Source: Actinomycetota bacterium (GTDB taxonomy: Bacteria > Actinomycetota > Thermoleophilia > UBA2241). From it: a DNA stretch of 46,461 bases. Of the stretch, positions 1-46,461 are shown in pieces. The notes beneath the pieces are model-generated. The model searched no databases. It saw only the letters and a list, made by a program, of their open reading frames with translations, and was not told where the DNA came from. The stretch's first letter is position 1; each line of letters begins with the position of its first letter. Location of the stretch: positions 3,405-49,865 of the forward strand of contig PKYG01000131.1 in assembly GCA_003132585.1 (NCBI GenBank), given 5' to 3'. The position numbers and the translations under genes were made by a program.

Positions 1-840
1 CCCTGTTTGAAAGGTGAACTTCTTGGGGTCAAGAGCCTTGCCCTGCACGACGCGCATGTCGATGACAACATCCACGGCTCCAGACTTCAGATCGTCAACC
101 ATGGTGTTGCTGTTCGAGGCGGTGATGAAGATGATCTCGTCTACCTTGGGAGCGCCGCCCCAGTAGTCCTTGTTCGCCTTCAGAACGATGTACTGGCCGC
201 GCACCAGCTTTACTGTCTGGAACGGGCCACTGCCAACGACCGGAGGATTGTTGGCGTACTGGGTCACGTCAGCAGGCTTAATCTTGCCCCAGATATGCTC
301 CGGCAAGATTGGCACCCACATGCGCAGGATGTCCGCCTTCGGGTAGTCACAGTTGAACACGACCGTGGTGTCGTCCGGGGCCACCACGTCTTTGATGCCT
401 GTGGTGAACATCAAGTAGCCAGCGATGTTGTTCTTGATGATGTAGTTGAATGTGAAGGCCACGTCCTTGGCCGTGAGCGGAACCCCGTCGCTCCACTTCA
501 CACCCTGGCGGATCTTGAACGTCCACGTCTTCTGGTCACTGGAACTTGACCAGCTCGTAGCCAGCTCGGGCCGAGGTGACATGTCCGTGGCGTTGAAGCC
601 GACGAGCAGATCGTAGTTGAGGTGATCGATCTGGTACTCGCAAATCCCCACGGCGGCAAACGGGTTGGTAGAGTTGACGTTGTCCATCCAATCTACGCGC
701 AGCACAGGCTTGCTGGGTGAGGGTGAAGCGGATGTCCCCACGGCCTGGGCCGACGCTGCTGCCAAGAACGCCGCTAGAACCATCAGGATGAGGACCAGCA
801 TCGTGCGCCGGCCGAAGGCTAGTGTGTACAAACGTCTCAT
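1..840 (-). CDS. Family 5 extracellular peptide/solute-binding protein, C-terminus cut by window edge
   Basis: This open frame runs off the left edge; 280 codons are visible. The ATG at 840-838 follows a purine-rich GGGGGA site. Residues 1-33 form a Sec signal peptide (Arg-rich start, long hydrophobic core, ASAQA cleavage motif). The mature part shows SBP_bac_5 signatures: tWTFKIRqGVKWSDGvPLTAkDV, then PxVGSGPF, then KANKDYWGGAPKVDEI. No lipobox Cys is seen, unlike the two other family 5 proteins in this window, so it may be secreted or membrane-held by another means. Such proteins deliver oligopeptides, dipeptides or nickel to a DppBCDF-type ABC importer, which would lie outside the window. 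It is divergent from an Lrp-type regulator that is a natural candidate controller. The family is secure; the substrate is unknown. Confidence 0.93.
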   Translation of the reverse strand, partial: MRRLYTLAFGRRTMLVLILMVLAAFLAAASAQAVGTSASPSPSKPVLRVDWMDNVNSTNPFAAVGICEYQIDHLNYDLLVGFNATDMSPRPELATSWSSSSDQKTWTFKIRQGVKWSDGVPLTAKDVAFTFNYIIKNNIAGYLMFTTGIKDVVAPDDTTVVFNCDYPKADILRMWVPILPEHIWGKIKPADVTQYANNPPVVGSGPFQTVKLVRGQYIVLKANKDYWGGAPKVDEIIFITASNSNTMVDDLKSGAVDVVIDMRVVQGKALDPKKFTFQTG

Positions 841-1184
841 TCGAATCCCCCTTGTCCCGCAACTGTGCGCCGTTGTCGGCTCGACAAGCCCTTCTTCCCG
901 ATGTGAGCGCGCAACATCTGCGACATCTCTCGGTCAAGGTGCTCCGCCCCGCAAAGCTCGGCATCTCAGCGGGCCATCCCTATATCGTAGCCTCGGGGCA
1001 CAGAAGGTCAAGACTCGGCCTTCCATTCTGGCAAGGACGGCATTTCCGGCTGGAGCAATGGCGACTAAGCTCTGCCGGTAAGCATCCGCGCAGAAGGCGC
1101 TCTCTAGGTTGACATGCAGCTCAAAACCCAGCGCCAGCTTCCATGTGGATGCAGTAGGCCATCGGTGCTAACGTGTAAGGAATT
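841..1184. promoter_or_regulatory. Divergent intergenic region between binding protein and Lrp regulator
   Basis: This 344-bp stretch separates the divergent binding-protein gene and the Lrp/AsnC gene, so it must hold both promoters and probably the regulator's operator. I see no convincing coding frame, repeat or hairpin in it. I could not assign a specific -35/-10 pair by eye. Confidence 0.45.
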
Positions 1185-1676
1185 GTGAGCGACGTAAGTT
1201 GGCATACGCCCCATATCGACGAGACCGACAGGCAGCTCATCGAGCTGCTGCAGGGGAACGGCCGCACGTCGACGTGCGAAATCGCGGAGGAGCTCAACTG
1301 CCTGAGTGACAGAGGCATTAGATATCGCCTGGAACGCCTTCAGCGCGAGAGCGTCATCCACATAACCGCGATCGTCAACACTCGCCGGATGGGATTCCCG
1401 CTCATGGGCGACGTGTTCCTCGACATCGCCCCTTGGAAGCTTCTGGATGCTGTCAAGAAGCTCGCGGCGGACCCTCGTGTCTGCTACATTGCCGCCTCGC
1501 CCGATCTCACGGAGCTCAGCCTTCAGGTCAATGGCTATGATCAGCCCCACCTGATGCAAATCGTGGGAGAGATCACCGCACATGTCGAAGGCATCACGTC
1601 TATCCGTGTCGTGCCGCTTTCGCGGGTGTTCCGCGACGTGACGCGCTGGGTGCCGTCGCTGGATCCCGAGGGCTGA
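1185..1676 (+). CDS. Lrp/AsnC-family transcriptional regulator
   Basis: This 163-aa protein has the usual length and layout of the family. Residues about 10-60 are an AsnC-type winged helix-turn-helix (DETDRQLIELLQGNGRTS, then RGIRYRLERLQRESVI). The remainder is a RAM-type ligand-binding domain that normally forms octamers and senses amino acids. The GTG start at 1185 follows TAAGGA at a short spacing. Its position next to, and divergent from, a peptide-binding protein suggests local control of that transporter in response to an amino acid. The effector cannot be read from the sequence. The RAM part is more divergent than in the second Lrp of this window at 6356. Confidence 0.9.
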   Translation: MSDVSWHTPHIDETDRQLIELLQGNGRTSTCEIAEELNCLSDRGIRYRLERLQRESVIHITAIVNTRRMGFPLMGDVFLDIAPWKLLDAVKKLAADPRVCYIAASPDLTELSLQVNGYDQPHLMQIVGEITAHVEGITSIRVVPLSRVFRDVTRWVPSLDPEG

Positions 1677-1808
1677 CATCCCGGCATAACCGTACGGCAA
1701 CGGTCAAAGATGTGGAGTTGGAATTGCCCCAGTTTCGTGGACAGGTCTCGGCTGGCAATGCTAGCCGGTCATGAGGTCGTCGACACGCGACCGACCGATG
1801 ACGGCTGC

Positions 1809-2831
1809 CTAGTCTGTTGCCGGGTTCAGCAGCCCCTCGATCGCGTACTTGATGATCAGTCCGGAGAAGGGCTCAATGTGGTGGCGCCCCTCGACCGTGA
1901 ATTCGTAGCGGTAGTGATCGAGCCCGAAGAAGAACTCGGTGCGCTCCTTGCCGGTGCGCCGGATGGCCAGGGCATCGGCGTAGGCATCGACCGAGACGAG
2001 CTTCGCCAGGTCGACCTCGAGCGAGCACAAGGCGCCGGCAAAGACCAGGCGCTTGGTCGTCAGCACCAAGGTGCCGCTGTCGACGTCCTTGAGCTCCTCG
2101 TGACTTTGCGCACGAAAGGCACCAGCGCGCAGTGTGATCCCCGTGGCGACGTGGATCGAGGGTCCGCCGTAGCCGCCGGTGGTGACCGCGCGCGGCTCAC
2201 GCAGGGTGACGTCGGGGATGCAGAAGAGCACCCCCCCGCCGCTCTTCAGCAGCACGGGCGCCGGCGCGAACGGCTGCGCCGTCACCTGACCCCGGCGCAG
2301 GGCGCTCATCGCCTCGCCCAGGTCGAGCTCGGTTTGCTCTGCGTCGGAGGCCCCGCCGGCGGCGATGCGCTGCCACTCATCGACGGAGAGCGTCTTGTGA
2401 GCGTAGGTCTGCCAGCCGGCAAGCGCGCGGTCGTGCGTCTCGGTGAGCGTGAAGCGGGCGGAATCGTCGTCATCTTGAACCAGCGTCGCCCCGCAGTGTG
2501 GGCAGAGCAAGGCGGGGCGATGGTGCAGGCCCAAGACCCCCCTGACCGTGGTCGGCTGAAGGCTCGCCTGGCGGCAGACAGGACACAGAGAGGCCGCCGG
2601 CTTGGGCGGCGACGGCGGCGAAGGTGCAGTGGCAGCGGGCGCGCCCGGCGGCGACACAGCTGACGGAGCCTGCAAACCGGGCGCCTCGGCGGGCGTCGTC
2701 GGCGGTGGCGTCGTCGCCGCGGCGTCGAGCTGAGCGGCGGGCGGGCTGGCTTGCACTTCTTGGGCAAGCCGGGCGCCGCACTCCGAGCAGAAGTTGCCGC
2801 TCGCCTTCTTGCCGCACTGTGGGCAGATCAT
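1809..2831 (-). CDS. Double zinc-ribbon protein with GRAM/PH-like C-terminal domain
   Basis: This 340-aa protein starts at ATG 2831 after an AGGGGGGA site. The N-terminus is a zinc ribbon with Cys3, Cys6, Cys15 and Cys18. A Pro/Ala-rich linker (about residues 28-80) follows, then a second ribbon with Cys83, Cys86, Cys110 and Cys113. The C-terminal half contains a segment like GRAM/bacterial PH domains (GTLVLTTKRLVFAG, then a beta-rich KLVSVDAYADALAIRR). I see no signal peptide or membrane segment. Proteins of this layout are usually annotated as zinc-ribbon proteins of unknown function; protein-protein or membrane-lipid contact would be inference. It converges with the Lrp gene and is unlikely to belong to a neighbouring operon. 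Confidence 0.82.
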   Translation of the reverse strand: MICPQCGKKASGNFCSECGARLAQEVQASPPAAQLDAAATTPPPTTPAEAPGLQAPSAVSPPGAPAATAPSPPSPPKPAASLCPVCRQASLQPTTVRGVLGLHHRPALLCPHCGATLVQDDDDSARFTLTETHDRALAGWQTYAHKTLSVDEWQRIAAGGASDAEQTELDLGEAMSALRRGQVTAQPFAPAPVLLKSGGGVLFCIPDVTLREPRAVTTGGYGGPSIHVATGITLRAGAFRAQSHEELKDVDSGTLVLTTKRLVFAGALCSLEVDLAKLVSVDAYADALAIRRTGKERTEFFFGLDHYRYEFTVEGRHHIEPFSGLIIKYAIEGLLNPATD

Positions 2832-3075
2832 CGCGCGTCCCCCCTGGCCGCGGTCGTCTCATTGTGTGACACAGCCTGTTGGACCAGACCCCATTCATCG
2901 GTCCACGTCCTATGATAGTCCGATGGCCATCTCCGGTGTAGGAGACGGGGGGCCGTAATCGGTCACCGAGAACTCCGGCCGGGCCAACGGCAACGACGCG
3001 CTGGGCTTGGCGTGCACAGGTTATGGAGTCGTGTCTGGGGTGTGAAACGGCGCCGTGTGCTGGCAGTTGTCTCAG

Positions 3076-3138
3076 CGCGCCGACGCGAAACCGACACGGA
3101 AGCGGCTGGGGTTCAAGACACCGGTGGGTGCAGTGCGA
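3076..3138 (+). pseudogene. Possible IS30-type transposase C-terminal remnant
   Basis: A short plus-strand frame reads RADAKPTRKRLGFKTPVGA. RPRKxLGFKTPxE is the hallmark near the C-terminus of IS30-family transposases. Nothing of the upstream catalytic domain is seen, and the match is brief, so this is at best debris. The rest of 2832-3406 holds no recognisable gene apart from the zinc-finger remnant listed next. Confidence 0.35.
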
Positions 3139-3159
3139 TCGGGCAGTCCGCGTTGCAGT

Positions 3160-3315
3160 TCAAACTTGAGCTTGGGCTGTCAAATGTCGTGTGTCGCAAC
3201 CTTGAGTATCCGTCACGCGCCGTGCGCGGTAGGCGGCCTGCCGACAAGCCGGTGAGCAGCACAGAGCGTCGCTGGGGGTGGCGTCGAAAGGCCGCCCGCA
3301 CTGGCGGCAACTGAC
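3160..3315 (-). pseudogene. Small Cys-rich zinc-binding remnant
   Basis: The minus strand encodes SCRQCGRPFDATPSDALCCS followed by PACRQAAYRARR, the C-x2-C...C-x4-C zinc finger with the (C)RQAAYR(A)RR tail common in small actinobacterial and phage-associated proteins. The frame is open upstream into the methyltransferase gene but offers no ATG, GTG or TTG close to the motif, and no ribosome binding site. I therefore call it a fragment left downstream of the methyltransferase, though a small real protein cannot be excluded. Confidence 0.4.
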
Positions 3316-3406
3316 GCCGGATCGCCTCGCTCTGCGCCGCTCAAGTTGTTGGCGGGTGCAGGCGCGCGAAGGATGCCGGCGCCCGTGCTTCGGCCGGCGC
3401 CCGCGA

Positions 3407-4750
3407 CTAAGCTCCGACGCCGTGCTTGCGGCCGGCGTCGATGAAGGCCCGGAAGTTCTCGGGCTTGGCCTCATCGAGCACGACACCGGTGCTGAGCAAG
3501 AAGCCGCCGTCGCCTGCGACTTTGCCGAGCAGGTCTTTGACGTAGGCGTCCACCTGCGCCGGCTCGCCCATGGCGAGCAGCGAGCCGGGCACGTTGCCGC
3601 CGATGCACTGGCGCGCGCCCACGATCTTCTTGGCCCGCGCCATGTCGGTGTCGTCGAACATCCAGATCATGCGGCCCTTCGGGATATCAGGATCGGCGAT
3701 GACCTGGAGCCGCTCGTTGTACCCGCCTTCGGCGAAGACGAGCGGCACCAGACCCTCCTCGATGAGCCCGAGCAGCACGGCCTTGAACGTCGGCCAGTAC
3801 AAGGTGCGGTAGTCCTCGTCGGACATGAACCCGTCGGCGCCCTTGTGGATGGGGATGAACACGATCGGGTGCCGGTTCACATCGGCCGAGCGCAGCGCCC
3901 AGTTGATGGCCAGCGGGACGAGTCGTTCCATGGCCGCCTTGACCTTCTCGGGGCGGCGGAACTTGTCAAGCATCAGCCCGCGCGTGCCGCGCATGGTGTC
4001 GCCGAGGATGTCGTACGGCGCCTTGGTGGAGCTGCCGGCCATACTCGGGATGCCCAGCGTCGCCATCTGCTTGCCATCGATGGCGATGAAGGCCTGCAGC
4101 CACTCCATGGCGGCATCGCCGGCGTCCATCATCTTCTGCAGCATCTGCTTCACGGGCGGCAGCGCGAACGGCACGAAGAACGGCGCCGTGAACGGGATCT
4201 CACAGAGGTCGGTGAACGGCGAGAGCATGCTCCACGGCTCCAGGGCCCCGAACATGCGCGGCACGTAGTAGCGCTGCCAGTAGTTGGACGGGTCGTTGAT
4301 GAGCAGGTCGTACTCGTCATCCTTCATCCACTCGCGCTCTTTGTACTGGTAGCTCGTGTCCTCCTCGGTGCCGTGACCGGGCCAGTCATACATCTTGTAG
4401 TCGAGGATCTCGAAGACCTTGCCCGGCACCATGGCGAGCGTCATGGCGATCGCGTCGGGCTGGAAGTCGGCGTGGTACTTGTCCCACGCCTGGGCGAGCT
4501 TGTCGTAGTCGTAGTAGCCGTCGTGACCGGTGAACCCGGCGTAGCGCATCGGGAACAGGCCGATCCACGGCGTGATGGGCACGTGCGCCGGCTTCTTGAT
4601 GGCGATCGCATCGCGCCACAGCTGGACGCGATCGACGTAGGCCTGTTTGACCTCGGGCGAGGCGAACTCGATGGGAGCGTTCTGCCACGCGTCAAGGCGC
4701 GCCGTCAGGCGCTGATCGGGAGTCAAGTCGTTCCAGTCGTCGGTGAACAT
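3407..4750 (-). CDS. Uroporphyrinogen decarboxylase-family protein, MtaA/corrinoid methyltransferase-like
   Basis: This protein of about 447 aa belongs to the UroD/MtaA fold family. Recognisable parts are the PWIGLFPMRYAGFTG region, an H-K-G-A-D segment (IPIHKGADGFMS), FAEGGYNERL, and the late CIGGNVPGSLL motif. Relatives transfer methyl groups between corrinoid proteins and thiols or folates, with a zinc site often of His-x-Cys...Cys type; here the late Cys is present but the HxC pair is not clear. The start at ATG 4750 is chosen because it lies 2 nt after the stop of the corrinoid protein gene (TGAGGATG), a sign of translational coupling; the frame extends 29 codons further upstream. Its pairing with the corrinoid protein makes a methyltransferase far likelier than heme synthesis. 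The methyl donor is unknown. Confidence 0.88.
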   Translation of the reverse strand: MFTDDWNDLTPDQRLTARLDAWQNAPIEFASPEVKQAYVDRVQLWRDAIAIKKPAHVPITPWIGLFPMRYAGFTGHDGYYDYDKLAQAWDKYHADFQPDAIAMTLAMVPGKVFEILDYKMYDWPGHGTEEDTSYQYKEREWMKDDEYDLLINDPSNYWQRYYVPRMFGALEPWSMLSPFTDLCEIPFTAPFFVPFALPPVKQMLQKMMDAGDAAMEWLQAFIAIDGKQMATLGIPSMAGSSTKAPYDILGDTMRGTRGLMLDKFRRPEKVKAAMERLVPLAINWALRSADVNRHPIVFIPIHKGADGFMSDEDYRTLYWPTFKAVLLGLIEEGLVPLVFAEGGYNERLQVIADPDIPKGRMIWMFDDTDMARAKKIVGARQCIGGNVPGSLLAMGEPAQVDAYVKDLLGKVAGDGGFLLSTGVVLDEAKPENFRAFIDAGRKHGVGA

Positions 4751-4752
4751 CC

Positions 4753-5385
4753 TCAAGCACCCCCCACCCAGGTCCTGGCCAACTGGACGGCGGCGACCGC
4801 ATCCTTGCCCCAGCCGTCCGCGCCCACGTAGGCACACACGTCCTCGTTCACCGGCGCTCCGCCGACCATGAGCTTCACCTGGTCACGCACGCCGGCCTCA
4901 GCGACCGCCGCGACCGTCGCCTTCATCGAGTCGAAGGCAATCGTGAGCAGACCGCTCAGCCCGAGAATCTGAGGATGAAGCTCCCGCACCTTCTGGACAA
5001 CCGTTGGGATGGCCACGTCGACACCGAGATCGACCACGTCGAAGCCGGCGATGCCGAGCATGCTGGCGACGATGTCCTTGCCGATGTTGTGGATGTCGCC
5101 CTGGACGGTGCACAGCACGACGGTGCCCAGCTTGTCCTCTGCCGGCTGGGATGCGAGGCGGGGCTTCACCTTGCCCGATATCGCCTGCATGATCTCGCCG
5201 GCCATGACCAGTTCGGGGATGAACGCCTGGCCGTCGGCGAACCGCTGGCCGATGACGTCCATCGCCTCCTTGCAGGCTGCGACGACGGTGAGCGGGTCGG
5301 CCCCGCTCTCCAGTAGCTCGTCGGTGATCCGCAGCGCGTCGGCCTCGCGCAAATCGCTGACGGCCTCGGTGAGCTCTCTCGACAT
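4753..5385 (-). CDS. Corrinoid (B12-binding) methyltransferase carrier protein, MtaC/MttC-like
   Basis: This 210-aa protein has the standard two-domain layout: a helical cap (residues about 1-85) and a Rossmann B12-binding domain. The cobalt ligand is His99 in the GDIHNIGKDIV motif (DxHxxG), followed by the GLSGLLT and VGGAPV loops. The ATG at 5385 follows a GGGGGGA site; the open frame continues upstream but there encodes unrelated debris. It carries methyl groups on cob(I)alamin between a substrate-specific methyltransferase and an acceptor enzyme, in the cytoplasm. The UroD-like partner starts 2 nt downstream. The MttB-family protein at 36789 could be its substrate-side partner, but it is 31 kb away. 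Confidence 0.93.
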   Translation of the reverse strand: MSRELTEAVSDLREADALRITDELLESGADPLTVVAACKEAMDVIGQRFADGQAFIPELVMAGEIMQAISGKVKPRLASQPAEDKLGTVVLCTVQGDIHNIGKDIVASMLGIAGFDVVDLGVDVAIPTVVQKVRELHPQILGLSGLLTIAFDSMKATVAAVAEAGVRDQVKLMVGGAPVNEDVCAYVGADGWGKDAVAAVQLARTWVGGA

Positions 5386-5438
5386 CAGTCCCCCCAGATC
5401 GATCCCGTGCGGCACCTCGGATTCTGATGGCCCCGATG

Positions 5439-5564
5439 CTAGCAGGTGCCGGGACCGGATGAAAGGGCGCGGAACAGGTTGCCGTCTCGGATGTAGCGCC
5501 GCACCATGGCCGTTGACCTGTGGCCCGTCTGGCGCATGATGTCGCGTTCCGCCGCCCTCGCCGC
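5439..5564 (-). pseudogene. Tyrosine recombinase (integrase) C-terminal remnant
   Basis: Minus-strand codons ending at TAG 5441-5439 read ARAAERDIMRQTGHRSTAMV then RRYIRDGNLFR. This is the C-terminal catalytic box of phage/ICE tyrosine recombinases: GH+S...MV.RY, with the Tyr nucleophile (RRY) and the typical LFR tail. The rest of the recombinase is missing; the frame upstream runs into the radical SAM fragment, which lies in another frame. Confidence 0.7.
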
Positions 5565-5691
5565 GCGCCACGAAGTCGGCGTGCTCGAGCGCCTCGTTAG
5601 CCATGAACGTGACGTGTGACCCGCCGATCACGGTGGGGATGCGGCGGGCGCGCAACTCGTCGGCGATCTCGTAGGCGGCCGGATTCACCGT
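5548..5691 (-). pseudogene. B12-binding domain fragment of a radical SAM protein
   Basis: The minus strand reads VNPAAYEIADELRARRIPTV, IGGSHVTFMANEALEHADFV and ARGEGG. This is the conserved core of the N-terminal B12-binding domain of radical SAM enzymes (AA..IAD.LRA...VIGG.HVT...EAL.HADFV..GEG). No radical SAM CxxxCxxC part remains: similarity ends where the recombinase fragment begins and starts abruptly where the plus-strand terminase fragment begins. The fragment is in frame with the corrinoid protein gene by chance or by deletion. Confidence 0.65.
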
Positions 5692-6055
5692 GCACGCCGA
5701 CCGGGTCACCGGCAACAAGGTCGAGCGCGCCCGACCGTTGGCGGCGCAGTGTGAGGCGGGTAACGTCCGCCTCGTTCGCGACGCCTGGAACCACGACTAC
5801 TTGGAGGAGCTCTGCAGTTTTCCGCTGGGCAGCTTCTGCGATCGCGTCGATGCCTCGAGCGGTGCCTTTAACAAGCTCGCCGGCGGCGGCAACTGGAGCC
5901 TCGAGCAGATTGCGGCCTTCGGCCGGGGCGAGGTGCCGGGGCGGGAGGCGACCGCGCAGCCCGCGCAAACACGCGAGGAACGCGAACGTGCCTACAAGGA
6001 GGAGGTCGCCGAAGCTCAGCGGCTGGCGCTGTTGCGCGCCCGCGGCTTCAGATGA
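5690..6055 (+). pseudogene. Phage terminase large subunit, C-terminal fragment
   Basis: The plus frame from GTG 5690 reads RVTGNKVERARPLAAQCEAG, NVRLVRDAWNHDYLEELCSF, then DRVDASSGAFNKL. This matches the end of the nuclease domain of large terminases (VTG.K..RA.PLAAQ.EAGNVRL......DEL..FP....DD.VDA.SGA). The ATPase half is absent. The Arg/Glu-rich tail to TGA 6055 may be the native C-terminus. The fragment begins exactly where the minus-strand radical SAM piece ends, which marks a recombination junction near 5690. Confidence 0.7.
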
Positions 6056-6150
6056 AGACGAAGCTCTGCGACCACCGTAGTGTCAGCGGCGCCGCCGCAA
6101 GCCGGCGACGCCGCCGACGGACTCAGATCTCGCTTCGGCGATTGGGGCAT

Positions 6151-6220
6151 GATCTGCTTCCTGCTTTTCGGTCCGAGAACCCTAACCTCAGGGTGGACCG
6201 ATTTCAGGGGTGCCGGTCAC
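6151..6220 (+). repeat. Degenerate 70-bp repeat, copy 1 (IS-end-like)
   Basis: The block starts GATCTGCTTC, contains CGGTCCGA..ACC.TAACCT and GGTGGACCGA.TTCAGGGGTG, and ends GGTCAC. A second copy in the same orientation lies at 17804-17874, with one small indel and roughly 85 percent identity by eye. The GGTCC...GGACC arms could pair. It resembles the outer end of an insertion sequence, but no transposase is attached. The rest of 6056-6355 holds no recognisable gene. Confidence 0.5.
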
Positions 6221-6355
6221 GTGGACACTGCGCTACGCGTCGATGCTTTGTGAGTCAGCTGATGTGCCACAAGTTCGACCGACATTGCCGTCGTCCGCCG
6301 CAGGATGCTACGTTACACTTGCCACAGAAGTTCAAATCCGACTGTGGGAGGTACT

Positions 6356-6844
6356 GTGGACGAAGTCGATCAACTCATCTTGGTAGCATTGCAGAAAGAC
6401 GGTCGCCAGACCATCGTCAACTTGGCCAAGTCCCTTGGGCTCTCGCCTTCGGCAATGCTGCAACGCGTCAGGCGACTAGAGACCACGGGCTGTATTCGTG
6501 GCTATCAGGCCGTCGTCGACCCGGCCTGTCTCGGGCTTGGTCAGCAGGCCCTGATCGCCATCCAGGTACGACATTCTAGTAACGCCCTTGAACGCTTTGA
6601 GCGCGGCATCATGAAGGTGGATGGCGTCAAGTCCTGCTATCGCGTGAGCGGACGCTACGATTACATATTGCGCGCCGCGCTTAAGGACGTGGCGCATGTT
6701 GGGTTGATGACCAAGAATGAGATCGCGGCGATCGATGGCTCCAGCAGAATCGAGACCATGTTGGTGTTCGCCACAGTGAAGTCAGACAATGGTTGGCTCA
6801 ATGAGGGGTCGTTTGCAGCAGTCGAAAACGATCCCTTGTCGTGA
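6356..6844 (+). CDS. Lrp/AsnC-family transcriptional regulator
   Basis: This 162-aa protein starts at GTG 6356 (frame open 17 codons further upstream), chosen because GGGAGG lies just before it and because the family starts right at the (D)xxDxxIL helix. Residues about 3-50 form the AsnC-type HTH (VDQLILVALQKDGRQTIVNL, LGLSPSAMLQRVRRLE). The rest is a clear RAM/AsnC ligand-binding domain (GQQALIAIQV, VKSCYRVSGRYDYILRAALK). It lies upstream of, and in line with, the cyclase-PLP enzyme-APC permease genes and probably senses the amino acid they handle. Confidence 0.92.
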   Translation: MDEVDQLILVALQKDGRQTIVNLAKSLGLSPSAMLQRVRRLETTGCIRGYQAVVDPACLGLGQQALIAIQVRHSSNALERFERGIMKVDGVKSCYRVSGRYDYILRAALKDVAHVGLMTKNEIAAIDGSSRIETMLVFATVKSDNGWLNEGSFAAVENDPLS

Positions 6845-7513
6845 GGTTACAGCGGTCCGTCACCTCATGCAGCGCCATGGCTGCAACCGCTCCACCCTGC
6901 CGACCTTCTCTTCCAGAATGCTATTCGGCAGGCCCCAGACAATCGCGTGAGCACTAGCAGGCGCCCGAAGTAGCCCCCAGGCCAGCGTCCCGGCGACCTT
7001 GGCCGCCCTGACCGGCCGGGGCGATGCCGCCCCGGCAGCTGAGTTCGACCTTCAAGCCCCTCTAGCGCGCACAGCGCGGCCCGCCCTCGATCGCCCGTGT
7101 GCTCGCTTCCGCAAGTTCTCCTCGAGACGGGCAGAAACTGATCCCGAGCGGCGTGCGCGCCGTGCGTTATGCGGTCAACCTCAGGCGGCAGACCAGCGCC
7201 GCAGCTTTATTTGCGTCGAGCCCCCTCCTTTACAGTTATTCTTGTCGTTTTGTTGCTTACGCAAAATGAACGCGCGTAGTGTGTGCTCGAGACGGGGTGA
7301 TGAGCGGCAGGATTATCGATCAACGATGGAGCCGATGCAGCGGTCGTCATGACGCTGGTGAATACGCTGCGTGAGGCGGCGCTTCGGTTCCCTCCACGGA
7401 CTAAAGGGCTGAAGGAGGTGGATTGCTAGCCGTTCGCTGCCCTGCCCTACGACCTGCAAGAACTGATCACTGCTACGACCTCATCGGGGCAGGAGACGGG
7501 TGGAAGGAGCGAC
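6845..7513 (+). other. Long intergenic region before the cyclase operon
   Basis: These 669 bp contain no confident gene. A perfect 9-bp hairpin with a 4-nt loop lies at 7015-7036 (GCCGGGGCG / CGCCCCGGC), without a T-tract. A tiny frame at 7349-7429 reads MTLVNTLREAALRFPPRTK and stops; it recalls the first residues of AMP-forming acyl-CoA ligases and may be a remnant. The promoter of the downstream operon should lie here. Confidence 0.4.
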
Positions 7514-8473
7514 ATGTCCAAGATTTCGGGCGATCTGGTTGAGCTGCTCGCAGATGCGCCGAAGAACTGGGGCAGATGGGGGCCCGATGACCAGGTCGGT
7601 AGCCTCAACTATCTGACAAGTGCCGAGGTGCTACGCGGAGTCCAGTCCGTGCGGTCTGGCAAGGTTTTCACGCTCATGCTGGAACTTGGCAACCCTGCCG
7701 GAGAGCCACTCTGGCCGGGTCGCATGCCGACAGGCCACTTCATGTCCCAGGACAAGGGCTTCTACGAATCAGGCAAGGCACAGACGATCAGCGGTGGTCT
7801 CGAGTATGCGGACGACCTTCTCTTCCTCGCCTGCCATGGAACGACACACTGCGATGGGCTGGGCCACACGTGGTTCGATGGGCAGGCTTGGAACGGGTTC
7901 GCAGCGGAGGGTTCGAAGGGAGGTCTCGAGAAGGCGAGTGTTTTGGCCATCGCCGAGCGAGGCGTGGTCGGGCGTGCCATCCTGCTCGATATCGCCCGGT
8001 ACAAGGGTCTTCACTACCTGCCCATGCACACGCAGGTCTCCTTGGCCGACCTACTTGGTGCAGCTGCGGCCCAGGGCACAAAGATCGAAAAACACGACAT
8101 CATCGTCATCCGCACTGGCATCTTCAGAGAGTTCTACGAGAAGGGAGCCGCGGCGTTTTACGGGAACTTCGATGAACCGGGCCTGACGTACGAGAAGGAG
8201 TTGGTGGACTGGTTCCACGACATGGAGATCCCGGTCAGCGCCACCGACATCCTCGCCGGCGAGCAACTGAACTCAGTGACCGCCGAGGCGGTGTTCCCAA
8301 TCCACGCTGCACTAAGCAGAAACCTCGGCGTGGTCTTCATCGAGGCTCACTGGCTCGAGGAGTGGGCCGAGGACTGTGCTGCCGATGGCAAGTTCGACGC
8401 CCTCTATGTGGCGTCACCCCTGAAAATCAGGGGAGGAACGGCCAGTCCCTTGAATCCCGTCGTAATCAAGTAG
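7514..8473 (+). CDS. Cyclase-family metal-dependent hydrolase (kynurenine formamidase-like fold)
   Basis: This 319-aa protein starts at ATG 7514 after GGAAGGAG. The diagnostic motif of the cyclase family (PF04199 type) is HGTTHCDGLGH, with His108, His112, Asp114 and His118 as expected metal and catalytic residues. Later motifs fit too: DIIVIRTG, SVTAEAVFPIHA and VFIEAHWLEEW. The family hydrolyses amides or cyclic esters; its best-known member, KynB, releases formate from N-formylkynurenine, but this longer subtype has many unassigned members. The gene is 13 bp upstream of a class V PLP enzyme and shares its operon with an amino acid permease, so an amidated or acylated amino acid substrate is plausible. 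Confidence 0.9.
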   Translation: MSKISGDLVELLADAPKNWGRWGPDDQVGSLNYLTSAEVLRGVQSVRSGKVFTLMLELGNPAGEPLWPGRMPTGHFMSQDKGFYESGKAQTISGGLEYADDLLFLACHGTTHCDGLGHTWFDGQAWNGFAAEGSKGGLEKASVLAIAERGVVGRAILLDIARYKGLHYLPMHTQVSLADLLGAAAAQGTKIEKHDIIVIRTGIFREFYEKGAAAFYGNFDEPGLTYEKELVDWFHDMEIPVSATDILAGEQLNSVTAEAVFPIHAALSRNLGVVFIEAHWLEEWAEDCAADGKFDALYVASPLKIRGGTASPLNPVVIK

Positions 8474-8486
8474 TGGAGGGAGCAGC

Positions 8487-9740
8487 ATGTCAGAGACGGA
8501 GCTTCAGCCGCCGGTAGCGACCTTCCCTATCAAAGCGGTGCGGGAGCAGTTCCCAGCCCTAGGCCGGGCCTATAGGGACAAGCCTGTCGCCTACCTGGAT
8601 GGCCCCGGCGGCTCGCAAGTCTGCAAGGGCGCCATCGATGCTGTCCGCGCGTACATGGAGCGCGGGGGCGCCAACCTACATGGCCAATTCCCGACGAGTC
8701 ACGAGACCGAGGCGCTCTTCGATGAAGCGCGGGCAGCAGTCGCCGATCTCCTCGGCGGCAAGGAGGAGGAGGTCGCATTCGGCCCTAACATGACCACCCT
8801 CACGTTCAGTATCTCGAGGGCCATGGCGAGGGAGTGGAAACCCGGCGATGAGATCGTCGTGACCGAGATGGACCACAACGCCAACGTCGACACGTGGTTG
8901 GCCGTGGCTAAGGACAAGGGCCTCACCGTGCGCTGGATCCCCGTCGACACCGAGACGCTCACGCTCGACCTCTCCGACCTGGACTCGATCATCACTGACC
9001 GCACAAAACTGGTCGCCGTGGGCGCAGCTTCAAACGCGATCGGAGTCGTCAACGACGTGGCCGCCGTCTCCGCTGTGGCCAAATCCAAGGGCGCGTTGGT
9101 GTTCGTCGACGCCGTGCACGCGGTGCCCCATTTCTTCGTCGATCGCGAAGCCTTGGGCATCGACATCGTCACCTGCTCCGCCTACAAGTTCTTCGGGCCT
9201 CACGTGGGCATGGCGTGCATCCGCGAGGACGTATTCGAGCGACTAGGGCCCTACAAGGTTGCACCTGCCCCTGACCAAATCCCCGACTGTCTGGAGACCG
9301 GGACGCAAAACCACGAAGGTTTGGGGGGAGTCATCGCGGCTGTCGAGTTCATCGCGAGCCTCGGCAGTGGTGAGACGCGCAGAGAGCGGATCGAGTCCGG
9401 GTACCGGGGCATCGAGGCTTGGGAGAGCAGCCTCGCCGAATCCATGCGCAGCCGCGTGCGCGACTTGCCGAAGGTCACCCTGTTCGACCCCGACACGGCA
9501 CACAAGACGCCGACTCTCGGACTCGATGTCGAGGGCGCATCGCCGACAGAGGTGTGCAAGTGGATGGCCGAAGAACACTCGATCTTCGTCGCCGACGGCC
9601 ATTTCTATGCCGTCAGACTGGGCGACCTGACGGGGGTCAACAAGAAGGGCGGCTGGGTGCGCGCAGGGCTTGCGCCCTACACCTCGGAGGAGGAGGCCGC
9701 ACGCTTCGTTGAGGCTCTCGAGGAGTACGTGACCAAGTAA
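8487..9740 (+). CDS. Class V PLP-dependent enzyme, cysteine desulfurase-like
   Basis: This 417-aa protein starts at ATG 8487 after GGAGGGAG. It has the fold-type I signature: YLDGPGGSQV near the start, His130 (TEMDHNAN) to stack on PLP, Asp208 with His211 (FVDAVHAVPH), and the Schiff-base lysine Lys234 in SAYKFFGPHVG. The general look is that of the cysteine-desulfurase-like subfamily with VREQFPAL and LETGTQNHEGL. Class V also includes kynureninase and isopenicillin-N epimerase, so the name should not be read as proof of sulfur chemistry: there is no IscU, SufE or other Fe-S gene beside it. The tight spacing to the cyclase and permease points to amino acid catabolism. Confidence 0.88.
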   Translation: MSETELQPPVATFPIKAVREQFPALGRAYRDKPVAYLDGPGGSQVCKGAIDAVRAYMERGGANLHGQFPTSHETEALFDEARAAVADLLGGKEEEVAFGPNMTTLTFSISRAMAREWKPGDEIVVTEMDHNANVDTWLAVAKDKGLTVRWIPVDTETLTLDLSDLDSIITDRTKLVAVGAASNAIGVVNDVAAVSAVAKSKGALVFVDAVHAVPHFFVDREALGIDIVTCSAYKFFGPHVGMACIREDVFERLGPYKVAPAPDQIPDCLETGTQNHEGLGGVIAAVEFIASLGSGETRRERIESGYRGIEAWESSLAESMRSRVRDLPKVTLFDPDTAHKTPTLGLDVEGASPTEVCKWMAEEHSIFVADGHFYAVRLGDLTGVNKKGGWVRAGLAPYTSEEEAARFVEALEEYVTK

Positions 9741-9789
9741 GTGCCAGGGGGCTTGTTTCAGCAAAGACTCAATAGGGGGTTGAGCTCAC

Positions 9790-11178
9790 ATGACTGAACT
9801 GAAATTGCAGCGATCACTCAGCACGGCGGACTTGGTCGTCTACGGAATCATGTTCATGATTCCCGTAGCACCCTTCGCCTGGTACGGCACCTTCATCGGA
9901 ACCGCAAACGGCATGGTCGCGCTGGCTTACCTCGTCGGCCTCGTTGCCATGCTATTCACGGGGTTTAGCTACGCGCAGATGTCAAGCCGTTACCCAATCG
10001 CCGGCTCCGTGTACTCATACGTTCAGCGCGGCACACGCCAAGAGTTGGGCTGGATGGCGGGCTGGGCCATCATGCTCGACTATATCTTTCTTCCCGCGGT
10101 GGCATACTTGATCGGCGCCCTGTTCTTCAGCGAGCTCGTGCCTGGCGTGCCGCAGTGGGGCTGGGTTGTCATCTTCGCGCTCGTCACCACTATCGTCAAC
10201 GTTCGTGGCATTCGGCTGATGGCCTGGACCAGCTGGGCGCTCTTCGCCTTCCAGGTCGTGGTCATGCTCTACTTCCTCATTGAGGTCTTCGCGAAGCTGG
10301 CCGCTGGGTCGCTGCACTTCAACGCAGTCGGCTTCTACAACCCCCACGGCTTCCACCTCCACGGTGTCCTCGCCGCCACTGTCATCGTCGTGTTGAGCTA
10401 TCTCGGCTTCGACGCCGTGAGCACTCTCTCCGAGGAAGCCAAGAACCCGCGCAAATCTGTCCCGCGGGCTACTGTCTACTCCATCCTCGGCGGTGGCGCC
10501 ATCTTCGTCATCCTGACTTACTTCGCTGGCGTCGCCTATCCGAACTATCAGCAGCTCAACTCGGACACGGCGTTCCTTGACATCCTCAAGGGCCTCGGCG
10601 GCAGACCACTGAACGACCTTGCCATCCTCGCCATCACAATCTCGTTCGGGCTCGCCTGTGCTCTTGAGGGGCAGTCTGCCATCGCCCGCATCCTTTACAG
10701 CATGGGACGCGACGGCATTCTTCCGAAACCGCTCGCCTCGGTGCACCCGAAGTGGCAGACACCGTGGGTCGCCACGATTCTCATCGGTGTCGTCTCGGTG
10801 GCCGTCGCTATCGCAATCGACCTTGCGACTCTCGCCACCTGGCTGAGTTTCGGCGCCCTGGTTGGCTTCATGGCTCTGAACGCGACCGTGATCTGGCACC
10901 TCTTTATTAGAAGCGAGAAGACAGCGGCCAGCTTCGCGAAATACGTGGTCTCGCCGCTGATCGGGCTCGTTGTCTGTGCCTACATTTTCGCCAACATGGG
11001 CACGGCTGCCTATAAGGTCGGATTCTCCTGGCTCGCCGTCGGCTTTGTCTACCTGCTCTACAAGACGAAGGTATTCACCAAGCCTGCACCGGTGCTGCAA
11101 CTGGACGAGGTGCTTGAACCGGAAGCGACTGAAGGTGGAGCAGTCGCTGCCGGGACAGAGGCTGCGCCCCTCGTCTAA
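9790..11178 (+). CDS. APC superfamily amino acid permease
   Basis: This 462-aa integral membrane protein has about 12 hydrophobic segments. Family marks include the TM1 break near GIMFMIPVAPFAWYG, RYPIAGSVYSYVQRG after TM2, and FDAVSTLSEEAKNPRKSVPRA between later helices, the classic APC loop. It should import an amino acid or amine by proton or sodium coupling, or exchange one. It ends the operon with the cyclase and the class V PLP enzyme and presumably imports their substrate; a strong inverted repeat follows the stop. Confidence 0.92.
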   Translation: MTELKLQRSLSTADLVVYGIMFMIPVAPFAWYGTFIGTANGMVALAYLVGLVAMLFTGFSYAQMSSRYPIAGSVYSYVQRGTRQELGWMAGWAIMLDYIFLPAVAYLIGALFFSELVPGVPQWGWVVIFALVTTIVNVRGIRLMAWTSWALFAFQVVVMLYFLIEVFAKLAAGSLHFNAVGFYNPHGFHLHGVLAATVIVVLSYLGFDAVSTLSEEAKNPRKSVPRATVYSILGGGAIFVILTYFAGVAYPNYQQLNSDTAFLDILKGLGGRPLNDLAILAITISFGLACALEGQSAIARILYSMGRDGILPKPLASVHPKWQTPWVATILIGVVSVAVAIAIDLATLATWLSFGALVGFMALNATVIWHLFIRSEKTAASFAKYVVSPLIGLVVCAYIFANMGTAAYKVGFSWLAVGFVYLLYKTKVFTKPAPVLQLDEVLEPEATEGGAVAAGTEAAPLV

Positions 11179-11192
11179 TCGGTCCATTCACG

Positions 11193-11247
11193 CAACGTGA
11201 AGGTCGGAAGGCACCCCTGTTCGTGGCGCCGTCCGATCTTCACGTTG
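11193..11247. terminator. Long inverted repeat after the APC permease
   Basis: Arms CAACGTGAAGGTCGGA (11193-11208) and TCCGATCTTCACGTTG (11232-11247) pair over 16 bp with one mismatch around a 23-nt loop. It lies 14 nt after the permease stop and directly before the IS3 remnant. There is no T-tract, so it could be a terminator or part of the IS boundary. Confidence 0.5.
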
Positions 11248-11248
11248 T

Positions 11249-11467
11249 CACCTCCGCACCGAGGCGGTCCATCTGGCACGCACCAGCGGGCGACCGCCCT
11301 CGGAGATCGCCCGTGACTTGGGCTGCTGCACCGAGACGCTCAATAGCTGGATGCGCCAGGCGGCGATCGATGAGGACAAGGCCGAGGGCCTAACAAGCGA
11401 CGAGCGTGAGGAGCTGTGCCGCCTGCGGCGTGAGAACCGCATCCTGCGCGAGCCGAGCAGCTTCTGC
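11249..11467 (+). pseudogene. IS3-family OrfA transposase remnant
   Basis: The plus frame reads EAVHLARTSGRPPSEIARDL, then TLNSWMRQAAIDEDKAEGLT, then REELCRLRRENRILRE. This is the HTH plus leucine-zipper region of IS3 OrfA proteins. The N-terminal start is missing and, after ILRE, the usual tail is replaced by unrelated codons; no OrfB integrase core follows. I see nothing recognisable in 11468-11765. Confidence 0.7.
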
Positions 11468-11765
11468 GCACATCACACCCGATTGTGTCTGGTCGGAGGA
11501 AGTCCGCCGTGTGCTGGCGGTCTTCTCGGTGCGCCGACCCGATGCCGACGAGCCGCGCACCACAAAGGTGGCTCTCGTCGCCTGAACCGGTGCTTTGGGA
11601 GGCGAGCCGGCGTTGCTGGAGGTGTTCGCCACGCGGAACGCAAGCTGATGCGCCAGCGAAGGGCCCGGAAGCTAGACCGCTGAGTCCTCTCCGTCGACGC
11701 CTTGCCAGCCGCAAGAACCGGACGTGGCTGCCTGGCGACGAGCACCGTGATGGGGCCGTCGGCTC

Positions 11766-11927
11766 TCAGTACTTGCGCGGTGCCGCGCAGGTGAACGAGC
11801 TGATGACGAGCTCGACCTTCTTGCCGTGGCACTTCGGACAGACCGCGAGCTTGTCGCGCTCCGCGAGATGAGCGGTGACCTCGAAGCGCTCCCTGCACTC
11901 CCGGCAGCGATACTCATAGATCGGCAT
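11766..11927 (-). CDS. FmdB-family zinc-ribbon protein
   Basis: This 53-aa protein starts at ATG 11927, preceded by AAAGGAG. The sequence opens MPIYEYRCRECRERFEV and has Cys8, Cys11, Cys30 and Cys33 (CPKC), the FmdB/CxxC regulatory family layout. Family members are small zinc ribbons, often found near amidase or formamidase genes and stress genes, with a role in regulation assumed rather than proven. The C-terminal VELVISSFTCAAPRKY is short but typical. It stands alone among IS debris. Confidence 0.85.
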   Translation of the reverse strand: MPIYEYRCRECRERFEVTAHLAERDKLAVCPKCHGKKVELVISSFTCAAPRKY

Positions 11928-12280
11928 GACCGCTCCTTTCCCGTCCGGCGCCCGCGCGGTCCACGCGCGCAGGCCGGACGCTTCTCCCACTCCGGGTAGT
12001 CGCACCCACCCTGGACGTGCCTGTCCACGCCGACCTTGCCCTCGTCGCCCAGTGCGTTCCGGGCAAGGAGAAGCCCGCCGCTGCTTGAGAGATTGCAGAC
12101 AAGCCAGCCGTGCTAAGACGTGCCTACCTTGTCGCGCCTCGGCGTGTCACGCCACGCTTCACTGGCCTGCCGTGCCACGCCTCGCCATACCAAGCATCTG
12201 CGACGGCCACTTGCACTGTAGCACCGCAGCCACAGAGAGGCACCATTGGCCGTTGCGACGCCGAATGACCTCTCAAGTCG

Positions 12281-12358
12281 CGCCGATGTCGGCAGAAGTG
12301 GTGACTTTCGGTGTCGGGCAGGTGTCGTCGCGACGAGGGAGATGCCGACTTGCAGGAG
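12281..12358 (+). repeat. Degenerate direct repeat, copy A
   Basis: About 78 bp containing GGTGACTTTCGGTG and GTCGTCGCGACGAGGGAGAT recur in the same orientation at 12948-13024 with about 80 percent identity by eye. Copy B sits directly beside a tRNA-Cys 3' fragment, so the repeat looks like the downstream flank of that tRNA. Copy A has no tRNA part. The rest of 11928-12400 shows no gene. Confidence 0.5.
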
Positions 12359-12400
12359 GGAAGAACGAGGCGCGGGCGGGGCTATCCGTCCGGCGGACTC

Positions 12401-12757
12401 TCACTCCTCGGTGACAGCGGTCCCCGATGTCGCCAGCGCTCTGTCTGCACTCGCCGCCTGCGAGTAGATCGCCTCGTAGACATCAGGGAAACGCGCGCGG
12501 ATGAGCGCAGTGTTACAGTCGAAACGATGCCGGTAGCCGTCGTCTCCGTGCACCTGCTCCTTGACCACGTCGGCATGCGCCCAGCAGTACTCCAGCGTCT
12601 CAGCGAGCTGTGCAGGAAGAGCCTCCGACAGCACGCGCACGACCGTCCAGTAGCCAGTGATCCCTTCGTCCTCTGCCAGCCAACGTGCGCGGTCGGCAGC
12701 TTGGTAGAGTGCTGCGGTCTCCTCGGGTGTGAACTTCTCGTGGCGCTTTCGCCGCAC
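12401..12757 (-). CDS. Conserved-looking hypothetical protein
   Basis: This 118-aa protein starts at GTG 12757, preceded by an excellent AGGAGG site 6-8 nt upstream, which argues for a real gene. It is charged and soluble, with an N-terminal KRHEKFTPEETAALYQAADR helix, an acidic and aromatic middle (WLAEDEGITGYWTVVRVL), and HRFDCNTALIRARFPDVYEA near the C-terminus. There is no signal peptide, membrane segment or Cys motif. I do not recognise the family. Its place between two copies of the tRNA-flank repeat suggests accessory DNA. Confidence 0.65.
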   Translation of the reverse strand: MRRKRHEKFTPEETAALYQAADRARWLAEDEGITGYWTVVRVLSEALPAQLAETLEYCWAHADVVKEQVHGDDGYRHRFDCNTALIRARFPDVYEAIYSQAASADRALATSGTAVTEE

Positions 12758-12947
12758 GATGTGACCTCCTGAGAATACTCGAAGTTAGGTCGCAGGTATG
12801 GGTACCCAGTTGTAAGGGGGCTCAAGCGTTGTTTCGGCCAGCGAGCACGTCAAGGTTGAAGGCAGGCGTAGCCACAAAGAGAAGGAGCCGCGGCGGCGAG
12901 CAGCACAGACCTCGTCTGTGCAGCGCGATAGTCGGCACTTGCTGGCG

Positions 12948-13024
12948 CGAATGTCGGCGCACTTGGTGACTTTCGGTGACCGGCAGGGGTCGTCGCGACG
13001 AGGGAGATCCCGATTAGCAGGGGT
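12948..13024 (+). repeat. Degenerate direct repeat, copy B, next to tRNA fragment
   Basis: This is the partner of 12281-12358: GGTGACTTTCGGTGACCGGC and GTCGTCGCGACGAGGGAGAT. On the minus strand it lies directly downstream of the tRNA-Cys 3' fragment at 13031-13074, as expected for the flank of an integration target. Confidence 0.5.
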
Positions 13025-13030
13025 TTTTGC

Positions 13031-13074
13031 TGGAGGCGGCGACCGGAGTCGAACCGGTGATGGAGGTTTTGCAG
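13031..13074 (-). tRNA. tRNA-Cys 3' fragment, copy 1 (not a complete tRNA)
   Basis: Read on the minus strand, this has CTGCAAA (anticodon loop with GCA), ACCTC, a 4-nt variable loop, the T-arm ACCGG-TTCGACT-CCGGT, the acceptor strand CGCCGCC, then T and CCA. The 5' half is absent: the sequence before the anticodon cannot pair with ACCTC, and no GGCGGCG acceptor strand occurs upstream. Such half-tRNAs are typical of attachment-site duplications left by integrative elements. The remainder of 13075-13397 shows no gene. Confidence 0.7.
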
Positions 13075-13397
13075 TTGTGACTGGCCGAAGCCCCCGAATA
13101 TAGTGCGGTATGGTGCGGTAATCACGATTAGCGGCGGCCACGAAAACTGCCTCTTTGCAGGTCTTTCATCCGCTTCCGCAGGACCAAGGTGAGGCCCTAC
13201 CGCACAATCGCTTCCGTTCGCACGCCCAAGGGGCTCAGGACCGGCTTCCCTGCCGGCCCGATGTCGGCAATACGGCGGCGCCCCCGCTTCGCTCAGTCGC
13301 GCTACAGGTTGATTGCCGCGGTTCTGCTACTATGGGCTCGCTACGACTCTGACGTGATGAGTGCGTGGAGTCCTCGCCAGACTAAGGAGGACCAACG

Positions 13398-13886
13398 GTG
13401 AAACGTCTGCTGGTGTGTGTTCTTGCTGTCCTTGTGAACGGTCTGCTGCTTCCTTCTCTGGCGCAGGCCGCGACGCCGATTCCTGGCGGCGTGCTCACTT
13501 TCGCGCTGCAGTCAGATCCGGTCTGCATCGAACCACTCAACCCTGACTATTTCTCAGAAGGCGCGCAGGTCTGCCAGGCGCTCTTCGGCACCGGCGGTTT
13601 CCCGAGCTTCCCGGCCGCGAACGCCGGCCTCAAGCTCGCGCTGCCCGCCGGGTTCGGCATCGTCGGCGGCTCGAGCAGCGTATCACTGGGGACCATGGTC
13701 GCCGGCCAGATGAAGACCGTCACCGTCACGCTCAAGGCCGGCGCACACTCCGGCGACGCGGTGCCGGGAGCAACGGTCAGCGGGCTCGTCTGCGGATCGC
13801 TCGACGCTTGGCGCGATTACCCCGCCTACGCCTATCAGGACCAGCTCGGCGGCACTGGTTCGGCGCCGATCAGCGTAACTCGGTAA
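13398..13886 (+). CDS. Chimeric secreted protein: binding-protein N-terminus joined to a beta-rich tail
   Basis: This 162-aa protein starts at GTG 13398 with AAGGAGG 7 nt upstream. Residues 1-24 are a signal peptide ending AQA. Residues about 28-60 (TPIPGGVLTFALQSDPVCIE, then PLNPDYFSEGAQVCQALF) match the mature N-terminus of family 5 solute-binding proteins. After about residue 63 the sequence changes to a Gly/Ser/Thr/Val-rich stretch (LPAGFGIVGGSSSVSLGTMV, KTVTVTLKAGAHSGDAVPGA) like bacterial Ig-like or NEW3-type surface domains. I infer an in-frame fusion of two gene fragments. The good ribosome binding site suggests it is still translated. Confidence 0.65.
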   Translation: MKRLLVCVLAVLVNGLLLPSLAQAATPIPGGVLTFALQSDPVCIEPLNPDYFSEGAQVCQALFGTGGFPSFPAANAGLKLALPAGFGIVGGSSSVSLGTMVAGQMKTVTVTLKAGAHSGDAVPGATVSGLVCGSLDAWRDYPAYAYQDQLGGTGSAPISVTR

Positions 13887-13904
13887 AGATTCGAGGGCTC
13901 GCTC

Positions 13905-14801
13905 GTGTCACGCAAGGGCTGGCTGCTGTTCTGTGCCCTCTGCGTCATCTGGGGGATCCCCTACCTGCTCATCCGCGTGGCGGTGCGCGAGCTCTCACCG
14001 CCGGCGCTCGTCTTCTTTCGCACGGCGCCGGCGGCGCTCCTGCTGATCCCGTTCGCGGTGCGCCGTCGGCAGCTCACCTCGCTGTTGAGGCACTGGCCCT
14101 GGATCCTTGCGTTCGCACTCGCTGAGCTGGCCGTGCCATGGCTGCTGCTGGCCCACGCCGAGCAGCACGTGACGAGCTCGGTGGCGGGACTGCTGATTGC
14201 CGCAGTGCCGCTGATCGGCGCGGTGCTCTATCGTCTCGCCAGCACCGCCGACCACGTCGATGCACGCCGCTTGACCGGGCTCGTCGTCGGCTTCGCCGGT
14301 GTAGCCGTACTCGCCGGCGTCGACGTTCGCGGCGGCCACCCGCGCGCGGTGGTCGAGCTCGTCGTCGTGGCCATCTGCTATGCCATCGGCCCGCTCGTTA
14401 TCAGTCGGCGACTCGCCGACCTGCCCGGCTTGGACGTGGTGGCGGCGTCACTCGCCGTCACGGCCGTCGCCTACGCGGCGCCCGCCCTCACCCACCTGCC
14501 CCACTCCGTCTCGACCGAGACTGTCGGCGCCGTGGCGACGCTGGCTGTGATCTGCACGGCGCTCGCCTTCCTGCTGTTCTTCGCCCTCATCGTCGAGGTC
14601 GGTCCGGCGCGCTCCACCGTCATCACCTACATCAACCCCCTGATCGCCGTGCTGCTCGGCGTCGTGCTGCTCGGCGAACCCTTCACCGTGGGCATGGCGG
14701 CGGCGCTGCCCCTCATTGTCGGCGGGTCGGTCCTGGCGACGGCGCCCTCGCTCCACCGACCGGCACTCGAACCGGCCGAGTCGACACAGGAGCAAACCTG
14801 A
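13905..14801 (+). CDS. EamA/DMT-family transporter
   Basis: This 298-aa protein has ten predicted membrane helices in two EamA repeats. Marks include FCALCVIWGIPYLLIRVAV in helix 1 and STVITYINPLIAVLLGVVLLGE in the second repeat, the classical DMT signature. Members export amino acids, metabolites or drugs. The start is GTG 13905, 18 bp after the previous stop. Its stop overlaps the probable start of the next transporter. No regulator is adjacent and the substrate is unknown. Confidence 0.9.
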   Translation: MSRKGWLLFCALCVIWGIPYLLIRVAVRELSPPALVFFRTAPAALLLIPFAVRRRQLTSLLRHWPWILAFALAELAVPWLLLAHAEQHVTSSVAGLLIAAVPLIGAVLYRLASTADHVDARRLTGLVVGFAGVAVLAGVDVRGGHPRAVVELVVVAICYAIGPLVISRRLADLPGLDVVAASLAVTAVAYAAPALTHLPHSVSTETVGAVATLAVICTALAFLLFFALIVEVGPARSTVITYINPLIAVLLGVVLLGEPFTVGMAAALPLIVGGSVLATAPSLHRPALEPAESTQEQT

Positions 14802-16051
14802 AGCTCCCGGCCCGAATCGACGTACTGCGCCTGCGCAACTTCCGTAACCTTTTCATCGGGCAAACGGTGTCGCTGATCGGCGACGGCCTCTTTCCGGTTG
14901 CCCTTACCTTCGGGGTGCTCGACCTCACGCACTCGGGAACCGACGTTGGGCTGGTGCTCGCCGCCTTCGCCGTGCCGATGGTCCTGTTCACCCTGGTCGG
15001 CGGCGTCTGGGCTGACCGCCTGCGCCGCGAGTGGGTGATGATCGCTTCGGACCTATTCCGCTTTCTCACGCTGGCCGTGATCGCGGGCCTGCTCTTCACC
15101 CATCACGCACGGGTCTGGAACCTGGCCCTTCTCGGCTTTGCCTATGGCTGCGGCGACGCCTTCTTCTATCCGGCGTACACGGCACTCATCCAACAGATCG
15201 TGCCCCGTGACCGGCTCCAGGAAGCGAATGCCCTGCGGGGCGTCAGCGAAGGGTTCGGCTGGTTCGTGGGTCCGTCGATCTCGGGCATCCTGATCGCGTT
15301 CATCGGTACGAGCGGCACGTTGGCCGTCGACGCCGCCACATTCCTCGTTAGCGCCGCCTTCCTGCTGGCCCTGCGTGTCCCCGCCCTCGTGCGCTCGCAA
15401 GGGCGGACGACCACCTTCCTCACCGAGCTGCGCGACGGCTGGCGTGAGGTCTGCTCGCGGACCTGGCTGTGGGTGATGATGTTGCACGCCATGCTAGTGT
15501 TGTTCGTGACGATCGCGCCGCTGCAGGTGCTCGGCCCCCTGGCGATCACCACGCGCCACCAGAGTCCCGCGCTGTGGGGGTTCATGGTCGGGCTCTTTAG
15601 CCTGGGCATGCTGGTCGGCGGCCTCGTCGCCCTGTACTACCGGCCGCTGCGGCCCATGGTGACGGTCACTCTCTGCAGCACGACCGCCGCCATGGCCATG
15701 CTCGCGCTCGCCCTTCGGCTCTCGCCCGGAGCCCTGGTGACCGTCTGGTTCCTGCGCGGCATCGCCATCGGCGTGCTCACGGCGATCTGGGAGGCCAGCC
15801 TGCAGCACCACATCCCCCACGAGTCGATGGCGCGGGTGAGCAGCTGGGACTGGATGACCGGCGGCGGCTTGTGGCCGGTCGGGCTGGTGATCGCCGGGCC
15901 GATCGCCCAGACGATCGGTCTGACCAACGCGCTATGGCTTTCGGGGGGCTGCGGCGTCGCCTGTTCTCTGTGGGTCCTGTTCGTGAAGGACGTGTGGCGG
16001 TTGCGGGGGCCTGCGGCCCCCGCAACCGCCACCGACTCGTCGCCCACATGA
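14798..16051 (+). CDS. MFS transporter (MFS_3/enterobactin-exporter-like)
   Basis: This protein of about 417 aa has 12 probable membrane helices. It opens KLPARIDVLRLRNFRNLFIG, then SLIGDGLFPVALTFGVL and the loop GGVWADRLRREWVMI, the MFS signature after helix 2; DRLQEANALRGVSEGFGWFV is typical of this exporter group. The start is uncertain: no ATG or GTG lies close, and CTG 14798, 5 nt after AGGAG and overlapping the EamA stop, is my best choice. The upstream open frame belongs to the EamA gene on another phase. It is probably cotranscribed with EamA as an efflux pair. The tail is encoded by a perfect 18-bp inverted repeat. Confidence 0.87.
   Translation: MKLPARIDVLRLRNFRNLFIGQTVSLIGDGLFPVALTFGVLDLTHSGTDVGLVLAAFAVPMVLFTLVGGVWADRLRREWVMIASDLFRFLTLAVIAGLLFTHHARVWNLALLGFAYGCGDAFFYPAYTALIQQIVPRDRLQEANALRGVSEGFGWFVGPSISGILIAFIGTSGTLAVDAATFLVSAAFLLALRVPALVRSQGRTTTFLTELRDGWREVCSRTWLWVMMLHAMLVLFVTIAPLQVLGPLAITTRHQSPALWGFMVGLFSLGMLVGGLVALYYRPLRPMVTVTLCSTTAAMAMLALALRLSPGALVTVWFLRGIAIGVLTAIWEASLQHHIPHESMARVSSWDWMTGGGLWPVGLVIAGPIAQTIGLTNALWLSGGCGVACSLWVLFVKDVWRLRGPAAPATATDSSPT
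15994..16032. terminator. Perfect 18-bp hairpin inside the MFS 3' end
   Basis: GTGGCGGTTGCGGGGGCC (15994-16011), loop TGC, then GGCCCCCGCAACCGCCAC (16015-16032) pair without a mismatch. It ends 19 bp before the stop codon at 16051 and encodes part of the MFS tail. No T-tract follows, so it is either an unusual terminator/mRNA-end structure or a palindromic repeat unit. Confidence 0.55.
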
Positions 16052-16069
16052 CGCGGGGCACTTGAGCGC

Positions 16070-16207
16070 ATGAGGATCGGGTTCCTCGGCGACAGCCTGA
16101 CCGAAGGATGGCCCGGTGAGTCGTTTCTTGCCCGGCTGGGACCGCTGCTGCCTCAGCTCGAGCTCTTCAACCTCGGCAGCGCTGGCGAACAGCGATGGTG
16201 CCGATGA
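16070..16207 (+). pseudogene. SGNH/GDSL hydrolase, N-terminal fragment
   Basis: ATG 16070 to TGA 16207 encodes 45 aa: MRIGFLGDSLTEGWPGESFL, then ARLGPLLPQLELFNLGSAGE. GDSLTEG with the catalytic Ser is block I of SGNH hydrolases, and LFNLGxxG is the start of block II. The gene is cut at about residue 40, exactly where the second tRNA-fragment repeat begins, so an integration or recombination event truncated it. An intact enzyme would be about 180-220 aa. Confidence 0.72.
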
Positions 16208-16220
16208 ACAGGGGTTTTGC

Positions 16221-16257
16221 TAGAGACGGCGACCGGAGTCGAACCGGTGATGGAGGT
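16221..16257 (-). repeat. tRNA-Cys 3' fragment, copy 2, with flank
   Basis: Minus-strand ACCTCCATCACCGGTTCGAC then TCCGGTCGCCG repeats copy 1 at 13031-13074; the next bases, TCTCTAGC, differ from CCTCCAGC, so the CCA is lost. The shared block continues beyond the tRNA into AGCAAAACCCCTG (16208-16220), and both copies point the same way. It is shorter than copy 1: the anticodon loop is not conserved. Confidence 0.7.
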
Positions 16258-16356
16258 CTTGTTCTTGTGTCCAGGCAGGAGAAACGTGCTATTTGCAACG
16301 ACAGCGCCGCGGCGCCCGTCACCGGAGCCGCGGCACGGACACAGAAGGAGGCGATC

Positions 16357-17418
16357 ATGGGTGGTCCCGGTAGCGGCCGCTGGCCGACAACGTGGAGTGT
16401 CAAAGAGTGTCGCGTGCTCGAGATCGGCGGCCTCTGTGACGGCGAGCGCCTGCTCAGGCAGCCGCGCGGTGAGCTGCGCTGGGTCGAGCAGGGCTCGGGG
16501 GTCATGCGGGCGAGCCTCTCCTACGCGATCGCCGAGGAGGACTGGCCCTATGGACCGCAGCCCGTGCTCACGGTGCGCTACCGCAAGACGCCGTCGGCGC
16601 CCGAGTCGCGCGATCACATCGTGCTCGAAGGCGGCGATCATCGACGCGCTCTCGCTCTCTGTCCCGGATGCGGGTGCCCGGTGCGCAAGCTCTACGCCCC
16701 ACCGACTGCCGAGTACTTCTTCTGTCGGGACTGTCACGGGCTCATCTATCGGCGCCCGCCCCGGGCGAAGGAGCAGGCGCAGAGGCGCGCCGCCATGGAC
16801 TCGCTGGCAGCGGTGGCCGCTGATGTAGAGGCCTTGATCGACCCCCTGCGCGAGGCACCCGACGAGGTCGCAGCGGCTAGCGCTGCCAGCGGCACGCCGG
16901 CAGAGCAAGACGATGAGCTAAAGACGCTAATGTGGAGGCTTGAGAACGAGTCGCTCAAAGGGCCGCAGGAGGTGCGCATCTACTGCCTGCGCCTGGCCAA
17001 GGCCGGTTTCTCGCTGCAGCAAATCGCCGCCCTCGTGTACTACTCCAAGAGCAGCGTGCAGCGCTACCTTGCTGCTGGCCTTGAAGGGATCGACATGAGG
17101 CCGCTCGTGGGCAAGCGACTCGAGCGCTACTGGGCCCCTCCGCCGGCGCCCGAAGGCGATGACCCCAAGGCGCTGCGCGCGGATCTGGCGATGCTCGGCG
17201 GCGCTGCCGGGCGGCTGGGCCTCTACCGTATGGACACAAGCGAGCCGGAGGAACGGGTGCTGATCATCGCCGACGCCGAGGGAGCGGCCAGCGCCGATAT
17301 CGATCGCGCGACGCAGGGCACGCCTGACCGCGTCGAGGTGCCGGTCGGGGCGATCTCCGAGCCTGTGGTCAAGCACCCAGTGAGACGCGCAAAGAGCATC
17401 CGCCTGGGCCGGTGGTGA
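16357..17418 (+). CDS. Mobile-element-type protein with zinc ribbon and HTH
   Basis: This 353-aa protein starts at ATG 16357 after AGAAGGAGG; the frame is open further upstream through the tRNA fragment, but the ribosome binding site and the MGGPGSGRW start decide it. N-terminal GGxGSGR is common in hypothetical proteins of phages and integrative elements. A zinc ribbon follows with Cys102, Cys105, Cys123 and Cys126 (LCPGCG...FFCRDCHGL). A C-terminal HTH-like segment reads LAKAGFSLQQIAALVYYSKS then SVQRYL. The last 50 residues contain DIDRATQGTPDRVEV, closely like the terminase tail encoded at 21940, so the C-terminus may be a fusion with terminase debris. The function is unknown; a DNA-binding role is inferred. 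Confidence 0.75.
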   Translation: MGGPGSGRWPTTWSVKECRVLEIGGLCDGERLLRQPRGELRWVEQGSGVMRASLSYAIAEEDWPYGPQPVLTVRYRKTPSAPESRDHIVLEGGDHRRALALCPGCGCPVRKLYAPPTAEYFFCRDCHGLIYRRPPRAKEQAQRRAAMDSLAAVAADVEALIDPLREAPDEVAAASAASGTPAEQDDELKTLMWRLENESLKGPQEVRIYCLRLAKAGFSLQQIAALVYYSKSSVQRYLAAGLEGIDMRPLVGKRLERYWAPPPAPEGDDPKALRADLAMLGGAAGRLGLYRMDTSEPEERVLIIADAEGAASADIDRATQGTPDRVEVPVGAISEPVVKHPVRRAKSIRLGRW

Positions 17419-17803
17419 TCCGCGCGCCGGGGTGGCTTGGTCAGGACAAGGCAGGCCCATGGCCGAAAGGCGCCGGTCGCCGACGGCCGGGGTCTGCCGC
17501 GCAGAGGCTGAGCTCGAGGCCGACGGTGGCGGCTCGCTAAAGCTGCCGCTCAAGTCAGCGGCGGACCGATGGCCGGCGCCCGGCGGCGGCGCTTTTGTCG
17601 CGTCAGTCTCTCCCCTGGCCCGCAGGTCTACCCCGCTGACCAGAGCAGCGAAGGCCGTGACGCGGGGAGACCGCATCCTTAACGGGAAGGCCGTCGCCCG
17701 CGACCATGTAGAAGCCGTATGCGTCCTCGAGGGCGGCGAGGTTCTCGGCGACGGTGCGGCTCGCTTGGCAAGAATCGGTCTCCACTGAACCCGGGGCGGT
17801 TCA
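17419..17803. other. Gene-poor stretch with one unrecognised short frame
   Basis: I see no recognisable gene here. A minus-strand frame at 17603-17785 encodes 60 aa including SRTVAENLAALEDAYGFYMV then AGDGLPVKDAV, which looks protein-like but matches no family I know; it has no clear ribosome binding site. It is probably debris of the accessory zone. Confidence 0.35.
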
Positions 17804-17874
17804 GATCTGCTTCATCCTTCTTCGGTCCGAAAACCATAACCTCAAGGTGGACCGACTTCAGGGGTGCAGATCAC
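17804..17874 (+). repeat. Degenerate 70-bp repeat, copy 2 (IS-end-like)
   Basis: This is the same block as 6151-6220: GATCTGCTTC, CTTCGGTCCGAAAACC, TAACCTCAAGGTGGACCGAC, TTCAGGGGTG, GATCAC. It ends 1 bp before the hydrolase stop at 17876. No transposase gene accompanies either copy. Confidence 0.5.
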
Positions 17875-17875
17875 T

Positions 17876-18751
17876 TTAGGAGGCGCCCTCCACACGGTCG
17901 AGGAACTCGTTCACCGTGCGCATGAACAGTTCGCGCTCCTCGTGGAACGGCGTATGCGAGCTGTTCTCGAAGACCACGAGCTCGGAGCCTGTGATCTTGT
18001 CGTGGATGTCGGTCAGGTGATCGACGCGGATCTCGTCGTGTCGTCCCCCCATGACGAGGGTGGGCACCCGGATCTCGCCCAGACGGTCGAACACGTCCCA
18101 GTCACGGAACCGGCCCGTGACCGTGAACTCGCTCGGCCCGTTCATCGTCTCGTACACGACCGGGCTCATCTCGGCAAAGGTGCGCTCTATGGAGACAGGC
18201 CAGGGGTCGAGACGGCAGAGGTGCCGCTTGTAGAAGACGCTCACAGCGCCGAGGTACTCCGGGCACGACGTGAAGCCGGTGTCCTCGTGATGCCTGATCA
18301 CCTTCTGGACGTCGGGCGGCAGCTCGGCGAACAGCTGCATGCAGCCCTCGACCCAGCGCGGCATGCTCGCCGGGCTGCCCGCCATGAGAAGGCTGAGGAG
18401 CGACGACGGCTGGTAGTCGAGGATGTACTGCATCGCGAGCTGCCCACCCCACGAGCTTCCGAACAGGTGGAACCGGTCGAGCTCGAGGGCGCCGCGCACC
18501 GCCTCCACCTCGCGGACGAAGTGGGGCACCGTCCACAGGGAGGTGTCGTCGGGACGGTCGGATCGCCCGCAGCCCAGCTGGTCGTAGAAGATGACCCGGC
18601 GGCGATCGGCGAGGTCCTCCAGCGGGTCGATATAGTTGTGCGTCATCCCGGGGCCGCCGTGCAGGCAGAGCAGCGGGATGCCGCCCTCGCCGACGCTCCG
18701 GCACCAGACCCGGCCGCCGGGGACGTCGATCATGCTCTCGCGTAGCTTCAT
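17876..18751 (-). CDS. Alpha/beta hydrolase, proline iminopeptidase-like
   Basis: This 291-aa protein is counted from ATG 18751; the frame is open 34 codons upstream, but those codons are low-complexity Arg/Ser and overlap no ribosome binding site. Motifs are the oxyanion segment HGGPG (31-35), YDQLGCGRSDRP, the nucleophile elbow GSSWGG with Ser100, the acid in GGRHDEI, and the final His in SSHTPFHE. These fit the proline iminopeptidase / tricorn-interacting F1 group, which removes N-terminal proline or other residues from short peptides in the cytoplasm; other alpha/beta hydrolases share the HGGPG motif. It lies 46 bp downstream of an APC permease on the same strand, suggesting uptake followed by hydrolysis. 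Confidence 0.88.
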   Translation of the reverse strand: MKLRESMIDVPGGRVWCRSVGEGGIPLLCLHGGPGMTHNYIDPLEDLADRRRVIFYDQLGCGRSDRPDDTSLWTVPHFVREVEAVRGALELDRFHLFGSSWGGQLAMQYILDYQPSSLLSLLMAGSPASMPRWVEGCMQLFAELPPDVQKVIRHHEDTGFTSCPEYLGAVSVFYKRHLCRLDPWPVSIERTFAEMSPVVYETMNGPSEFTVTGRFRDWDVFDRLGEIRVPTLVMGGRHDEIRVDHLTDIHDKITGSELVVFENSSHTPFHEERELFMRTVNEFLDRVEGAS

Positions 18752-18797
18752 CTTTACTATCGCCTCTCGCTCGCAGCTTCTCCTTGGGCGGCGGCCA

Positions 18798-20297
18798 TCA
18801 CTCTGCTGCCGGCTCGAGCTCGGTCGACTGGGCCGGGCTCGCCGGGGGCTCATCGATGAAGATCCGCCCCGTCTGCTCGAGACGATCCGGGTGCCGGTAA
18901 TGCAGGTAGGCGAGATAGGCGACGCCGAGCACCATCCAGACCCCGACGACCGGCCCGGCCAGGGAGATCGGGTAGCTGAGCTTGGCCACGAACTTGAAGG
19001 CCGGGATGCCCGCAGCCGTGAGGAACACCGGGATGAACACCGCGATACCGAGGACCGGGATCAGGCCGTGCATCACCAGGTTCGCCTCCTGCCGCTGGAA
19101 CCGCCAGTAGTAGGTGATGCAGGCCACTAGGATGACGATGTAGATCAGGATCAACACCAGCGTGAAGATCGTCGCCATCAGGATGAACGCGGTGTACGGC
19201 TTGTACTGGAAGCCCAGCCACAGGGCGAGCACCAACGCCACCACGAACTGCACGGTCACGGCGACGTGCGGAGACTTCCACCGCGGGTGGATGGCCGCCA
19301 TGAACGCCGGCAGCAGGCGGATGCGTCCCATCGCGAACCAGGTCCGCGTAGTCGCATTGGCGCCGGCGTTCGCGTTTGCTACCGCCGAGTTGATGATGGC
19401 GATGAACACGAGCAGCCAGCCCACGCCCCAGACGGCCCTGCCCAGGAAGGTCCAGGGGTCGCCGTTGTTGAGCTTGACGAAGTCGGCCATGTTGCCGGAG
19501 CCTCTGTACACCGTAGCGGCGTAGGTCGTAAACACGTAGAACGCCCCGATCGCGAGGGCCGAGTAGATGACCGCCTTGCGGATCGTGCGCCGCGGGTCGC
19601 GGGCCTCCTCGGCGAGCGGCGCCGCCGACTCGAACCCCGTGAACGCCAGGATTGAGTACACACAGGCGGCGATGACTCCCGAGAACCCTGTGTACCCCTG
19701 CGCGGTCGCATGGTGCGTAGTGAACACCGACAACGTGTTGTTCGAGCCCGCCTCGATGATGAGCCACACGGCCAGCGCGCCGAAGATGACGATCTCGAAC
19801 ACGCCCATCCCCGTCCCGACCTTTGTCGAAATCCGGATGCCGACGTAGCCGAGGACGAACACGAGCAGGGACGCCGCCACCACCCAGATCCACCACGTGC
19901 CGGTGGACCACCCGAACTCGGTATTCAAGGTGCCCGACACCGTGATCGCGAAGACCAGGAACAGGAACGCCGCGATGAACGCCTCGGCGAAGGCGTAGGC
20001 CCACGCTACGAGGAAGCCCATCCAGGGATGGAGGCCTTTGGACGCGTACGTGTAGAAGCTCCCCGCCGACGGCAGGTGCCTCGCGAGCTCACCGATCGAC
20101 AGCGCCACGAACAGGCAGGCGATCAGCGCCAGGACCGTGGCGAGCGGCAGGGCGCCGGCAGCATACGAAGCGCCCGCAGGGATCGAGAAGGCGACGGCCG
20201 CGGCCGGTGCCATGTGCGTGATCGACTGGAACAGAACCTCCCGAAGCCCGATGGCGTTTCGGGCGAGACCCGGGCCCTCACGAGCGGCAACTGGCAT
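18798..20297 (-). CDS. APC superfamily amino acid permease
   Basis: This protein of about 499 aa has 12 or more hydrophobic helices. Marks are HMAPAAAVAFSIPAGASYAA in helix 1, HLPSAGSFYTYASKGLHPWM after helix 2, and ESAAPLAEEARDPRRTIRKA in the APC loop. The start is either ATG 20297 (AAGGGG 6 nt upstream) or GTG 20312 (GAGGG 8 nt upstream). Compared with the permease at 9790 it has a longer C-terminal tail (IFIDEPPASPAQSTELEPAAE). It likely imports an amino acid or peptide-derived amine, with the downstream proline-iminopeptidase-like hydrolase in the same transcript. Confidence 0.92.
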   Translation of the reverse strand: MPVAAREGPGLARNAIGLREVLFQSITHMAPAAAVAFSIPAGASYAAGALPLATVLALIACLFVALSIGELARHLPSAGSFYTYASKGLHPWMGFLVAWAYAFAEAFIAAFLFLVFAITVSGTLNTEFGWSTGTWWIWVVAASLLVFVLGYVGIRISTKVGTGMGVFEIVIFGALAVWLIIEAGSNNTLSVFTTHHATAQGYTGFSGVIAACVYSILAFTGFESAAPLAEEARDPRRTIRKAVIYSALAIGAFYVFTTYAATVYRGSGNMADFVKLNNGDPWTFLGRAVWGVGWLLVFIAIINSAVANANAGANATTRTWFAMGRIRLLPAFMAAIHPRWKSPHVAVTVQFVVALVLALWLGFQYKPYTAFILMATIFTLVLILIYIVILVACITYYWRFQRQEANLVMHGLIPVLGIAVFIPVFLTAAGIPAFKFVAKLSYPISLAGPVVGVWMVLGVAYLAYLHYRHPDRLEQTGRIFIDEPPASPAQSTELEPAAE

Positions 20298-20500
20298 GGC
20301 GTACCCCTTCACGATGTTTCCCTCGCCAAGGCGGCCTTAAACCGCGCCGACGCACCGCGCGTGGTGCGCGCACGGCAGAGGCACCACTTCCGCGATCGCA
20401 GCATATGCGGGCACTTTGTCATGGTCAAGAGCCGCGGTCTGGGTACGAGCGAGCTAAAGCGGCTGCGGCGGGGGTGCGGCCAAACAACGACCACACCCCC

Positions 20501-21684
20501 TGAAGGGCACACAAACGCCCGCTTCGCTCACGCGACCAGGTCGTACTCGTGGATCAGCCCGCCGAGGACGTCTCGCCGTCGCAGTTGCGCGGTCGAGACA
20601 AACGCGACCGGCTGCGTGCCTTCGCCCTGCGGCACGCGCAGGCCGAGCCCGCGGTGGGGCCGCTTGGCATTGTAGTGGTCGACGTACTCAGCGAGCACCT
20701 TCTCCAGGTGTCTGCGACCAGCGATAATCATCCAGTCCAGGCATTCCCTACGCACGGTGCGCACCCAGCGTTCGGCAAAGGCGTTCACCTTGGGAGCCTG
20801 GATGGGCGTGCGAATCACTCTGATCCCCTCCGCGGTGAACACCGAATCGAAGCTGGAGGTGTACTTGCAGTCCCGGTCTCTGAGCAGGAATCGAAACGTT
20901 CGACTCTCATCGGCAAGGTCGCAGGAGAGGTTTCTCGCCTGCTGGGTGACCCAGGCCGCGTTGGGGTTGCGGGCCACACCGAGAATGTGGATCCGTCGGC
21001 TTCCGACCTCGATCGCAAACAGCACGTAGAAGGTGCGCAGAAAGAGGCTGTCTACGGTGAAGAAGTCAAAGGCGAGGATGCCGTGCGCCTGGGCTCTGAT
21101 GAACTCAGACCAGGTTGGCCCCTGGCGGCGCGGTGCGGGGCCCAGGCCGTGGCGGCGCAGCAGGGTGCGAATCGTGCTGGCCGAGGCCCTGAGGTTGAGC
21201 TTGGCGAGCTCGCCCTGGATGCGTCGGCAGCCCCATCGCGGGTTCTCCCTGGCCAGGCGCAGCACCAACGCGGCGACCTCTGCCTGGAGCCCCGGACGGC
21301 CGCCACGGGCGACCCGCCGGAAGGTCCATCGGCGGCGCACAAGCTCCCGGTGCCAGCGCAGGAGAGTCGAGGGGCTGACCAGAAACGTCTGCCAGGCGCC
21401 TCGGAGCAGGGCCCGGCTGGCCGCCGCCAGCAGGAGACGATCGCGACGCCTCAGTCTCGGGCGGGCGATCTGGCGAGAAAGGACCTTGAGCTGGTGGCGC
21501 AAGACGAGGATCTCGAGGTCCTTCGAGCGGTCGTTCTCTAACGGGCCGACCGCCCATTCCACCAGCCTGCGCAGGGCGAGGTAGAGCAAGGCGAATGCCA
21601 CCGGCGGATGCCTCCTTGGTCGGGACGAGAGATCTGCAAGGAAACACGGCTCAGCGCGGCTGTCCAGAGTTTCTGTGCCCTTCA
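20501..21684 (-). mobile_element. Complete insertion sequence, 1184 bp, IS3/IS481-like
   Basis: Imperfect terminal inverted repeats bound the single transposase gene: TGAAGGGCACACAAAC at 20501 and, at the other end, GTTTCTGTGCCCTTCA as its near-complement ending at 21684 (TG...CA ends). I see no target-site duplication: the flanks are CCACACCCCC and GGCAAGCTCG. The right end abuts a phage terminase fragment. A related but not identical element is cut by the right window edge at 46461. Confidence 0.75.
20528..21601 (-). CDS. DDE integrase-core transposase
   Basis: This 357-aa protein starts at GTG 21601. An N-terminal HTH region (LVLRHQLKVLSRQIARPRLR, ENPRWGCRRIQGELAKL) precedes the rve integrase core. 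Catalytic acidic residues are visible in ILAFDFFTVD, FLLRDRDCKYT and NAFAERWVRTVRRECLDW. The conserved C-terminus is HYNAKRPHRGLGL, then LGGLIHEYDLVA. The protein seems full length and intact, so the element may be active. Confidence 0.92.
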   Translation of the reverse strand: MAFALLYLALRRLVEWAVGPLENDRSKDLEILVLRHQLKVLSRQIARPRLRRRDRLLLAAASRALLRGAWQTFLVSPSTLLRWHRELVRRRWTFRRVARGGRPGLQAEVAALVLRLARENPRWGCRRIQGELAKLNLRASASTIRTLLRRHGLGPAPRRQGPTWSEFIRAQAHGILAFDFFTVDSLFLRTFYVLFAIEVGSRRIHILGVARNPNAAWVTQQARNLSCDLADESRTFRFLLRDRDCKYTSSFDSVFTAEGIRVIRTPIQAPKVNAFAERWVRTVRRECLDWMIIAGRRHLEKVLAEYVDHYNAKRPHRGLGLRVPQGEGTQPVAFVSTAQLRRRDVLGGLIHEYDLVA

Positions 21685-22050
21685 GGCAAGCTCGTAGTCG
21701 ACCTCTACCATGAGCACGAGGCCGACCGCGTGGTCGCCGAGGCCAACAACGGCGGCGATATCGTCCAGGCCCTACTGCGTACCATCGACCGTGACGTGCC
21801 GATCCGTATGGTGCACGCCTGCCGGGGCAAGTTCGTGCGCGCCGAACCGATCAGCTCCCTGTATGAGCAGGGGCGCGTACACCACGTCGGCAGCTTCCCC
21901 GCCCTCGAGGACCAGATGGCGAGCTTCACGCCCGATCTCGACCGCGCCACGCAAGGGTCGCCCGATCGCGTCGACGCCCTGGTGTGGGGACTGACCGAGG
22001 TGATGCTCAAGCAAGCGCCGCAACGTGTCGCCCGCAGCACCCAGATCTAG
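21685..22050 (+). pseudogene. Phage terminase large subunit, C-terminal fragment
   Basis: From the IS end the plus frame reads GKLVVDLYHEHEADRVVAEA, NNGGDIVQALLR, FVRAEPISSLYEQGRVHHVG, MASFTPDLDRATQGSPDRVD and ALVWGLTEVML to TAG 22050. This is the C-terminal nuclease domain of a large terminase (AE.N.GG, RAEP...LYEQGRV.HVG, SPDR.DALVW). It differs from the terminase type at 5690. The missing N-terminal part is not found on the other side of the IS. Confidence 0.8.
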
Positions 22051-22083
22051 CTGCCGCCAGCGGCCCGGACTTCGACCATCGAG

Positions 22084-22131
22084 CGGGCGCACAACGGCAC
22101 CGATCTATCATCGGCGCCGTTGCGCGCGCCC
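22084..22131. terminator. Strong hairpin between terminase fragment and cyclodeaminase gene
   Basis: CGGGCGCACAACGGCACCGAT pairs with ATCGGCGCCGTTGCGC plus GCGCCCG across a 5-nt loop CTATC, with one small bulge. It lies 13 bp beyond the end of the cyclodeaminase gene and may terminate the long minus-strand operon; no T-tract is present. Confidence 0.5.
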
Positions 22132-22143
22132 GCGTCGTGATCA

Positions 22144-23151
22144 CTATGCGGTAGCGAAGTGGCGACCGCCGATCTCAACCCACGTTCCGAGCTCGCGCTC
22201 CTGCGCTTTCTCGTAAACGTGGTGGGCCGCCGCTAGGTCCTCAATGGCACTGCCAAGCGACTCGAAGAGCGTGACCTCATCGGGCGAGGTCCGCGCCGGC
22301 ACCTTGCCCCGCAGCACGTCGCCGATCTCGCCGACGATGTGATCATCGCCCACGGCCCCCTCACTCCTAGGGATGAGGAAATCGCCCGCCTCGCTCAACG
22401 TTGCCTCGCGTCTGTCCACGTAGAGCCGCGACCGCACTACAGCGGCGGTGTCGAGTTCACGCGTTGTCGGCGTGTAGGCACCGATGGCGTTGATATGGGC
22501 ACCGGGCGCTACCCATGCGCCCTCGAGTACCGGCTCGGTGGCGGTCGTCGTCGTGCAGATGAGGTCAGCTCCGGCGACGGCCTTCTCCGCCGTGTCGGCG
22601 ACCTCGACCGGCAGGCCGTGCAGCGCCGATTCCCGCTCCGCAAAATCCTCTGCAGTCTTCGGCGGCAAACTGTAGACACGAACTCGGCGCACCGGCCTCA
22701 CGCAGCGCATGGCCTGCAGGTGCGTGTGCGCCTGGGTTCCCGCGCCAATGATAGCCAGGTCGCCGGCATCGGGGCGCGCGAGAAGGTCGGTGGCCACGGC
22801 ACTGACCGCAGCCGTGCGAATGGCAGTGATCGATGTGGCGTCAACGATTGCGCGCAGCAGTCCACGCTCTGTGTCGAAGACGAGCACGACCCCTTGGTGG
22901 GTGTCGTACTCAGTGCCGAAGTTGACAGGGAAGGCAGCGACTACCTTGACGCCGACAGCGCCCAGGCCGCCCAGGTACGAGGGCATGAGGCCCATTACTC
23001 GCTCCCCGCCGGGCATGACGAGCATGCTGCGAAGGGGCAGGATGGCGTCCCCCTCGGCGAGCATAACAAGCGCTTGCCGCATCACATCGATGGCATCCTC
23101 CATGGAAAGCAGATCGGTGACCAACTTCTGGTCGGCAATGAGAACCTTCAT
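22144..23151 (-). CDS. Ornithine cyclodeaminase / mu-crystallin family protein
   Basis: This 335-aa protein has the family's usual length and starts at ATG 23151 after AAGGAGG. The N-terminal part carries LPLRSMLVMPGG and GVKVVAAFP; the central Rossmann NAD(P) motif is LAIIGAGTQAHTHLQAM; HINAIGAYTPTTRELD follows. Family members convert ornithine to proline, reduce cyclic imines such as pyrroline- or piperideine-2-carboxylate, or act on alanine. Which one applies here is not visible. It is the last gene of the long catabolic series, 205 bp after the enolase-superfamily gene, so it may also have its own promoter. Confidence 0.9.
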   Translation of the reverse strand: MKVLIADQKLVTDLLSMEDAIDVMRQALVMLAEGDAILPLRSMLVMPGGERVMGLMPSYLGGLGAVGVKVVAAFPVNFGTEYDTHQGVVLVFDTERGLLRAIVDATSITAIRTAAVSAVATDLLARPDAGDLAIIGAGTQAHTHLQAMRCVRPVRRVRVYSLPPKTAEDFAERESALHGLPVEVADTAEKAVAGADLICTTTTATEPVLEGAWVAPGAHINAIGAYTPTTRELDTAAVVRSRLYVDRREATLSEAGDFLIPRSEGAVGDDHIVGEIGDVLRGKVPARTSPDEVTLFESLGSAIEDLAAAHHVYEKAQERELGTWVEIGGRHFATA

Positions 23152-23356
23152 GCGTGCCTCCTTGAGTGAGCTAGATTCTGGCCGCTATTGCTGCGCTTGC
23201 CCGCCCGGCAAGCACCCCTGAACTGGTAAGCCGTCATGCCCTTGCGGTCTCCGGGCTCAAGGACTGGGCGGGGGCTAGCTTCTCCCTCGCTGCAGTTCGT
23301 GACGAGTCCGCCAATCCCATCACTCGCCGGCATCGTCCCGTTGGATTCCCGCAACC

Positions 23357-24487
23357 TCAGACGCCGTGGTACCGCTCGTCTCCTTCATAGAGCTCCGCCG
23401 CACGGGCAATAGCGTCGCGATCGAGCTCGATGCCGAGCCCCGCAGTGTCCAGCATTCCGAGCACACCGTGATGGGGCGTGAGGTCAGGAGCGGAGACGAG
23501 ATCCTCAACGAGTAGCTGGTGCATGATCTGATTACCCTCGGTCAGGTTCGGGATGCTCAAGGCCACATGATGCTGCGCGGCGTCAGTGATGCTGCTGACT
23601 GACTGGCCATGCAGGCAAATGGGCACGCCTGCAGCCTCGGCGACGGCAGCCGCCTTACGGAAGGCCAGCAGCCCGCCCGTCTCGTGCGGTGAGAGCACGA
23701 TGGCATCGGCGGCGCGCTGCCGGCAGATCTCGTAGACGTCGTGTAACGTGAAGACGGACTGATCGGCGGCCACCGGCACGCCGACCGACTCCTTGACCTG
23801 ACGCAGCGCGGCGATGCTCAGCGGCGCCGTGGGCTGCTCGATCCACTCCGGCTCGAACCGCGCGAGGCGACCAATCATGTGGATCGCTTCGGGGACCGTC
23901 CAGGCGCCGTTCGCATCGAGTCTGAGCCGGAGGTCGCCGATGGCCTCACGCACGGCGGCCACGTTGCGCAGGTCCGTCGCTTCGCCGCGCCCAACCTTCA
24001 TGTAGATCACCGAGTAGCCGGCCTCCGCCAAGGCCCGCGCGTCCTCGGCAAGCTCCTCGGCCGCATCGCCTTGCGGGAAACCGAAGTAGTCAACCTGGTC
24101 CCGGACGGCACCACCGAGTAGCTGGTAGACGGGTCGTCCGCTGGCCTTGCCTATGACGTCCCAGAGCGCCATCTCTAGCCCCGCCAAGACGAGGTTGGCA
24201 AACCAGGGCGTGTGGTTGAAGCCACCGAGGTAACGCGCCCGCATGAGAAGGCGCTCGATGTCGAAGACGGACTCGCCCACGAACGAGTGTGCCACCGCGC
24301 CCTGCAAAGCGCCTACGGTCCCTTCGGCCTGAGAAGCAGCGGTCGACTCCCCCACGCCGGTGATGCCCGCGTCGGTCTCGACTTCGACCAGCACCACGGT
24401 AGCGCCGAAGTCGACGCGGCCGGCCCAGTGATACGGCTCCTTGAACGCAAGGGCTAAGGGTGTGGCGCTGATGTGGGCAATTCTCAT
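23357..24487 (-). CDS. Enolase-superfamily (mandelate racemase/muconate lactonizing) enzyme
   Basis: This 376-aa protein starts at ATG 24487, with no clear Shine-Dalgarno site. The capping domain ends around GLEMALWDVIGKASGRPVYQ. The barrel shows MKVGRG where many subgroups have KxK, so the second lysine is replaced by Gly. Metal ligands fit LDANGAW (Asp), EWIEQP (Glu) and AADQS (Asp). A late His lies in CLHGQSVSS, at the place of the catalytic His of mandelate-racemase-like members. The altered KxK argues against a dipeptide epimerase. Substrates of the superfamily are alpha-protons next to carboxylates; the actual substrate is unknown. It lies 78 bp after the serine dehydratase gene. Confidence 0.88.
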   Translation of the reverse strand: MRIAHISATPLALAFKEPYHWAGRVDFGATVVLVEVETDAGITGVGESTAASQAEGTVGALQGAVAHSFVGESVFDIERLLMRARYLGGFNHTPWFANLVLAGLEMALWDVIGKASGRPVYQLLGGAVRDQVDYFGFPQGDAAEELAEDARALAEAGYSVIYMKVGRGEATDLRNVAAVREAIGDLRLRLDANGAWTVPEAIHMIGRLARFEPEWIEQPTAPLSIAALRQVKESVGVPVAADQSVFTLHDVYEICRQRAADAIVLSPHETGGLLAFRKAAAVAEAAGVPICLHGQSVSSITDAAQHHVALSIPNLTEGNQIMHQLLVEDLVSAPDLTPHHGVLGMLDTAGLGIELDRDAIARAAELYEGDERYHGV

Positions 24488-24565
24488 ATCGGAATACTAG
24501 TCCCCGTGACCGTGAGCCGCGTTTGATCCGGCATTGCTGCTGTGAGCTCTGCCCGCCCTTTGCCT

Positions 24566-26197
24566 TTAGATGAGGTTCCCGGGCGGCCGGTCCTCGGGCC
24601 GGCTTGCCTCATACCAGGAGCGATATGCCTCTGCACAGCGCTGCGCCGTCGGAGTAGCGCAGGCGCCGCCCTTGGAGGTGCACAGCAGTTCGGCGGGAAG
24701 GCTGCGACCGACGGCGTCGGCGACGTCAATGGCCTCGTGCAAGAGCAAGACAGCGCCGTGGCCGGCGAGTGCCAAGTCGGCGAAGACGTGGGCCATACAC
24801 GTGACGGCGAGGATGCGGCTGCGACACGGCTGACCGAGCCCGCCGGGAATGGGGTCGCAAGGCATGCCTATGGCCGCCTGCAGTGACAGCGAAGCTGCAT
24901 CCTCAGCCTGCTGAGCCGTTCCACCTACCATCTCGACAATGCCGGCAGCGGCCATCGCGCCGCACACGCCGCTCTCACCGGTGCAGCCGATGCGCTCCCC
25001 CGTGGGCTCGGTGCGGCTGAAAGCGATCGCCCCGACGCCGCCAGCGACGAAAAGGCCGCGCAGGAGGTCGTGGTCGCTCAAGCCCCGAGCCTCCTTGACG
25101 GCGCTGAGCGCGGCGTAGATGTAGCCACCGCCCCCACCCATGGGACCGGGCACGGTCTCGACTCCCGGTATTCCAGCTCCAGCGCCATAGGCCCACTTGA
25201 TCGTCTGCGCCACGATCCCCTCACTCAGCCTCTGCTCGGACGCAGCGTGCCGGGCCCAGAGGAAGGGGAAGTCGGGCTTGAAGGGACTCCGGGGAATGGG
25301 CAAGTCCTCCTCATAGGCGGCCCTGGTCTGGCGATGCATCAAACGGACTAGCCCGCGCATGTAGTCGATGACTCGTTCGCGCGGCCATCCCGAGGCATCC
25401 ATCTCATACCGGACCGCCGTCTCCCACAGGGGCTTGCCGCGTTCCTCGGCGATCTCGCGCCAGCCCGTCATGGTGTTGAAGAGCTGCGGCTTGCGATCTG
25501 GCCTAGTGATGACCGGCAGTACAGGATTGAGCAGGGCGACGCCGACGTCGGGCGACCCATCACCGATGGTCGCTCGCAGCTCGTTGCGGTCCGGTTCCAC
25601 AGCGAGGCGGAACACGTAGAGCACTCCACGTCCCTCAAGGCGGATCTCGCTTGCCTCGACCAGTTCGTGGAGTTCGGACGAGAGCCCGCGGAGAGGCTCG
25701 GGACCTAGGGCTGAGCGCCGATCGAAGAGCAGAAGCAGAAAGGTGTCTCCCTTTGTTTGCAAGGGGAAGTCGTCGACCATCACGGTCTCGACCATGCCTC
25801 CACCGGTGGAGTTGCCGACGAGGCAAACCGTGTTGCCGCTTTGCCCAGTGAGCACGAACTTCATCGCATTGGGATGTGCGCTCTCGGTCAGTTCGGTGAA
25901 CTCGAACGCGACCTCGACACCTGCCTCCTTGGCTAGCTCGAATGCGCGAAAGAGACGCGCGTCATCGGGTAACAGACCGAGTACGCCGGCCACCATGGCT
26001 CGGTCCTCAGCCATGATGCCGAATGTGCCGGCGAACGAACCCTTCTTGTCGAGAAGGACCCGAATATGCGCCGCCGGCTCACCGAGAAGGTCGCCGGCAA
26101 GATGGCCGAGTCGGCAGGGTGCCGCAGTATGCGAACTCGAGCCGGGCTGCATGACCGGACCGAAAACGTCGTTGAACAACTCTGGGTAGGAATCCAT
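24566..26197 (-). CDS. L-serine dehydratase, single-chain iron-sulfur type
   Basis: This 543-aa protein is counted from ATG 26197 (frame open 70 codons upstream; GAGG lies 8 nt before this ATG). The beta-domain signature is PGSSSHTAAPCRLGHLAG. The alpha domain shows GCTGESGVCGAMAAAGIVEM and GMPCDPIPGGLGQPC, giving the three Cys expected to hold a [4Fe-4S] cluster. The enzyme would deaminate L-serine, or a related beta-hydroxy amino acid, to a 2-oxo acid and ammonia. Type 2 family proteins are usually about 450-460 aa; the extra length lies in the middle (about 200-330), which is poorly conserved. It lies 55 bp after the M24 peptidase gene, so the operon may release serine from imported compounds. 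Confidence 0.87.
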   Translation of the reverse strand: MDSYPELFNDVFGPVMQPGSSSHTAAPCRLGHLAGDLLGEPAAHIRVLLDKKGSFAGTFGIMAEDRAMVAGVLGLLPDDARLFRAFELAKEAGVEVAFEFTELTESAHPNAMKFVLTGQSGNTVCLVGNSTGGGMVETVMVDDFPLQTKGDTFLLLLFDRRSALGPEPLRGLSSELHELVEASEIRLEGRGVLYVFRLAVEPDRNELRATIGDGSPDVGVALLNPVLPVITRPDRKPQLFNTMTGWREIAEERGKPLWETAVRYEMDASGWPRERVIDYMRGLVRLMHRQTRAAYEEDLPIPRSPFKPDFPFLWARHAASEQRLSEGIVAQTIKWAYGAGAGIPGVETVPGPMGGGGGYIYAALSAVKEARGLSDHDLLRGLFVAGGVGAIAFSRTEPTGERIGCTGESGVCGAMAAAGIVEMVGGTAQQAEDAASLSLQAAIGMPCDPIPGGLGQPCRSRILAVTCMAHVFADLALAGHGAVLLLHEAIDVADAVGRSLPAELLCTSKGGACATPTAQRCAEAYRSWYEASRPEDRPPGNLI

Positions 26198-26252
26198 CCT
26201 CACAGCCTCAAGGCGATCACGAAACGCAGGCAGCGACGCAATCAGGTTACTC

Positions 26253-27335
26253 TCATTTGCAGAGGAGCGGTCGCGAGCCCCGTGTAACCCGCACCGGACC
26301 CCGGGGAGTCGCGACGACGGTGTCTTCGATACGCACCCCGAAGCGACCCGGCAGGTAAATGCCTGGTTCAACGGTGAAGACCATGCCGGACCTGACAACT
26401 TCTTCATTGCCAGTCACCACGGAGGGCGGTTCGTGAACGTCGAGTCCCAGTCCGTGGCCGGTCCGGCCCTCAAGCGCGAAACCCGCGTCTGACAGAGCTT
26501 GGCTGGCTGCGCGGTCTATGCTCTCGATCGTTGCTCCCACCAGAGAGGCCCGCACTCCGGCCTCCTGCGCGGCGAAGACGGCTTCGTACACCTGGACGTA
26601 GTCCGCCGTCGGCGTGCCGAGGAAGACCTGCTGCGTGATGTCGGCGAAGTAGCCATCAACCCGCACAGCGATGTCGATGAGCACTGGCTCGCCCTCACGG
26701 ATCTCACGAGGTCCGGCATCGTGGTGCGGCGATGCCGACTCGGGGCCTGCCTGAACAACGACGAAGTCCATCGACTCGGCTCCGCCTTGCCAGAGCGCAG
26801 TCTCGATCTCACTTCTCAGGAGACGCTCGCTGATGCCAGGGCGAGCCCGCTCCAAAGCCACGTCAACACCGACCGACACGAGCTCTCCTGCACGCTTGAT
26901 CCGCTCCAGCTCTTCATCCGACTTCACGATCCGCAAGGGGCCAATCAACTCGCTTAGTCGCCGCGCCGCCCTTGTCCCCAGCCGGCTCTGCAACTCGGCG
27001 AGAAACGCGTACGGTAGCTCGTCGTCGACGGCCGTGACCGGAGCATCGGGCAGCTCTCCCAGCTTGGCGAAGGCAGCGTCCACGCCTGGCTGGGGACCAA
27101 ACTTGTCGTTCCAGTCGGCCACGTTCTGGAACCCGGTGATGTCGAGAAACTCGGGAACGCCGAAATCAGGGATCAGCATCACGGCTGAATCCCGAGTAAC
27201 GAGAAGGACCGTTATGCGGTCGTCCACCGGGGCGGGGTAGTCAATAAGGTAGCGGAGGTTCGCCGTCGGGCCGACGACGACCAAATCGACTTCTTCGCGA
27301 GCCATGACCGTCTGCAATGCCGTCAATCGATTCAC
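26253..27335 (-). CDS. M24 metallopeptidase (Xaa-Pro peptidase-like), copy 1
   Basis: This 360-aa protein has an N-terminal creatinase-like domain (1-120) and a pita-bread catalytic domain. All five metal ligands are visible: Asp in VLIDIAV, Asp in YFADITQQVF, His in TGHGLGLDVHEPP, Glu in FTVEPGIY and Glu in VRIEDTV. This favours a metallopeptidase over creatinase, which lacks the ligands. The start is GTG 27335 after AGGAGGAGG, 13 bp past the ATPase stop. It is near-identical to the M24 gene at 43149 (about 88 percent by eye) but lacks three codons (DYV) just before the metal His loop. It probably cleaves imported peptides with N-terminal Xaa-Pro bonds or similar. Confidence 0.92.
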   Translation of the reverse strand: MNRLTALQTVMAREEVDLVVVGPTANLRYLIDYPAPVDDRITVLLVTRDSAVMLIPDFGVPEFLDITGFQNVADWNDKFGPQPGVDAAFAKLGELPDAPVTAVDDELPYAFLAELQSRLGTRAARRLSELIGPLRIVKSDEELERIKRAGELVSVGVDVALERARPGISERLLRSEIETALWQGGAESMDFVVVQAGPESASPHHDAGPREIREGEPVLIDIAVRVDGYFADITQQVFLGTPTADYVQVYEAVFAAQEAGVRASLVGATIESIDRAASQALSDAGFALEGRTGHGLGLDVHEPPSVVTGNEEVVRSGMVFTVEPGIYLPGRFGVRIEDTVVATPRGPVRVTRGSRPLLCK

Positions 27336-27348
27336 CTTAGTCCTCCTC

Positions 27349-28359
27349 CTAGAAGATCGAGCCGAGGTTGTCTGGGGTTTGGCCCAGTGCGTCTTGTCCG
27401 CGGCCGCCGTGGCTCACGAGGACGGGGTTCAGCTCCTCTGCCCTGTGACAGGCGACAGAGTGTTCCGCCCACAGTCGGCGCAGGAGGGGAGTTTCCTCTC
27501 GGCAGCGCTGCACGACAAAAGGGCATCGCGGATTGAAGCGGCAACCCGCCGGCGGATGGGCAGGGTCGGGAACGATACCCGGCACGACGACACGCGCTCT
27601 CCGGTCGGCGATATCGATCTCGGGCACCGCCGAGCGTAAGGCTCGCGTGTAGGGATGCGCCGGACTGCTCAGTAGCTGCCCTGTGGGACCCTGCTCAATG
27701 ACCTGGCCCAAGTACAAAACCGCAGCCTCCTCACAAAGCTGCTGGACCACGGCTAGATTGTGCGATATCAGAAAGTAGGCAAGCTGCCGTTTCTCTCGCA
27801 GCTCGGCGATGAGCCGCAGGATTCGCGCCTGAACCGTTACATCGAGGGCACTGGTGGGTTCGTCAAGAATGAGCGTTCGTGGCTCGACGGCGAGAGCCCT
27901 GGCGATTGCCACTCTTTGTCTCTGGCCACCCGAGAGTTCATGGGGGAATCTCGAGGAGGTGGCGGACTCCAACCCCACTTCTTCCAAGAGCTCGTCCACG
28001 CGGTGGCCGAACTCATCTCGGGAAACCACTCTGTGCACGCGCAACGCCTCACGAATGGCCGGCCCCACGCGCATCCTCGGATCGAGAGTGCTATCAGCGT
28101 CCTGGAAGACAATCTGCACGGCGCGACGATACGCACGGAGCGCACCACCGCGAAGACGGAAGACGTCGTGACCATCCAGCAGAACGCTTCCTCCAGCCAG
28201 GGGTATCAGGCGCATCACAGCACGCGCGATCGTGGTCTTGCCGGAGCCGCTTTCGCCCACGATTCCGAGCCCGAAAGGCCCAGCAGGAAGGGTCAGAGAC
28301 ACCCCATCGACGGCGTGCACGGATTCGAACACCACATGGAGCGCGCGAACCTCGAGCAC
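27349..28359 (-). CDS. Peptide ABC transporter ATPase, DppF/OppF type
   Basis: This 336-aa protein starts at GTG 28359, 3 nt after the stop of the DppD-type gene. It has Walker A GESGSGKTT, signature LSGGQRQRVAIA, Walker B LILDEPTSALD and the switch His in LISHNLA. The C-terminal oligopeptide-transporter extension with a Cys-rich FeS-like segment is present (HPPAGCRFNPRCPFVVQRCR). With DppD it powers import through DppBC. Confidence 0.94.
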   Translation of the reverse strand: MLEVRALHVVFESVHAVDGVSLTLPAGPFGLGIVGESGSGKTTIARAVMRLIPLAGGSVLLDGHDVFRLRGGALRAYRRAVQIVFQDADSTLDPRMRVGPAIREALRVHRVVSRDEFGHRVDELLEEVGLESATSSRFPHELSGGQRQRVAIARALAVEPRTLILDEPTSALDVTVQARILRLIAELREKRQLAYFLISHNLAVVQQLCEEAAVLYLGQVIEQGPTGQLLSSPAHPYTRALRSAVPEIDIADRRARVVVPGIVPDPAHPPAGCRFNPRCPFVVQRCREETPLLRRLWAEHSVACHRAEELNPVLVSHGGRGQDALGQTPDNLGSIF

Positions 28360-28362
28360 AAC

Positions 28363-29139
28363 TCAGCCCGCCGCGGCGCTGGTCAGCTTTGGGACCGAAG
28401 CAATGAGCTCGCGCGTGTACGGATCAGAGGGGGCGCGAAGCACCTCGGCCGCTGGCCCGACCTCAACGATGCGGCCCATTCGCATCACCGCCACCCGGTC
28501 ACACAGCTCAGCCACGACGGCAAGGTCGTGGCTGATGAAAAGGATCGCCATGCGTTCTTGCTCCCGCAGTCGGCGCAGCAGCTCGAGAATCTCTCCCTGC
28601 ACCGTTACGTCGAGCGCACTTGTCGGTTCATCGGCGAGGAGAACCTCGCAGCGCAAGGCGATCGCCAGGGCTATCGCGACGCGTTGCGCCTGGCCGCCGG
28701 AAAGCTGGTGCGGGTAGCGGTCAAGCAGCTCGGGTGCGAGCATCACGCCCCTCATGGCCTCCGCCGCCCTGTCCCGGGCCTCCGCCCTCGATGCGCCGTG
28801 GAGCTGCAGCGCCCCACGGAAGATCGTACCGATCCGAAAGACGGGGTCGAATGACGACACTGGGCTTTGGAAGATCATCGAGATACGGCCGCCTCGGATT
28901 GCTCGCAGTTCGGACTGGGGCATCCCGATGAGCTCAGTTCCGTCAAGCTTAATGCTCCCCGCGACGGTGGCGCCCTTGGTCGAGGCCAAGCCAACCACGG
29001 CCAGCGCGGTCATTGACTTGCCCGAGCCGCTCTCGCCGGCGAGAGCGACGATCTCCGCGTCGCCCAGCTCAAGCGAGTCGATATCGACGACACGTCTGCT
29101 GTCGAACGAAACGGTGAGATTACGGATCTCGAGAGTCAC
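28363..29139 (-). CDS. Peptide ABC transporter ATPase, DppD/OppD type
   Basis: This 258-aa protein starts at GTG 29139, which overlaps the permease stop (GTGA); a much longer open frame upstream overlaps the permease and is not credible. Motifs are Walker A GESGSGKS, signature LSGGQAQRVAIA, Walker B VLLADEPTSALD and LFISHDLA. It is short for DppD (usually about 320 aa) because the C-terminal Cys-rich extension is absent and the chain ends soon after DPYTRELIASVP. Confidence 0.92.
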   Translation of the reverse strand: MTLEIRNLTVSFDSRRVVDIDSLELGDAEIVALAGESGSGKSMTALAVVGLASTKGATVAGSIKLDGTELIGMPQSELRAIRGGRISMIFQSPVSSFDPVFRIGTIFRGALQLHGASRAEARDRAAEAMRGVMLAPELLDRYPHQLSGGQAQRVAIALAIALRCEVLLADEPTSALDVTVQGEILELLRRLREQERMAILFISHDLAVVAELCDRVAVMRMGRIVEVGPAAEVLRAPSDPYTRELIASVPKLTSAAAG

Positions 29140-30008
29140 CTTGTCAGAACTCGCTTCGGATCGAGTACCTCGCGAAGACCGTCCCCCATCAGGTTGAAAG
29201 CCATCGCCGTGATGAGGATGGCTATGCCAGGGAACGTCACCAACCACCACTGAGTGGTGAAGAAGTCCTGCCCCTGGCTCACCATGAGCCCCCACTCGGG
29301 CGTCGGGTCCTGTGCTCCCAGGCCGAGGAACGACAGCGCAGCGGCCGTCAGGATGACTCCGCCCGCGTCCAGGGAGACCTGCACGATCAACGGGGTGACA
29401 GAGTTCGGCAGTACGTGTCGCCACAGCATGCGGAAGCGCGGCACTCCAAGGGCACGGCAACTCTCGATGAATTGGCGACCGCGGACCGACGCTGCCTGCC
29501 CGCGGGCCAAGCGTGTGTACCAGGGCCACCAGGTCACAGAGATGGCCAGCACCGCATTTCTTACGCTTGGGCCAAGGACGGAAACCAGGGCAAGCGAAAG
29601 GAGCAGAGCCGGAAATGCCAGGAAGACATCGGTCACGCGCATGATGATGTTGTCGACGACACCGCCAAAGTAGCCAGCGGCGATGCCCAGAGGGACCCCG
29701 ATGGCGACCGCGATGATGAGAACCAGGCCGGCGACACTCAATGAGACACGAGCGCCGTACACGACGCGCGACAATTCATCACGTCCGTACATGTCGGTGC
29801 CGAATGGGTGAGCCCGCGACGGCGACTGCAGGGTCGCGGCTGGATGCATCGTCGAGCCGGCGTCCTGAGGATGGGGAGCAATCAAGGGAGCGGCGAGGGC
29901 AACCACGATGAGTGCGGCTGCTACGAGCGCCCCCCATGCAAGAAGAGGGTTCTTTCGTGCGAGACGCGCGACGCCGCGCGAGCGAGTCGTGATGGCGACT
30001 TCGCTCAA
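29136..30008 (-). CDS. Peptide ABC transporter permease, DppC type
   Basis: This 290-aa protein has six membrane helices and the N-terminal OppC signature (ARKNPLLAWGALVAAALIVV). Also seen are HPFGTDMYGRDELSRVVYGA and the EAA loop ESCRALGVPRFRMLWRHVLP. The start is TTG 30008, overlapping the dppB stop by 4 nt (TTGA). It pairs with the DppB homolog to form the membrane channel. Confidence 0.94.
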   Translation of the reverse strand: MSEVAITTRSRGVARLARKNPLLAWGALVAAALIVVALAAPLIAPHPQDAGSTMHPAATLQSPSRAHPFGTDMYGRDELSRVVYGARVSLSVAGLVLIIAVAIGVPLGIAAGYFGGVVDNIIMRVTDVFLAFPALLLSLALVSVLGPSVRNAVLAISVTWWPWYTRLARGQAASVRGRQFIESCRALGVPRFRMLWRHVLPNSVTPLIVQVSLDAGGVILTAAALSFLGLGAQDPTPEWGLMVSQGQDFFTTQWWLVTFPGIAILITAMAFNLMGDGLREVLDPKRVLTR

Positions 30009-31021
30009 TTCAGCCGAATCCTCGGGTCGATGATTGCCTGCGCGATGTCGACGATGAGGTTGCTACCCACGTAGACCAGAGCAACGAGCAGGGTCACGCC
30101 GATGATTGCCGGCGTGTCCAGCGATCGGATCGAATCAGCGGCATACATGCCCAGACCTGGCCAGTCGAAGATCGCCTCCACTAGGAAGGTGCTGGCCAGC
30201 GAGTAGGCGAACACGAGGGCCGTGACAGCCAGCACGGGATTCAGTGTTGACTTCAAAGCGAAGCGCCCGAAGACCGCCCGCTCGGAGAAGCCAAGAGCCC
30301 GCACCATACGTATGTGGTCTTCCCCGAGTGAGTCGAGAATCGAGGCCCTCACCATGCGCGCAATGACGGCCATGGGATAGGCCGCCACGACCACCGCCGG
30401 CATGACGAGGTGCGTCAGAGAACTCTGCAGCATAGGCCAGTTGCCGTTCAGCAGTGCGTCGATGACCGGCACGTGGGTGTAAAGCACGAGCGGATTAAGG
30501 TACGCGACAGAAGGGTCGTATTCGCCGGCCACTGGTAGGAGTCCGAGCCTCTGAAAGAAGACGAGCTGCAGAATCATGGCCATCCAAAACGTGGGCATGG
30601 AGACGCCCACGACCGCGCCCAGGCGCACCAGGAGGTCGGGAAGCCTCCCGTGCCAGCGCGCGGAAACGAGGCCCAAGGGTATGCCGAGAGCCAGCGCTAG
30701 CAGCATAGCGGTGACGACGAGCTCCAGTGACGCCGCGGCGCGGGACCCAATGTCCGAGAGCACAGGGCGTTTGGTGTGAATGGACGTGCCCCAGTTCCCG
30801 CTCGCGACGCCCTTGACGTAGGTAACGATCTGCGCATAGAGCGGCCGATCGAGGCCGAGCGTGTGGCGCGCCTGCTGGATTTCCCTCGGCGTCGCATGGA
30901 GCCCAACCCATGCAACCGCCGGGTCTCCTGGAACCAGCCGAGCGATAACGAAGGTCACAAGCACGACGCCCAGCACGACCACTAGACCCAGGCCGATTCG
31001 CTTGAGTATGTATGCCCTCAC
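30005..31021 (-). CDS. Peptide ABC transporter permease, DppB type
   Basis: This 338-aa protein has six membrane helices. It opens MRAYILKRIGLGLVVVLGVV, followed by FVIARLVPGDPA, the DppB N-terminal signature; the EAA loop is VRALGFSERAVFGRFALKS. The start is GTG 31021, overlapping the binding protein stop (GTGA), so translation is coupled. Confidence 0.94.
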   Translation of the reverse strand: MRAYILKRIGLGLVVVLGVVLVTFVIARLVPGDPAVAWVGLHATPREIQQARHTLGLDRPLYAQIVTYVKGVASGNWGTSIHTKRPVLSDIGSRAAASLELVVTAMLLALALGIPLGLVSARWHGRLPDLLVRLGAVVGVSMPTFWMAMILQLVFFQRLGLLPVAGEYDPSVAYLNPLVLYTHVPVIDALLNGNWPMLQSSLTHLVMPAVVVAAYPMAVIARMVRASILDSLGEDHIRMVRALGFSERAVFGRFALKSTLNPVLAVTALVFAYSLASTFLVEAIFDWPGLGMYAADSIRSLDTPAIIGVTLLVALVYVGSNLIVDIAQAIIDPRIRLN

Positions 31022-32613
31022 TTCACCGGAGTGAGTTGATAGACGAAGACGACGTCGGGGTAGGCCGGGTCATCCTGGAAGCCGCTGACCGACCTCGGAA
31101 GGACTCTCTGATAGACCATGCCGACCAGCGGGACGGCGGGCACATCCTGCAGCAGCTTCACTTGGATGTCGCGATATTGGGTCTCGGCTTTGGGCCTGTC
31201 CGACGCGGTCAGTTTCATAGCCTCGCCGATCATCCGGTCGACTGTTTGATTAGAGTAGTACGTCGCGTTGTAGACAGGCGGATTCTGCGTCTCGAAGAGG
31301 TTGACGAACCACGAGGCAGGATCCGGGTAGTCCGGATACCATCCGTAGATGGCGATGTCCTGACGCTGTGAGAGGTCGGACGCCTGCGTCTTGGCCCAGA
31401 GGACGGACCACTGCAGCGGACGAACTCCGACGTCGATGTTGAGCGGTGCGAGGCTGGACTTAATGACGGCCGAAGTCATCGCTTCGAAGTTGTCGCCCTG
31501 CTCGTAGGTTAGGACCAGCTTGATGTTCTTGCCGCCTGGTCCATAGCCGGCTTCCCTCAGCAGCGCTTCCGCCTTGGTCGGATCGTAGGTGTAGTTGGGG
31601 AGGTCGTCGAAGTGACCGAAGAGGCCCGCCGGCACTATCCCGCTCGACTTCACGGCGTTGCCCTTGAGAACAGCAACAATCCCGTCGTAGTTGATCCCGT
31701 AAGCGATCGCTTGGCGGACTCGCACATCGCTGAGTGGCGCCCGCTGCGTGTTCAGCATGGCGAAGAAGTTGTAGTAAGAGGGAGTCGATGTCGTCAGAAA
31801 GTTGGGGTCGTTCTGGAAAGACGCCCACAGCTGGGGCGTGAGCTGCATCTCCGCGTTGACGTCGCCCGCTTTCAGAAGCTGCACGGTCGTGGTCGCAGCG
31901 GGCACGTAGCGAAATACCACTCGCTGGTAACGCGTGCCGCTCCACCCCCCCCAGTAGCCGGGGAATGCCTTGAGGGTCACTTGGACCTCCTGCCCTGGCT
32001 GCCAAGTGTCCACCGTGTATGGCCCTGTACCGGCGTCCCGCCCAGCAGCGAACCATTTGCCGAGATCGCCGCTGCCGGCGGCCTTTGTATCAAAGATCCA
32101 GGAGGCGTATCCGGCAGAAGCAATCAGATCTAGCGGTGCGGCGTACTTGAGGTGGAAGACAAGCGTGTGAGCGTCGGGAGTGTCGATGCTCTTCACGGGA
32201 TCCCAGATGTAGGCTGCACCTTGGCCGAGCTTGATGGTCCGCTCGATGGCTGCCTTGGCTGCCAGCGCGGTCAGCGGTCGCCCGGTGTGGAACTTGACTC
32301 CCGAGCGTAGAGTGAAGGTCCACTGTTTGCCGCCGTTTGACGAATCGAAGCTCTCAGCGAGCAGGGGCTCCACTTTCTTATCCACGGCGTTGTATCGCGT
32401 CAGCCCCTCGTACATCTGGGCCATGGCGATCAGCTCGCTGGAATAGTCCGTGGAAGGATCCCACCCTCCCGGCATGATCTCCACGTTGGCCGCGTAGGTG
32501 AAGGTCTCGTTTTGCACTTGAGCGAGCTTGCTCGTCGAGCCACAGTTCGAAAGAACGAAGAGCATCAACACCGCGAATGCCAGCGCTAGGAACCGAGTTC
32601 GAATGCCTAACAT
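31018..32613 (-). CDS. Family 5 peptide-binding lipoprotein of the hyu-dpp operon
   Basis: This 531-aa protein has a lipoprotein signal peptide (LMLFVLSNC, Cys24 lipidated). SBP_bac_5 marks are WTFTLRSGVKFHTGRPLTAL, DAGTGPYTVDTWQPGQEVQV, RVRQAIAYGINYDG and the C-terminal YPDYPDPASWFVNLF. It captures a peptide or other amide solute outside the membrane and passes it to DppBC. It lies 62 bp after hyuB and overlaps dppB. Confidence 0.94.
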   Translation of the reverse strand: MLGIRTRFLALAFAVLMLFVLSNCGSTSKLAQVQNETFTYAANVEIMPGGWDPSTDYSSELIAMAQMYEGLTRYNAVDKKVEPLLAESFDSSNGGKQWTFTLRSGVKFHTGRPLTALAAKAAIERTIKLGQGAAYIWDPVKSIDTPDAHTLVFHLKYAAPLDLIASAGYASWIFDTKAAGSGDLGKWFAAGRDAGTGPYTVDTWQPGQEVQVTLKAFPGYWGGWSGTRYQRVVFRYVPAATTTVQLLKAGDVNAEMQLTPQLWASFQNDPNFLTTSTPSYYNFFAMLNTQRAPLSDVRVRQAIAYGINYDGIVAVLKGNAVKSSGIVPAGLFGHFDDLPNYTYDPTKAEALLREAGYGPGGKNIKLVLTYEQGDNFEAMTSAVIKSSLAPLNIDVGVRPLQWSVLWAKTQASDLSQRQDIAIYGWYPDYPDPASWFVNLFETQNPPVYNATYYSNQTVDRMIGEAMKLTASDRPKAETQYRDIQVKLLQDVPAVPLVGMVYQRVLPRSVSGFQDDPAYPDVVFVYQLTPVK

Positions 32614-32675
32614 GCTTGCCCCCTAGATCGAAACTAGCCGCCAGAGATGACGCGACGAACCGGCCGGCGCCCCCT

Positions 32676-34391
32676 TCAGAATGCCTGAGGGTACAGCCGG
32701 CGCGCCTCGGACTCGCTCACATAACCCTCCCCAACGTCGTCAAACACTGCTTCCCGGTCGCGTTCAGCGGCCGGGCCGTAGCCGCCGCCGCCGCCTGTCT
32801 GGATGGCCACGACCGATTCCGCCGGTAACGCCAGACGAGTGACTTTAGAGTAGCTCACTACGCTGCCATCGGGGAGACGGACCTCGAGTCGGTTCGGGCG
32901 ACCCGAACCGCCGCCGAAGAGACCCTCGGGCGGCGTCTTGGTCCGCTCGACGATGGCTGTCATGTAGCTGTCTCGGAGCAGTCGATACTCAACGTCGGTG
33001 CCGAGCCCCCCGCGAAAGCGACCCGCGCCTCCCGAGTCCGGGGCAAGCTCGCAGCGCTCCACAATGACAGGATAGCGAGCCTCCACCACCTCGGCTGGGG
33101 AGTTGCGGATGCCGGAGCACGAGATGATTATCAGCGGGCTTCCCCCATCCGCTCCGTCCTTGGCCCCGTGTCCGACCGGCTGATCCATCGCACAAGCCCA
33201 GAGAGAACCGTCGTCCCTATTGCCCCACAAGCTGATTCCGCAGAGATCCCCGCCACTCGCGGCTCTGGCCCGCGCGGGAGTGACGGCCGAGATCGCTTGG
33301 AGGATGCCTTCCACAGCCTGGTCGGACGGCCACCCGTAGAGGAAGATTGGGGCGGGCGGCCGCGGAAAGAAGAGTGTCCCTGGCCGAGCTCGCACTTCGA
33401 TGGGCCGGAAATGCCCCTCGTTCGGCATCTCGTTGCCACCGAGGAGGGCGAGGATAGCCATGCGCGCCGTCGACACCGTTGTCGGCAAAGGGCAGTTGAT
33501 GGGGCCCGCCTGCTCGGAAGCAGAGTCGGAGAAGTCGACCACCACGTCGCTGCCCTCGATCTCGACCGCGACATCGAATTCGACCATGTCGTCGGTAAGC
33601 CCATCGCTGTCTAGAGCGCACTTGGCGATATAGCGGCCATCGGGAACGTCTTCGAGGTAGCGGCGCACAATGGCTTCGCCAGCGTCAAACATGCGCTCGA
33701 GTGACCGCTCGTATTGCTCCACGCCGTACTTCTCAATGAGCGTTAGCAGCGACGAAGCTCCCATCCTAGCTGCGGCGAGCTGGGCGTTGAGGTCGCCCGA
33801 GAGAGCCTGGGGTAGGCGCGAATTGGCAAGGATCGTCCGATAGAGGTCACGCTGTAGCACGCCTGACCTGTAGAGCTTGACCCCAGGAAAGATCACGCCC
33901 TCCTGGAAGTTGTCGGTCGTGTCCGTGCAGTACATCTCCTTCGCACCGATATCCAAATGGTGAGCTTTGATCACCGAGTAGCCAACGAGTGTGTCGTCAA
34001 GGAACACGGGGACTACGACCACCGCATCTTGCGGGTGGGAGCCGTTGGCATAGCCGTCGGTGCTCCAAAGCACGTCACCCGGCTCGAGTTGTGCCTCTCC
34101 GCCTGAAGCTTTCACTGCCGCCTCGATGCAGAAGCCCAACGTGCCGAGAAACGAGGGGAGTGACCGTGCCTGGGCAAGCATCCTGACGTCGGTGTCGTAG
34201 ATGCCGCAGGCAAAATCGATCATCTCGTAGATCACGGGCGAGAAAGCGGCGCGACGCAGGGCAACTTTCATCTGGTCTGCCCCGGCGTTCAAGCCCTGAC
34301 GGATAACCTCGGTCGTCACCGGATCAGCCTTGGGGCCGCCGAGATCTTTGCCCGGCTTGCCTCGAATGCTGACCACCTCGTCGACGGTCAC
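32676..34391 (-). CDS. hyuB: Hydantoinase B / 5-oxoprolinase beta subunit family
   Basis: This 571-aa protein has the usual HyuB length. Typical segments are DPVTTEVIRQGLNAGADQMK, ALRRAAFSPVIYEMIDFACG, LGTLGFCIEAAV and the end AERDREAVFDDVGEGYVSES. It starts at GTG 34391, 3 nt after the hyuA stop. With HyuA it should catalyse ATP-dependent opening of a cyclic amide such as N-methylhydantoin, 5-oxoproline or, in related acetone/acetophenone carboxylases, carboxylation. The family is certain; the substrate is not. Confidence 0.93.
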   Translation of the reverse strand: MTVDEVVSIRGKPGKDLGGPKADPVTTEVIRQGLNAGADQMKVALRRAAFSPVIYEMIDFACGIYDTDVRMLAQARSLPSFLGTLGFCIEAAVKASGGEAQLEPGDVLWSTDGYANGSHPQDAVVVVPVFLDDTLVGYSVIKAHHLDIGAKEMYCTDTTDNFQEGVIFPGVKLYRSGVLQRDLYRTILANSRLPQALSGDLNAQLAAARMGASSLLTLIEKYGVEQYERSLERMFDAGEAIVRRYLEDVPDGRYIAKCALDSDGLTDDMVEFDVAVEIEGSDVVVDFSDSASEQAGPINCPLPTTVSTARMAILALLGGNEMPNEGHFRPIEVRARPGTLFFPRPPAPIFLYGWPSDQAVEGILQAISAVTPARARAASGGDLCGISLWGNRDDGSLWACAMDQPVGHGAKDGADGGSPLIIISCSGIRNSPAEVVEARYPVIVERCELAPDSGGAGRFRGGLGTDVEYRLLRDSYMTAIVERTKTPPEGLFGGGSGRPNRLEVRLPDGSVVSYSKVTRLALPAESVVAIQTGGGGGYGPAAERDREAVFDDVGEGYVSESEARRLYPQAF

Positions 34392-34394
34392 TCG

Positions 34395-36431
34395 TCACGC
34401 TCCCCTCGTGTCGATAAGGAACAGTGCACCTGACGAGTGTGTCTCCAACTCGATGCCGACATCGATGTAGGTTGTGGCGGTCTCCTCGGCCACGATCGCA
34501 GGCCCCGCAATTCGCACCCCTGGGGACAGAGACGATCTGTGCAGCAAGGTGAAGCTGCGCCGACCTGCCGTCGCGAACGAGTAGGCGTCGACAGAGCGCT
34601 GTTTCCATGCGCTCGCAACCGTGGAGACGGAGTGCGATTGACGACGCCGAGGCAGAGGGGTACGACTCGTGGCGCGAACGGTCGTCAATTCCACCTCTTC
34701 GTCAAGCGTGTGGCCGAACGCGGCTCGATAGGCACGATTGAATCCGCTGTGCACCTCATCATGACTCGCCGAGAACGATCCCGAGTCGAGGGGAACGTCG
34801 ATGGTGAGCGTGTATTCCTGGCCCGCGTACCGCAGGTCAAGGCCTGCCTCCATCGTCTGCTCGCCCATACCGTTGCTTTCCCGATCCTGCAACCTTTGAG
34901 CCAGATCACCGAATACCCGGTTCGCAGCCAGCAAGCCACTCGAGTCGAGGGGAGCAATACACGTACGTGCAGCACTCCGGGCGATGTCTTGGCCAAGAAG
35001 ACCCCAAGCAGAGAAGTTGCCGGCGTGGTTTGGAATGACCATGCGCAGGATGCCGAGCTCCCTCGCCAGGAGGCCGCAAAACATGGGGCCCGCTCCACCA
35101 AAGGCCACCAACGTCGCTTCTCGAGGATCCTCGCCCTGTTCGAGAGTAACCGATCGAATCGCGCCCGCCATGCTCGCCGAAACGATCCTCAGGATGCCCA
35201 GGGCCGTCTCGTCGATCCCTAGGCCGAGCTTCTCGCCGAGCAAAGCTACTGCGCGCCGCGCAGCCTCCACGTCAAGTGTCACACCGCCGGCCAGCTCGCC
35301 GAAGGCAAGCCAACCCAACGTCGCCGCCGCATCCGTGACTGTCGGCTCGACACCCCCGCGACCGTAGCAGGCCGGACCAGGAACGGCGCCGGCGCTCCGC
35401 GGGCCGACCCGCAGCAGGCCGCCTTCGTCGAAGAAGGCAACGGAGCCGCCTCCGGCACCAATGGAACGAACATCGATCCAGGGCGTTTGCAGCGGCAGAC
35501 CCGCAACCGTGCCCTCGTACTTCAGCTGCGGCTGCCCCTCGCGGATCAGGCAGCAGTCAAAGCTCGTTCCACCGACGTCGGCGCTGATCGCGCTCGTGAC
35601 GCCAAGGTCGCGGCAGACTTCGGCTGCGCCGATCGCACCGGCGACAGGTCCCGACATGATGGTCTCGAAGGTACGCTCTTCCGCTTCCTCGAAAGTCATG
35701 GATCCGCCGCCGGAGCGGGTCACAAGGCAGGACCCCTTGAAACCAGACTCATTGAGATCACGCCTTAGTCGCCGCAGGTAGTGAACAAGGTGCGGGCGAA
35801 TGTACGCGTCCACGACCGTGGTTGCCGTCCTTTCATATTCGTGGAATTCGCCCGTCACGAGGTGAGAGAGCGCTACGTCTACTTCCAAGCCCGACTCGCG
35901 CAGGATTCTGAGTGCGGCAAGCTCATGCTCGGGATTTGCGTAGGAGTTGAGGAAGACAATCGCGACGCATTCCACGTTGTCTGCGACAAGCATCTCCGCG
36001 GCCTGTCTTACCTCGTCAATGACCAACGGCCGCTCGACGCGTCCGTCGACTCGTATTCGTTCGGTGATCGGAATCCTCAGCCTGCGCGGAACCAGAGGAG
36101 GAGGTGCATTCCAGAGGTAGTCGTAGACCGCCTCGCGGTCCCCCCTCCTTATCTCGAGAACGTCGCGGAATCCGCGGGTCGTGAGCAGCGCAACACGTGC
36201 ACCCTGGCGTTCCAGAAGCGCGTTGATACCAACAGTCGTTCCGTGAAGGAAGAACTCGCAGGACGCCAGTTGACGGGACGAGAGTGTTTCGCCGACGACC
36301 GACGAAATGGCCTGCTCGGGAGCGGCCGGAGTGCTGGGGCGCTTCGCGACGTCTACGCAGCCAGAGACGTCGTCGTAGAAGATCAGGTCGGTGAAGGTCC
36401 CTCCGACATCTACTCCCAGACGAGTAGCCAA
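34395..36431 (-). CDS. hyuA: Hydantoinase A / 5-oxoprolinase alpha subunit family
   Basis: This protein of about 678 aa is counted from TTG 36431, chosen because GGAGG lies 6 nt upstream and the protein then begins ATRLGVDVGGTFTDLIFYDD, the family's standard N-terminus. A start at TTG 36479 would add 16 residues. Other marks are FFLHGTTVGINALLERQGAR, GFRDVLEIRRG, SGPVAGAIGAA, ADVGGTSFD and the actin-like ATPase core. It is the first gene of the long minus-strand series; the conserved ~200-bp element lies directly upstream. Confidence 0.93.
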   Translation of the reverse strand: MATRLGVDVGGTFTDLIFYDDVSGCVDVAKRPSTPAAPEQAISSVVGETLSSRQLASCEFFLHGTTVGINALLERQGARVALLTTRGFRDVLEIRRGDREAVYDYLWNAPPPLVPRRLRIPITERIRVDGRVERPLVIDEVRQAAEMLVADNVECVAIVFLNSYANPEHELAALRILRESGLEVDVALSHLVTGEFHEYERTATTVVDAYIRPHLVHYLRRLRRDLNESGFKGSCLVTRSGGGSMTFEEAEERTFETIMSGPVAGAIGAAEVCRDLGVTSAISADVGGTSFDCCLIREGQPQLKYEGTVAGLPLQTPWIDVRSIGAGGGSVAFFDEGGLLRVGPRSAGAVPGPACYGRGGVEPTVTDAAATLGWLAFGELAGGVTLDVEAARRAVALLGEKLGLGIDETALGILRIVSASMAGAIRSVTLEQGEDPREATLVAFGGAGPMFCGLLARELGILRMVIPNHAGNFSAWGLLGQDIARSAARTCIAPLDSSGLLAANRVFGDLAQRLQDRESNGMGEQTMEAGLDLRYAGQEYTLTIDVPLDSGSFSASHDEVHSGFNRAYRAAFGHTLDEEVELTTVRATSRTPLPRRRQSHSVSTVASAWKQRSVDAYSFATAGRRSFTLLHRSSLSPGVRIAGPAIVAEETATTYIDVGIELETHSSGALFLIDTRGA

Positions 36432-36508
36432 CCGTGGCCTCCGAGCAATGGTCCCCCTCAGGTATGGCCAGTGCGCCAACCTTCAACCAGTAAATGCGTG
36501 CCACAACT

Positions 36509-36708
36509 TTCCGAACAACTCAAACAGCGGTTGGGCGACCGATTTCATCCACTGCCTGCGCGGTGAAGATCCATCGCCGCGGCGGTCGCCCGACCATACC
36601 ACGGTTATACTGTGGCCGCGGTCGTAATCGACGCAACAGCCGAGGCGCCATGTCCCGTATGCAGGACTGTATCTGCAGCCGGGGACCACACCGGGACCGT
36701 ACGCCCCG
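36509..36708 (-). promoter_or_regulatory. Conserved ~200-bp leader element, copy 1 (upstream of hyuA)
   Basis: About 200 bp here recur in inverted orientation at 42843-43042 with only around a dozen differences by eye. Read on the minus strand it ends about 77 bp before the chosen hyuA start, in the same sense as the gene; copy 2 has the same relation to the second M24 gene. A single-base indel changes frame between the copies, so it is not a conserved coding region. A 9-bp perfect stem (GGGCGACCG / CGGTCGCCC at 36583-36591 and 36533-36541) closes a 41-nt loop in both copies. Near the middle is TATAAC, a possible -10. It may be a promoter/operator, a structured 5' leader or a short mobile element. 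Confidence 0.65.
36599..36615. promoter_or_regulatory. Operator-like palindrome over a possible -10 box
   Basis: CCACGGTTATACTGTGG is an imperfect 17-bp palindrome (CCACnGTnnnACnGTGG) containing TATAAC on the minus strand. It suits a repressor site upstream of hyuA. In copy 2 (42935-42950) one base of the right arm is deleted. Confidence 0.4.
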
Positions 36709-36774
36709 GTCGGCTTCGCTCAGATAGGCGAGACTACCGCGGCGCGGTAGCTCGTCGCTGTCAGAGGTCGGCAC
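36709..36774 (-). pseudogene. Truncated second mttB homolog, N-terminus only
   Basis: A GTG at 36774, preceded by GGAAGGA and 14 bp after the mttB stop, opens MPTSDSDELPRRGSLAYLSE then ADR. This aligns with the start of the adjacent MttB protein (MPISESHKPLWAGRLTYLSE, AD), so a tandem paralog once began here. The similarity ends exactly at the boundary of the ~200-bp element. Confidence 0.6.
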
Positions 36775-36788
36775 GATCGAGTCCTTCC

Positions 36789-38243
36789 CTACTTGCCGGG
36801 GACGAAGCCCTCGACCAGCGCGTCGATGCGCGCCGCGAGGTCCGGGGGGAGTGGCGCCAGCCGGTGGGTCTCGAGCAGCTTCAGGGCCTTCTGGCGGGCC
36901 TTCTCTCGCAGGTCGAGCCCGCCTTCCTCGAGCCAGCGCACGTGGCCCTGCCGGTTGATGATCGTCGGGCGCCACTGCGCCGTGCGCACGTGCTTGGCGG
37001 TATGCTTGGCGGAGAGGAAGTCGCCGCCGGGACCGACCTGACGGATGGTGTCTATGGCCAGGGTCTCGGGGCTCACCTCGACGCCGGCGAAAATGCGGCG
37101 GTTCAGCGAGATGTACTCGTCAACGATGACGATGAGCTCGAGCGACGCGGTGAGACCGAAATCGAGATAGCCCACATCGTGATTGAGGTTCGAGCCGGCG
37201 GCGAGACACAACAGGGCCAGCTCGGCGATCTCCGCACCTGCCTGCGCGTCGACGACCTGTGAGTCGGAGGTGCCGCCGTATCCCCAGTTGGGCAGGTCGA
37301 GCCAACGCGCCATCTCGATCTGGCAGAGGAATGTCATCAGGTACTCGGGGGCGTTGTACGAGGACTGAGACGTGGACATGTCCAGCACTGCCGGGCCGAT
37401 GCCGAAGAGGAACGGCGCGCCCGGCCGCCGCAGCTGGTGGATCACCAGGCCGAACAGCGATTCGGCAGTGCCCTGGGCGGTATGACCGGCGACCGTGATC
37501 GGCGCCGTGCCACCGGCCAGGGGCGCCGGCGAGTAGATCGCCGGGATGCCGCGGTCGGCGCAGAAGAGCAGCTTGCCCACGCTTTCCACGGGGTGCTCGA
37601 GCGGGCTCACGGGCTCCAGGTACAGCGTGACGTACGGCTTGGCGCGGAGCTCCTCGGCGCCGCCACGTAGCTGGCAGGCGATCTTCCACATCACTTCGAG
37701 GTCGCCGGTGTTCTCGGACGTCATGACTATGGGCTTGGTCGTGTTTGCGACCATGGCGCGCAGGCTCTCCAGGTACGATCGGTGCGGTTCCACGTCGTTG
37801 GGATGGGCACACGACATCACGAAGTCGATGTTGGGGAGCGCGTCGCAGAGGCGGGCGGCGCGAGCGACGTCGGACAGCCCGCTCGGCCGGTGCTCCCCGG
37901 TCTCCAGATCGTAGGTGCTCATCAGATCGGAGCCGGTACCGAAGTAGCTGTTGGCGCCACCAAGGCTCATGGCGGCTCGACCGTCGCGGTCGAACACCTC
38001 GATTACGCGCGGGGCGGTGGAGCGCGCTTTATCCACAAGCTCGCGCGGGATGGTCACGAGGTCCGGTTTCGTGACTGCGCAGCCAGCGGCGCGCAGTAGC
38101 TCCAGGGCCTCGCGGTGATGGACACGCATGCCGACGGTGCCGACAATCTCGAGGGCCGCATCGAAGATGGCCTGCTTGTCGGCCTCGCTCAGGTAGGTCA
38201 GGCGGCCCGCCCACAGGGGCTTGTGAGACTCAGATATCGGCAT
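36789..38243 (-). CDS. Trimethylamine methyltransferase (MttB) family protein, apparently non-pyrrolysine
   Basis: This protein of 484 aa is counted from ATG 38243 (GGGAGGA upstream). It has the MttB-family architecture, with EIVGTVGMRVHHREALELLR near the start and YFGTGSDLMSTYDLETGEHR, PIVMTSENTGDLEVMWKIAC, SPAPLAGGTAPITVAGHTAQ and SNLNHDVGYLDFGLTASLEL later. No in-frame TAG interrupts it, so it belongs to the large non-pyrrolysine group, whose studied member MtgB demethylates glycine betaine. It would transfer a methyl group from a quaternary amine or related donor to a corrinoid protein such as the one at 4753. It is divergent from an IclR-type regulator. A truncated second copy follows. 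Confidence 0.9.
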   Translation of the reverse strand: MPISESHKPLWAGRLTYLSEADKQAIFDAALEIVGTVGMRVHHREALELLRAAGCAVTKPDLVTIPRELVDKARSTAPRVIEVFDRDGRAAMSLGGANSYFGTGSDLMSTYDLETGEHRPSGLSDVARAARLCDALPNIDFVMSCAHPNDVEPHRSYLESLRAMVANTTKPIVMTSENTGDLEVMWKIACQLRGGAEELRAKPYVTLYLEPVSPLEHPVESVGKLLFCADRGIPAIYSPAPLAGGTAPITVAGHTAQGTAESLFGLVIHQLRRPGAPFLFGIGPAVLDMSTSQSSYNAPEYLMTFLCQIEMARWLDLPNWGYGGTSDSQVVDAQAGAEIAELALLCLAAGSNLNHDVGYLDFGLTASLELIVIVDEYISLNRRIFAGVEVSPETLAIDTIRQVGPGGDFLSAKHTAKHVRTAQWRPTIINRQGHVRWLEEGGLDLREKARQKALKLLETHRLAPLPPDLAARIDALVEGFVPGK

Positions 38244-38460
38244 CGTTGGATCCTCCCAGCGTGACGTTCGCGGTCTGCAAATTCCACCCTGACGTGCAGA
38301 GCCGACCACATCAAGCGTCGCCGGGGACTGTCCAGCAATTTGAACTGGTTCTCGTTGCGCTGCGACCAAGTGGCCGCTATGCTGGATTCGTCCCCGGCAA
38401 GATTGATGCGCTGTCGTCACCTCTCTTCCTTGCGGACAAGCGTCAGTTAGGAGATGCGCC

Positions 38461-39330
38461 GTGCCCCAGAACGCTCCGCTCGAGGAAACGGCCACGACGT
38501 GGGGCGCCGCAAGGGTCCTGGATGTGCTCCGGTTCCTCGGGCGCCGCATGAACCCGGCGCCAGCGAGCATCATCGCCTCGTCATGCGGCATCCCCAGGTC
38601 GAGCACGTACGGCCTGCTCAATCTCCTGAAGGCGCATCGGTTCGTCGCCTATCGGGCGAACGAGCACGTCTGGTCTCTCGGTCCCGCCGCCTTCGAACTC
38701 AGCGCCGACGCTCCGCTGCTCGCCCACGGCCTGGCCGTCCTCAGAGCGTTCGCCACGGTCTCGCGCAGCCTGACGCCGCAGCAGATCGCGAGCGGCGCCG
38801 GGATGTCCCGCGGCGCCGTGGCTCGCATCCTTCCCTACCTCGTCGAGAGCGACCTCCTGCGCGCCGACCCCGACGGCACGTACTCGCTGGGTCTCGAGCT
38901 CGTCAGTCTCGCGTCGAGGGTCGGTTGGGCCGACCGACTTCGCCTGGCGGCGCGCCCACACCTCGTGCGTTTGCGTGACGCTACCCGTGAGACGGCCAAC
39001 CTCATCGTCCTCGACGGCGACCACGCGCTCTACGTCGACCAGGTCGAGAGCGCCTACGCCCTGCGACACAGCGGGTGGGTCGGTCGCCGCGTGCTACTGG
39101 CGGGCACGGCCACGGGCGCCGCTTTCCAGGACCGCACCAAGTCGCATGTGGCAGCCGACGCTGTGGAGATCGGGGTCACCGCGATCGCCTGCGTCGTCGA
39201 TCTCCCATCCAACGACGCCGCCGTCAGCATCACGGCGCCAAGCTGGCGCATCGAGGAGTTCGGCGTGTCGCGGGCGCAGCGCATGGTCGAGGCCGTGGCT
39301 CAGGAAATCGGGCAAACACTCAAGACCTAG
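38461..39330 (+). CDS. IclR-family regulator with two tandem HTH domains
   Basis: This 289-aa protein starts at GTG 38461 after TTAGGAG. Residues about 17-75 form one IclR winged helix (AARVLDVLRFLGRRMNPAPA, IPRSSTYGLLNLLKAHRFVA). Residues about 88-148 form a second (GLAVLRAFATVSRSLTPQQI, MSRGAVARILPYLVESDLLR, YSLGLELVSLAS). The effector-binding domain after 150 (ARPHLVRLRDATRETANLIV) is shortened to about 135 residues. Normal IclR proteins have one HTH and about 250 aa. It is divergent from mttB across 217 bp and probably controls it. Confidence 0.87.
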   Translation: MPQNAPLEETATTWGAARVLDVLRFLGRRMNPAPASIIASSCGIPRSSTYGLLNLLKAHRFVAYRANEHVWSLGPAAFELSADAPLLAHGLAVLRAFATVSRSLTPQQIASGAGMSRGAVARILPYLVESDLLRADPDGTYSLGLELVSLASRVGWADRLRLAARPHLVRLRDATRETANLIVLDGDHALYVDQVESAYALRHSGWVGRRVLLAGTATGAAFQDRTKSHVAADAVEIGVTAIACVVDLPSNDAAVSITAPSWRIEEFGVSRAQRMVEAVAQEIGQTLKT

Positions 39331-39464
39331 GTGAGTCGTTTATCGTTCACTTGAGGACGCACTCACCTGGCTCGAGCTAATGAGACGTGGCCACGACCGC
39401 CGTTGCGAATGAGAGCTCCGGCATCCTGATGTCGGCCCCAATTCTGCCACCGCATGAGGGTGCC

Positions 39465-41180
39465 TTATCGGCCGGAATCGGAACGAGGCGTGTGCTCCTG
39501 TTCAATGAACCACTCGACGTGGCTCTCGAGGGCCGTCATTGGGAGTGAACCATGAACAAGGATTGTCTCGTGAAAGCGTTTGATGTCGAACGCCCCACTT
39601 AAAGCCTGTTCGGCTCGGGCACGCAGCCGCTTCATGGCCTGGAAGCCGAGTGAATAGATCAATGACTGTGCGGGCATGTCGCAGGCATACCGCAGACACT
39701 CGGAATGTATGTGGGCTTCCGACTCGAAGATGTGACCGCGCAGGAAATCGGCGGCACGGCCAAGCGACCAGCCGAAGCCGTTCATGCCGGTGTCGACGAC
39801 CAACCGAGCAGCCATGAAGATCTCCTGGACCATGCGCCCGCAGTAGTCGAATGGGTCATCGTAGAGACCCATCTCCTCGGCGAAACTGGCGGCGTACTCG
39901 GCCCACCCGTCACCAAAGATGTCGACGTAGCAGTTTCTGCGATAGGGGTGAAGATCAGGAGCCTCGGCCTGCCTCGCGATTTGCATGTGGTGACCCGGCA
40001 TGAGCTCGTGGTAGATGAGATCCGCCGCGCTTAGCAGGGGAGTCTGCCGTGGTGCGCTAGAGTTGTAGTAGTAGCAGCCGAAGGGCGCGGCTGCGGTCGG
40101 TTCCCTGTAGAGACCAAACGTTTCTGCAAGACCGCGCTCAGGGGGAAGTGGCTCGATGCGACACGGCGTCGCCGGGAGCCGCAGGAAGTAGCGGGGAAGC
40201 GCCTCGTCTGCGCGCTGCATATAGCCCGCCAAGCGTACGCCGATCTCCTCGCGAGTCGACACGTAGGTGCGAGGGTGCGCCTGCAGTTGCTCAAACGCTG
40301 CCGGCAGAGAATCCGCTCGCAATCCCATGCGTCGGGTCGCGTCAATGACCTTCTCTTCCAGACGCCCGACCTCGTCGAGGCCTATGCGGTGGATATCCTC
40401 CGGTGCGAGGTCTAGCGACGTGTACCGCCGGATCATGAGTTGATAGACGCTCTCGCCGTCCGGGTACTGATGTAGGCCGACCTTCTCGGGCGCTGCCGCA
40501 AAGTACTCGCGGCCAATCGTCTCAAGAAGTTTGCCGAACGGAGGGCGAACGCGGTCTCGGATGGCGTGCGCCAGTCTCGATTGGAAGCGCTCCCTGCGGC
40601 GACGATCGACGGCGGAAAGGCGCTCATCGGCGACCCAAAATGAGTGCTGCTCAAACTCTCGGAGGAAGCTTGCGAGGTAGGGAGTGATCAGCCTGAGTTC
40701 TTCCTGGGGGATGAGTATGCGGCGGCGGCGCTGTTCCTTGATGTTGGCAGTGATCTTGTCTATGAACGCCGGCCACTGGTCGACTAGATCGAGGTACTCG
40801 TCAAGCTGGTCGTCCGTCTCCAGAGGAAGGCGCGAGAGCACCTCCTCGAACAGAGGTATCGGTGACTGGAATGGAGCGACCTGAAAGTGATGCCAGAAGA
40901 CCTGCGGTGCTTTCACGTCTACCTCGAGGTCCCGCTGCAGAACCTGGAGCGTCAGCCGGTCATCATGGCCAAGCTCGTCCAGCCGAATCGAAGCAAGCTC
41001 CGACAACAGCGGGCGAGCGAACTCCGCCTCCCTCTCGACGTGCTCAAACGAGACATCGGGGAGCTGTGCTACGCGCATCCCTAGCCTGAGACTGAGGAAC
41101 GGGTCACGATCAACCTTCCTCCGCCAGTACTGCTCGAGAACGCTGCCTAGTGCTTGCGATGCTGGGGATGGCTCACTCAT
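39465..41180 (-). CDS. DUF885-family metallopeptidase-like protein
   Basis: This 571-aa protein is counted from ATG 41180 (AAGGAG upstream); the longer open frame is low-complexity. The C-terminal half has YHELMPGHHMQ, the DUF885 HExxPGHH-type zinc motif, and a downstream Glu in FGDGWAEYAASFAEE. No signal peptide is seen, so it likely acts in the cytoplasm. Family members are presumed peptidases/carboxypeptidases. It converges with the IclR gene and is divergent from the M42 peptidase gene. Confidence 0.88.
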   Translation of the reverse strand: MSEPSPASQALGSVLEQYWRRKVDRDPFLSLRLGMRVAQLPDVSFEHVEREAEFARPLLSELASIRLDELGHDDRLTLQVLQRDLEVDVKAPQVFWHHFQVAPFQSPIPLFEEVLSRLPLETDDQLDEYLDLVDQWPAFIDKITANIKEQRRRRILIPQEELRLITPYLASFLREFEQHSFWVADERLSAVDRRRRERFQSRLAHAIRDRVRPPFGKLLETIGREYFAAAPEKVGLHQYPDGESVYQLMIRRYTSLDLAPEDIHRIGLDEVGRLEEKVIDATRRMGLRADSLPAAFEQLQAHPRTYVSTREEIGVRLAGYMQRADEALPRYFLRLPATPCRIEPLPPERGLAETFGLYREPTAAAPFGCYYYNSSAPRQTPLLSAADLIYHELMPGHHMQIARQAEAPDLHPYRRNCYVDIFGDGWAEYAASFAEEMGLYDDPFDYCGRMVQEIFMAARLVVDTGMNGFGWSLGRAADFLRGHIFESEAHIHSECLRYACDMPAQSLIYSLGFQAMKRLRARAEQALSGAFDIKRFHETILVHGSLPMTALESHVEWFIEQEHTPRSDSGR

Positions 41181-41665
41181 GGCTCGGGTCTCCTTGCAGT
41201 ATGTCGCCGGACATCTCCCGCGCCCTGTCGCGCCACCACGACAGAAATCAGGCCCATGTTGGATCCGTCCCCGCTTGAGGAACCGACCGTCCCGGGCTCC
41301 AGCAGCGGAGTTGGCGCACGTTAATGAGCGCGACAGCGAAGGAGAAAGCGTAGAGAGGCTGCGCGAAGGATAGCCAATCGCCGCCTTGTGCCTGCATGAG
41401 CAACCCCTGGCCCCACGAGGCCCCCAGTCTCGTCTCTTCCCGGCGCGATGCGCTTGTCCGGGCGAGCACACAACTTCACTCTGTTCCCCAATCGAGAGTC
41501 ACGTCAAGAGCACGAATTCCCCCTGCTCGTCGCGCACCTCTCCCCATTTTCCGGTTGCGTTCAGCTTCGTCGATGCTGTTAAGTCTTGGACATAGCCGCC
41601 AGCCGCAGGCTAAGCTCTGCCGTGTTCTTAGCTGAACGGATCGGCCTAAGCTCCGGGGGTACGAG
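41181..41665. other. Divergent intergenic region DUF885 / M42
   Basis: This 485-bp stretch has no recognisable gene and must contain the two divergent promoters. I see no long repeat or strong hairpin here. Confidence 0.4.
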
Positions 41666-42745
41666 ATGACGCTTGATGTGGAATTTCTGAAGGATCTCTG
41701 TCTGGCGCCGGGCCCGAGCGGTTTCCAGGCGCCCGCTCAGGAGATCGTACGCAGACGCGTGGAAGCCGTCGCGAAGGTGGACGGAGATCCCCTGGGGAAC
41801 ATCTGGGCCGAGGTGAACCCCGATGGTTCTCCCCACGTTCTCGTTGTTGCCCATGGCGATCAAATTGGGCTGATTGCGACCCACGTCGACGAGCGGGGGT
41901 TCGTGTACTTCGATGCCATTGGCACAGTGGACCCTCAGCTGCTGCCCGGCCACGACCTGGTCATCCACACGAAGAGGGGGCCGGTGCGAGGCGTTGTCGG
42001 CAGGCCGCCCACTCACATCATCCCGGAGGGCGAGCGTGGCAAGGCGCCGCCCATAGGCGAGCAGTTCATCGATATTGGCGCGTCGAGTCAGGCGGTTGCC
42101 TTGGAACGTGTGACCGTGGGGGATCCAATCACATTTGCTCCCCGTTTTTTTGAGCTCTCGCAGGACATCTATTGCTCACTCGCGCTAGACAATCGGGCCG
42201 GCGTGTATTCCGCCTTTCGCGGACTCGAACTGTATGCGGGTATGTCCGGCAAGGCCCGCTTGACGGTGGTATCGAGCGCTCACGAAGAGACGACACTCAT
42301 GGGAGCCAAGGCGCTGGCTCACCGCTTCCAGCCAGACTGCACAATTGTCGTTGACGGGGAGTTTACCAGCGACTATCCAGGCGTGGACGCGAAGAGAATC
42401 GGGGGGGAACACAAATTGGGTGGGGGGCCTGTTCTTGCCCGGGGTTCGGCAGGAAATGAGCCTCTGTTCTGGCTTTCCATGGAGGTCGCCGAGGCGGAGC
42501 ACATTCCCGTTCAGGTCAGAGCTTTCGCTGGTTACTGGGCCACTGACGGCGATGAACTGGCCGCCGCTGGCGCTACGGCGACCCTCTCTGTGGCCGTTCC
42601 CATGCGCTACGTGCACACACCATGTGAGGTCGTGTGCGGTGAAGATCTCGAAGCTGTTGCCAGACTGCTCGCTGCGTTGACAAGGCACCTGGGTGAGGTA
42701 TTCGAGCCAGGCTGTTTCGTGCCCCGGAGTGGTCCGCTCTCCTGA
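41666..42745 (+). CDS. M42-family metallopeptidase (aminopeptidase/endoglucanase family)
   Basis: This 359-aa protein starts at ATG 41666. Co-catalytic metal-site residues are visible: His in VVAHGDQIG, Asp in SLALDNRAG, the catalytic Glu pair in SAHEETTLMGAK, Asp in IVVDGEF and the late His in MRYVHTPCEV. GPSGFQAPAQEIVRRRVEAV is the usual N-terminal motif. These enzymes form large tetrahedral complexes that trim N-terminal residues from short peptides in the cytoplasm. The gene lies upstream of the second leader element and M24 copy 2, so this strand has two consecutive peptidases. Confidence 0.92.
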   Translation: MTLDVEFLKDLCLAPGPSGFQAPAQEIVRRRVEAVAKVDGDPLGNIWAEVNPDGSPHVLVVAHGDQIGLIATHVDERGFVYFDAIGTVDPQLLPGHDLVIHTKRGPVRGVVGRPPTHIIPEGERGKAPPIGEQFIDIGASSQAVALERVTVGDPITFAPRFFELSQDIYCSLALDNRAGVYSAFRGLELYAGMSGKARLTVVSSAHEETTLMGAKALAHRFQPDCTIVVDGEFTSDYPGVDAKRIGGEHKLGGGPVLARGSAGNEPLFWLSMEVAEAEHIPVQVRAFAGYWATDGDELAAAGATATLSVAVPMRYVHTPCEVVCGEDLEAVARLLAALTRHLGEVFEPGCFVPRSGPLS

Positions 42746-42842
42746 CTCCGCACGCAGGCGGAGGTCCCCACGTTGACTTGCTGGCGCCGCTCGAGCTCGG
42801 CGCAGGCACGCTGCGCGGGGCCGGCGAGCGCGTGAAATGACC

Positions 42843-43042
42843 AGGCCGTACGGCCCCGGTGTGGTCCCCGGCTGCAGATACAGTCCTGCATACGGGACAT
42901 GGCGCCTCGGCTGTTGCGTCGATTACAACCGCGGCCACAGTATAACCTGGTATGGTCGGGCGACCGCCTCGGCGATGGATCTTCACCGCGCAGGCAGTGG
43001 ATGAAATCGGTCGCCCAGCCGCAGTTTTCAGTTGTTCGGGAG
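42843..43042 (+). promoter_or_regulatory. Conserved ~200-bp leader element, copy 2 (upstream of M24 copy 2)
   Basis: This is the inverted partner of 36509-36708, ending 106 bp before the M24 start and in the same sense as that gene. The closing stem is kept (GGGCGACCG 42958-42966, CGGTCGCCC 43008-43016). The palindrome over the possible -10 has lost one base (CCACAGTATAACC-TGG, 42935-42950). At its left edge is a perfect GGCCGTACGGCC that copy 1 lacks. Confidence 0.65.
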
Positions 43043-43148
43043 GCAGGAGAGCTGACGCGTGACCTGGTGAGCGATGACGGCCGAGGGCAGGTCACGCCGA
43101 GCCAGACCCTAGACGAGCTCGGCCCCATCCGCTAAGAGGAGGTCTCAA

Positions 43149-44240
43149 GTGGATCGAGTGACGGCTTTGCAGGCAGCCATGGCGCGCGAAGAAGTCGACT
43201 TGGTCGTCGTCGGCCCCACCGCCAACCTCCGCTACCTCATCGACTACCCCGCTCCAGTGGACGAACGTTTAACGGTTCTTCTCGTTACCCGGGAATCGGC
43301 GGTGATGCTGATCCCTGATTTCGGGGTCCCCGAGTTTCTCGACATCACCGGCTTCCAGAGCGTGGCCGAGTGGAGCGACGTGCACGGTCCGAAGCCAGGT
43401 GTGGATGCTGCCTTCGCTAAGCTGGGAGAGCTGCCCGATGCTCCGGTCACGGCCATCGACGACGAGCTGCCGTTCGCGTTTCTCGCCGAGCTTCATAGCC
43501 GGCTGGGGACGAAGTGGCCGCGGCGGGCAAGCGAGTTGATCGGCCCCCTGCGGATCGTGAAGTCGGATGAGGAGCTGGAGCGGATCAAACGTGCGGGAGA
43601 GCTCGTCTCGGTCGGCGTCGATGTCGCCATGGAACGGGCTCGCCCCGGGATCACCGAGCGCCTCTTGAGAAGTGAGATCGAGACCGCGCTCTGGCAAGGC
43701 GGAGCCGAGTCGATGGACTTCGTCGTTGTGCAAGCGGGTCCCGAGTCGGCATCGCCGCACCACGATGCAGGCCCCCGCGAGCTTCGCGAAGGCGAGCCAG
43801 TGCTCATCGACATCGCCGTGCGGGTGGACGGCTACTTCGCCGATATCACGCAGCAGGTCTTCCTCGGCACGCCGGCGGCGGACTACGTACGCACGTACGA
43901 GGCCGTCTTCGCAGCCCAGGAAGCTGGAGTGCAGGCCTCGGTAGTGGGAGCAACGATCGAGAGCATCGACCGAGCGGCGGGGCAAGTGCTTACCGATGCG
44001 GGTTTCGTAGATTACGTGCTCGAGGGGTCAACCGGCCACGGATTGGGACTCGATGTTCACGAACCGCCCGCCGTGATGGCTGGCAACGAGGAGGCTGTCA
44101 GGTCCGGCATGGTCTTCACCGTCGAGCCGGGCATCTACCTGTCGGGTCGATACGGGATACGGATCGAGGATACCGTCATCGCGACTCCCCAGGGGCCGGC
44201 GCGGGTTACACGGGGATCTCGCCCGCTGCTCTGCAAGTGA
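43149..44240 (+). CDS. M24 metallopeptidase (Xaa-Pro peptidase-like), copy 2
   Basis: This 363-aa protein starts at GTG 43149, preceded by AAGAGGAGG. It is a close paralog of 26253-27335 over its full length; similarity begins at the ribosome binding site and stops within a few bases after the stop codon. It keeps the metal ligands (VLIDIAV, FADITQQVF, TGHGLGLDVHEPP, FTVEPGIY, IRIEDTV) and has the FVDYVLEG segment that copy 1 lacks, so it is nearer the family norm. A family 5 binding protein follows 124 bp later on the same strand. Confidence 0.93.
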   Translation: MDRVTALQAAMAREEVDLVVVGPTANLRYLIDYPAPVDERLTVLLVTRESAVMLIPDFGVPEFLDITGFQSVAEWSDVHGPKPGVDAAFAKLGELPDAPVTAIDDELPFAFLAELHSRLGTKWPRRASELIGPLRIVKSDEELERIKRAGELVSVGVDVAMERARPGITERLLRSEIETALWQGGAESMDFVVVQAGPESASPHHDAGPRELREGEPVLIDIAVRVDGYFADITQQVFLGTPAADYVRTYEAVFAAQEAGVQASVVGATIESIDRAAGQVLTDAGFVDYVLEGSTGHGLGLDVHEPPAVMAGNEEAVRSGMVFTVEPGIYLSGRYGIRIEDTVIATPQGPARVTRGSRPLLCK

Positions 44241-44364
44241 GAGGCGCAGTGATCCACCGGTCCCCGGAGTTCTTTCAGGTACGCCGAGTACTGGAAGCCG
44301 TGGCCGTAATCTGCTACAGCTTCAGGATAGTGAGGGGAGTCAGGTGAGGATAAAGGGGGTCACG

Positions 44365-46029
44365 ATGAAACGATGTAGAAGGCAACTCGCAGTTGCCCTG
44401 CTGGCGCTCGTCGCCGCAGTGGCGGTCGTGCTCGCCGGCTGCGGCTCGAGCGGCGGCGGCGGCGGGGCCGGCAACACGCCGAAGAAGGGAGGCACGCTGA
44501 GAGTGTCCTTCCAGACTGAGTCAGCCGGTCTCGACCCGGCGATTGCCTATGACCTCGAATCGTGCACAATCGAGTGGACCATGTTCGACACGTTGCTCAA
44601 GTGGTCGAGCGGCCCCGGCGAAGCCGGCTCAAAGCTGATTCCCGACCTGGCGACCGAGGTGCCGAGCGTGCAGAACGGCGGCATCAGCGCCGACGGAAAG
44701 ACCTACACTTTCCATATGCGCGCCGGCGTCAAGTTCGCACCGCCCGTCAATCGTGAGCTGACAGCCGCCGACTGGAAGTACAGCTTCGAGCGCATGATCG
44801 CGGCACCGCAGGCGTGGGGGAGCTACTTCTTCGAAGGCATCGTCGGCGATCTCGCCTACTACAACCACAAGGCGGAGGACATCAGCGGCATCAAGGTGCT
44901 GGACCCGCAGACGATCGAGATAGACCTGATCAAGCCCGACCCGACTTTGCTCTACAAGATAGCGCTTCCGGCCACCTTCGTGGTCGACAAGGCTTGGGTC
45001 GAAAAGTGGGGCAAGAACGTCAACCACCACCCGCTCGGCACCGGCCCGTTCATGTTCAGCAAGTGGGTCCCCGGTCAGGAGATCGACTTCGTGCGCAATC
45101 CGAACTACTGGGACGCCAGCAAGGTGTGGCTCGACGGAATCGATTTCAAGTTCGGAGCAACCCCGACGGCTGCGGTGCTGAAGCTGGAGCGCGGTGACAT
45201 CGACGTCCTCGGCGACGGCCTCCCGCCAGGCGAGCAGGTGCGCGTGGCAAAGGATCCCAATTGGAAGAACAACATCGCCAGCGCTCCGCAGGTCGCCTGG
45301 TACTACGTGTTCATGAACGTCAGGGAGAAGCCCTTCGACAACATCAAGGTGCGGCAGGCGGTCAACTACGCGATCAACACCGCCAAGCTGCAGAAACTGC
45401 TCGCCGGCCAGGGCAAGGCGCTCAACCAGATCTTCCCCGAGGGCATGCCCGGCTACCAGGCGAACGCGCAGTTCTACACCTACGATCCGACCAAGGCCAA
45501 GCAGCTGCTCGCCGAGGCCGGCTTCCCGAACGGGTTCAAGACGACCTTCTGGACGCACAACGTCGACCCGTTCCCGAAAATCTCCCAGTCGATTCAATAC
45601 GATCTCTCGCAGGTCGGCATCAAGGCCGACATCAAGCAGCTCGAACAAGGGACGTACTGGACGGCGATCGCCAACCAGAATGAGCATGTCCCGATCGGCA
45701 TGAACGACTGGTGGATGGACTACCCCGACCCGTCCGACTGGATCGGGCCGAACTTCACCAAGACGAGCGCGCTAACCAACGGCAGCTACAACGCCTCCTG
45801 GTGGTGGGATCCGCAGTGCGAGGCGCTCTGGCAGCAGTCGAACACGGAGATGGACCCGGCGAAGCGCATCCAGCTCTTCGTCGAAATGCAGCAGATCATC
45901 ATGGAGCAGGCCCCGGTGGTGCCGCTCTACCAGCCGATGCTCACCACGATGTTCTCCAAGACGACCGGCGGCGTCTACGTCCACCCGGTGTGGCAGTTCA
46001 TGTTCGCCGACTACTGGAAGAGTCAGTAG
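44365..46029 (+). CDS. Family 5 peptide-binding lipoprotein
   Basis: This protein of 554 aa is counted from ATG 44365 (GGGGG 5 nt upstream; an alternative GTG lies at 44344). The lipoprotein signal peptide ends LAGC, followed by a Gly-rich linker (GSSGGGGG). SBP_bac_5 marks are TYTFHMRAGVKFAPPVNREL, HHPLGTGPFMFSKWVPGQEI, DFVRNPNYWDASKVWLDGID, KVRQAVNYAINTAKL and NDWWMDYPDPSDWIG. It should deliver peptides to an ABC importer; no permease genes follow, since a terminator and an IS come next, so it may use the DppBCDF system of the hyu operon or an unlinked one. Confidence 0.94.
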   Translation: MKRCRRQLAVALLALVAAVAVVLAGCGSSGGGGGAGNTPKKGGTLRVSFQTESAGLDPAIAYDLESCTIEWTMFDTLLKWSSGPGEAGSKLIPDLATEVPSVQNGGISADGKTYTFHMRAGVKFAPPVNRELTAADWKYSFERMIAAPQAWGSYFFEGIVGDLAYYNHKAEDISGIKVLDPQTIEIDLIKPDPTLLYKIALPATFVVDKAWVEKWGKNVNHHPLGTGPFMFSKWVPGQEIDFVRNPNYWDASKVWLDGIDFKFGATPTAAVLKLERGDIDVLGDGLPPGEQVRVAKDPNWKNNIASAPQVAWYYVFMNVREKPFDNIKVRQAVNYAINTAKLQKLLAGQGKALNQIFPEGMPGYQANAQFYTYDPTKAKQLLAEAGFPNGFKTTFWTHNVDPFPKISQSIQYDLSQVGIKADIKQLEQGTYWTAIANQNEHVPIGMNDWWMDYPDPSDWIGPNFTKTSALTNGSYNASWWWDPQCEALWQQSNTEMDPAKRIQLFVEMQQIIMEQAPVVPLYQPMLTTMFSKTTGGVYVHPVWQFMFADYWKSQ

Positions 46030-46070
46030 CTGGAGCGCCAGGAGACTGTTGTGCCCTGAACCCGCGAAGA

Positions 46071-46107
46071 GGCCCGTCGTCTCAAAGGAGACGGCGGGCC
46101 TTTCTCT
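46071..46107 (+). terminator. Rho-independent terminator
   Basis: GGCCCGTCGTCTC (46071-46083), loop AAAG, GAGACGGCGGGCC (46088-46100) form a 13-bp stem with one G-T pair, followed by TTTCTCT. It lies 41 bp after the binding protein stop. Confidence 0.85.
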
Positions 46108-46209
46108 CAGCGCATGAGCGAACGGACTCCGCGCGGTGCGCAAACTCAGTGCTCACGCCGCGTTGCTGTATTTGCGGCTTTGACGAGACTGTGAGGTGCA
46201 CAAACTCGA

Positions 46210-46461
46210 TCACGCCGCCAACTCGTACTCGTGGATCAGTCCGCCGAGGAGATCACGGCGCCGAACCATTGTCGCGGGCGGCGTGCCGAGGGGCCGCCTT
46301 CCGTCTGGGCATTCGAGTCCGATCCCGCGGTGCGGACGCGCGGCGTTGTAGTGCGTTACGTAGGTCCGCAGCACCACTTCGAGGTGTCGGCGCCCGAGGA
46401 TCAGCAGATGGTCCAAGCACTCCCGTCGCAGCGTTTCCACCCAGCGCTCGGCGAAGGCGTT
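46210..46461 (-). CDS. DDE transposase C-terminus, cut by window edge
   Basis: The minus-strand frame enters from the right edge with NAFAERWVETLRRECLDHLL and ends HYNAARPHRGIGL ... LLGGLIHEYELAA. It is homologous to the end of the transposase at 20528-21601 (NAFAERWVRTVRRECLDW ... LGGLIHEYDLVA) but clearly not identical, so it belongs to a related IS. The left IS end is probably near TGTGAGGTGCACAAACTC at about 46190. Confidence 0.88.
   Translation of the reverse strand, partial: NAFAERWVETLRRECLDHLLILGRRHLEVVLRTYVTHYNAARPHRGIGLECPDGRRPLGTPPATMVRRRDLLGGLIHEYELAA

Follow-up and report, generated by a model that had tools for sequence, protein, structure and literature searches.

A tRNA-Cys-targeting prophage-like element family has scattered attachment sites over the genome of a soil actinobacterium

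Introduction

Integration of mobile elements into tRNA genes leaves a regenerated gene at one end of the insert and a displaced 3' fragment at the other, and anticodon-loop crossover forms a class of its own in the Islander collection (PMC4383910). Of arrays with at least two islands in tandem that collection counts 125, four of which hold three or more, and it requires each array member to have an integrase in place. According to the portion of a survey considered here, prokaryotic tRNA gene fragments that stem from mobile-element integration are widespread; the cases it describes there are likewise partial tRNAs, in single islands and not in arrays (PMC9897764). Recurring repeats of a tRNA end, in that case tRNA-Lys, with variable gene content in between, also mark the additive flexible island of Ca. 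Methylopumilus; unlike the repeats studied here they are 20 bp long, and the part of that account considered describes no arms or linked integrase (PMC10872708).

The closest precedent for our locus is provided by the ssrA islands of Dehalococcoides, which lie in tandem at one RNA gene and show many direct repeats of its 3' end, each with a short conserved motif beside it. Their integration module lies beside one end, and 15 islands have no such module (PMC3146451). In that system a serine recombinase acts at the tmRNA gene and all repeats lie within 100 kb, whereas the sites described below involve a tyrosine integrase, tRNA-Cys and terminase genes, with copies spread across contigs. Like the Islander islands, they combine an intact tRNA gene with 3' fragments, here starting in the anticodon loop. 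The structure is thus of a known kind, and what is new is the host lineage and the details.

Here, we analyse a 46,461-nt stretch of DNA (the window) from an uncultured Thermoleophilia bacterium. C labels denote the contigs of its own genome (G000, a MAG of 142 contigs; the window lies on C2) and other G labels denote related genomes; the named ones are MAGs of Thermoleophilia or Actinomycetota, and for several of them the record titles give permafrost or peat as the source. The core of a site (the tRNA-Cys 3' half plus flank) is called O, its flanking arms P and P', and the window copies O1, O2 and O3.

Results

The sequence-only reading of the window had reported two half-tRNA-Cys copies in the same orientation and had taken them as the footprint of integration at a tRNA-Cys gene. 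Both copies are present, and in each the tRNA reads on the minus strand. Within the window there are exactly two occurrences of the 30-mer GGCGACCGGAGTCGAACCGGTGATGGAGGT, whereas none of 100 shuffles contained it, even at 3 mismatches, and the repeat shared by the two main copies, O1 on the right and O2 on the left, is longer than first described, extending over 59-70 bp at 87-88% identity. A search for the intact tRNA-Cys gene (GCA anticodon) located the only one in the genome at positions 6769-6842 of C73. The core of O2 (13010-13074) is 98% identical over 65 bp to the 3' half of this gene together with ~21 nt of its 3' flank; the shared block runs from CTGCAAA in the anticodon loop through CCA and on into this flank. 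O1 is ~89-90% identical to the same block and its start is altered, reading GAACAAG instead of CTGCAAA. Neither copy is an intact tRNA, and no intact RNA gene was found in the window with ARAGORN or Rfam; a permissive Rfam scan of 11250-13450 gave chance-level matches only. The window stops short of the intact gene, which lies on a separate contig of the MAG.

A sequence-only model of the site (R1), built from 15 site copies that include O1 and O2 and not O3, recovered three sites from the window, at 12.3, 13.0 and 16.2 kb, each of them on the minus strand (Table 1). The third, decayed copy (O3) had not been noticed before. O2 is a complete P-O-P' module, 95% identical over 146 bp to a module on C95, 91% to one on C69 and 87% to one on C60. 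O1 retains its P side and merely ~20 bp of P' arm. The two copies had been proposed to bracket one inserted exporter segment, as attL and attR would; that proposal is not supported by a left copy with both element-type arms, i.e., an attP-like junction, a right copy with little of its P' arm, and a dispersed repeat family.

Table 1 Features of the tRNA-Cys site region in the window
Feature	Position	Strand	Evidence
5'-flank relic of a tRNA-Cys-family integrase gene	11476..11631	+	81-94% to C6, C73; 77% to C60
O3, third decayed copy (P' arm and half-tRNA remains)	12282..12377	-	R1 positions 49-146, 27.9 bits, E 7e-7; 84% to 12945-13021
118-aa ORF between O3 and O2, no known family	12404..12757	-	
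O2, complete attP-like P-O-P' module (half-tRNA 13031-13074)	12946..13090	-	R1 110.8 bits
Chimeric ORF of 162 aa whose N-terminus resembles a solute-binding protein	13398..13886	+	No Pfam match
EamA-family exporter	13905..14801	+	PF00892 8.7e-35
MFS exporter	14798..16048	+	PF07690 1.2e-35
SGNH/GDSL hydrolase N-terminal fragment, 45 codons + stop	16070..16207	+	Colinear with intact MFS-SGNH on G001:C181
O1: P side, half-tRNA 16221-16257, ~20 bp P' arm, then SGNH	16179..16278	-	R1 73.2 bits; arm start resembles C6
GGPGSGR zinc-ribbon/HTH-like protein beside O1 P side	16357..17415	+	Weak Zn_ribbon_6/HTH_23
Terminase large-subunit relic, P side of O1	21595..22047	+	phrog_979 3.5e-20; 85% to C95 over 323 bp

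By sequence search, the genome holds about seven half-tRNA-Cys copies, located on C2 (two), C60, C95, C6, C69 and, weakly, C35. Four relatives of the same family (G001, G005, G006 and G011) hold at least two half copies each. Genomes from outside the family give one or two matches each, and those checked turned out to be the tRNA gene with no more than one half. The P side of the copies ends in a GTCACAA- or GTGACGA-like sequence ahead of CTGCAAA, and most copies have TGCCGACATT-type motifs in common on the P' side. The block from CTGCAAA is also used in the class relatives G020 and G053. G020, whose genome is one contig, carries the tRNA-Cys gene, an integrase and, 17.5 kb away, a half copy with the same block, which makes it a control island; G053 holds a 1-kb remnant with an integrase fragment. 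The tRNA-Cys genes of G003 and G007, which have neither arm nor integrase, look like empty sites. Some copies lie alone among host-type genes, with no phage genes seen; examples are several in relatives and a complete P-O-P' module on C69 (12403-12545). The module on C69 has a BlaI-type repressor gene on one side and a secreted-protein-like gene on the other, and no integrase was found on that contig.

Related tyrosine-integrase genes adjoin half-tRNA copies on four other contigs (C73, C95, C60 and C6), which bears out the copies as a footprint of integration at tRNA-Cys. The integrases on C73, C95 and C60 are 92-93% identical to that on C6; the protein matches PF00589 and phrog_1 and has a SAM-like N-terminal domain, and its sites are tRNA halves with arms. 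All four loci share one fixed order, integrase-cargo-P'-half-tRNA, with the integrase pointing towards the tRNA. On the P side, C60 and C95 carry terminase genes together with ParB/methylase genes. Because integrases and P-side terminase genes flank the sites, we read the elements as prophage-like. Searches of the viral collection brought up neither a confirmed integrase relative nor anything matching the half-tRNA pattern. Among the cargo on C60, which separates the integrase from the half-tRNA, genes at L073 4943-7126 and 8375-9490 gave matches to the PADLOC candidate defence families PDC-M51A and PDC-S19.

Within the window itself, what is left of such elements is relics. As the sequence-only reading had stated, the interval from O2 to O1 contains no integrase. 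The 5'-flank relic of an integrase gene, likewise new to this analysis, adjoins the array on its left, at the P' side of O3; it corresponds to DNA 44-199 bp upstream of the integrase start, the coding part being gone, and in its orientation the gene would have read towards the half-tRNAs. On the other side, beyond O1, lies the terminase relic, and the protein encoded at 16357-17415 is 42% identical over 254 aa to a protein that adjoins the P side of the copy on G004:C40. The window so retains relics of both element sides, with extra DNA between three core copies. Since colinearity with several relatives begins at 22.15 kb and continues onward, the disturbed stretch ends at about that point. 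Two dispersed repeats also occur in the window. One, of 217 bp (12048-12264), is 93% and 91% identical to two places on C12 and 82-85% to copies in other family genomes; the other is a short palindromic repeat (TCGGTCC..GGACCGA) at 6151-6220 and 17804-17874, with copies on C69, C6, C73 and C60.

The truncation of the SGNH hydrolase gene at the right copy was borne out: the fragment encodes 45 aa, compared with 223 aa for the intact GDSL protein (PF13472) that directly follows the MFS gene on G001:C181. Similarity to this gene ends at 16188-16194 of the window, whereas similarity to the attachment-site arm of C6 begins at 16183, leaving an overlap zone of 12 bp (16183-16194). The cut thus falls at a junction inside the arm, ~70 bp from the presumed crossover, and integration itself was dropped as its cause for that reason. 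End-joining via a few shared bases within the arm is the best reading of this junction.

Discussion

Taken together, the half-tRNAs of the window are real remnants of a prophage-like element family that targets tRNA-Cys. How they came to lie around the exporter genes is less certain. On balance, we favour the view that 11.4-22.1 kb of the window represents decayed, tandemly inserted elements with one tyrosine-integrase family aimed at the tRNA-Cys 3' half, and that the 3.2-kb interval between O2 and O1 is the remnant of one of them whose integrase end was deleted. An attachment site comprises a P arm, core O (the 3' half of tRNA-Cys, beginning in the anticodon loop, plus ~20 nt of flank) and a P' arm bearing TGCCGAC-type motifs; the integrase lies on the P' side, reading towards the tRNA, and the phage packaging genes lie on the P side. 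Repeated integration of related elements at tRNA-Cys would yield direct O repeats in a single orientation, and later deletions could have removed integrases and fused arms to genes. In the interval, the P end would be intact at O2 (13074), and a deletion via short shared sequence would have taken the integrase end and joined codon ~40 of SGNH to the P' arm of O1. Little of that arm is left, which makes the assignment of the interval to one element tentative. The EamA, MFS and SGNH genes, ordinary ones for the family, would have been carried or captured.

Three same-orientation copies in one locus are what a tandem array should contain. An integrase in each member, as in the Islander arrays, is what the window lacks between O1 and O2. 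The linkage of integrase to site that characterises islands is found on C73, C95, C60 and C6, and the combination of terminase and integrase near an attachment site that characterises prophages at C60 and C95; the window offers a 5'-flank relic of an integrase gene and a terminase relic. Against a tandem order, the copies could lie far apart in a genome assembled into 142 contigs. Some of them also sit among host-type genes, and in the neighbourhoods fetched EamA and MFS relatives elsewhere are unlinked to attachment sites, which speaks against this reading.

A serious, though in our view rather unlikely, alternative is that the exporter genes are resident chromosome that was never part of an element, with copies left on either side by separate integrations and rearrangements. 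Within the family, close relatives of EamA, MFS and the SGNH start occur in 13, 12 and 10 of 15 genomes, respectively, the window's own genome included (it has a second MFS copy on C69). MFS-SGNH is a normal pair in G001, and the EamA relatives of G003 and G007 are found 12-14 kb downstream of tRNA-Cys, with the same relative orientation. Apart from the tRNA-Cys gene of G007 and one weak match in G004, the fetched neighbourhoods of EamA, MFS and SGNH relatives contained no attachment sites. In view of this survey we abandoned the notion of the exporter genes as conserved element cargo. Neither the survey nor the SGNH junction, which lies within the arm and not at the crossover, supports the earlier description of the exporter segment as an inserted unit. 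The genes between the copies are ordinary family genes and not a clean integrated element. Against this alternative, the EamA relatives of G005, G007, G008 and G006 share their contigs with S9 peptidase, ftsE/ftsX-like or S41 peptidase genes, none of which was seen around the EamA gene of the window. Moreover, the MFS gene is 84% identical to that of G006, versus ~74-75% for chromosomal DNA beside tRNA-Gly/Cys, and its C69 paralogue is 89% identical to G001 versus 69%. At 66% to more distant relatives, MFS is not slow-evolving, and such identity above the chromosomal level suggests that it was exchanged; EamA, at 76%, is unremarkable. In G006, an SBP_bac_5 gene lies upstream of the EamA relative.

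Less likely than the resident-chromosome explanation, and improbable given that one site is missing most of its arm and has an altered overlap, is a third possibility: the 3.19-kb O-to-O interval would have entered as an integrase-free circle with one O, moved by an integrase whose gene lies at another place in the genome. Other loci do carry integrases of the right family, copies without an integrase are common in relatives, and short O-to-O intervals exist (235 bp at tRNA-Arg, and ~0.7 kb for another). Against it stand the truncated P' arm and altered overlap (GAACAAG) of O1 and an SGNH junction away from the crossover, and the cassette was not found a second time. Extended to the family as a whole, this idea would make integrase-free, O-bounded segments with ordinary host genes, moved in trans by several related tRNA integrases, an integron-like cassette system on tRNA 3' halves in these Thermoleophilia, which we consider a long shot. 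Least credible of all is that the half-tRNAs are a dispersed repeat unrelated to integration. The objection is right insofar as several copies exist in the genome, some of them alone among host genes, but the copies begin at the anticodon loop and bear arms, several lie beside integrases in one fixed order, and the islands of G020 and of C9 (below) display the normal integration product.

The window cautions that half-tRNA repeats need not be the two ends of one island. The genomes of this uncultured Thermoleophilia family carry many attachment-site remnants from related integrases aimed at different tRNA genes. They document that phage-like elements integrated repeatedly, and such integration is a plausible way for metabolic and defence genes to move.

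Further systems in the same genome support the tandem-element reading. In one, a tRNA-Arg(CCT) series, copies that share a contig are spaced by 235 bp, 4 kb and 16 kb; another is a simple tRNA-Thr island. The tRNA-Arg(CCT) 3' halves, which have the same style of P' arm, lie on C5 (34130, 38155), C120 (2921, 3156, 18921; the first two are the pair separated by 235 bp), C86 (1481) and C88 (8937), and the intact gene on C34 (9891-9966). The tRNA-Thr island on C9 is a textbook single island of ~9.3 kb, with the tRNA-Thr gene at c10329-10404, the integrase at 9073-9642 and the half at c1030-1071. Integrase 3' tails occur on C5 (1603, 2040, 2666; full gene 5591-6823) and C120 (6427, 7587; full gene 8996-10228), where they are arranged in tandem, downstream of the full gene and in the same orientation.

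Follow-up and report, generated by a model that had tools for sequence, protein, structure and literature searches.

A two-copy upstream region inverted at the ends of a 6.1-kb segment, and its possible origin by duplication associated with inversion

Duplication associated with inversion, which was described in H. pylori (2011) and is cited for Thermus (PMC8963470, PMC4671568), is the process whose products the locus analysed here most closely resembles. The likeness lies in a short stretch that is inverted at both ends of a segment, its edges being sharp and its junctions free of insertion sequences; the locus differs in that no genome was found with the ancestral, uninverted order, that the duplicate is an intergenic upstream region, and that the two copies agree better in the core than towards the ends. 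There is a further resemblance to promoter capture by a duplicated gene: the paralogue here, the peptidase gene M24-B, is detached from its operon, has kept a piece of the gene that preceded it there, and follows upstream DNA belonging to another operon; a difference is that the block is a presumed promoter. Like cis-regulatory leader RNAs such as riboswitches and T-boxes, the block is non-coding, precedes metabolic genes in their own orientation and contains a conserved hairpin, but unlike them it has no Rfam match, shows no covariation between its two copies and was found in none of the other genomes searched. Finally, the block recalls MITEs and REP/BIME repeats in being short, intergenic and repeated and in containing inverted repeats, but is set apart from them by existing in two copies only and by terminal inverted repeats and target duplications not being seen.

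The reading that we favor, at a probability of about one half, is that the blocks are a non-mobile, two-copy upstream region, serving two clusters for the scavenging of peptides and amides, that arose by local inverted duplication, which would have given M24-B the upstream DNA of hyuA, and that the core of this region has been held by selection or conversion.

The inverted pair and the segment between its arms

The window, i.e., the whole stretch of DNA that was analysed, comprises 46,461 nt of contig PKYG01000131.1 (GCA_003132585.1) and makes up most of this contig, both ending at window base 46461. The source genome is a 3.0-Mb MAG of 142 contigs that is 91% complete. The repeated blocks and the genes that they enclose are as follows.

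36511..36711, minus strand: element copy A, non-coding, downstream of mttB and followed by hyuA
36789..38621, minus strand: mttB-like methyltransferase, within the enclosed segment
38461..39330, plus strand: IclR-type regulator, divergent from mttB, the pair being kept in the family
39465..41471, minus strand: DUF885 protein (Pfam), within the enclosed segment
41666..42745, plus strand: M42 aminopeptidase (Pfam), within the enclosed segment
42839..43039, plus strand: element copy B, non-coding, downstream of M42 and followed by M24-B

The two copies are 201 nt each, and 192 of 200 aligned bases are identical, with two 1-nt indels (BLAST E 4e-89; 95% identity counting gaps), a likeness far above chance expectation that includes exact runs of 72 and 48 nt. 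Both are oriented in the same way as the adjoining downstream gene, hyuA on the minus and M24-B on the plus strand, and a duplicated stretch stands, inverted, at both ends of one segment. An earlier note on this DNA had placed near-identical inverted blocks at 36509-36708 and 42843-43042, leading in the same sense into hyuA and a second M24 peptidase and enclosing about 6.1 kb with mttB, IclR, DUF885 and M42; its edges were correct within 4 bp, positions and strands agree, 6,127 nt separate the arms, and Pfam assignments confirm the gene content.

Because the family retains the divergent mttB-IclR pair, at 72-80% (mttB) and 78-83% (IclR) identity, part of the enclosed segment at least is native. 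What follows mttB in relatives is either further mttB genes or unrelated DNA, not hyuA, and the other 14 genomes of the order contain no close relatives of hyuA and M24, so that the edges of the segment are new junctions in this lineage. DUF885 has no relatives in the order at E below 1e-80, and no relative was found with the segment between these flanks or with the pre-rearrangement gene order. The hyuAB-SBP-opp cluster is present in other families of the class, where no hyuA homologue has the block upstream. The high conservation of IclR beside mttB (36789-39330) across the family suggests, on the evidence of gene order and identity, that it controls the neighbouring MttB-type methyltransferases in this family.

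Exactly two copies of the block occur in its own MAG, which otherwise contains chance-level partial matches, the weak ones stacking on a single GC-rich 20-nt stretch. Copies were found neither in 60 relatives, nor in 399 genomes of the class, nor in plasmids and phages; exact 19-mers of the core are absent from the IMG/VR viral contigs and exact core 20-mers from GTDB r220. A covariance model of the core matched only copies A and B among 15 genomes of the order (next-best E 0.17). Weak matches to other parts in L003 and L004 (E about 6e-4), and one in L006 that is situated in a long open reading frame, were taken as chance.

Other repeats occur in the window. Direct 62-nt repeats at 13010-13071 and 16201-16261, which are 90% alike and contain an apparent tRNA or tmRNA 3' end (CCGGTTCGACTCCGGTCGCCGCCTCCA, minus strand), bound about 3.1 kb that includes an MFS transporter and look like the scars left at attachment sites by a small integrated element; ARAGORN found no intact gene in them and Rfam no match, and no tRNA or tmRNA genes were found in the window. 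A 77-nt direct repeat (12280-12356 and 12945-13021, 84% alike) extends in its second copy into the tRNA-like repeat, and a 71-nt direct repeat (6151-6220 and 17804-17874) is 87% alike. A transposase with an rve_3 integrase core lies at 20528-21601, and a 72%-identical fragment of it at the contig end (46210-46461).

The peptidase gene behind copy B

The genes around the second junction, and their counterparts in operon 1, are listed here.

26253..27335, minus strand: M24-A peptidase, next gene after oppF in operon 1
27349..28359, minus strand: oppF-type ABC ATPase, to whose 3' end the stub preceding M24-B is related
34395..36479, minus strand: hyuA (hydantoinase A), the likelier start being a TTG near 36434, behind GGAGG
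43042..43148, plus strand: oppF 3'-end stub with the 13-nt oppF-M24 spacer, 71% identical to 27336-27442, adjoining copy B
43149..44240, plus strand: M24-B peptidase, its protein 88% identical to M24-A (dN 0.068, dS 0.48)

Operon 1 has the order hyuA-hyuB-SBP-oppBCDF-M24, and the 107 nt upstream of M24-B are homologous to its last oppF codons and the spacer, the oppF part being in frame to the stop. Because the homology to oppF ends at 43042, and copy B ends at most 3 nt away at 43039, M24-B is a gene severed from an opp operon and now attached to the block. A search of genome_contigs for M24 found nothing.

M24-B is intact and under purifying selection (dN/dS about 0.14), and so is presumably expressed and presumably in need of a promoter. 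Roughly 297 nt separate the M42 stop from the stub, of which 201 are the block and only about 93 are other DNA. The block is the main DNA there that could act as the promoter of M24-B; it is possible that transcription comes instead by read-through from M42. Judged from the sequences, the acquisition of hyuA's upstream region by M24-B is likely.

Divergence, coding status and folding of the block

The block differs at 8 of 200 sites (4%), as against 31 of 107 sites (29%) in the stub and 62 of 196 four-fold sites (32%) between M24-A and M24-B (Fisher p 1e-9 and 8e-14, respectively). Given this disparity, the block was copied later, or was constrained, or was homogenised by conversion. The changes cluster at its ends, with 3 in about 150 core columns and 7 in 50 outer columns (p about 0.007 in a scan corrected for boundary choice). 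Because this pattern is unlike the neutral decay of a recent copy, selection or gene conversion has to be added, and constraint or conversion in the core is mildly favoured over a recent copy that decays evenly.

In that single-base indels (at 36602 in copy A and at 43025 in copy B) break the reading frames, and substitutions show no preference for synonymous sites, the block is non-coding. The frame-shifting indel that the earlier note reported is in fact two, and a coding origin was rejected: each of the six frames is broken in one copy or is without a Pfam match, there being no such match in any of them. The 9-bp stem GGGCGACCG / CGGTCGCCC, which the same note had described as conserved around a 41-nt loop, is present with the same sequence in copies A and B; since a perfect 9-bp inverted repeat is also present in 8% of shuffles, the stem alone is weak evidence. 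Another hairpin is likewise identical in both copies.

36653..36683, minus strand in copy A (42867-42897 in copy B): hairpin CCCG..TGCAG-8-CTGCA..CGGG, z about -3.4 and -2.9, picked post hoc

This small hairpin and a 71-nt hairpin on the antisense strand reach z about -3 to -4.5, both having been selected post hoc, and whole-block folds are only mildly stable (z about -1.6 to -2.1). Compensatory change, for which both sides of each predicted pair were compared between only two sequences, occurs in 0 of 63 pairs. Rfam matched nothing in the window at its gathering scores and nothing close to the element even when E values up to 1 were allowed, and a known leader-RNA family was for that reason rejected as the identity of the block. 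A search confined to the sigma-70 class found no -35 and -10 hexamers at 16-18 nt spacing in the block, and motifs of the block were not detected in the window's other intergenic regions. The suggestion that the copies are a common promoter or leader RNA therefore divides: a shared upstream control region is plausible, in that M24-B is under purifying selection, with only an oppF stub directly upstream and with most of the DNA before that made up by the block, whereas a structured leader RNA, though possible, is unsupported by the Rfam search, the folding, the predicted pairs and the promoter search.

Origin of the pair

Under duplication associated with inversion, a local rearrangement would have duplicated the upstream block in inverted orientation and, in the same event, set the ends of the mttB-IclR-DUF885-M42 segment. 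M24-B would have been excised from the middle of the opp operon, losing that operon's promoter, and placed directly behind a copy of the block preceding hyuA; by such promoter sharing, M24-B and the hyu-opp operon would start from common cis-regulatory DNA, and the core of the block would have stayed near-identical via selection or conversion between the copies. Inverted copies at the segment ends, the sharp edge of the stub and the restriction to two copies fit this course of events. Because no relative with the earlier order was found, the inversion is read from geometry alone. Recombination debris, one of the rivals raised in the earlier note, is still live: in the form of duplication associated with inversion it matches the geometry well, even though the earlier gene order was not found in relatives.

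It is conceivable, and we hold it tentatively, that the upstream region and M24 were duplicated jointly and long ago, leaving a truncated copy of operon 1 (block, deletion of hyuA-hyuB-SBP-oppBCD and most of oppF, stub, M24), and that strong purifying selection acts on the block as a promoter or structured leader. The order of block, oppF end and M24 is colinear with operon 1, and the block would then have evolved about ten times slower than the adjoining stub, its core and its hairpin (z about -3) conserved and its ends decayed; against this stand the hyuA homologues of other families with no block upstream and, for the leader, the two available sequences with no compensatory pair, the lack of an Rfam match and whole-element folding of only mild stability. 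If the inverted copies still undergo gene conversion or inversion with each other, this would keep them alike whatever their function, and the segment of 6.1 kb may flip. The two exact runs, of 72 and 48 nt, meet the length requirement for homologous recombination, and the likeness is greater in the core than at the ends, but the second orientation of the segment was not seen in any genome examined, and we consider this explanation unlikely. Similarly improbable is that the core of about 150-160 nt acts as a regulatory RNA or multi-site operator that is new, specific to this lineage and maintained by purifying selection, co-controlling the hydantoinase/oligopeptide uptake operon and the separated M24 peptidase operon, possibly via the IclR encoded between them.

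Double insertion of a MITE-like element, which the earlier note also envisaged, or of another mobile element is suggested by the shortness and non-coding nature of the repeat, its internal inverted repeats and the transposase remnants in the window. This origin is disfavoured to the point of being very unlikely, since there are just two copies in a 91%-complete genome, comparison of their edges showed no terminal inverted repeat or target duplication, and relatives, plasmids and phages lack the block, as viral contigs lack any exact 19-mer. Misassembly or another artefact, which the fragmentation of the MAG and the end of the contig at the last window base might encourage, we think very unlikely: both copies are within one contig, their unique flanks differ, the copies differ from each other, and mttB and IclR of the segment are native to the family.

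The M24-B locus is a readable case of an excised operon gene put under the upstream DNA of another operon: what is left of its former neighbour can still be seen, as can the upstream block that it borrowed and the point where the two join. And if the block is a promoter, two scavenging clusters would be linked by shared control, a link that could be dated against the age of the gene duplication.
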